NCBI GenBank assembly: GCA_025056115.1
Contig: JANWVM010000022.1
Span: forward strand, 1 to 38,380
Origin: Gloeomargarita sp. SKYG116
GTDB taxonomy: Bacteria > Cyanobacteriota > Cyanobacteriia > Gloeomargaritales > Gloeomargaritaceae
Length of the DNA stretch: 38,380 nt
Reading direction: 5' to 3'
Shown: positions 1-38,380 of the stretch, piece after piece
Layout of the letters: each line of letters begins with the position of its first letter
How positions within the stretch are numbered: the stretch's first letter is position 1
Position numbers and translations under genes: made by a program
The notes under the pieces: model-generated
Database searches by the model: none
Told to the model about the DNA's origin: nothing
Seen by the model: the letters and a program-made list of their open reading frames with translations, nothing else

Positions 1-2
1 GG

Positions 3-596
3 GTGGGACGCATTGCCTCGGTGCTGATTACGGCGCTGGCAGGACTGGCGGCCTTTTACGCCCAGGAGGTCACCACCGTGTTTCGTCTGGTGATTGCCAT
101 AGGAACGGGGCCAGGTCTGGTGCTGATCCTGCGCTGGTTCTGGTGGCGGATTAATGCGGCAGCGGAATGGACGGCGATGGTGGCGGGCTTCTTCATCGGG
201 CTGGGAACGACGGTGGTGCCGGTGATCCGAATCCCAGACTTTGGTTGGCGGTTGATGGTGACAACGGGTCTCACGGCGCTGGCCTGGCTGACCGTTATGT
301 ACTGCACGCCCCCAGAAAGCGAGGAAACCCTGAACGCCTTTTACCGACGGGTTCGGCCTGGGGGACCGGGATGGCGACGGCAACAACAGGCAACGGGTTT
401 GCCACCTTTGCAGGATTTGGGCTGGGAAATCCAACGCACGCTGGCCGGGGTTGGACTGCTGCTGGGGGCGCTCCTGGGTGTGGGGGGATTCCTGCTCTGG
501 CAACCCCTGGCGGGCTGGACCTGCTGGAGTCTGGCGGTACTGGCAGGCTGGTGGCTCCATCGTCTAAATCGCCGCAAGAAAGCGAGCCAAATGTAA
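3..596 (+). CDS. Sodium:solute symporter (SSS family), C-terminal part, 5' truncated by window edge
   Basis: About 197 residues of a polytopic membrane protein are visible; the reading frame is already open at the window edge, so the GTG at position 3 is not a credible start. The hydrophobic stretches, the segment LRWFWWRINAAAEW and the later TPPESEETLNAFYRRVRPGG are typical of the C-terminal third of prokaryotic sodium:solute symporters, in which an aromatic-rich RWxWWRINA segment precedes a membrane helix. The family couples uptake of a small solute (sugars, amino acids, proline, urea and others) to the sodium gradient across the plasma membrane. The substrate cannot be told from this part. 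It ends with a basic tail and TAA, 77 bp before the ABC1-kinase gene on the same strand. I see no clear terminator between them. Confidence 0.75.
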   Translation: MGRIASVLITALAGLAAFYAQEVTTVFRLVIAIGTGPGLVLILRWFWWRINAAAEWTAMVAGFFIGLGTTVVPVIRIPDFGWRLMVTTGLTALAWLTVMYCTPPESEETLNAFYRRVRPGGPGWRRQQQATGLPPLQDLGWEIQRTLAGVGLLLGALLGVGGFLLWQPLAGWTCWSLAVLAGWWLHRLNRRKKASQM

Positions 597-673
597 AGAA
601 ACAATAGAATTTCTTAATGGGGATCAAAACAATTCTTTATTAAATTGATTAAAGATGCGCGATTCATCCAGGC

Positions 674-2332
674 ATGAGTAAGAGCAGCATTGAACAGTTG
701 CGGCGGTACGACCCTGAGGTCATTGCGGCGTATTACCGGTGGCGGCTCTGGCGGGTATGGGGACGGCTGCTGCAAGTCGGTTGGGCGATGGTGCAGTTTG
801 TTGCGGCGTTGGTGTGGGACCACATCACTGGGCGGGAGGAACCCAATCGGCCCCAGCGGGCGGCCCAACTGCGGAAGTTGATTACTCGCCTGGGTCCCAC
901 CTTCATCAAAGTGGGGCAAGCCTTATCCACGCGACCGGATTTGGTGCGCCGGGACTATCTGGAAGAATTGACGTTGCTCCAGGACCAGTTGCCGTCGTTT
1001 CCCAATGCGGTGGCCTACCAGATCATCGAGAGCGAACTGGGGCGGCCTGTAGCGGATATCTATGAGGAACTCTCCCCAGAACCAGTGGCGGCAGCGAGTT
1101 TGGGACAGGTCTATCGGGGCCGCTTGCGCACGGGGGAAGAGGTGGCGGTCAAGGTGCAGCGACCGGGTTTGATTCCCATTCTCACCCTTGATCTCTACAT
1201 CCTGCGGGAATTGGCCCATTTCCTACAGCCCTGGTTGCCCATTCACATGAAGGATGACTTGCGCTCGATTGTGGATGAGTTCGGGCGTAAATTGTTTGAG
1301 GAAATTGATTATTTGCATGAGGCTTGCAACGCGGAGAAATTTGCCGATAATTTCCGGGATGACCCGACGGTGAAAGTCCCCAAAATTTACTGGGCTTACA
1401 CCAATCACCGGGTGCTGACGCTGGAGTGGATTCACGGCTATAAACTCACGGATGCCGACGTGGTGAAAAAAGTCGGGATTGAAATGCACGAATTTGTGCA
1501 AATTGGGGTGCGGGCTGGGTTGAAACAGTTGCTGGAATTTGGCTTTTTTCACGCTGATCCCCACCCAGGCAATTTGTTTCTCACCACCGACGGCAAGTTG
1601 GCCTATATTGACTTCGGCATGATGGACCAGCTGACCCAGGAAGCCAAAGAGCAATTGGCCGATGCCCTGGTGCATTTGGTCAACAAGGACTACACAGAAT
1701 TGGCCAGGGATTTTGTGCGGTTAGGTTTCTTGCCCCCCGATACGGACATTACCCCCATCGTGCCGGCCTTGGAAGCGGTTTGGCAACACGCTGTCGGGAG
1801 TCAATTGCGGGATTTTCGCTTCAAACAGGCCACCGATGAATTTTCGGATTTGATGTATCGTTATCCGTTTCGGGTGCCAGCCCATTTTGCGCTGATCATT
1901 CGTTCCCTGGTTACCCAAGAAGGAATCGCCATGAGTTTGGATCCCGATTTCCGGATTGTGGATGCGGCCTATCCCTACGTGGCGCAGCGGTTGCTTACGG
2001 GTGAAACGCCCGCGTTCCGGCGGCGACTGATGGAGGTGCTATTCAAAGATAACCGGTTCCAGTGGCAACGCTTAGAAAGTCTGCTATCGGTGGCGCAACA
2101 GGCGGGCGATTTGGATTTGCGACCAGTTCTGGGACCGGCGTTGAGTTATTTGTTTTCGGAGGAAGGCCAGTTTTTGCGCACCCAGTTAATTTTGGCCTTG
2201 ACAGAGGATGACCGGCTGCACCTGGCGGAAGTGGAACGGTTGTGGCGGTTGGTGCGGGGGCAACTGCGTCCCAAAGCCCTGTTAGAATTAGCATGGCAAC
2301 AGCGGGAGGCGTTACTGCTCAAATTTGGGTGA
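674..2332 (+). CDS. ABC1/UbiB-family atypical protein kinase-like protein
   Basis: This 552-residue protein belongs to the AarF/ABC1/UbiB family of atypical kinases, which support quinone and prenyl-lipid metabolism at membranes; plant and cyanobacterial members act around plastoquinone and tocopherol. The family signatures are all visible: the KxGQ motif (K79-Q82), the alanine-rich AAAS loop near residues 139-142 that replaces a glycine-rich loop, the VAVK lysine at 160, HADPHPGN near residues 293-300 and the metal-binding DFG starting at D313. A hydrophobic segment near residues 25-45 (VWGRLLQVGWAMVQFVAALVW) and a hydrophobic C-terminal region suggest membrane association. ATG at 674 is the first plausible start and gives the expected length. 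The protease gene starts 5 bp after the stop, so the two are probably co-transcribed. Cyanobacteria have several paralogues, so I give no symbol. Confidence 0.9.
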   Translation: MSKSSIEQLRRYDPEVIAAYYRWRLWRVWGRLLQVGWAMVQFVAALVWDHITGREEPNRPQRAAQLRKLITRLGPTFIKVGQALSTRPDLVRRDYLEELTLLQDQLPSFPNAVAYQIIESELGRPVADIYEELSPEPVAAASLGQVYRGRLRTGEEVAVKVQRPGLIPILTLDLYILRELAHFLQPWLPIHMKDDLRSIVDEFGRKLFEEIDYLHEACNAEKFADNFRDDPTVKVPKIYWAYTNHRVLTLEWIHGYKLTDADVVKKVGIEMHEFVQIGVRAGLKQLLEFGFFHADPHPGNLFLTTDGKLAYIDFGMMDQLTQEAKEQLADALVHLVNKDYTELARDFVRLGFLPPDTDITPIVPALEAVWQHAVGSQLRDFRFKQATDEFSDLMYRYPFRVPAHFALIIRSLVTQEGIAMSLDPDFRIVDAAYPYVAQRLLTGETPAFRRRLMEVLFKDNRFQWQRLESLLSVAQQAGDLDLRPVLGPALSYLFSEEGQFLRTQLILALTEDDRLHLAEVERLWRLVRGQLRPKALLELAWQQREALLLKFG

Positions 2333-2337
2333 AATCC

Positions 2338-3946
2338 ATGCACAAAGCGGCGGCGATTGGCCTGGCGCTGTGGATGCTGGGGAGCGCTGGGTTCATGTCA
2401 GGACGAGCAGCACCTACGCCGCTTGTTGCCCAAGCCCGCTTGAGTAAAAGTCAAATTGCGGATGTCGCGGAAAAAATCACCGTTTTGATTCAAACACCAG
2501 CGGGGCACGGGTCGGGGACAATTGTGGGACGCAATGGAGATGTCTATACCGTTCTCACGGCCAAACACGTGATTGAGAGCATTCAACCAGGGGAAGAAGC
2601 CGATATTACTACCCACGACGGCAAGGTGTATCCCCTGAATCGGCAAGCCATCCAACCCCTGCCCAACGTGGATTTAGCGGTGGTGCAGTTTCGCAGTTCG
2701 GTCAATTATCCCCAAGCGAAATTGGGCAATGACCTGGCCATCAAACGGGGGATGACGGTGCATGTCGCGGGTTTTCCCTTACCGGGCCAGGCCATCACGA
2801 AACCGGTCTTGCAGTTCACCAGCGGCGATGTCACGGCCACGTCTGAAAACCTTTTGAAAGACGGTTACTCGCTCACCTACACCAACAACACGCTGCCAGG
2901 GATGAGCGGGGGTCCGGTGCTGAACGAACAAGGCGAGGTGGTCGGGATTCATGGGCGCGCCGAAGGCCGCTATCAGTCCACGCAACAGGGGATGGTGGCG
3001 CTCAAATCCGGGTTTAATCTGGCGGTACCGATTCGCACCTATGTCGCCTGGGTGAATAAACAACCGATTCGCATCCAAACCACAGCCACCACAGCGCAAG
3101 AGCTTTACATTTCTGCGGAACGCAAGGCCAATGCTGGCGATATGGAAGGGGCACTGGCGGATTTGAACCAGTTGATCAAGCTGGAACCGAATTCGGCGTT
3201 GGCCTACATGAGCCGGGGGATCATCAAAGCCCTGGACCAGAAGGACTACGCTGGCGCCTTGGCCGATTACAACCAGGCCCTGAAACTCGACCCCAACAAT
3301 GCCGACATTTACGGGAACCGGGCGTTTGCCAAGGCGGGACTGCGGGATTTTACAGGAGCCATGGCCGACGCCGACCAAGCCATTCGCCTGCGACCGAATT
3401 ATGACCGGGCTTACATCGTACGGGGACTGGTGAAAAGTCAAATGAACGATTATGCCGGCGCTTTGGCTGATGCAACACGGGCGGTGGAATTGAACCCGAA
3501 CTCGGCGGATGCGTGGTTAATGCGGGCGACAGCCTACGTGTACCTGAACCAGCCCCGCCGGGTTTTGGACGATGTCAACCGCGCGCTGGCTTTGAACCCT
3601 AGGGAGTCGTCCAGCTATGCGATCCGTTCGCTGGCCCGAGCCGCGTTGCAGGATGTCAAGGGGGGCGCTCGAGGATGCACAGCAGGCGGTTCTTTTGGAC
3701 AACACCAGCGCGCTCGCGTTTACCGCCCGCAGTACGGCCCGTTTATTAATCCAGGACTACAGCGGCGCAATGGCTGATGCCGAGCGGGCGATGCAGTTGA
3801 ACCCCGCGAATCCCGACAACTACTTCATGCGCGGGGCCGCCCGAGCTGGTCTGGGAGATGCGCGGGGAGCTTGTCAGGATTGGCAAACCGCCAGTCAACT
3901 AGGGAGCGCCGAAGCCCGCCAAATGCACCGACAATTCTGCTTTTGA
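2338..3946 (+). CDS. Secreted trypsin-like serine protease with TPR repeats, frameshifted at 3660-3665
   Basis: ATG at 2338 begins a clear signal peptide (MHKAAAIGLALWMLGSAG) and sits 5 bp after the upstream stop; a longer in-frame ORF from 2242 would run inside the ABC1 gene and is rejected. A Trypsin_2-type domain follows with triad H77 (LTAKHV), D112 (NVDLAVV) and S190 (GMSGGPV). From about residue 260 come TPR units with the pattern GALADxNQAxxLxPNxA. The starting frame ends at 3777 with an unrelated tail, while the TPR pattern continues in another frame (GALEDAQQAVLLDN) to a TGA at 3944-3946. Removing one G from the six-G run at 3660-3665 joins them into a protein of about 535 residues with about seven TPRs. 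The gene is therefore either frameshifted or carries a sequencing error. Secreted protease-TPR fusions are common in cyanobacteria; substrates are generally unknown. Confidence 0.85.
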
Positions 3947-3960
3947 ACCGTTCTCAGGAA

Positions 3961-3986
3961 GTTGTAACAATTGTTCATAATACAAA
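3961..3986 (+). promoter_or_regulatory. Dyad symmetry upstream of ftsH, possible operator or promoter region
   Basis: The 91-bp gap before ftsH holds a perfect 10-bp palindrome, AACAATTGTT (3966-3975), lying inside a wider inverted repeat TTGTA (3962-3966) / TACAA (3981-3985). TTGTTC (3971-3976) with TAACAT (3996-4001) could be a weak -35/-10 pair, but its 19-bp spacing is long. The dyad is seen directly; its regulatory role is inference, and no known cyanobacterial operator consensus matches well. Confidence 0.25.
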
Positions 3987-4021
3987 CGGGTGCGTTAACA
4001 TATAGGGAAAACGATTCTGCT

Positions 4022-4029
4022 GGAAGGAG
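4022..4029 (+). promoter_or_regulatory. Strong Shine-Dalgarno of ftsH fixing a GTG start
   Basis: GGAAGGAG lies 8 nt before the GTG at 4038. It supports this non-ATG start, which also gives the N-terminus MNKRWRN typical of cyanobacterial FtsH3. Confidence 0.75.
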
Positions 4030-4037
4030 TAGGTCCG

Positions 4038-5873
4038 GTGAACAAGCGGTGGCGCAACGTAGGGCTTTACGTGCTGTTGGCGATTGTGGTGGTGGCGCTG
4101 GGGACTGCCTTTTTAGACCGTCGCCCGCAGGTGGAAGTGTGGCGCTACAGCCAATTCATTGACGCGGTGCAGGCGGGCCAGGTGGCCAAGGTGAGCATTA
4201 CATCCGATCGGACGCAGGCGGAAGTGGTGCGCCAGGACGGGACGCGGGTGATGGTGAATTTGCCCAACGACCCGGATTTGATCAACATCCTGACGGACAA
4301 GAATGTGGATATTTCAGTGGTGCCCCGGCGCGAGGAGGGCTTTTGGTTCCGGGCGCTGAGCAGCTTGTTCTTGCCGGTGTTGTTGTTGCTAGGGTTGTTT
4401 TTCCTGCTGCGGCGGGCGCAAGCAGGTCCCGGCTCCCAGGCGATGAATTTTGGCAAGTCGCGGGCGCGGGTGCACATGGAACCCCAAACCCAAGTGACCT
4501 TTGCCGATGTGGCCGGGATTGACCAAGCCAAGCTGGAATTGGCGGAAGTGGTGGACTTTTTGAAGAATGCCGAGCGGTTTACGGCGGTGGGGGCCAAGAT
4601 TCCCAAGGGCGTGTTGCTCGTTGGGCCGCCAGGAACAGGTAAAACCTTGCTAGCGCGAGCCGTGGCTGGGGAAGCGGGGGTGCCCTTCTTCAGTATTTCC
4701 GGCTCGGAATTCGTGGAGATGTTTGTAGGGGTCGGCGCGTCGCGGGTGCGGGACTTGTTTGAGCAAGCCAAGCAACATGCCCCCTGCATTGTGTTTATTG
4801 ATGAAATTGACGCGGTGGGACGCCAGCGGGGGGCCGGTCTTGGCGGCGGCAACGACGAACGGGAGCAAACCCTGAACCAGTTGCTAACGGAAATGGACGG
4901 GTTTGAAGGCAACAGTGGCATTATTGTCATTGCGGCGACCAACCGGCCCGATGTGTTGGATGCGGCGTTGCTGCGGCCTGGGCGGTTTGACCGGCAAGTG
5001 GTGGTGGACCGGCCCGACTACAAGGGACGCCTGGAGATTTTGCAAGTTCACGCGCGCGGCAAGGTGCTGGCCCCCGATGTGGATTTGGAAAAAATTGCTC
5101 GTCGCACACCGGGATTTACCGGCGCTGATTTGGCCAACCTGCTCAACGAAGCAGCGATCTTGGCGGCCCGGCGCAACCTGACCGAAATCTCCATGGATGA
5201 AATTAACGATGCGATTGACCGGATTTTGGCAGGGCCGGAGAAAAAAGACCGGGTGATGAGCGAGCGACGCAAGACCCTGGTGGCCTACCACGAAGCCGGC
5301 CATGCGCTGGTGGGGGCGCTGATGCCCGATTATGACCCGGTGCAAAAAATCAGCATTATTCCCCGGGGACGGGCGGGCGGCCTGACCTGGTTCACCCCCA
5401 ACGAAGACCGGATGGATTCGGGTCTCTACAGCCGCAGCTACCTGGAAAACCAAATGGCCGTAGCGCTAGGGGGCCGGGTGGCGGAGGAAATTGTGTTCGG
5501 TCCGGACGAAGTGACCACCGGGGCGGCCAATGACCTGCAACAGGTGGCGCGGGTGGCCCGCCAGATGGTGATGCGCTTTGGTATGAGCGACCGGGTAGGG
5601 CAAGTGTCCTTGGGGCGCAGCCAGGGCGGCATGTTTCTAGGCCGGGAAATCGCCATGGAGCGGGACTTTTCCGAGGAAACGGCGGCCCTGATTGACGAGG
5701 AGGTGCGGGCGCTGGTGGACCGGGCCTACCAAAAAGCCAAGTACGTGCTCACCCACAACCGGGCCTTACTCGACAAACTGGCGCAAATGCTGGTGGAAAA
5801 AGAAACCGTGGACGCCGAGGAGTTGCAAGCCCTGATTGATAGCCACGATGTGGTCATGGCGCCCCTAAGCTAG
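4038..5873 (+). CDS. ftsH3: ATP-dependent zinc metalloprotease FtsH, FtsH3 type
   Basis: This 611-residue membrane-anchored AAA protease extracts and degrades membrane proteins as a hexamer. Two membrane helices (about residues 7-24 and 105-126) flank a short extracytoplasmic domain. The AAA module has Walker A GPPGTGKT (196-203), Walker B ending at D255-E256, and the second region of homology ([20 protein letters not shown]). The zinc site is HEAGH (418-422) in the C-terminal protease domain. Length and N-terminus (MNKRWRN...) match the cyanobacterial FtsH3 group. In Synechocystis, FtsH3 pairs with FtsH1 (essential, linked to Fur turnover) or with FtsH2 (photosystem II repair). The gene stands 91 bp after the protease gene and 99 bp before the receptor gene. 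The FtsH assignment is certain; the FtsH3 assignment rests on remembered family features. Confidence 0.95.
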
Positions 5874-5972
5874 GGTTCCCTTTTCGCAACAAAACTTTAC
5901 AACGGTTAGGCGGCGAGGGGGACGCCAGGGCATGATGGAAAAGATTATTGGCTGCCTGTTCGAGGATTACCG

Positions 5973-8900
5973 ATGACCCGTACATCCCCCCGCCCTACTC
6001 CGACCGACGTTGCTACGCCTGAACCCACCAACGGCGTTCCACTAGCGCCAACCGTTGTCCCGATGCCTACTCCTAGCAAACCGGCACGGGTGTGGGCGCA
6101 GCGAGTGGTGACCTTGGCGGCTTTGACCGGATTGGCGGGTGCGGTCGCTGGTGTAGCCACCTACAACGCGCTTTTACCATCCACATCAACGCCCCAAGTG
6201 GAGCAGAAAACCTGGGCTGGCGGTGCAGCAGCAACCGTGGGCTTGGTGCTGGGTTTGGCGGCGGCGGCCTTACTCGGGCAAGGGTTGACCCAACCAGCGT
6301 GGCTGCTGTTGCAGATGGTGCAGCGACTCCGGCGGGGGGATTGGCAGGCGCGGGTGTCTCTCCCGGATGAATGGGCGGGTGTTGGCCAGGAGTTGAATGC
6401 GCTGGCGGCCCAGTTGGAGCAGCTGACCGAGCAGCAGCAGGCGGAACGGGAACAGGCCAACCGGTTGCGGGAGTTGATCCAGCACCTGCGCCAGACCCAC
6501 GACCCCCAAGCGCTGATGGACTTGGTGGTGCGGGAAGCGCGGCAGGTGTTACGCTGTGACCGGGTGGTAGTCTATCGCTTCGACGCCGACTGGGTGGGCA
6601 CGGTGGTGGCCGAATCCGTTGGACGGGGTTGGGTCTCGGCGTTGCGGGAGAAAATTGACGACCCTTGTTTCCGGGGCGAGTACGTCACGCAGTACCAAGC
6701 CGGGCGCGTGCAGGCGGTGGCGGATATTTACCAGGCCGGTCTCCAGGATTGCCACGTGCGTATCTTGGAGCGGTTCCAGGTCAAGGCCAACCTGGTGACC
6801 CCGATTCTCGTCGAAGGGAAATTACTGGGGTTATTGATTGCCCACCAGTGCAGCGAACCCCGCGAGTGGACGGTGGGAGAGCAAGAATTTCTGGCGCAGG
6901 TGGCGTTGCAATTGGGAGTGGCGCTGGAGCAAGCGCAGTTGTGGCAAGCGCAACAGGTGCAGATGACCCAAGCCGCCCTGCTCAACCAAATGATCATAAG
7001 AATGCGGGAGTCCTTGAACCGCCAGACGATTTACAACACCACGGTGCGGGAACTGCGGCAAGCCCTGCAATCCGACCGGTGCGTGGTGTACTTGTTTGAT
7101 GAAAAGTGGCAGGGGACGATTGTCGCCGAATCCGTCGCCAATGGTTTCCCTAGGGCGTTGGGAGCGCAGATTGATGACCCCTGTTTTGCCGAAGGGTATG
7201 TAGAGAAATACCGCCAGGGACGGGTACAGGCTACGCCCGATATTTATCAAGCCCGGTTAACGCCATGCCACTTGCAACAGCTCGAACCCTTCCAGGTGAA
7301 AGCCAATTTGGTGGCGCCGATTCTAGCGGAAGGAAAACTGTTGGGGTTGCTGATTAATCACCAGTGCCGTGGCCCGCGCCAGTGGCAGCCCCACGAAATC
7401 GAACTTGCTCGCCAAGTGGCCCTACAAATGGGGTTTGCGTTAGACCAAGCCATTGCCCTCGAGCGGCAAGAGCAGTTGCGGCGGGAGCAGGAAACCAAAG
7501 CCCACCTGGCGCAATTGCTCAACGACATCACCCTACGGATTCGCCAGTCCCTCGACCAACAAGCGATTTTCCAGACCACCGTGCAGCAGATGCGCGAAGC
7601 CCTCGAAAGTGACCGCTGTGTGGTGTATCTCTTCGACGAAAACTGGAAAGGCACAATTGTGGCGGAATCCGTAGCGCCAGGATGGCCAAGAGCCTTGGGA
7701 GCGCAGATTGACGACCCTTGTTTTGCCCAGGGTTACATCGAGAAATACCAGCAAGGACGGGTACAAGCGACGCCAGATATTTACCGCGCCGGTTTGACAG
7801 AATGCCATTTACAGCAACTGGAGCCTTTTGCCGTCAAGGCCAATCTGGTCGTGCCCATTTTGCTGGGAAATAAACTCTTCGGTCTCCTGATTGCCCATCA
7901 GTGCAGTGGCCCGCGCCAGTGGCAAAGCGGCGAAATTGAGTTGATGAAACAGGTGGCGATCCAGGTAGGGTTTGCCCTCGACCAGGCCAACTTACTGGCG
8001 CAGCAAAAAGCTAAGGCCGAACAGGAGCAGTTGCTCAACCGGATCACTTCCAAAATTCGAGAGTCCCTCGAGCGCCAGACGATTTACGAAACCACGGTGT
8101 GGGAAGTCCGCCAGGCGCTCAAGTGCGACCGCTGTGTGGTGTATTTGTTTGACGAAAACTGGCAAGGGACGGTGGTGGCGGAAGCCGTCACGCCGGGGTA
8201 TCCCCCCGCCCTAGGCGCGCAAATTGCCGACCCCTGTTTTGCCAATCAGTACGTTGAGCCATACCGCGCCGGTCGGGTGAAAGCGACGCCGGATATATAC
8301 AACGCCGGTTTAACCCCTTGTCACTTGCAACAGTTAGAACCTTTCCAGGTCAAGGCCAATCTGGTCGCGCCGATTCTGCTGGGTAACAAACTCTTCGGCC
8401 TGTTGATTGCCCACCAGTGCGATGGCCCCCGCCAGTGGACAGAGTTGGAGATTGACTTGATGCGGCAGGTGGCGATTCAGGTGGGGTTTGCCCTCGACCA
8501 GGCGGTGGCGTTGGAAGAGCAAGCAGCCCTACGGCGGCAACAGGAAGCAGCGGCGGCCCAGGCGCAACGCATCAACGAAATCACCTCTAAAATTCGCCAG
8601 AGTTTACAGCGCTCGGCCATCTACAACGCCGCCGTCCAAGAAGTCCGTAAAGCCCTGCAAGCCGACCGGTGCATCGTCTATCTCTTTGACGACCAGTGGC
8701 AAGGGACGGTGGTGGCGGAAGCGGTGGCGGGTGCTTGGCCCAAAGCCCTAGGCGCCCAAATTCACGACCCCTGCTTTGCCGAAGGCTATGTGGAGAAATA
8801 CCGCCAGGGACGGGTGCAGGCCACGCCCGATATTTATCAAGCGGGGTTGACGCCCTGTCACTTGCAGCAACTGGAACCCTTTGCGGTGAAGGCCAACCTC

Positions 8901-10106
8901 GTGGCGCCCATCCTGGCGGAAGGGAAATTGCTAGGGTTGCTGATTGCCCACCAGTGCAGTGGCCCGCGCCAGTGGAATGAACTGGACATTGACCTGATCC
9001 GGCAGGTGGCGATGCAAGTGGGGTTTGCCCTGGACCAGGCCATCTTGCTGGAACAGGTGGAACAGGCGCGGCAGCAGGCCGAAGTGGTCTCAGAAGAACA
9101 ACGCCGGCAACGGGAAGCCCTTCAGGGACAACTAGCTCAATTCCTGGCGGACATCGAAGGCGCGTTCCAAGGCGATTTGACGGTACGGGCGCGGGTGACC
9201 TCTGGCGAAATGGGAACGGTGGCTGACTTTTTCAACGCCATCATCGAGAGCCTGCAACAACTGGTGCAGCAAGTGCAGGTGGCGGCCCAGGCGGTGGCAG
9301 ATACCGCCCAACGCAGTGCTCCCCCGGTGAATGCCCTCTCATCGGAAGCGGCGCGGCAGGCGGAAGCTATCCAGGGCGCCTTGGCCCAAATTCAACAGAT
9401 GGTGCAATCCATCCAGCAGGTGGCGGCCAATGCCCACAGCGCCGAATTGCAGGTGCAGCGGGCCAACGAAACCGTGCAGGCAGGGGACGAAGCCATGAAC
9501 CGTACAGTGGCAGGAATTTCGGCGATTCGGGAGACGGTAGCAGCGACAGCGAAGAAAGTCAAACGTCTCGGCGAAGCCTCCCAGAAAATCTCGCGGGTGG
9601 TCAACCTGATCAGCAACTTTGCCGCCCAGACCAACCTGCTAGCGTTGAATGCGGCCATCGAGGCAGCGCGAGCCGGTGAAGAAGGGCGGGGGTTTGCGGT
9701 GGTCGCTGAAGAAGTCCGTTCGCTGGCCCAGCAGTCAGCCAATGCCACCCATGAAATCGAGCAACTGGTGGAGGAAATCCAGGCGGAAACCAACGAGGTG
9801 GTAGCAGCGATGGAGGCGGGAACCGAGCAGGTGGTTGCCGGAACCCAGTTAGTGGCTGAGGCGCGGCAAAAGTTGAGCCAAATTGTTGCCGCAACGGCCC
9901 AAATCAGCACTTTGGTGGCTGAAATTGCCCAGGCTGCCCAAGCCCAGTCGGAAACCTCAGCGGTGGTCAGTCGCACGATGCAGGACGTGGCCCAAATTGC
10001 CAACGACACCTCGCAGCAATCCGTCGCTGTGGCCGATTCCTTTACCCATTTGCTGGGGGTGGCGGCGGAACTCCAGAAAAACGTGGCCCAGTTCAAGGTG
10101 AGCTAG
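5973..10106 (+). CDS. Methyl-accepting chemotaxis/phototaxis receptor with five tandem DXCF cyanobacteriochrome GAF domains (PixJ-like)
   Basis: This 1377-residue receptor starts with a Pro/Thr-rich cytoplasmic tail, then two membrane helices (about 44-67 and 82-103) separated by only about 14 residues, so there is no periplasmic sensor. A HAMP-like segment (about 104-155), five GAF domains (about 180-1025), a second HAMP-like region (about 1050-1105) and an MCP signalling domain follow; the hairpin tip [20 protein letters not shown] lies near residue 1220. Each GAF has a DPCF motif and a Cys-His motif, the two bilin-ligand positions of DXCF cyanobacteriochromes: C232/C260, C404/C432, C583/C611, C755/C783 and C934/C962, always 28 apart. 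Known relatives include Synechocystis PixJ1 and Thermosynechococcus PixJ, which govern phototaxis through CheA/CheW. I infer a multi-chromophore light receptor. No che/pix genes lie nearby. cdsA follows at once and its ribosome-binding site is inside this gene. Confidence 0.9.
6510..9050 (+). repeat. Five in-frame tandem GAF-coding repeats of about 516/537 bp
   Basis: The five GAF units repeat at DNA and protein level. The distances between successive DPCF cysteines are 172, 179, 172 and 179 residues, so the unit alternates between 516 and 537 bp and the higher-order period is 351 residues (1053 bp). The extra seven residues sit in the helical linkers after GAF2 and GAF4. Unit 2 (around 7190-7350) and unit 5 (around 8780-8945) are close at the nucleotide level, with shared runs such as acgcccgatatttatcaagc, while units 3 and 4 share the segment [15 protein letters not shown]. 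This mosaic pattern suggests internal duplication followed by gene conversion. Confidence 0.85.
10095..10102 (+). promoter_or_regulatory. Shine-Dalgarno of cdsA embedded in the end of the receptor gene
   Basis: AAGGTGAG lies 5 nt before the TTG at 10108 and overlaps the last codons of the receptor gene. With a gap of one base between stop and start, this supports the TTG start and translational coupling of cdsA to the receptor. Confidence 0.55.
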
Positions 10107-10107
10107 C

Positions 10108-10986
10108 TTGCAAGACGGGTCTCGCTGGTTGAACATTCCTGGGATTCGGATTATCAGCGGTGCCGTTGCGTTGGTACTTGCCCTGGTGTGGGTCACGCTG
10201 GGTGGCTGGTACTTCAGCGCTGGGGTGGCGGCCCTCGTGTTTTGGGGACAACGGGAGTATTTTGAACTGGCGCGACGCAAGGGCATTCTGCCAGCGACGA
10301 AAACCACCCTGGTTGTGAGCCAGATTTTGATTGTCATCGCCACCATTGCGCCTGATTTGGCCGATGCCGTATTACCGATTGGGGGTAGTTGGATTTGTTT
10401 TTACCTACTCTTTCAGCCGAAATTGGCCACGATTGCCGACATTGCCACCTCCATCTTGGGGTTGTTTTACGGAGGTTATTTACCGAGTTTTTGGGTGCGG
10501 TTGCGGGGGTTACAGCAAAGTACCTATAGCAATCTCCCGTTATTGGGCTTTTGGCCGGATGGAGGTGAATGGCCGCTGGGATTAAAAGTCACCTTGCTGA
10601 CTTTCGGATGTATCTGGGCAGCGGATATTGGGGCGTTCTTTTTTGGACGAGCGTTTGGCAAAACAAAACTCTCGGAAATTAGCCCGAAAAAAACCGTGGA
10701 AGGCGCGGTCTTTGGTGTGATGGCCAGTATTTGTGTAGGGACGCTGGGAGCGATGCAATTGACCTGGCCTTGGGGTTTGGGATTGGCGTTGGGTTTAATG
10801 ACGGGGATCACGAGTTTACTGGGAGATTTGACCGAATCCATGATGAAACGGGATGCAGGCGTCAAAGATTCGGGACAATTCATTCCAGGACACGGGGGCA
10901 TTTTGGACCGCGCCGATAGTTATGTGTTTACTGCTCCCCTGGCCTATTACTTTGTGACCCTGCTGGTGCCCCTGCTGGTCGGATGA
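10108..10986 (+). CDS. cdsA: Phosphatidate cytidylyltransferase (CDP-diacylglycerol synthase)
   Basis: CdsA makes CDP-diacylglycerol from phosphatidic acid and CTP, the precursor of phosphatidylglycerol, which is an essential lipid of photosystem I and II in cyanobacteria. The 292-residue protein is polytopic. Near its C-terminus it carries the complete CDS signature, S244-x2-KR-x4-KD-x5-PGHGG-x2-DR-x-D, which holds the metal- and CTP-binding acidic residues. The TTG start at 10108 is supported by an AAGGTGAG Shine-Dalgarno and leaves one base after the receptor stop codon. The last 59 bp overlap the 3' end of the convergent DUF2993 gene. Co-transcription of a housekeeping lipid enzyme with a photoreceptor is unusual, but coupling may simply reflect compaction. 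Confidence 0.93.
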   Translation: MQDGSRWLNIPGIRIISGAVALVLALVWVTLGGWYFSAGVAALVFWGQREYFELARRKGILPATKTTLVVSQILIVIATIAPDLADAVLPIGGSWICFYLLFQPKLATIADIATSILGLFYGGYLPSFWVRLRGLQQSTYSNLPLLGFWPDGGEWPLGLKVTLLTFGCIWAADIGAFFFGRAFGKTKLSEISPKKTVEGAVFGVMASICVGTLGAMQLTWPWGLGLALGLMTGITSLLGDLTESMMKRDAGVKDSGQFIPGHGGILDRADSYVFTAPLAYYFVTLLVPLLVG

Positions 10987-11617
10987 GTAGTTGACCGGAT
11001 AAATGGATTGCGCCCGTTGCCATCGTTAACGTCTGGATTTGCACATCAGAGCCTAGGGATATGGAGATGGGTTGGGTGCGGGCGGCCAAGGGCGTCAATC
11101 GTATTTCATCGGGAGCAATAACCTCGACCTGAGTGATATATTGCCTGCCGTCCTGCATCAACCAGTAGAGATTTGGGTTTTGAATCTGGAGTTGCTGGAC
11201 TGTTCCTATTTGACCCGTCAATGCCTGTAGATAAGGTTGCAAGAACGTCTGAAGATAGGGCAAAGATTGATTGAGATTTTGTTCCGTGATAACCGCCTGA
11301 ATTTCTACCGTGATTGGCTCGACAAAAGGGTCTTCTTGTTTACGGAAAAACGGCCAGTGAAATTGGATACGTTCAGCGCGGATATTGACCTGATGCAAAT
11401 GGATATCCCGATAAATGACGTTGCGGGCGTTCACCTGCACCAAAGGCAGATAACCGGCTGACCAAACCGGCGCGAGGTCGCCCAGTACTACCTCCAGGTT
11501 CTCCACTTGGGTCACTTGTTGTTGAATCCACCAGCGCAACAGGGCAGCCAATGGACGTGCTAACCCTCGATTAGCGAGCAAAGGCACCGACTCCGTAAAC
11601 ACAATTGCGAGCGGCAC
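10928..11617 (-). CDS. DUF2993 (LmeA-like) family protein
   Basis: The protein of up to 229 residues matches the cyanobacterial DUF2993 pattern: a short N-terminal helix (LAALLRWWIQQQVTQVENLEV), a segment like SAGYLPLVQVNARNVIYRDI, alternating beta strands, and the ending LSGQLLI. Mycobacterial LmeA, in the same family, binds phospholipid in the cell envelope, so a lipid- or envelope-related role is plausible but not shown here. The N-terminus is uncertain: GTG at 11617 overlaps the upstream gene by 47 bp, and an in-frame GTG at 11587 overlaps by 17 bp and has a closely spaced GGAG. Either way it is the second gene of a two-gene unit with the secreted protein upstream. Its 3' end runs 59 bp into cdsA on the other strand. 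Confidence 0.7.
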   Translation of the reverse strand: MPLAIVFTESVPLLANRGLARPLAALLRWWIQQQVTQVENLEVVLGDLAPVWSAGYLPLVQVNARNVIYRDIHLHQVNIRAERIQFHWPFFRKQEDPFVEPITVEIQAVITEQNLNQSLPYLQTFLQPYLQALTGQIGTVQQLQIQNPNLYWLMQDGRQYITQVEVIAPDEIRLTPLAARTQPISISLGSDVQIQTLTMATGAIHLSGQLLIRPAGAPAGSQSNRPGEQ

Positions 11618-12029
11618 AGTGGCTCATTATTGCTTGGATGCGAAAGGTCGCCGTGCGTCGAGGGATAACCGTGACGATGGGTATATCATCTAGGGCTACA
11701 TCTTCATCAATGAGATAGCCATTTTCGTCATAGAGCCGTAAATCCATATCACGACAGTCCTGGTCGCAAACGGCAACAATCACGTACTCGATGCCTGCCC
11801 TCAGCGTAATTTGAATCAAATCAAATTCGCCAGCACTGAGCAGGCCGGTGAGGGGTTCATGGGATAACTGATAGCCATCACGCCCGACAGCTCTAGCGGC
11901 TGACCGCAATTGCTCTCGCACACTTTGCAGAAACGGATTAGGCTGCGCCTGGACAGGTTCTATACTGCAATATCCAAAGACCAAACTAACTAGGCAAAGC
12001 CATCTTGCTAATACTCGATTACTTTGCAT
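11571..12029 (-). CDS. Small secreted protein with paired cysteines, function unknown
   Basis: This 152-residue protein has a classical signal peptide (hydrophobic LARWLCLVSLVFGYCS, cleavage probably after VQAQ at about residue 29). The mature part has an amphipathic helix (FLQSVREQLRSAARAVG), then a beta-rich domain with LRAGIEYVIVAVCDQDCRDM, LRLYDENGYLIDED and VTVIPRRTATFRIQ. Two close cysteine pairs, CDQDC and CAARNC, could form disulphides in the periplasm or outside the cell. The strand pattern and acidic turns resemble pre-peptidase C-terminal (PPC) beta-sandwich domains, but I do not recognise the family with certainty. ATG at 12029 is supported by the signal peptide and by a good promoter 25 bp upstream. 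The DUF2993 gene overlaps its 3' end. Confidence 0.75.
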   Translation of the reverse strand: MQSNRVLARWLCLVSLVFGYCSIEPVQAQPNPFLQSVREQLRSAARAVGRDGYQLSHEPLTGLLSAGEFDLIQITLRAGIEYVIVAVCDQDCRDMDLRLYDENGYLIDEDVALDDIPIVTVIPRRTATFRIQAIMSHCAARNCVYGVGAFAR

Positions 12030-12053
12030 TAGAGAACAGCCCCCACTTGACCT

Positions 12054-12082
12054 TATATAGCTAAACCACCTTAGGTTTTCAA
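12054..12082 (-). promoter_or_regulatory. Sigma70-type promoter of the 12029 gene
   Basis: On the minus strand TTGAAA (12082-12077) and TATATA (12059-12054) are separated by exactly 17 bp. The predicted transcript start lies about 15-20 nt before the ATG at 12029. The -35 box overlaps one copy of a small intergenic repeat (12080-12119). Confidence 0.5.
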
Positions 12083-12119
12083 AGAAAGAACCAACATCGG
12101 GGCTTGGCCCTGCGACTCC
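12080..12119. repeat. Short intergenic repeat, copy A
   Basis: The stretch reads roughly CAAAGAAAGAACCAACATCGGGGCTTGGCCCTGCGAC. It resembles two stretches in the tgpA-tsaD gap (32481-32509 and 32551-32582), which share CAAGAAAGAAC, CGGGGCT and a CCCTGCAACC-like tail. The GGGCTTGGCCC core can form a small hairpin. Similarity was judged by eye. Confidence 0.35.
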
Positions 12120-12223
12120 GAAGGTATAGCCTAGCTATAAACAACGATAGCAGTCTCAAAACTGGTAATCAAGGGCTTGATAGATGCGAACACAATTTAT
12201 TGATAGGCAATCCTAGAGCAACA

Positions 12224-12812
12224 CTAGCCGTGTAAAGTCATTTCAAAATTGGGTAGTACAGCTTCCCCAGACAGTCGAGCCGGCAGAGTTGCCATTTCCA
12301 GGGGCGCATGGGAGCAGTAAATTTCAACTGTTTTACGATGGGGAATGATCAACCACCTAACTGGCAGCCATTGGCCATAGATTCCAGCATCTTGACCCCC
12401 AGGGTTTCCATCTCATCGCTAGGGGACGCCGACTCTATCACAAAATCGGGACATATTGCCGTTGCTCAGGGGCCAAAGCTTGCCAACGTTCCTGTTTGAC
12501 CCAAGCCACATCTGGAGACCAAATCGCCCCATTAGGTAAACGCAATCCTGTAGTAGAATCAAACACTTCGCCGAGTTGAACTTGCCGGTTCCAGAGCACT
12601 AGTTCCGTGATTAATTCCGCATTGCAACGGCCTGTTTCTCCTCCTGTTGGTGGCATCACAATCAATTCTCCCGTCGCCGCCTGCTCCAAGCACAAGTCTG
12701 GGTTAGCTTGGCTAAGGGCCAGGAACTGTTCATCATCCACCTTAAAGGTTTCGGGTACATATACGGGAATGGGCATACCACTCATCTCGATTGTTGCGTC
12801 ATTGCCTCCCAC
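12224..12812 (-). pseudogene. Uma2-family (DUF820) restriction-endonuclease-like gene, two frameshifts
   Basis: The first frame (12812 down to 12438, 124 codons) encodes the N-terminal two thirds of a Uma2/DUF820 protein: LCLEQAATGELIVMPPTGGETGRCNAEL, then STTGLRLPNGAIWSPDVAWV, including the PDV element of the PD-(D/E)xK-like fold. It stops early, but the family pattern resumes in a second frame after about 12448 (DFVIESASPSD...) and in a third after about 12355 (WLIIPHRKTVEIY...GEAVLPNF), ending in TAG at 12224. At least two indels are needed to read the whole gene, so it is inactive. Uma2-type genes occur in many copies in cyanobacterial genomes and often decay. The stretch between 12030 and 12223 holds only the promoter and repeat listed above. 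Its 5' end overlaps the 3' end of bolA. Confidence 0.8.
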
Positions 12813-13045
12813 TCCGCCGGCGTCAAGGTTTTCATGGTTAACGCATGGAGTTCGTTGGTTGCCAGCACGCTCTGCAGGGCTTGATAAACCAGTTGGTGCC
12901 GCTGCACTCGGCTTTTCCCCACAAACGCCTCAGAGACAATCACCGCCTGCCAGTGATCCCCGCCTCCTGTCAGGTCCTGAAGTTCCACACGGGCGTCCGC
13001 TAGATGCGCTCGAATCAGTTGGGTGATGGTTTGCGGCGAAAGCAT
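12782..13045 (-). CDS. bolA: BolA/IbaG-family protein
   Basis: The 87-residue protein has the size and layout of BolA: an N-terminal helix (SPQTITQLIRAHL), strands (ARVELQDLTGGGDHWQAVIVSEAFVGKS), RVQRHQLVYQAL as the recognition-like helix, and the C-terminal HALTMKTLTPAEW with the conserved histidine. BolA proteins pair with monothiol glutaredoxins in iron-sulphur cluster handling and iron signalling. In many cyanobacteria bolA is next to the grxD-like glutaredoxin gene; here a decayed Uma2 gene lies downstream instead. Upstream is a 115-bp divergent region shared with nblS. Confidence 0.9.
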   Translation of the reverse strand: MLSPQTITQLIRAHLADARVELQDLTGGGDHWQAVIVSEAFVGKSRVQRHQLVYQALQSVLATNELHALTMKTLTPAEWEAMTQQSR

Positions 13046-13160
13046 AGGCGCTTCTAGAACGTTGTACCCCCATTATGCCAAAGCCCTTGCCAGTAACGGA
13101 TGCTGTGGCTCAATGCCATGCGCACTGCCGATTGCGTAACGTAATATATAGAATTGACCC

Positions 13161-15035
13161 GTGTTTGCTACGCCGTTGTTACAGCGATTAACAAACCTGA
13201 TTGTTCGTTGGTGGTCAGACTTTACGCTGCAAACGCGGTTGATGGCGGCAGCGACCCTGGTGGTTTCGTTGTTAATGAGTGTATTGACGTTCTGGGCTGT
13301 TAACAGCATTCAACAGGATGCCCGGTTAAATGACACCCGTTTTGGACGGGATTTGGGTTTATTACTAGCAGCGAATGTCGCACCTTTAGTTGCTCAAGAC
13401 AACCGCACTGAGTTGGCTCGTCTGTCAGAAAAATTCTACAACAGCACCTCCAGCATTCGCTACATTCTCTATGCTGATAAAGAGGGAGAAATTTATTACG
13501 GGATTCCTTTTTCAGCAGTCGAAGTACAAAATTCTCTGACGCTACGGCGACGCATCCAATTACCTGAGTTAACCACCCCTGAGCAACCCTTTGTGCGGCA
13601 ACACTTAACACCTGACGGTTTGATCGCTGATGTGTTCGTGCCCTTGCTCCAGGACGGTCATTACCTAGGTATCTTAGCCCTTGGGATCAATCCCAACCCG
13701 ACCATCTTGAACGCATCCCTTCTTACTCGCAACATCACGCTCGCTGTTTTTATCTCTATTTGGATTTTGGTGATACTGGGGGGTGTATTTAACGCCATTA
13801 CCATTACCCGACCCATCCGTGAGTTGCTCATCGGAGTGAAAAATATCGCATCAGGGAATTTTCACCAGCGGATTGACCTGCCCTTTGGGGGAGAACTGGG
13901 AGAACTGATTGAGAGTTTTAATGAAATGGCCGAGCGGCTGGCCCGTTATGAAGAACAAAACATCGAAGAAATTACCGCACAGAAAGCAAAACTTGATACG
14001 CTCATGTCCACCATTGCTGACGGTGCAATTTTACTGGATCGAGAATTAAAAATTGTGCTGGTCAATCCTGCTGCAGAGCGCATGTTTGGTTGGTCGGGTA
14101 AAGAGGTTTTGGGACAATCCGTCGCCAACTTATTGCCTGAACCTGTCGCGACGACACTGGCACAACCCCTGGCAGACCTAGTGCAAAAAGCGTCTCCAAC
14201 CAGTGAACCTATGGAATTTTGCATTACCCTTGAATCTCCCTACAAGTGCACGCTAAAAATTCTTTTAACAACTGTTTATGACCACCTGCGTAATCAGTTG
14301 CAGGGCATTGCAATCACAATCCAGGATGTCACTCGAGAAATGGAGCTAAATGAAGCTAAAAGTCGCTTTATCAGTAATGTTTCTCACGAGCTACGTACGC
14401 CCTTGTTTAATATCAAGTCCTTTATAGAAACCCTTTATGAGTACGGCCATAGCCTAACCGAGGAGCAGAAGCAAGACTTCTTGGAAACGGTTAATCGGGA
14501 GACAGACCGACTGACCCGTCTCGTGAACGATGTTTTGGATATTTCCCGGCTGGAGTCCGGTAAACCCTATCCCCTCAGTCCTACCTCAATCAGCGCCGTG
14601 ATTGAACAAACCTTGCGCGCCCATCGTTTAACAGCGAAGGACAAGGGGATTCACTTGGCGGCAGTGGTGGAGCCAGACTTACCGGATGTGATTGGACATT
14701 ACGACTTGCTGCTACAGGTGTTGGCAAACCTGGTGGGAAATGCCCTGAAATTTACACCAGCGGGTGGCTATGTCATCATCTGGGCGTTCCCCTGGGAGGG
14801 CCGGGTGCGCGTGGAGGTCAGTGACACTGGGATTGGCATTCCACCTGAGCATCAAAAGGCTATCTTCGGTCGCTTCTTCCGGGTAGAGAACCGGGTGCAT
14901 ACCTTAGAGGGGACGGGACTAGGTCTCTCAATTGTCAAAAGCATCTTGCAAAAGCATCACACCGATATTCATCTGATTAGTGAGGTAGGCCTGGGCAGTA
15001 GTTTCTGGTTTGATTTAGAACCCGCACATTCATAG
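13161..15035 (+). CDS. nblS: Sensor histidine kinase NblS (Hik33/DspA)
   Basis: NblS/Hik33 is the essential, highly conserved cyanobacterial kinase that controls responses to high light, cold, osmotic and nutrient stress, including phycobilisome breakdown, through the regulators RpaB and SrrA. The 624-residue protein follows the family closely: helix 1 (about 28-52, LMAAATLVVSLLMSVLTFWAV), an extracytoplasmic domain, helix 2 (about 190-215), HAMP (TRPIRELLIGVKNIASGNF), a PAS domain (about 275-340), the H-box FISNVSHELRTPL with H409, the N-box LANLVGNALKF, and the G boxes DTGIGI and GTGLGLSIV. The family-typical sequence RFGRDLGLLLAANVAPL is present. GTG at 13161 gives the usual N-terminus. 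A TAGAAT hexamer (13149-13154) ends only 7 nt upstream, so the mRNA may be leaderless or start elsewhere. Confidence 0.96.
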   Translation: MFATPLLQRLTNLIVRWWSDFTLQTRLMAAATLVVSLLMSVLTFWAVNSIQQDARLNDTRFGRDLGLLLAANVAPLVAQDNRTELARLSEKFYNSTSSIRYILYADKEGEIYYGIPFSAVEVQNSLTLRRRIQLPELTTPEQPFVRQHLTPDGLIADVFVPLLQDGHYLGILALGINPNPTILNASLLTRNITLAVFISIWILVILGGVFNAITITRPIRELLIGVKNIASGNFHQRIDLPFGGELGELIESFNEMAERLARYEEQNIEEITAQKAKLDTLMSTIADGAILLDRELKIVLVNPAAERMFGWSGKEVLGQSVANLLPEPVATTLAQPLADLVQKASPTSEPMEFCITLESPYKCTLKILLTTVYDHLRNQLQGIAITIQDVTREMELNEAKSRFISNVSHELRTPLFNIKSFIETLYEYGHSLTEEQKQDFLETVNRETDRLTRLVNDVLDISRLESGKPYPLSPTSISAVIEQTLRAHRLTAKDKGIHLAAVVEPDLPDVIGHYDLLLQVLANLVGNALKFTPAGGYVIIWAFPWEGRVRVEVSDTGIGIPPEHQKAIFGRFFRVENRVHTLEGTGLGLSIVKSILQKHHTDIHLISEVGLGSSFWFDLEPAHS

Positions 15036-15101
15036 TTTCTTTAGAAAAATTTGCAGGACTTTGCGCTAGAATGACAGCCGAAGCAGCGCATCACCGGTAC
15101 C

Positions 15102-16577
15102 ATGTCCTCATTTTGGCGCAATTTTTTAATAGCGTTTGGCTGTAGCGTACTACTAACAGCAGCGCTGATTTTCTTCGATAGTCAAAATTTACTAAGTTCA
15201 GAGTTTCACTTGATTGGTGCTAAGGGAATGGTTGCTGCCCATGGGCCTGGTCCTCGTTTGAGTGGGATTGGCTTTGTCTTTCCCCCCCTCCTAATTTATC
15301 TCACCATGTTAGTTGGCTCCCCAATTACCACTCAAGTCCTGACAGCAACTGGTCTTATTTTTTTCATGACCTGGTTGGTTGGTCAATTGCCCTGTCGGCC
15401 ATTGTGGCGTGGTGTCATCTTAGTCTTGTTGTTGACTAACCCAGCATTTCTGATCATGCTCCTGACCAGTCCCAGTTGGACGGCTGCCAGTCTATTTCTG
15501 GGATTAGCTCTTCTGTTAGGATGGCACTTGGTTCAGCCTCGCGACTTGCAGTATCCCCTTAGCGCCAATTTGATTTTGCTAGGGCTAGTACTGACACCCC
15601 TCATGTTGTTGCGCTACGAGTTTTGGTGGCTGCTGCCCATCTTTATGCTCCTTAGTTGGTATATCCTCAAAGAACCCGATTTCCAGCTTAGGTTAACCGT
15701 TGTTCTTGTTACTAATTTTATGCCGGTGATTGCTATTCTAGGATTCATGTATGTGAATTGGTTAATTGCAAGAGATGGATTTTATTTCCTCACAGCGCCG
15801 GGGAATGGTTTACGGTGGCCAGGAATGGAACGTTGGCTAGAATTTACGCCAGGCATTGATGCCATAGTGCAGAGCGTCATCTGGTTAGGGCAAACATTAC
15901 CCGTCTACTACCTTGTAGCTATCTTAGTTCTCTGGCAAAGTCGTAGTGGTTGGGTAGCTCGTTTCCTGCTGCTAATTCTACCGTTACTCATCGTAACTGT
16001 GATGTTGTGGCAGGGCAATTATTTCCCTCAGATGGGTATCATTGGTGCATTTTCCATCTTAGTTCCCATTTTGCTTCTACAGCTTGGGGAATGCAGAACT
16101 CAGCATTTATTACCAATCATCCTAGTTTGGGTGGTTTCCATCTACCTAGTGGTGAATGGGCTGCAGACACAGCGGTTGATACCGGAAGAGGAGTTAGTGT
16201 GGCGACAGATGACGGGACAGCCTATCACTGATGTTCTATCTGCTCGCTGGCGGCGGCGACAGATTGCGCAACAAGAAATTGCTCAGGAATTATTCCAACG
16301 ACTACGTCCTGAACAAAAAGTTCTGCTCGATGACTCAGTCAATTTTAGTATTGTTTACCTATTGCCAAGTCCTAATGCTTTTGTTTTACCCCATCAGTAT
16401 GAATTTGGATTAGCGCTCACCCAACCTGAAGAAGTTGTGGATTACATCTTAGTACAGCGGCAGACTGGTGTGGAGCCACTGACTGACAGAATTGCCAGGG
16501 GAATGTTTTCTCAAGAACGAAGGTTATTTACCCCAGTTGCAAGCAACGAATTTTACTCCCTTTTCCAGCGGCAGTAA
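15102..16577 (+). CDS. Polytopic membrane protein, GT-C glycosyltransferase-like, function unknown
   Basis: The 491-residue protein has an N-terminal membrane helix, a first outside loop containing AHGPGPRLSGIGFVFPPLLIYL, about ten further hydrophobic helices, and a soluble C-terminal domain of about 120 residues rich in Arg and Gln (from about residue 370). This layout (long first loop, many helices, soluble tail) resembles GT-C lipid-dependent glycosyltransferases such as the PMT/ArnT clan, but I do not see a confident DxD/ExD catalytic motif in the first loop, so the function is open. It starts 66 bp after nblS on the same strand and may share its transcript. It ends 8 bp from the convergent GH5-like gene. 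A role in envelope or extracellular polysaccharide is an inference from the neighbours. Confidence 0.6.
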   Translation: MSSFWRNFLIAFGCSVLLTAALIFFDSQNLLSSEFHLIGAKGMVAAHGPGPRLSGIGFVFPPLLIYLTMLVGSPITTQVLTATGLIFFMTWLVGQLPCRPLWRGVILVLLLTNPAFLIMLLTSPSWTAASLFLGLALLLGWHLVQPRDLQYPLSANLILLGLVLTPLMLLRYEFWWLLPIFMLLSWYILKEPDFQLRLTVVLVTNFMPVIAILGFMYVNWLIARDGFYFLTAPGNGLRWPGMERWLEFTPGIDAIVQSVIWLGQTLPVYYLVAILVLWQSRSGWVARFLLLILPLLIVTVMLWQGNYFPQMGIIGAFSILVPILLLQLGECRTQHLLPIILVWVVSIYLVVNGLQTQRLIPEEELVWRQMTGQPITDVLSARWRRRQIAQQEIAQELFQRLRPEQKVLLDDSVNFSIVYLLPSPNAFVLPHQYEFGLALTQPEEVVDYILVQRQTGVEPLTDRIARGMFSQERRLFTPVASNEFYSLFQRQ

Positions 16578-16585
16578 ACCAGTAG

Positions 16586-17926
16586 TCATCTGGGAAATAT
16601 GGCTTGCATTTGTTCAATGGTCATACCATAGAACTCGTCCTGATGTTGCACGCCATTCAGTAACCAAAGGAAAACCCCCTTAGCGCCTAAAGAAAAAGCC
16701 AATTCTGCCCAATGCCGATACAAAGACGTTCGTTCTCGTTGCAATTCTTGACTGGATAGTGGACGTTTATCTGCTAGACTGCGAGGGCGACACCAACCTA
16801 ACTCTCCCAGATACCAAGGTTTTTTATTCATGACCGCTGCCCGAGAACGCAACCATTCATCGCCCAACTGCCGGTAGTTACCAATTGTCTGCTGGCGGTC
16901 GGGACGCAGTAAAAAATCCCAGCCTCGGCGGTCTATAAAAGGTAGTCCGGCTACTGTCTTTTTCTGGAGTTCTACAGATGGATGCGTGTACATGTGAATA
17001 GAACCCATCGTTAATGCTGGGCGGGTCATATTCAATGCCAGGTCAATACCTTCATAAAATTGAGGTTCTGGGCGCAAGTAACGGGGAGAAAACGGCAGTG
17101 GTTGATTTAGCCATCCTTCTTCCCCAGAAGTTACCCAAATACGACGAGGTATTTGGCTTTGCACAAAAACTGCCTGTCGTTGTAGCCAACTAGCGACGAT
17201 ATCCTGGATTAATAGATTAGGTTTTACAGGCTGGTTGTTTTGGGCGTATATGCTTTTGCCACGGGGTTCATTGAGAATGTCAATTATAACTACATTTGGA
17301 TATTGAGCTAGTATGCACAATACCTGCCGGGTGTGTTGCTGAAATAGTTGCTCTACCTGTGAATTGAGATAGAAATCAGCACCGTATTGTAAGTATTTGT
17401 CCTGGTCTTTAAGGGTTAAAAAGGCAGTGAGCCAAGTGCCAGACGGAATGACTCCAACCCATTCCAAATAACGTAAGATTCCCCCATAGGATAACCAGTA
17501 GTTACCCAAGACAGGAACCAGAAAAAAATCTAGTTCACCAAGACATCTAACCATGGTATCCAGAAGGTGAAAAACAAATTCAACTGGTTGATTTGGCGCT
17601 TGCCACATGGCACCGTCAAAAACGCCGCTGGGTACATCAGGAGCAGAAACTGGGTAGTCATTAAATGCCCAAAACCGCAAGGCATTGATGCGACTGTAAC
17701 GACGGAGAGCATCTAGCCTTAAGTCCTGCACGAGATAGTCCATAACCACCTCTTTGAGGGGGCGCTCTGGTTGTTGCTTGGCTCGGCGATAACTTTCTAC
17801 CAGTAGATAGTAGGCGTTGATGCCATACAGGGGGGGAATTCGAGCGGCTAATGGAGATGACGAAGTAGTTGTTGACAAGAGAGAGAGAGTCCCTAACAAA
17901 ACAGTTCGCCGGGAAAGGGATGCCAT
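16586..17926 (-). CDS. Exported GH5-like glycoside hydrolase (mannanase/cellulase clan)
   Basis: ATG at 17926 overlaps the upstream TAA by one base (TAATG) and begins MASLSRRTVLLGTLSLL, an export signal with paired arginines that could suit Tat or Sec; the 13-codon upstream extension is rejected. The roughly 446-residue protein looks like a clan GH-A (alpha/beta)8 barrel: GINAYYLL at strand 1, LRFWAFNDYP, VVIIDILNEPRG with probable acid/base E220, SIHMYTHP, and WYLGELGW with probable nucleophile E375. The substrate would be a beta-linked polysaccharide such as mannan or glucan, either outside the cell or in the cell's own matrix. Translational coupling to an outer-membrane barrel gene suggests a role in release or trimming of exported polysaccharide. 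Family membership is inferred from motifs only. Confidence 0.75.
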   Translation of the reverse strand: MASLSRRTVLLGTLSLLSTTTSSSPLAARIPPLYGINAYYLLVESYRRAKQQPERPLKEVVMDYLVQDLRLDALRRYSRINALRFWAFNDYPVSAPDVPSGVFDGAMWQAPNQPVEFVFHLLDTMVRCLGELDFFLVPVLGNYWLSYGGILRYLEWVGVIPSGTWLTAFLTLKDQDKYLQYGADFYLNSQVEQLFQQHTRQVLCILAQYPNVVIIDILNEPRGKSIYAQNNQPVKPNLLIQDIVASWLQRQAVFVQSQIPRRIWVTSGEEGWLNQPLPFSPRYLRPEPQFYEGIDLALNMTRPALTMGSIHMYTHPSVELQKKTVAGLPFIDRRGWDFLLRPDRQQTIGNYRQLGDEWLRSRAAVMNKKPWYLGELGWCRPRSLADKRPLSSQELQRERTSLYRHWAELAFSLGAKGVFLWLLNGVQHQDEFYGMTIEQMQAIFPR

Positions 17927-18693
17927 TATCTGCCGGTGGCAATTGCCCCGCCAAAGGTAAACCACAAACCTAGCTCAAAGCCGTAACCTGGTCCATCAAT
18001 TTGTTTGTAAGCTGCTGGAACAATGCGGATAAAGTCATTGGCCTTGATGCGAAATTGACCAACAACTTTCGTAAAATCTGCTTCCCGGTCTTGCGTGCCA
18101 ATAATACTGTCAATTTGAGCAGCAACATCGAGACGATCAGTGACTGGAATGGCAATTTCACCAAAGGCGCGGAACTCATCGGAACGTTTGCTGAAATAAG
18201 GGCGATAACCCACTTCAACCGTCCAGTAACCAAACCGACGACCTACAGCAAAGGAACGACTGACCGGCACCCGTACATCCAAACCCACACCTCCCCGTGA
18301 CAAGGGCAAGGGCGCGTTAGGGTCATAACCCAAAGGAATAATGGGTGTCACCTGCAGAGCGGCTGCCCAGCGAGGGTCCCGCGTAAAGCGCCAGCGCACA
18401 CCAACTTCCGCATCAAAAAAACCACTATTAGTGCGAGCCGGATTGAACTGGTCATCCCGAATCCACTGGTAAGGCACTTTGAAGATTAGGGTGATGTTCT
18501 CTTTCAATCCGTATTCGGCATAGGCTTCTACTTCTAGCTTTTCAAACGTACGACTTTCGAGCGTCCGAAAAGTAGTACTGACAAAAGCACCACCTTCTGG
18601 TTGTGTGAAGCCCCCTGCCCAGCTACGACTAGCGCCAATAGCATTCAACAAAAGACCGACCCCGACTATCCCCCAAATATGTATCTTCCCCAT
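17926..18693 (-). CDS. Outer-membrane beta-barrel-like protein
   Basis: The 255-residue protein has a signal peptide (MGKIHIWGIVGVGLLLNAIGASRSWA, cleavage near residue 26) followed by alternating aromatic/charged strands typical of outer-membrane barrels: GAFVSTTFRTLESRTF, KLEVEAYAEYGLKENITLIFKVPYQ, VGVRWRFTRD, WAAALQVTPIIPLGY, WTVEVGYRPYF, and a final strand FELGLWFTF. It resembles the transporter-like barrels annotated as MetA-pathway-of-phenol-degradation or similar proteins, though no substrate can be named. ATG at 18693 is preceded at 8 nt by GGAGGT (18707-18702). It is the first gene of a two-gene unit with the GH5-like enzyme, whose ATG overlaps this stop codon. Confidence 0.7.
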   Translation of the reverse strand: MGKIHIWGIVGVGLLLNAIGASRSWAGGFTQPEGGAFVSTTFRTLESRTFEKLEVEAYAEYGLKENITLIFKVPYQWIRDDQFNPARTNSGFFDAEVGVRWRFTRDPRWAAALQVTPIIPLGYDPNAPLPLSRGGVGLDVRVPVSRSFAVGRRFGYWTVEVGYRPYFSKRSDEFRAFGEIAIPVTDRLDVAAQIDSIIGTQDREADFTKVVGQFRIKANDFIRIVPAAYKQIDGPGYGFELGLWFTFGGAIATGR

Positions 18694-18701
18694 ACCAGAT
18701 G

Positions 18702-18707
18702 ACCTCC
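18702..18707 (-). promoter_or_regulatory. Consensus Shine-Dalgarno of the barrel gene
   Basis: GGAGGT on the minus strand lies 8 nt before the ATG at 18693. It is one of the few near-consensus sites in the window and fixes the start of the signal peptide. Confidence 0.7.
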
Positions 18708-18856
18708 GTAAAGTGAATACGATGGCGTAGTGGGGGAGCGAAATGTTGTCACACCACAGCCTGATTATATCAGAGTGGGGTAGAAACTCCTGGCGTGTTG
18801 GCTCATTAGTGCCTACAGTAAAGAAGGTATCTCAACTCCAGAAGTTCCTTTGACCC

Positions 18857-20044
18857 ATGGCTGAGCATCACAAAGCACGTCCCTTGCCTCCTGGCAGCCT
18901 ACGCCCAGCAAAGCAACTGTGCAGCGAGTGTGGCCTATGCGATACCTCCTACATTCATTACGTCAAATCGGCCTGCGCTTTTTTGAATCAGCAATTTGAT
19001 GCTTTAGAAATTCAAGTGCATGGTCGCCAACGGGATATCAATCAAGAAAATGAGTGCTATTTTGGTGTCCATCAAATGATGGTCGCAGCTCGTAAAAAAC
19101 AACCCCTATTGGGCGCTCAGTGGACAGGAATTGTGACCACCATTGGCATGCGTATGTTGCAAAAAAAGTGGGTTGAAGGAGTTGTTTGTGTACAGAATAC
19201 GCCGGAAGACCGTTTTCAGCCACAACCCGTTCTGGCCCGTACTCCCGAAGAGGTGTTCGCTGCTCGAGTGAACAAGCCCACTCTGTCGCCAAATTTAAAT
19301 TTGTTGGATGAAATTGAGCGTTCCGGTATTCGCCGGTTGCTAGTCATTGGGGTTGGATGTCAAATTCAGGCGCTGCGGGCAGTGCAAAAATATTTGGGCT
19401 TAGAAAAGCTCTATGTTTTAGGAACACCTTGTGTAGATAACGTGACAAGGGCAGGTCTACAAAAGTTTTTGGAAACCACGAGTCGCTCGCCACACACAGT
19501 TGTTCACTATGAATTTATGCAGGACTATCATGTGTATTTCAAACATGAGGATGGTTCCGTAGAGAAAGTGCCCTTTTTCGGTTTGAATACAAAGGAGCTG
19601 AAAGATATTTTTGCGCCCTCATGTTTGAGTTGTTTTGATTACGTAAACGGTCTAGCAGATTTGGTGGTGGGCTACATGGGAGCGCCCTTCGGTTGGCAGT
19701 GGCTAGTGGTGCGCAATGAACGGGGACAGGAGATGTTTGATTTGGTACGGGATGAACTGGAATTGCAACCTGTGATGAGCCAAGGACAACGACATCAAGC
19801 TGTGCAACAAAGTATTCCGGCGTATGACCAGGGTGTAACACTACCAATGTGGGCGGCGCGGTTAATGGGTGTGTTCATCGAAAAATTTGGCCCCAAAGGA
19901 TTGGAATATGCCCGCTTTTCGATTGACTCTCATTTCACTCGCAATTACTTGTATGTCCGCCGTCACTACCCCCACAAACTAGCAAGTCATGTACCAGAAT
20001 TTGCTAAAAAAATTGTTAGCCAATATCGCTTACCTGAAACCTGA
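18857..20044 (+). CDS. bciB: Ferredoxin-dependent divinyl chlorophyllide 8-vinyl reductase (BciB type)
   Basis: This 395-residue protein belongs to the F420-hydrogenase beta-subunit-like (FrhB) family. It matches the cyanobacterial BciB group (Synechocystis Slr1923), which reduces the 8-vinyl group of divinyl (proto)chlorophyllide using ferredoxin, with FAD and two 4Fe-4S clusters. Cluster ligands are visible as CSECGLC (C22, C25, C28) and C40 near the N-terminus, with further cysteines in GVGCQIQAL, GTPCVDN and APSCLSCFDY. The related 7-hydroxymethyl chlorophyll a reductase has the same fold, but in cyanobacteria this form is the 8-vinyl reductase. ATG at 18857 starts just before the conserved PGSLRPAK segment. 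The stop TGA overlaps the ATG of the next gene by one base. Confidence 0.92.
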   Translation: MAEHHKARPLPPGSLRPAKQLCSECGLCDTSYIHYVKSACAFLNQQFDALEIQVHGRQRDINQENECYFGVHQMMVAARKKQPLLGAQWTGIVTTIGMRMLQKKWVEGVVCVQNTPEDRFQPQPVLARTPEEVFAARVNKPTLSPNLNLLDEIERSGIRRLLVIGVGCQIQALRAVQKYLGLEKLYVLGTPCVDNVTRAGLQKFLETTSRSPHTVVHYEFMQDYHVYFKHEDGSVEKVPFFGLNTKELKDIFAPSCLSCFDYVNGLADLVVGYMGAPFGWQWLVVRNERGQEMFDLVRDELELQPVMSQGQRHQAVQQSIPAYDQGVTLPMWAARLMGVFIEKFGPKGLEYARFSIDSHFTRNYLYVRRHYPHKLASHVPEFAKKIVSQYRLPET

Positions 20045-21264
20045 TGAATATTCTGCACCTGAGTACCTACGACACATTTGGGGGAGCTGCAAGAGCTGCT
20101 TACCGTCTGCACCAAGGGTTGCAACAAGCCGGAATTCATTCTCAAAAATTAGTGCTCAGGAAACACAGTCAAGACCCAACAGTTCATGTCTATGCTGAAT
20201 CCCGCTGGCTGCGACGTTTACGAACAATTGCTGACCAATGGCCGTTGAGTTTTTATCCTAACCACTCCCGTGCATTTTCTGTACATTGGGTGCCCAATTC
20301 AGTTGCTAGAAAAATTAAATATTTTGACTTTGATATTCTACATGTTCACTGGATTAACCGGTTTCTAATTCCAGAAATACTTCCTAAATTAACTCATAAA
20401 CCTATCATTTGGACACTGCAGGATATGTGGGCAATTACAGGAGGATGTCACTACACGCAAGGATGTATTTTTTTTACTACCCAATGTGGCTGTTGTCCAC
20501 AGTTAAACAGCACCCAGAAAAATGATTTATCCTACTGGCTGTGGCAACGAAAAAAGCGGGCATGGCGTCATTTTCAACCAGTGATTGTTACGCCCAGTAC
20601 GTGGCTGGCTGATGCAGTGAAACGGAGTCCCCTCCTAGGACATTGCGAAATAAAAATTATCCCCAATGGTATAGATACTGAGCGCTATCGAGTCATTCCC
20701 CAATCCGTTGCTCGGCAGGTCCTGCAATTGCCTCAGGACAAAAAAATTGTCTTAACTGGTGGCGTTAGTTTACTAAAAGAATCGCATAAAGGTTGGGATT
20801 TATTCTGTAAAGCAGCCCAAATCCTCAAGACTCAGATGGATATCCTGTGGGTGATTTTTGGGCAACAAGAAGCGCCAGGGTTAGAAGAATTGCCTGTTCG
20901 TTGTCTTGGCACCTTAACCGATGATATTGCTCTAGCGCTGGCCTATAGTGCTGCGGATGTCATGGTAGTACCATCGCGGCAGGATAATTTTCCACAAACA
21001 GCAACAGAAGCAATGGCCTGTGGGACGCCGGTGGTGGGATTTGCCGGAACAGGGGTGCAGGACATTGTGGATCAGCAGGTGAACGGTTACTTGGCCCAGC
21101 CGTTTGACCCGCAAAGCCTCGCTCAGGGCATTACTTGGGTATTAGAAAAAGGGTTTGAACTACGGGAGCCGGCTCGGCAGAAGGTGGAGCAGGCTTTTAG
21201 TTTGAAAGTAATTGTCAAACAATATATCAGTTTGTACCAGTCGCTTATCCTGTCTTCTTCTTAG
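20044..21264 (+). CDS. Family 4 glycosyltransferase
   Basis: The 406-residue protein has a GT-B fold of family GT4. The N-terminal Rossmann domain begins MNILHLSTYDTFGGAARAAY with the glycine-rich acceptor loop, and the C-terminal domain has IIPNGIDTERY, a donor-binding K in LLKESHKGWDLF, VVPSRQDNFPQTATEAMACG, then TPVVGF, which is the E-x7-E type nucleotide-sugar site. A central cysteine-rich patch (GGCHYTQGC ... QCGCCPQ) recalls the WcaC-like group of exopolysaccharide transferases. It acts at the cytoplasmic face of the membrane; donor and acceptor are unknown. ATG at 20044 overlaps the bciB stop (TGATG), so translation is probably coupled. Its last 20 bp overlap yidC on the opposite strand. 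Confidence 0.9.
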   Translation: MNILHLSTYDTFGGAARAAYRLHQGLQQAGIHSQKLVLRKHSQDPTVHVYAESRWLRRLRTIADQWPLSFYPNHSRAFSVHWVPNSVARKIKYFDFDILHVHWINRFLIPEILPKLTHKPIIWTLQDMWAITGGCHYTQGCIFFTTQCGCCPQLNSTQKNDLSYWLWQRKKRAWRHFQPVIVTPSTWLADAVKRSPLLGHCEIKIIPNGIDTERYRVIPQSVARQVLQLPQDKKIVLTGGVSLLKESHKGWDLFCKAAQILKTQMDILWVIFGQQEAPGLEELPVRCLGTLTDDIALALAYSAADVMVVPSRQDNFPQTATEAMACGTPVVGFAGTGVQDIVDQQVNGYLAQPFDPQSLAQGITWVLEKGFELREPARQKVEQAFSLKVIVKQYISLYQSLILSSS

Positions 21265-22402
21265 GTCGGTTGCGTTCAAAGGGTAAGGTTTCTGCTTGGG
21301 CGGCCAGCGTTTTTTTCTGCTCATCCACAATCTTTTGTAGATGTTCCGGCAGGGGTTCACGAGATAGGATAAAAGTCTGCACTGTCTGGAAGATGTTGGC
21401 AATCACCATATACATCAAGACGCCAGCAGGGAGGGGGAAAAAGAGGAACATGACTGCCAAGATCAATGGGAGTGATTTGTTGACTTGCTCTTGCTGCGGA
21501 TTTTTAATCAAATCTCCTTGACTGGTAATCATCTGGCTGACGTAGGTACTGGTGGCAAAAATGAGTACTAAAATCACAGTGTCCCAGTGAATCATGCCCT
21601 TGCTATCAACAACCCCAACTTGACCCAGGGCAGAGATGAATAGAAAGCCTTCATTGGCGGCTAAGCCGGGTATGACACCAACTAGAGAAACTTTGCCGGG
21701 TTGCAGTGCCTTGAGTTTAGTCTCCCCGCTTTCTGTTGTGATGAGTTCTACTAAATCAGCGCCATTTTTGACTGTCCAATGCGGTGTGAGATCAGGATTG
21801 TTCACTTCCTGAATAATGCTGGATAAGCTGCGGCCATCAGGAGTACGAAAGTCCAGAACAGTTTCATCGCCAACACGGAGTTTATTCCCCGCTGTACTCA
21901 CTGCTGTAATGGGATAGTGCAAACCGGGTTTGACGTAGATGTTGTGTGATTGGGAATAGAAGGGTTGAGATTGCACCACCTGCTCGCGCGGTACGATTTC
22001 TAATTCCACCGGATAGGACACGTCAGCAAATGGCGACCCGCGTAAGGTGGCAAATAAAGCAAATAGAATCGGCAGTTGCAAGATGAGCGGCAGGCAACCC
22101 GCAAGGGGGTTTCCAAACTCCTGATAAACCTTGGCCATTTCTTCCTGTTGCTTGGCGGGGTCATTTTTGTAACGTTCCTGGATTTCCCGCACCCGTTTTT
22201 GCATCACTGGCTGCGCCACTTTCATCTGTCGCATGTTACGAATCTGGCCAGCGCTGACCGGTGCTAAGGCTGCCCGCACCACTAACGTCAAAGCCACAAT
22301 CGCTAACCCGTAGCTCGGCACCACCCCGTAGAAAAAGTCCAGAATGGGGAGCATGAGATTGTTGGAAAGGAAGTTTGTGCCGAACAGGTCCATAAGCTGC
22401 AT
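21245..22402 (-). CDS. yidC: Membrane protein insertase YidC/Oxa1/Alb3
   Basis: YidC inserts membrane proteins, with or without SecYEG; in cyanobacteria it also serves thylakoid proteins such as D1. The 385-residue protein has the core helices: YGLAIVALTLVVRAALAPVS followed by the cytosolic coiled hairpin (QPVMQKRVREIQERYKNDPAKQQEEMAKVYQEF), GNPLAGCLPLILQLPILFALFATL, then two C-terminal helices near VILVLIFATSTYVSQ and LPLILAVMFLFFPLPAGVLMYMVIANIF. The conserved Arg in the groove is in LVVRAAL. As in other cyanobacteria a sizeable extracytoplasmic loop of about 130 residues interrupts the core after ATLRGSPF. The tail KKTLAAQAETLPFERNRPKKK is basic, as in ribosome-binding forms. It is a single gene here, not with rnpA/rpmH. 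Confidence 0.95.
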   Translation of the reverse strand: MQLMDLFGTNFLSNNLMLPILDFFYGVVPSYGLAIVALTLVVRAALAPVSAGQIRNMRQMKVAQPVMQKRVREIQERYKNDPAKQQEEMAKVYQEFGNPLAGCLPLILQLPILFALFATLRGSPFADVSYPVELEIVPREQVVQSQPFYSQSHNIYVKPGLHYPITAVSTAGNKLRVGDETVLDFRTPDGRSLSSIIQEVNNPDLTPHWTVKNGADLVELITTESGETKLKALQPGKVSLVGVIPGLAANEGFLFISALGQVGVVDSKGMIHWDTVILVLIFATSTYVSQMITSQGDLIKNPQQEQVNKSLPLILAVMFLFFPLPAGVLMYMVIANIFQTVQTFILSREPLPEHLQKIVDEQKKTLAAQAETLPFERNRPKKKTG

Positions 22403-22466
22403 CCCAATGGCGTACTTCCTCTGATATTAACCTTTGTTGCCGCTCGTTGGTGGCTACACTGGAACT

Positions 22467-24860
22467 ATGGCATGGGACGGTTCACGGGTGGCGCAGGCGC
22501 TGGCGATTGAGCAACAAGCGGGCTATCCCAATCTCCAAGGCCGCCAGTACCAGTTTTATGAGTTTCTGCTGGAACAGATGCGCTTGGTGCCTTTGGATTG
22601 GCTGCCAACGGCGATGATTAACCAGTGGGAAGTGCTTCTGGCGGAGTTGCCCCACTATCCCCATCTGACCTGTGACCAACGGGAAGCCCTAATCCAGCGG
22701 ATTATGAACCTGTTACCCCACATTCGTACCCCAGGAGCTGCGCCGCGCGTGCAAGAAAAAATGACATCCGCTTTTCGAGATGGCACGCCGATTCAGGAGT
22801 TAGACATACTAAAGCCGCAACAGAAGAAATATCTCTACCAATTGGGCCTGAGCACCCTGGGTGATATTTTGCGTTACTACCCCCGCAGTTACGTAGATTA
22901 TTCCCAGCGCTTGCTGATCAAGGATTTGCAGCCAGGGACAACGGTGACCATCATTGCGACGATTCGCAGTTTTCGATGTTTCACTAGCCCCAAAAACCCC
23001 CAGTTGACTATCTTGGAATGGTGGGTGGCAGACCGCTCAGGCCGGCTGAAGATTAATCGGTATGTGATGGGTAAACGCTACGCCAATAAAGCCTGGCAAG
23101 AACAACAGAAAAGACAATATCCAGTCGGGACGTTGATTGCTGTTTCGGGATTGGTTAAAGGGACTAAATTCAGCAAAACGCTGACCGAACCTCAGATTCA
23201 AATTATTGACGAGGATGCTGAAGAATCGGTCGGTAAGATTGTGCCGGTCTATGCCCTGAAGGGGAATTTGAAGGCGAGTTGGGTACGACAGGCCATCCAT
23301 GCGGTTTTACCCCTGGTGAAATCCTGGCCGGACCCCTTACCTGCATCCCTGCGACAGCGTTATCACCTAGTCCCTCTGGCTACGGCTTATCAAGGTATCC
23401 ATGCGCCCCATCACTCTGAGGAACTGAAACGCGCCCGTACTCGCTTGGTGTTTGATGAACTGTTCTATCTCCAACTGAGTTTTTTGCGGCGGCGACAACA
23501 ACAACGTCGTCAGACCAGTCCGGTGCTGCATGCAGAGGGAGAATTGCTGCGTAAATTTCGGGCGCAATTGCCGTTTCAACTGACAGGGGCGCAGGAGCGG
23601 GTGATCCAAGAGATTCTCCAGGATTTACGCCAGCCACAGCCGATGCAACGCTTGGTACAGGGGGATGTGGGTTCGGGTAAAACAGTGGTGGCGGTGATGG
23701 CCATGCTGGCGGCGATTGAAGCGGGATATCAGGTCGCAATGATGGCGCCGACGGAAGTGCTGGCTGAGCAACATTACCAAAAGCTGTTGGACTGGTTAAC
23801 GCCCCTGCATATCCCGGTGGAGTTACTCACGGGTTCTACAAAAGCCAGTCAACGCCGGCAGATTTTAGCCCAGTTATCGACTGGAGAAGTGCCCCTCGTG
23901 GTGGGAACCCATGCCTTAATTCAAGAGGAGGTGCAGTTTGCGCATCTGGGGCTGGTGGTGATTGATGAACAGCATCGGTTTGGGGTGGAACAACGGTCGC
24001 TATTGCAGCAAAAAGGGATGGCGCCCCATGTACTGACAATGACAGCCACACCAATTCCTCGTACTCTAGCTCTAGCGATTCATGGCGATTTGGATGTGAG
24101 TCAAATTGATGAGTTGCCCCCCGGTCGCCAGCCGATTCAAACGACGGTCATTCCAGGCAGTCAGCGCCATTTTGCCTATGACTTGATTCGCCGGGAGGTG
24201 GCGCAGGGCCGGCAAGCCTACATCATCCTGCCGTTGATTGAGGAGTCGGAAAAGCTGGAGGCGCGAGCAGCAGTAGCAGAGTACGAAAAATTGCAGGCTC
24301 TCACCTTCAAGGGCTTGCGGTTGGGGTTACTGCACGGGCGACAGTCGGCCACCGAACGGGATGCCACCCTAAGAGCGTTTCGGGATGGGGAGATTCAAAT
24401 TCTAGTCTCGACGACGGTGGTGGAGGTGGGGGTTGATGTACCTAACGCGACGGTGATGATGGTGGAAAACGCTGAGCGGTTCGGGTTGGCGCAACTGCAT
24501 CAACTGCGGGGACGGGTAGGGCGAGGCGAGCATCCTTCCTACTGCATTTTGGTGACCCAAAGCCAAGGAGAGGATACACAGCAACGCTTACAGGTGTTAA
24601 CCCAGTCCCAGGATGGCTTTTTTATCGCCGAAATGGACTTGCGCCTGCGGGGGCCAGGGGAGATTCTGGGAACGCGCCAAGCAGGATTGCCGGACTTAGC
24701 GCTCGCCAGCCTGATGGAGGACCAGGACATTCTGGAAACGGCCCGCCGTGCGGCTGAACAACTCCTGCAACAAGACCCCGACTTAACCCAGCATCCCCAG
24801 ATTGACGCCGAACTCAAGCAGCGCTGGGAACGGCTGACGGGGCGAGTGGTGTTGAGCTAG
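22467..24860 (+). CDS. recG: ATP-dependent DNA helicase RecG
   Basis: RecG remodels stalled replication forks and Holliday junctions. The protein of about 797 residues has the cyanobacterial N-terminal extension, the wedge/OB domain (LSTLGDILRYYPRSYVDYS ... VSGLVKGTKF) and the SF2 motor: Walker A GDVGSGKT (399-406), DEQH box at D500 (VIDEQHRFG), motif III TATPIPRTLAL, and motif VI QLRGRVGRGEHPSY. The C-terminal region has the RecG-type MDLRLRGPGEILGTRQAG. A TTG at 22434 could add 11 residues, but ATG at 22467 (MAWDGSRV) is more credible. The gene is divergent from yidC, and its stop TAG is shared through a CTAG palindrome with the convergent zinc-ribbon gene. Confidence 0.95.
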   Translation: MAWDGSRVAQALAIEQQAGYPNLQGRQYQFYEFLLEQMRLVPLDWLPTAMINQWEVLLAELPHYPHLTCDQREALIQRIMNLLPHIRTPGAAPRVQEKMTSAFRDGTPIQELDILKPQQKKYLYQLGLSTLGDILRYYPRSYVDYSQRLLIKDLQPGTTVTIIATIRSFRCFTSPKNPQLTILEWWVADRSGRLKINRYVMGKRYANKAWQEQQKRQYPVGTLIAVSGLVKGTKFSKTLTEPQIQIIDEDAEESVGKIVPVYALKGNLKASWVRQAIHAVLPLVKSWPDPLPASLRQRYHLVPLATAYQGIHAPHHSEELKRARTRLVFDELFYLQLSFLRRRQQQRRQTSPVLHAEGELLRKFRAQLPFQLTGAQERVIQEILQDLRQPQPMQRLVQGDVGSGKTVVAVMAMLAAIEAGYQVAMMAPTEVLAEQHYQKLLDWLTPLHIPVELLTGSTKASQRRQILAQLSTGEVPLVVGTHALIQEEVQFAHLGLVVIDEQHRFGVEQRSLLQQKGMAPHVLTMTATPIPRTLALAIHGDLDVSQIDELPPGRQPIQTTVIPGSQRHFAYDLIRREVAQGRQAYIILPLIEESEKLEARAAVAEYEKLQALTFKGLRLGLLHGRQSATERDATLRAFRDGEIQILVSTTVVEVGVDVPNATVMMVENAERFGLAQLHQLRGRVGRGEHPSYCILVTQSQGEDTQQRLQVLTQSQDGFFIAEMDLRLRGPGEILGTRQAGLPDLALASLMEDQDILETARRAAEQLLQQDPDLTQHPQIDAELKQRWERLTGRVVLS

Positions 24861-25201
24861 CGGTAGGTAGGGCGCAAGGTTACGGTGGGTAAGGTACACT
24901 GCCGCAAGATGTTTTCAACCCGCGCCCGCATCTCCTCCGGCATCTCTGCAGCCAGGATGGAAGGGTGATAGGTGGCGACATAGGCGATAAACGCCCAGAA
25001 GCGAGTCATAGGGTCTGTGGTGTGGCGGTTGATTTCCCGAATGACAGCCCCAAACTCCTCGAGGGTCTCGACTGCGTAGTGATGGTCGCTGAACACGATG
25101 TCAAGCGAAATATCACTGGTTGCCCCAACCCCACAGTGCTCACACGGACAGAGAGCACCAAACTTGATCCCGCCGCAGTGAAAACAGAGCGCCAAAGTCA
25201 T
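24857..25201 (-). CDS. Small zinc-ribbon protein, function unknown
   Basis: From ATG at 25201 the protein has 114 residues. It begins MTLALCFHCGGIKFGALCPCEHCG, a four- to five-cysteine ribbon that should bind one zinc. The rest is a helical domain with SDISLDIVFSDHHYAVETLEEFG, FWAFIAYVATYHP and EEMRARVENILRQC. Proteins with this CxxCGxIKFGAxCPC start occur in scattered bacteria including cyanobacteria, to my recollection as uncharacterised conserved proteins; I know no function. A 37-codon upstream extension exists but would run through the clpC terminator, so it is rejected. The stop shares CTAG with recG. Confidence 0.7.
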   Translation of the reverse strand: MTLALCFHCGGIKFGALCPCEHCGVGATSDISLDIVFSDHHYAVETLEEFGAVIREINRHTTDPMTRFWAFIAYVATYHPSILAAEMPEEMRARVENILRQCTLPTVTLRPTYR

Positions 25202-25290
25202 AGAGTTTGCCTCAGCTAAGGAACACTTTTTCAGACCTACACTGAATCTACAGTCGGTTAGGAAATGCACTGTTCCAGCAGCCAATCCCC

Positions 25291-25328
25291 AAAAAATAAG
25301 AAGGCCCTGCACTGATCACAGAGCCTCC
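25291..25328 (-). terminator. Rho-independent terminator of clpC
   Basis: Reading the minus strand after the clpC stop, a 10-bp stem (25328-25319 with 25309-25300, GGAGGCTCTG paired to CAGGGCCTTC with two G-U pairs) closes a 9-nt loop and is followed by the T-rich run TTATTTTTT (25299-25291). It lies 26 bp after the stop codon. It is the only convincing intrinsic terminator I found in the window. Confidence 0.7.
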
Positions 25329-25353
25329 TGCTATGAAGGGAGCTGCGTACTCG

Positions 25354-27831
25354 TTAGCTTGTGGCCTGAGGCAACAACTCCCGCTTTGTCGGTTCGCAGA
25401 GCACCTTTACCTGCTTTGTTTCGGGGTCCACGTCCACAATCGCGGTATCGCCCGACTTGATGCGCCCAGACAAGATTTCCTCCGCCAGGGAGTCCTCCAG
25501 CAGGCGCATGATCGCTCGCCGCAAGGGTCGCGCCCCGTAGGACGGGTTGTAACCTTCCTCTACCAGCCGGTCTTTGAAGGCTTCCGTCACCTGCAAGGTA
25601 ATCCCCTGTTCGGCTAGCCGCCCATAGACCTCCTTGAGCATGATGTCGGCGATTTGCTTGACCTCGTCCTTGGTCAATTGCCGGAAAACAATAATTTCAT
25701 CAATCCGGTTCAAGAACTCCGGACGGAAGTATTGCTTGAGTTCCTCATGCACCAGATTACGAATCCGGTTGTACTGGGTATCCTCTTGATTTTCGCCCAG
25801 CTCAAACCCTAGGCCACCGCCGCCCTTTTCGATGACCTTGGAGCCAATGTTGGAGGTCATCACCAGCAAGGTGTTCTTGAAGTCCACTGTGCGCCCCTTG
25901 GCATCGGTCAACCGGCCATCTTCCAGGATTTGCAGCAGTAGGTTGAACACATCCGGGTGGGCCTTTTCAATTTCATCGAACAAGACCACCGTGTAGGGCC
26001 GACGCCGCACGGCTTCTGTCAACTGGCCCCCTTCGTTGTAACCTACATACCCCGGCGGCGAACCAATCAGCTTGGAGACCGTATGCCGCTCCATGTACTC
26101 CGACATATCCAAGCGGATCATCGCCTCTTCGGAGCCGAAGAAGTAGGCCGCCAATGCCTTGGTTAGCTCGGTTTTCCCGACGCCGGTTGGCCCAGAGAAG
26201 ATGAAGCTGGCAATCGGACGGTTGGGATTTTTCAGCCCCACCCGCGCCCGGCGCACCGCTCGGGAAATGGCCCGCACCGCTTCCTCTTGCCCCACAATCC
26301 GCTGGTGCAGGGTTTCCTCCATGTGCAGCAAGCGCTCCGATTCAGTTTCCGTCAACTTGCTCACCGGAATCCCTGTCCAAGACGCGACAATTTGCGCCAC
26401 GTCTTCTTCGGTTACCATTGGGGTTTCACCGCCCCCTTGTTGGGCCTCCGCCTTCTTGCTCTGGACGATGGCTCGAATCTGCGCCTTGATTTCAATTTCC
26501 CGGTCACGCAGTTCACCAGCCCGTTCAAAGTCCTGAGCGCGCACGGCATCGTCTTTCTGGCGCAGGATTTGCCGCAGCTCCCTGTCCAGCTCCTTCGCTG
26601 CCGGCGGCAATTGCGAGTTGATCAAGCGCACCCGCGACCCAGCTTCGTCAATCAGGTCAATGGCCTTATCGGGCAAGAAGCGGTCAGAGATGTACCGGTC
26701 TGCCAGCTTGGCCGCTGCCCGCAGCGCTTCGTCCGTAATTTTTAGCTTGTGGTGCTGCTCGTACTTCTCCCGCAAGCCGAACAAAATCTCGATGGTTTCT
26801 TCGACGGAAGGTTCACCCACCATCACCGGCTGGAACCGCCGCTCTAAGGCTGCATCCCGCTCGATGTGCTTGCGGTACTCGTCCAGGGTTGTTGCCCCAA
26901 TGCACTGCAACTCACCCCGAGCCAAGGCCGGTTTCAGGATGTTAGCCGCATCAATCGCACCTTCCGCAGCTCCGGCTCCGATCAGGGTGTGGACTTCATC
27001 AATCACCAGGATCACGTTCCCCGCCTGGCGGATTTCGTCCATGATTTTCTTGAGGCGTTCTTCAAATTCACCCCGGTACTTGGTGCCCGCGACCAGCAGG
27101 CCAATGTCGAGGGTCACTACCCGCTTGTCTTCGAGGATGTCAGGCACGTCTCGGTTAGCAATCCGTTGGGCCAGACCTTCGGCAATTGCCGTTTTCCCCA
27201 CCCCCGGTTCGCCAATCAACACCGGGTTGTTCTTAGTCCGGCGCCCAAGAATTTGGATCACCCGCTCAATCTCTTTCTCCCGACCTACCACCGGGTCCAG
27301 CTTCCCTTCAGCGGCTAACTGGGTCAAATTGGTGCCAAACTCGTCTAGGGTAGGAGTTTTCGTGCGCGTACTACCGCCACCCGCCGTCACTTCCGCCGTT
27401 TCGCCCAGCATGCGGATCACCTGGGTGCGGACCTTGGACAAATCAACGCCTAAATTTTCCAACACACGGGCGGCTACCCCTTCCCCTTCACGAATCAGAC
27501 CCAACAGCAGGTGTTCCGTGCCAATGTAGTTGTGACCCAGTTGCCGGGCTTCCTCCAAGGACAATTCCAAAACTCGTTTGGCTCGAGGAGTAAAGGGAAT
27601 CTCGACCGCCACAAAGCCCGAACCCCGACCGATAATCTTCTCTACTTCAATACGGGCATCCTTTAGGTTCACACCCATGGACTTCAGCACCTTGGCGGCC
27701 ACCCCAGTCCCCTCGCCGATTAACCCGAGGAGGATTTGCTCAGTCCCCACGAAGTTATGCCCCAGGCGACGAGCCTCTTCCTGGGCAAGCATGATGACTT
27801 TGATGGCCTTCTCCGTGAAACGTTCAAACAT
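25354..27831 (-). CDS. clpC: ATP-dependent Clp protease ATP-binding subunit ClpC
   Basis: ClpC is the Hsp100 unfoldase that feeds ClpP proteases; in cyanobacteria it is essential and also takes part in NblA-linked phycobilisome breakdown. The 825-residue protein has two Clp-N repeats ([15 protein letters not shown] and [15 protein letters not shown]), the first AAA module with GEPGVGKT (207-214), a UVR/middle domain (about 425-455, [19 protein letters not shown]), the second AAA module with GPTGVGKT (547-554), and the C-terminal D2-small domain. Length and middle domain distinguish it from ClpB. ATG at 27831 is preceded by GGGAAGGAT. The 146-bp gap to the upstream tldE-like gene leaves room for its own promoter, and a terminator follows the stop. 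Confidence 0.97.
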
Positions 27832-27977
27832 ATCCTTCCCTGCCCTGAGCCGGTTGTGCAGATAGTTCTATCGTAACTTGTCCTACGGCAAATCGGTGGG
27901 GGATAACCGACCCAATTGGCGACAAGCTGGCATCAGCAACCAAATTTGTATCAATTTTAACTTTGGATGGGTACCAC

Positions 27978-29276
27978 TCAATTGCGGGTCGCCACACCCA
28001 GCGCAGCAAACAAGACCGCCGGACTCCAGACGCTACCGCCGACCCACTCCCGCTCTTGACTCATGGCGGCAATGGGCGCTTCTAGAATACTACCAGCCAC
28101 CATCGTGTTTTTCACCCGCCCGACAATTTCACCGTTGACGACGCGATAACCCAAGTCGAGGTTCACCGAAAATTCTCCGGCTAACTGGTTGGACTGACCA
28201 GCGCCCAGGACTTGGTCAACAATAACGCCATCTTTGATCTGAGCCACCAACTCAGCGTAGGGAACGCGACCAGGGGCAATACAGATATTGAGCAGTTCAG
28301 CGCCTGGGCGGGATAAACCGCTGCGATAGCCATTACCGGTGGAGGTGCGTCCGGCCCGGTGCGCCCAGGTGCGGTCCCAGTAGAAACCCTGCACAACGCC
28401 TTGGTCAATCAAGGTCTGGGTTTGGGTAGGTGTGCATTCATCGTCGAACTGGCGAGCGCTCACCCCAACGGTGGGGTCTTCCATCACAGTCCACTGGGCG
28501 TCAAACACCCGCTGACCAACCTTGTCTGCTAGGGGCGTTGCCTTCTGCACGACGGCCTGGCCCGATAGCATGGATTCGAATAACCCTGCCAGCACGCTAG
28601 CCACGGCTCGGGGTGTGAATAAAACGGGCAGATTGCCACTGGTAATAGTTGTCGTTTGCTCAGCCCAGCGGTATTTCTGTAGCACTTCCTCCACCAAGTG
28701 GTTGTAGTGAGGGGGATGGCCATCCGTGACCTCGTAGCTGTAGATTTGCAGGAAATCCTCCCCACGCACCCAGTTACCGCCGAGGCTGGCACTGAATGAT
28801 TGCCGCTGGTAGTGCGCCTGGGCGCCTTTGTCAGTTAGAATCTGCACCTCTCCAGAACTGGGATTGAACGAGACATCTACCAAGATGTCGGGATTGTAGG
28901 TGTGGACTTGTTCAATTAGCCCTTTACCAATTTCTACCAACGCTTCGGTGGTGGGGAGTTCAACTGGCGGGCGGGTATCGTCCCACTGGTGGGCTGCGGC
29001 AAATTCAATTTCGGCAGGGTCACCCACACTGGCGGTTTCCAGGGCAGCGTTGACCAAATCCTCTAAACGAGTCAGGTCGGTGCTGGCTGCAAACCCCAAG
29101 CGACCGTTGTGAATCACTCGCAGCGCCACGCCCTCGACCGACTTGCTGCTCAAGGATTTGAGGCGATTGTTTTCAAACTGGACAGGGCGACTGTGGCTGC
29201 GCAGGTAGTACACTTCTACCCCTTCCGCGCGCGGGCGGGCTAGGGCCATCAACTGCTCCAAAGCCGGATGTTCCAT
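27978..29276 (-). CDS. TldE/PmbA-family protein (TldD/E metalloprotease partner)
   Basis: The 432-residue protein matches the TldD/PmbA family over its whole length: VEVYYLRSHSRPVQFENNRLKSLSSKSVEGVALRVI at the N-terminus, ATDLTRLEDLVNAALETA, and the C-terminal RTSTGNGYRSG ... ELLNICIAPG ... GEFSVNLDLGYRVVNGEIVGRVKNTMVAGS. The zinc motif HExxxH of TldD is absent, so this is the TldE/PmbA half, which pairs with TldD in a heterodimeric protease acting on small modified peptides and unfolded proteins. No tldD gene lies in the window. It lies upstream of clpC on the same strand and is divergent from the hydrolase gene (65 bp apart). Confidence 0.9.
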   Translation of the reverse strand: MEHPALEQLMALARPRAEGVEVYYLRSHSRPVQFENNRLKSLSSKSVEGVALRVIHNGRLGFAASTDLTRLEDLVNAALETASVGDPAEIEFAAAHQWDDTRPPVELPTTEALVEIGKGLIEQVHTYNPDILVDVSFNPSSGEVQILTDKGAQAHYQRQSFSASLGGNWVRGEDFLQIYSYEVTDGHPPHYNHLVEEVLQKYRWAEQTTTITSGNLPVLFTPRAVASVLAGLFESMLSGQAVVQKATPLADKVGQRVFDAQWTVMEDPTVGVSARQFDDECTPTQTQTLIDQGVVQGFYWDRTWAHRAGRTSTGNGYRSGLSRPGAELLNICIAPGRVPYAELVAQIKDGVIVDQVLGAGQSNQLAGEFSVNLDLGYRVVNGEIVGRVKNTMVAGSILEAPIAAMSQEREWVGGSVWSPAVLFAALGVATRN

Positions 29277-29341
29277 GGGATACCAGCAGGGATCACCGCT
29301 TCCCCATCCTAGCGCACCGTTTTTTGTGGTAGGGTCGTGCC

Positions 29342-30112
29342 ATGACCGGACATGTGACCAACCAGCCCTTCACTTACCAAGGCTCAGGCCCAGGCGCTTG
29401 TCTGCTCATTCACGGTTTGGGGGGCGGCGTCTATGAATTGCAACCCCTGGGGAAACGACTGCATCAGCAGGGCTGGACGGTGCGGGCCATGAATTTACCT
29501 GGTCACGACCAACCTAGGCCCCAGATGCCCGCCTCCACCTGGCCAGAGTGGGTTGCCTGTGTACAGAAGGAATACACCCGATTGCGCCAACGCCATGAAC
29601 AGGTCGCTGTTATCGGTTTTTCCAACGGCGGGTTGCTAGCGCTATACCTCGCTGCTCAGGCGCCGGTCTATCGGTTAGTATTGCTAGCGCCGTTTTTAGG
29701 GATGTGGCGATGGCAGTGGCCATTGCTCTACAGCGTGGGGTATGTAATTCCCAGCCTGCCGCGCCGCCGTTTACCCATTGCTGACCCAGTGATGGAGCGG
29801 CAAGCCTGGCAATGCGCGTTTTTCCGAGACTTTAACCTGGCTGCTGTCCGTAGCGCCCTGGCGTTACAGCAGAGGGTGTGTGCCCTCCTACCACAAATTA
29901 CGGTTCCCACCCTGGTCATTCAGGCTCGTCACGACCGAGTAATTGATCCACAGGCGACCTGGGAAGGGTTTCAACGCCTGGGCAGTACCCAAAAGGTGTT
30001 TCATTGGCTAGACACAGGCAACCACATCATCACTTGGGACTATCCCCGCGAGCAGGTTTATCGCTTAGTGCAGGACTTTCTGCCGCTGCCGGGTCCGCCA
30101 CTGCTGGATTAA
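29342..30112 (+). CDS. Alpha/beta hydrolase (carboxylesterase/lysophospholipase-like)
   Basis: The 256-residue protein has a full alpha/beta-hydrolase core with oxyanion-hole motif LLIHGLGGG, nucleophile elbow GFSNG (S94), acid D198 (VIQARHDRVID) and base H228 (DTGNHIITWD). The short cap region and overall form resemble the Est30/YvaK carboxylesterases and monoacylglycerol-lipase-like enzymes, so a small ester substrate is likely. There is no signal peptide, so it acts in the cytoplasm. ATG at 29342 is the only sensible start. The last 48 bp overlap the convergent transglutaminase gene. Confidence 0.88.
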   Translation: MTGHVTNQPFTYQGSGPGACLLIHGLGGGVYELQPLGKRLHQQGWTVRAMNLPGHDQPRPQMPASTWPEWVACVQKEYTRLRQRHEQVAVIGFSNGGLLALYLAAQAPVYRLVLLAPFLGMWRWQWPLLYSVGYVIPSLPRRRLPIADPVMERQAWQCAFFRDFNLAAVRSALALQQRVCALLPQITVPTLVIQARHDRVIDPQATWEGFQRLGSTQKVFHWLDTGNHIITWDYPREQVYRLVQDFLPLPGPPLLD

Positions 30113-32371
30113 ACGACGGACGTGGTGCTGGTAAGTGTGCAACTCACCGCGACTGAGGGAGCGCTCGCCGAAACGTACGTCCATATAGGTGTTGATGACC
30201 TGCAGGGCGATGTCCCGGTCTGGTAAATCACTCACTTGCACGACCTGACGCACCGCCAAGGGACCCATGTCGGCAGAAATCGTCAGCCCTTGTTCCACCA
30301 ATGCCTGCCGCAGTTGTAGGTACAAACGCGATACTAAAGGCACACTTGCTTTCGCCGGTTCCCCCTGGAGATACCGAGCCAGGAAGAAGGCTAGCGGTGG
30401 GGCGATACCTCCCAGCGCACTGCTCCAGGGCCAGGGCAACGGTTGAGCAATCCAGGCAGTTACCCCCGTCAGCGCTACCAAGCCCGCACCCTCTCCCAGT
30501 CGGAGCCAGCGACCCCGCCGATTGTATCCCCACACCCCGCCGGCCAAAGTGAGAACCAACACTGCCCCTGCTCGCCATGCCGTTTGCGCGTTCCATCCAC
30601 CGTCTGCCGACTTGGGCCGGGGTTGCAACCAGGATTGCACTTGCTTGACTCCTTCCATCTGGGTATCCAGGTCATACTCCAGCACGTACTTATTCCAACG
30701 GAAACGCAGGGCATCCAGTAAATCCGACCACCAGTTCCCCACCTGTGGCAAGGCGCCGGGCGGCGTCGGGTCAAAGGTCACCCAACCGTAACCGGCAAAC
30801 GGCACTTCCACCCAACTATGGGCGTTGGCTGCCTGCACTGCCAAGTACCGGTCGTAAGCATTCCACCGTCCCCCCAAGTAGCCATTGACCAGCCGCGCCG
30901 GAATGCCAATGCTACGCAACATCACCGCCATGGCCGTCGCAAAGTATTCACAGTGCCCGCGCCGATGGGTGAACAAGAAGGCATCCAGGATAGGCTCTTC
31001 GCCGGGGTCGGGCAGGTCGGTGGTGTAGGTGAAATTGCGCGACAAATAGGCCCGAATGGTCTCTACCTTATCGAACACGGTGGGGGCATTGCGGGTCAGG
31101 GTGACTGCCAGCTCTCGTATCCGGGGATTCAAGTCTTTGGGCAGTTGCAAGTACACGTCTTTGAGTCCCACCTGTGCCAATTGCTGCATCGTCTGAGCCA
31201 TATCCACCCGCCGTAGGTCATTGGCGCTGGGAAAAATTGGGCGACTCCAGGCCGTGTACTGGTAACCCACATCTCCCACGTAGTTGTAGTACACATCGCC
31301 GGTGCGGGTGACGTAGAGAGACCGTCCGCGGTAGCGAATGATTTGTGCCCGTTGCTGCGTTTCCCCTAGCGTCCCCACTTGCACCCGCAGCCCCTGCACT
31401 GTTTCCGGCAATCGGACGCGGTACAGGGGATTCAAGGCGAACAGCACCAGATGCGGCGATGGTTCGAGGTAAATGTCCTGCCGAATGAGGGAAAGATTGG
31501 CTGCCGGTTGCCGCACTTCTACGACTTGGTCTTGGGCTACCCGTAGTTGGCCATCCAGACGTGTGCGTAACCAGGACTTGCCGTCGTAGCGGTCAAAGCT
31601 CACCCCTCGCCAGTACAGCGGCATGATTAGTGGCGGTCGTCCCTCCGGAAATTCCACTCGCATGACCACGCGCGTATCCTGATTCAACCGGCCATGGTCG
31701 CCTACATTCACCTGCTCCTCAAAACCCTGACTGATCTCCTGCTGACCAGCGCCCCCCCGGCCAAAAAAACCCAACCCGATCCGGGGAAACAGGAAAAATA
31801 ACCCTACCGACAAGATAAATGTCGCCAATCCTACCCACACCAGTGTGACCAGCGCCCGCGTGCTGAATAACCGGGATTGAGACGCCGCTTTGGGATACTC
31901 CCGCACCTGCACCCGCAGGTGATACAGCGTGAAATTCACCACCCCCAAAATCACGTACAGGGCAAACAACAATCCGAACAACATATCGCTGGTGTAAACG
32001 GTGGTGGCCGCCAACACCAGAAATGACAGCGCCATTGCCTGGTTGTAGTCTTCGGGGCGTTCGCGCTGAAACAATTTTGCCAGGGTCAGGTACAGCAGCA
32101 GGTACAGGGACGCATCGAGGGGATTGGCCCGTAGCACGACAACGGCCCCTGCCAAGGCGATGAGGACTCCCACGGTCAAGGGCAGCCACAGGCCAGCGTA
32201 CTGCTCCCAGCGAATCCGGGGCGGTTCCCAAAACCAGCTCACAAGTCCCAACAGTAGGAACACGCCATTGGCTAGGGGATGGGTGGCATTGGCAACCAGC
32301 AAAGCCGCAAAGGCAATCCCCACCAGCGCGTAGGTGCAAATTTTGTGGGCATCGGTTAGGTTCCAGTTCAT
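30065..32371 (-). CDS. TgpA-like membrane transglutaminase (DUF3488/transglutaminase-core/DUF4129)
   Basis: The protein of about 768 residues starts most plausibly at ATG 32371 (MNWNLTDAHK). An N-terminal block of several membrane helices (DUF3488-like, about residues 10-200) is followed by a beta-rich extracytoplasmic region, then a transglutaminase-like core with catalytic C474 (RGHCEYF), H518 (AHSWVEV) and D534 (FDPTPPG). Further membrane helices and a C-terminal cytoplasmic DUF4129-type segment (about 700-768) complete the family layout. Members are found in many bacteria; Pseudomonas TgpA is essential, but substrates are not established. In other phyla such genes sit with MoxR and DUF58 genes; neither is present here. 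It overlaps the convergent hydrolase gene by 48 bp. Confidence 0.9.
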   Translation of the reverse strand: MNWNLTDAHKICTYALVGIAFAALLVANATHPLANGVFLLLGLVSWFWEPPRIRWEQYAGLWLPLTVGVLIALAGAVVVLRANPLDASLYLLLYLTLAKLFQRERPEDYNQAMALSFLVLAATTVYTSDMLFGLLFALYVILGVVNFTLYHLRVQVREYPKAASQSRLFSTRALVTLVWVGLATFILSVGLFFLFPRIGLGFFGRGGAGQQEISQGFEEQVNVGDHGRLNQDTRVVMRVEFPEGRPPLIMPLYWRGVSFDRYDGKSWLRTRLDGQLRVAQDQVVEVRQPAANLSLIRQDIYLEPSPHLVLFALNPLYRVRLPETVQGLRVQVGTLGETQQRAQIIRYRGRSLYVTRTGDVYYNYVGDVGYQYTAWSRPIFPSANDLRRVDMAQTMQQLAQVGLKDVYLQLPKDLNPRIRELAVTLTRNAPTVFDKVETIRAYLSRNFTYTTDLPDPGEEPILDAFLFTHRRGHCEYFATAMAVMLRSIGIPARLVNGYLGGRWNAYDRYLAVQAANAHSWVEVPFAGYGWVTFDPTPPGALPQVGNWWSDLLDALRFRWNKYVLEYDLDTQMEGVKQVQSWLQPRPKSADGGWNAQTAWRAGAVLVLTLAGGVWGYNRRGRWLRLGEGAGLVALTGVTAWIAQPLPWPWSSALGGIAPPLAFFLARYLQGEPAKASVPLVSRLYLQLRQALVEQGLTISADMGPLAVRQVVQVSDLPDRDIALQVINTYMDVRFGERSLSRGELHTYQHHVRRLIQQWRTRQRQKVLH

Positions 32372-32480
32372 CGAGCGCCGGGGGAATGTCAAAATTAGTC
32401 TCACCCTAGCATACGCATCTAACCCAACGGCAGTTCAAGGCGCCCAGCACTCTGAGTTGCCACGGCTAGATCGCCTTACA

Positions 32481-32509
32481 ACCAGAACGGGGCTATGCCC
32501 TGCAACCCA
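32481..32509. repeat. Short intergenic repeat, copy B
   Basis: ACCAGAACGGGGCTATGCCCTGCAACC resembles copy A at 12080-12119 and copy C just downstream. GGGGCTATGCCC is a near-perfect small hairpin (GGGC/GCCC). Confidence 0.35.
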
Positions 32510-32550
32510 AGATTAAAGACAACCACGAATAACAGCGCCCTGCGCTTGTC

Positions 32551-32582
32551 CAAGAAAGAACGGGGCTGTGTTCTGTAACCTA
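32551..32582. repeat. Short intergenic repeat, copy C
   Basis: CAAGAAAGAACGGGGCTGTGTTCTGTAACCTA shares CAA(A)GAAAGAAC with copy A and GAACGGGGCT plus a TG(C/T)AACC-like tail with copy B. The remaining part of the 272-bp tgpA-tsaD gap shows no gene; it must hold the divergent promoters, which I cannot place with confidence. Confidence 0.35.
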
Positions 32583-32649
32583 GGGAATGACCAGTATCAG
32601 CGACTTGGCCCTACCATAAAGATGCAGGTTCTGTTGAACAACCTTGACT

Positions 32650-33684
32650 GTGACCACTGTTTTAGCCATCGAAACCAGTTGTGACGAAACGGCTGTCGCT
32701 TTGGTGCAAGACCGGCAGGTGCTCGCCGAAGCCGTGGCCTCCCAAATTTCCCAGCATCAAGTGTATGGGGGAGTGGTTCCGGAAATTGCCTCGCGCCAGC
32801 ACCTGGAAGTGATCAATTTTCTGATGGCCCAAGTGCAGGCGGAAACAGGCATTCGCTGGACGGATGTGGACGGCATCGCTGCGACCTGTGCGCCAGGGCT
32901 GGTGGGGGCCTTAAACGTGGGATTAACGGTGGCCAAAACCCTGGCAATCCTGCATCGGCGACCGTTGGTGGGCATTCACCATTTAGAAGGCCATATCTGC
33001 GCGGCATACCTAACGGAACCCGACCTGACGCCGCCTTTTTTGTGCCTGTTGGTTTCGGGGGGACACACGAGCTTGGTCGCGGTACGAGACTGGCAGACCT
33101 ACGAACCCTTGGGACAAACGCGGGATGATGCCGTTGGGGAAGCCTTTGACAAGGTGGCACGGTTGCTGGGGTTAGGCTATCCGGGCGGGCCGGCCATTGA
33201 CCGCTTGGCTCAAACTGGGAACCCGCACGCCTTTGGGCTTCCAGAGGGCAAAATTTCCCTGCCCCAGGGCGGTTATCATCCCTACGACATGAGTTTCAGT
33301 GGGTTGAAAACTGCGGTCCGGCGTCTGGTGGAGCAACTCCCCCAGCCTTTACCGGTTGCAGATTTGGCCGCCAGTTTTCAGTACACTGTCGTGCAAACCC
33401 TGACCCGCCGTGCCATTCGGTGCGCCCTCGACCAGGACCTCAAAACCCTGGTGGTGGCTGGGGGTGTGGCCGCGAACCGAGAATTGCGGGCGACGATAAC
33501 CGCAGCAGCGGCCCAGCACGGGATTCGCGTGGTGATTCCCCCCATGCGCTACTGCACCGACAATGCCGCGATGATTGGGTGCGCCGGCGTCATTCGTCTA
33601 TCCCAAGGGCAACAATCGCCGTTGAGTCTGGTCAGTCAATCGCGCTTGCCCTTGACCGCCGTGGCCAGTCTCTACGCTGCCTAG
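32650..33684 (+). CDS. tsaD: tRNA N6-adenosine threonylcarbamoyltransferase TsaD
   Basis: TsaD transfers the threonylcarbamoyl group to A37 of ANN-decoding tRNAs, working with TsaB, TsaC and TsaE. The ASKHA-fold protein shows [15 protein letters not shown] at the N-terminus, the metal site HHLEGH (H111 and H115 from the GTG start, the same numbering as E. coli), [28 protein letters not shown] and CTDNAAMIG with the metal-ligand aspartate. GTG at 32650 is preferred over TTG at 32644 because of this numbering; neither has an obvious Shine-Dalgarno. It forms 344 residues. The stop TAG is shared through CTAG with the convergent speA gene. Confidence 0.95.
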
Positions 33685-35630
33685 GACGTGGTATCGCTCA
33701 GGTAGGTGTAGCGATTCAAGCTGTGTTCGTAGTGGGAGAGCAACCGTTGCGCTTCCTCCAATGTAATGCGTTTGGCCTGCAAAGCCGCTTCACTCTGGCG
33801 ACGCAGTTGCTCGAGTAAATCCTCCGCGTTGTACTGCACGTAACCCAGCACCTCCCGCAGCGTATCGCCCTTGACGACGTGCTCAATCTGATAGCCGTTA
33901 GGGGACAGCCGGATATGCACCACGTTGGTATCGCCAAATAGGTTGTGCAAATTGCCCATGATTTCCTGATAAGCGCCGCCGAGAAACAACCCCAGGTAGT
34001 AGGGTTCGCCCGGACGATAGGGGTGCAATTCCAGCCACGATTTCACATCCCGCAGGTCAATAAACCGGTCAATTTTGCCATCGCTATCGCAGGTCAAATC
34101 CGCTAGCGTCCCCCGGCAACTCGGTCGTTCGTTCAACCGGTGAATCGGCATGATGGGAAACAGTTGGTCAATGGCCCACGTGTCTGGCGCCGACTGGAAA
34201 ACCGACAAGTTGATGTAGTAAATAGACGCCATGTTTTTGGGCAAGTCTTCCAGGTCATCCGGCACGTAGTCCTGTTGCTGGGTAATGTCCAGGATTTTTT
34301 GACAGCAAGCCCAGTACAACCGTTCCGCTTCGGCTCGTTCCCGCAGGCTCAAGTACCCCAGGTTAAACAGGCTAATGGCTTCATCTTTGAACTGAGTCGC
34401 GTCGTGATAGGCCTCCTGGTAGTTCTCTGGGCGAATGGTGGCGTAGGTTTCGTAGAGATTTTTCAACACCATGTGGGCGGACTCTGGCGGCGGTGTGGGT
34501 GTCCCTTGCCAGACTTCGCTGGTTCCTAGCACATTGAACACCAGCACCGATTGATGCGCTGTTAAGGCCCGGCCACTCTCACTGATGATGGTTGGCACAG
34601 GCAAGTTTTTCTGCACGCAGGCATCTTTAATCGCCGCCACCACATCGTTGGCGTAGTTCTGCATGGTGTAGTTCACCGACGCATAGAAATTGGTTTTCGA
34701 CCCATCGTAATCAACGCCGAGACCGCCCCCCACATCCAGATAGCCCATGGGCGCGCCCAACGCCATCAATTCCGTGTAAATTTGCCCCGCTTCCTTCAGG
34801 GCATCCTTGAGCACGCTAATGGCGGAAATTTGCGAACCAATATGGAAATGCAACAGTCGTAAACAGTCCAACAAATCTTCACTGCGCAGGCGCTCGACTG
34901 TCTCCAGAATTTCCGGTATTGTCAGCCCAAATTTCGCCCGTTCCCCAGCAGAATTGCCCCAGCGTCCCACCCCTTTCGTACTGAGTTTGGCGCGCACCCC
35001 TAACACCGGTCGAATCCCTAAATGCTGGCTGGCTTGAATGACGAGTTCCAATTCCGCTAGCTGCTCCAGGACGATAATGGTTTGGTGTCCCAGTCGCCGG
35101 CTGAGCATCGCCGTTTCAATGTATTCCCGGTCCTTGTAGCCATTACAAATCAACAGGGGTGCATCGGCCTCTTGACCAGTCGGCAGCATCGATAAAGCAA
35201 TTAACAATTCCGGTTTGGAACCGGCCTCTAATCCAAAGTGGTAGGGTTCACCAAAGCGCACCAATGCTTCCACTAGATGACGTTGTTGATTGCATTTGAC
35301 TGGAAACACGCCCCGATAGACGCCGTTGTAGTTGTAACGGGCAATGGCTTTGGCAAAACAGGCATTCAAGCGTTCAATCCGGTTTTGCAAGATGTCTGGA
35401 AAACGAATCAACAAGGGCAACTGGATGTTGCGTTTTTGCAGGGCTTGCACCAGTTCAAACAAGTCCAATGACCCGCCTCGTTCACCCATGGGCGAAACCG
35501 TCACGTGCCCAGCGGCGTTGATGGAAAAATAGGGTTCCCCCCAGCCGCGAATGCGGTAGAGTTCTTCGCTATCCTCGATGCTCCAATCAGACGCAACCGC
35601 CGCAACCGTCAACGCCCCTGCTGTACTCAT
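33681..35630 (-). CDS. speA: Biosynthetic arginine decarboxylase
   Basis: SpeA makes agmatine from arginine, the first step of polyamine synthesis, with PLP and magnesium. The protein of 649 residues is a fold-III decarboxylase with the PLP lysine K112 in the motif VFPVKCNQQ, the substrate-site [11 protein letters not shown], the HFHIGSQ segment, [11 protein letters not shown] for phosphate binding and [13 protein letters not shown] at 35630 is chosen over the first ATG at 35654, because GGGGAG lies 6 nt before it and the upstream codons overlap the candidate promoter of the divergent gene. It is a single gene; the 3' end shares CTAG with tsaD. Confidence 0.95.
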
Positions 35631-35636
35631 GGGTGA

Positions 35637-35642
35637 CTCCCC
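35637..35642 (-). promoter_or_regulatory. Shine-Dalgarno deciding the speA start
   Basis: GGGGAG on the minus strand is 6 nt before the ATG at 35630. It lies inside the 8-codon extension that an earlier ATG (35654) would add, so the shorter form is the likely protein. Confidence 0.65.
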
Positions 35643-35652
35643 TGCGCTCAAC

Positions 35653-35683
35653 ATGACAAATTGTACCGATTCGTCGCTACAAT
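35653..35683 (+). promoter_or_regulatory. Candidate promoter of the NTF2-like/minCDE operon
   Basis: ATGACA (35653-35658) and TACAAT (35678-35683) are each one base from consensus, with 19-bp spacing, which is longer than ideal. The predicted transcript start is near 35690, 15-25 nt before the first gene of the operon. Confidence 0.4.
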
Positions 35684-35704
35684 GAAGAGCAACTTTTCCG
35701 TCGG

Positions 35705-36481
35705 GTGTGGCCTATGGGTTGGTACGCCAAGTGGTTGGGGGGCTGGGCGTTGAGTTTTTGCTTGTGGAGTGGTGTGGCTCAGGCGCTACCCCCAGAAACG
35801 GCTCCCGAACCAGTGAAAACCTTTGTCCAGCGCTTGGAAGAAACCCTCAACCAGCGCAGCGCCGATGCGGTTTTGCAACTCTACAGTCCCAATTTCACCC
35901 ATGCCGACGGCTTGAACCGGGATGTCCTGGCGCAATCCCTGACCCGGTTGTGGCAGCGCTTTCCCAACTTAACCTACCGGGCGGAATTGCTGGACTGGCA
36001 ACCCCGCGAGCAGGGGTTTGTTGCGGATGTGCAGATGACCTTGCGGGGGACAGAGACCCAGAAGAATCGCCAGTTTGACCTGACCAGTGTGTTGAAAACC
36101 CGCCAAACCGTAGTCCAGGGGCAAATCCAGCGCCAGGAAATTCTCAGCGAACAGACGCAGTTGACTTCCGGTAAAGAACCGCCCCAGGTGACCGTTACGC
36201 TTCCTGAAGTGGTTGCTCCCAGCCAAACCTATGAATTCGACGTCATCGTGCAGGAACCCTTACAGGACGACCAAATTTTGGGGACGGCGGTGGCAACCCC
36301 GGTGCAGCCCGAACAACTGCTGGAAAATCCCCGCCTCAAGTTAGAAGTGCTGTCATCTGGTGGTTTGTTCAAGATGGGGCAAGCGCCAGCGACGCCAGGT
36401 AGCCAGTGGCTATCAGCGGTACTCGTGCGCCAGGGCGGCATTACCATCATCACGCGGCGGTTGCGCGTAGCGACACCATGA
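35705..36481 (+). CDS. Exported NTF2/SnoaL-like protein leading the min operon
   Basis: The protein of 255-258 residues has a signal peptide (WLGGWALSFCLWSGVAQA, cleavage near residue 27) and then an NTF2/SnoaL-like cone-fold domain: EPVKTFVQRLEETLNQRSADAVLQLYSPNFTHADGLNRDVLAQSL, FPNLTYRAELLDWQ, FVADVQMTLRGTETQKNRQFDLTSVLKTR. A second beta-rich half follows (PPQVTVTLPEVVAPSQTYEFDVIVQEPL). It looks like a cyanobacterial conserved protein located next to minC; no catalytic residues can be named. Either GTG 35705 or ATG 35714 may be used. Its TGA overlaps the minC ATG (ATGA), so translation is probably coupled, which hints at a link with envelope or division functions (inference). Confidence 0.7.
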   Translation: MWPMGWYAKWLGGWALSFCLWSGVAQALPPETAPEPVKTFVQRLEETLNQRSADAVLQLYSPNFTHADGLNRDVLAQSLTRLWQRFPNLTYRAELLDWQPREQGFVADVQMTLRGTETQKNRQFDLTSVLKTRQTVVQGQIQRQEILSEQTQLTSGKEPPQVTVTLPEVVAPSQTYEFDVIVQEPLQDDQILGTAVATPVQPEQLLENPRLKLEVLSSGGLFKMGQAPATPGSQWLSAVLVRQGGITIITRRLRVATP

Positions 36482-37155
36482 CCTTCCCCTTGGTGCAACC
36501 CGGCACTGAAGGCCTTGACCTGGTGTTGCCTCCTGAACCGGCTTGGCCCTACCTGCAAGAACTACTACAAGCCTACTTCCAACTCACTGAACCCTGGTGG
36601 TCGCCCCACAGTCTGGTGCGGGTACTGGCCGGAGAACGCATTATCACAACCGAACAATGGCAATGGTTAGCGGCGTTACTCCAGCAGCAACAGTTGGTCT
36701 TGACGACCGTGCAATCAACCGTGCGGGCGACAGCGGTAGCAGCGGCCATGGCCGGGTTGTCTGTAGAGCAAAATTCTCTGGATACGGCACCAGCAATTTA
36801 CGCATCGCCGCCCCTGTATGTCGTGCAGCCAGTGCGGTCGGGGATAGAGATTCGGCATCACGGCACGGTGGTTGTGGTGGGAGATGTGAATCCGGGGGGG
36901 TGTATCGTGGCCGATGGAGATATTTTGGTGTGGGGACGGTTGCGGGGCGTGGCTCATGCGGGCGCGAACGGCGATAACCGCCGGCTCATCATGGCTCTGG
37001 AAATGGCGGCGACCCAATTACGGATTGGCGACCGGGTGGCGCGGATGCCGGACCAGCCAGCGTTTTATCCCGAAGTTGCCTGCGTCCAGGGAGATGAAAT
37101 TCATTTACGGCCAGCACGAGATTTTGGCAGAACTGCCCTCGGGGGAGTATTCTGA
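36478..37155 (+). CDS. minC: Septum site-determining protein MinC
   Basis: MinC blocks FtsZ assembly away from mid-cell; MinD carries it to the membrane. The 225-residue protein has a divergent N-terminal FtsZ-inhibiting domain (about 1-105) and the conserved C-terminal beta-helix: RSGIEIRHHGTVVVVGDVNPGG, CIVADGDILVWGRLRGVAHAGANGD and RRLIMALEMAATQLRIGDRVAR. ATG at 36478 forms ATGA with the upstream stop; a longer ORF from 36406 lies inside the preceding gene and is rejected. The protein ends in GDEIHLRPARDFGRTALGGVF. It is followed after 30 bp by minD. Confidence 0.93.
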   Translation: MTFPLVQPGTEGLDLVLPPEPAWPYLQELLQAYFQLTEPWWSPHSLVRVLAGERIITTEQWQWLAALLQQQQLVLTTVQSTVRATAVAAAMAGLSVEQNSLDTAPAIYASPPLYVVQPVRSGIEIRHHGTVVVVGDVNPGGCIVADGDILVWGRLRGVAHAGANGDNRRLIMALEMAATQLRIGDRVARMPDQPAFYPEVACVQGDEIHLRPARDFGRTALGGVF

Positions 37156-37185
37156 TAGAAAAATCAGGCGCGATTGGAAACGCAC

Positions 37186-37983
37186 ATGGGGCGGGTGATT
37201 GTCATTACCTCTGGCAAGGGGGGCGTCGGCAAGACCACAACCACAGCCAATCTAGGAATGGCTTTGGCACGCATGGGGCGAACAGTGGCCCTGATAGACG
37301 CTGACTTTGGCCTGCGGAACCTGGACTTGCTATTGGGACTGGAAAACCGGGTGGTTTACACCGCGCTGGACGTGCTGGCCGGAGATTGCCGGTTAGAACA
37401 AGCGCTGGTGCGGGACAAACGCCAACCCAATTTAGCCCTGTTACCAGCGGCCCAAAATCGCAACAAAGACGCCATCACCCCCGAGCAGATGCGCCATCTG
37501 GCCGGACTGCTGAGCGAAAAGTTTGACTACGTGCTGATTGATTGCCCAGCAGGGATTGAAGCCGGATTCAAAAATGCCATCGCCCCCGCCCAGGAAGCCC
37601 TGTTGGTGACCACGCCAGAAATTGCCGCCGTGCGGGATGCCGACCGGGTGATTGGGTTACTCGAAGCCCATGGGATTCGCAAAATTGGTTTGATTGTCAA
37701 TCGCATTCGGCCCCAGATGGTGCAGAGCAACCACATGATGTCCGTCAGTGACGTGCAGGAAATTCTAGCGATTCCGCTGGCAGGACTGGTCCCGGATGAC
37801 GAACGGGTAATTATCTCCACCAATCGCGGCGAGCCATTGGTTCTGGACACCAACCTGTCCTTACCGGGAATAGCATTCCAGAACATTGCCCGGCGCCTGG
37901 AAGGTGAAAAAGTCCCATTTTTAGACCTGGATGCCCCCTACAATACGCTTATGGGTCGTTTACGCCGTTTCTTCAGTCGTTGA
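37186..37983 (+). CDS. minD: Septum site-determining ATPase MinD
   Basis: MinD is the membrane-switching ATPase of the Min oscillator. ATG at 37186 gives MGRVIVITSGKGGVGKTTT, the deviant Walker A with K11 and K16 at E. coli numbering; the upstream TTG at 37174 would add four residues and is not preferred. LIDADFGLRNLDLLLGLENRVV and VLIDCPAGIEAGF (Walker B region) are typical. The C-terminal amphipathic membrane-targeting helix is YNTLMGRLRRFFSR. It has 265 residues, ends in TGA and is followed by minE after one base. Confidence 0.97.
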   Translation: MGRVIVITSGKGGVGKTTTTANLGMALARMGRTVALIDADFGLRNLDLLLGLENRVVYTALDVLAGDCRLEQALVRDKRQPNLALLPAAQNRNKDAITPEQMRHLAGLLSEKFDYVLIDCPAGIEAGFKNAIAPAQEALLVTTPEIAAVRDADRVIGLLEAHGIRKIGLIVNRIRPQMVQSNHMMSVSDVQEILAIPLAGLVPDDERVIISTNRGEPLVLDTNLSLPGIAFQNIARRLEGEKVPFLDLDAPYNTLMGRLRRFFSR

Positions 37984-37984
37984 T

Positions 37985-38275
37985 ATGCCGGTGTTGCAAG
38001 CGATTCGGGAGTTATTCGAGCGTTGGTTTCCCCGTTCTGGCGGCAGTCGGGACGAAGTGAAGCGGCGGTTGCAATTGGTCTTGGCCCACGACCGCGCCGA
38101 TTTAACGCCGGAAATGCTGGAAAAAATGCGGCAGGACATTGTGGAAGTGATTGGCCGGTACGTGGAATTTGACGCGGAAGGCATGGAATTTTCCTTAGAA
38201 ATGGATGAGCGCGTGACGGCCCTGATTGCCAATGTTCCCATTCGCCGGGTGCGGCGGGAGTTGCTCGAATCCTAA
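37985..38275 (+). CDS. minE: Cell division topological specificity factor MinE
   Basis: MinE stimulates MinD ATPase and restricts MinC/MinD to the poles. The 96-residue protein has the usual two parts: an N-terminal membrane and MinD-binding segment (VLQAIRELFERWF ... SRDEVKRRLQLVLAHDRADLTPEMLEKMRQDI) and the topological-specificity domain with VEVIGRYVEFDAEGMEFSLE. ATG at 37985 follows the minD stop by one base; an earlier start at 37931 lies inside minD and is rejected. Confidence 0.95.
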   Translation: MPVLQAIRELFERWFPRSGGSRDEVKRRLQLVLAHDRADLTPEMLEKMRQDIVEVIGRYVEFDAEGMEFSLEMDERVTALIANVPIRRVRRELLES

Positions 38276-38278
38276 ATC

Positions 38279-38380
38279 ATGGTGCGCTATTCGCTGGTCG
38301 TACCCGTCTATAACGAAGCCCCCAATCTCCCTCATCTGTATCAGCGTTTGCAACCCATCATGGACGGTCTGGATGGCCCA
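38279..38380 (+). CDS. Family 2 glycosyltransferase, N-terminal fragment (cut by window end)
   Basis: The 34 visible codons read MVRYSLVVPVYNEAPNLPHL and on to MDGLDGP. The motif SLVVPVYNEAxNL is the first strand and nucleotide-binding loop of GT2 enzymes of the dolichol-phosphate-mannose/GtrB type. It starts 3 bp after the minE stop, so it is probably part of the min operon. The rest lies outside the window, so the substrate and any membrane helices cannot be judged. Confidence 0.8.
   Translation, partial: MVRYSLVVPVYNEAPNLPHLYQRLQPIMDGLDGP

Follow-up and report, generated by a model that had tools for sequence, protein, structure and literature searches.

PixJ of S. elongatus (PixJSe; Synpcc7942_0858, strain UTEX 3055) was reportedly described by Yang et al. 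in 2018 as a blue/green-responsive receptor with five GAFs, an account which agrees with the five DXCF GAFs found in G037, the genome we take to be that of S. elongatus. The protein combines five DXCF/CH GAFs in tandem with an MCP, acts in phototaxis, and is encoded in a six-gene pix operon (see PMC12652804); it is about 50% identical to the receptor described below. TePixJ of Thermosynechococcus elongatus BP-1, also encoded in a pix operon, has one bilin GAF of the DXCF type; its two thioether cysteines are C494 and C522, and in the crystal the bilin has D492, Q526, H523, N535, H498 and W499 as neighbours (PMC6955287). PixJ1 (TaxD1) of Synechocystis is a blue/green receptor in which only the second of two GAFs binds a bilin, and PtxD (NpF2164) of Nostoc punctiforme, which acts in phototaxis, carries seven GAFs, at least six of them bilin-bound, covering six colours (PMC5812497). 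PixJ proteins have been described with one to five GAFs in series (PMC13383048). According to Harwood 2021, as cited in PMC9090330, the phototaxis role of the PixJ homologue of N. punctiforme is disputed.

A gene of this type resides in Gloeomargarita sp. SKYG116, in a stretch of 38,380 nucleotides analyzed as a whole (the window). The open reading frame (5973-10106, plus strand, as are the receptor parts and the cdsA-like gene below) is intact, starts with ATG, and encodes 1377 aa arranged as TM-TM-(HAMP-like)-5xGAF-(HAMP-like)-MCP, the HAMP-like stretches being inferred with no Pfam call. The MCP domain and each of the five GAFs exceed the Pfam cut-offs, and the combination of five GAFs and an MCP output in one chain, read earlier from the letters, is thus confirmed. 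GAF1 spans 6456-6947, GAF2 6972-7463, GAF3 7509-8000, GAF4 8025-8516 and GAF5 8562-9053; the MCP signalling domain (aa 1162-1342, PF00015, E 5e-44) spans 9456-9998. The preliminary description denied the protein a periplasmic sensor, and hydropathy bears this out, as two transmembrane segments (aa about 43-65 and 80-107; 6099-6293) are separated by just a short loop. At the sequence level the receptor is a membrane-anchored MCP with GAFs of the DXCF type. It shares the two transmembrane segments, GAFs and MCP with PixJ1, but has five DXCF GAFs in place of two GAFs, and is a multi-GAF MCP like PtxD.

Both the DPCF and the Cys-His motif are present in 5/5 GAFs, and the cysteines are invariably 28 residues apart (232/260, 404/432, 583/611, 755/783, 934/962), as are C494 and C522 in TePixJ. 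The assignment of the units to the TePixJ-like, two-cysteine DXCF type is upheld, the TePixJ GAF structures being the best matches in both sequence and structure and the best solved relatives (E 1e-52); fold and pocket are likewise of the TePixJ kind. Pocket positions were read from an alignment numbered by TePixJ. D492, C494, F495, R507, C522, H523 and N535 are kept without exception in 35/35 GAFs from seven congeneric genomes. The W499 position is occupied by Tyr in 5/5 GAFs, as in many other DXCF GAFs, and the residue at H498 varies and is not kept among the five. The one notable loss is at Q526, replaced by Ile in GAF1 alone. Had most units lost other pocket residues, this would have spoken against bilin binding; the pattern observed favours it. 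Bilin competence of GAF2-5 is well supported by these alignments, and that of GAF1 is likely, given the same residues and a predicted AlphaFold model (pLDDT 92) which superposes on TePixJ (4fof and 4glq) with an rmsd of about 1.0-1.1 A.

GAF1, the most divergent unit, stands apart from its partners in several respects. It forms a deep clade of its own in the GAF tree (100/100) and shows 48-52% identity to the other units, while GAF2-5 share about 65-71% mutual identity; it has 108 invariant columns vs. 120-133 for the other units. The upstream GAF of many filamentous PixJ-like proteins has degenerated (DPCI, canonical Cys lost, or DPCF lost), and only the last one or two GAFs keep both cysteines; GAF1, the equivalent here of that upstream unit, keeps both. 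Along with Ile at Q526, these features would fit a receptor in which only GAF2-5 are photoactive, and GAF1 is a structural or relay GAF that retains its cysteines, yet has weak bilin binding or a different colour. Such an arrangement is rather improbable, as the seven residues listed above are kept by GAF1 in 7/7 species and its predicted model superposes on TePixJ.

The five-GAF gene was found in 6/6 other congeners examined (83-99% identity), and also in the sister genus, where it is interrupted by a contig end. Across the 35 GAFs of the seven congeneric genomes 54/164 columns are invariant, all cysteine pairs and their spacing included. For each GAF dN is far below dS, the latter often saturated, and every GAF is under purifying selection. 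Chance or degenerate GAFs are ruled out by the conservation in seven species, the low dN and the pocket residues, as a very recent tandem duplication or an assembly artefact is ruled out by the DNA identity of the repeat cores, only 60-77%, and by clades specific for position across species. GAF2, GAF3 and GAF4 each form such a clade throughout the genus, GAF5 a less clean one, while the copies of the sister genus group among themselves. Because GAF2-4 behave in this way, the five-GAF array predates the genus.

GAF2-5 form one clade (98/91), located within the DXCF clade which hosts TePixJ, S. elongatus PixJ and the C-terminal GAFs of filamentous PixJ-like proteins (fork 88/91). The GAF repeats of the S. 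elongatus group cluster with TePixJ (100/94), apart from GAF2-5 of the genus, which indicates independent amplification. By the tree, the array was probably amplified independently of S. elongatus; a single shared expansion is disfavoured by the tree constraint without being rejected (AU p = 0.07). If the amplifications were independent, one unit would have given rise to four beside the older GAF1 in this genus, and a single unit to five or six in the S. elongatus group. When 390 genomes of the class were surveyed, with a strict cut-off such that further arrays of this kind may exist, this genus and the S. elongatus group were the only ones, among the matches listed, to show at least five close matches per open frame. 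In the other genomes with many matches among those listed, the matches are spread over several ORFs, with up to four per ORF.

The distance between equivalent cysteines of successive GAFs is 172, 179, 172 and 179 residues, a pattern fixed in seven species of the genus. The sister genus features 179 three times, whereas PixJSe (G037), as well as G018, features 172 throughout, as do most of the filamentous PixJ-like proteins. Nearly every DXCF array seen has spacings of 172 or 179, values which differ by one heptad; linker lengths restricted to heptads are known for other photoreceptors (PMC9587094). In a predicted two-GAF model, a single helix of 52 residues (7389-7544), the linker of a 179-residue spacing, joins GAF2 to GAF3. 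The spacings and this model suggest that signals may be relayed by a parallel coiled-coil spine. That same-colour blue/green arrays were amplified independently in two lineages, and held by selection in a fixed heptad register, is a tentative proposal.

The gene is an orphan. It is flanked by an ABC1 kinase gene, a protease-TPR gene, ftsH, a cdsA-like CTP transferase gene (PF01148; 10108-10986) located directly downstream, a HAMP-PAS histidine kinase gene and housekeeping genes, and no che genes were found among the scanned proteins of the window. The pixJ-cdsA-histidine kinase order is kept in two congeners. This differs from the pixGHIJL-like che operons, usual though not essential for such genes, and found in G036 and G037, where pixJ is part of a response regulator-CheY-CheW-PixJ-CheA operon (gene names assigned from size, position and similarity). 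G036, which carries the 3vv4 TePixJ stretch unchanged, is T. elongatus BP-1. The trypsin-like protease-TPR ORF (2242-3777) seems continued in another frame (3617-3946), a possible frameshift or assembly error, and the gene is absent at the corresponding place in one congener. Farther downstream (15102-18693) three ORFs of 491, 459 and 255 aa have no Pfam match; the first has conserved counterparts in congeners (55-58%).

The genome encodes three CheA, several CheW, three clear MCPs, PilB/PilT-like ATPases, and heme oxygenase and PcyA. Similarity to PixL gives two candidates for the CheA partner, at 37-38%. A two-BMC-domain shell-type ORF (contig 203, about 11156-11965) directly adjoins a CheY-CheW-MCP-CheA cluster. 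Contig 11 (50500-55500) encodes another DXCF photosensor of about 1065 aa, a PAS-GAF(DPCF and CH, 28 apart)-PAS-PAS-GGDEF-EAL protein by visual assignment of domains, which is probably a light-controlled c-di-GMP enzyme. Photoreceptors of similar general kind switch the direction of phototaxis in Thermosynechococcus through c-di-GMP (PMC9090330). Both this protein and the location of the pixJ-type gene outside any che cluster in the genus may hint at a different Che-linked output, such as biofilm formation, c-di-GMP balance or pilus number, rather than phototaxis. This is unlikely, in view of the MCP output, of the CheA, CheW and pilus motors available, and of the phototaxis role of the characterised relatives PixJ1, PixJSe and PtxD.

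The locus is best explained, with a probability of about 0.82, as encoding a PixJ-type phototaxis receptor in which each GAF is most likely bilin-binding and switches between blue and green, the signal passing along a helical spine to the MCP and on to type IV pili. Binding and switching are most likely for all five units, or at least for GAF2-5. In each, PCB would be linked to the Cys-His cysteine and converted by isomerisation to PVB; the DPCF cysteine would add reversibly to C10 of the bilin, so that the GAF would photoswitch between a blue- and a green-absorbing form as in TePixJ. A membrane-anchored dimer would display ten bilin sites along a continuous helical spine; changes driven by light in the GAFs would travel through the spine to the MCP hairpin, and may alter the activity of a CheA partner and, in turn, the type IV pilus motors. 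Counted against the PixJ reading are Tyr at W499, Ile at Q526 in GAF1, the failure to keep H498, the separate clade of GAF1, and the distance of the gene from any che gene in this genus.

The array would represent one colour sensor repeated, not many colours combined. The preliminary description proposed a high-capacity antenna or a multi-state colour integrator; the former may hold, the latter is not supported, since identity among GAF2-5 is about 65-71% and the units are all of a single DXCF class, pointing to repeats of one colour pair and not to several colours. A PtxD-like integrator with five clearly different absorption pairs, read in combination by the MCP, is most improbable: arrays of this sort do exist, as PtxD with its six colours, spectrally mixed and furnished with insert-Cys units, and positions 482, 498 and 526 (TePixJ numbering) differ between the five GAFs, but here the DXCF class is repeated alone, with neither insert-Cys nor WXDXXL red/green units, and GAF2-5 form one clade, unlike the lineage-mixing arrays L015, L044 and L046.

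The layout is not new. The novelty implied earlier, from a comparison made just with the two-GAF PixJ1, does not stand, because S. elongatus PixJ has the same five-DXCF plan, and PtxD seven GAFs. What is apparently unreported is an array that is fixed in a genus, lies away from the pix operon, and probably arose by an amplification separate from that in S. elongatus; no phototaxis literature on Gloeomargarita was found. With Gloeomargarita, the uniform five-GAF PixJ would be represented in two lineages; its assembly here was probably independent, and it occurs in a small genome in which only one other DXCF photosensor was detected. Because the units are of one class, gain or cooperativity is a more natural hypothesis for this array than colour integration. 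If independent amplification in the two lineages and retention by selection in heptad register are true, copy number itself would be functional, for instance in a cooperative or graded reading of light along one helical spine. The genus would be a good system for asking why one colour sensor is repeated five times, whether for sensitivity, cooperativity, or bidirectional control.
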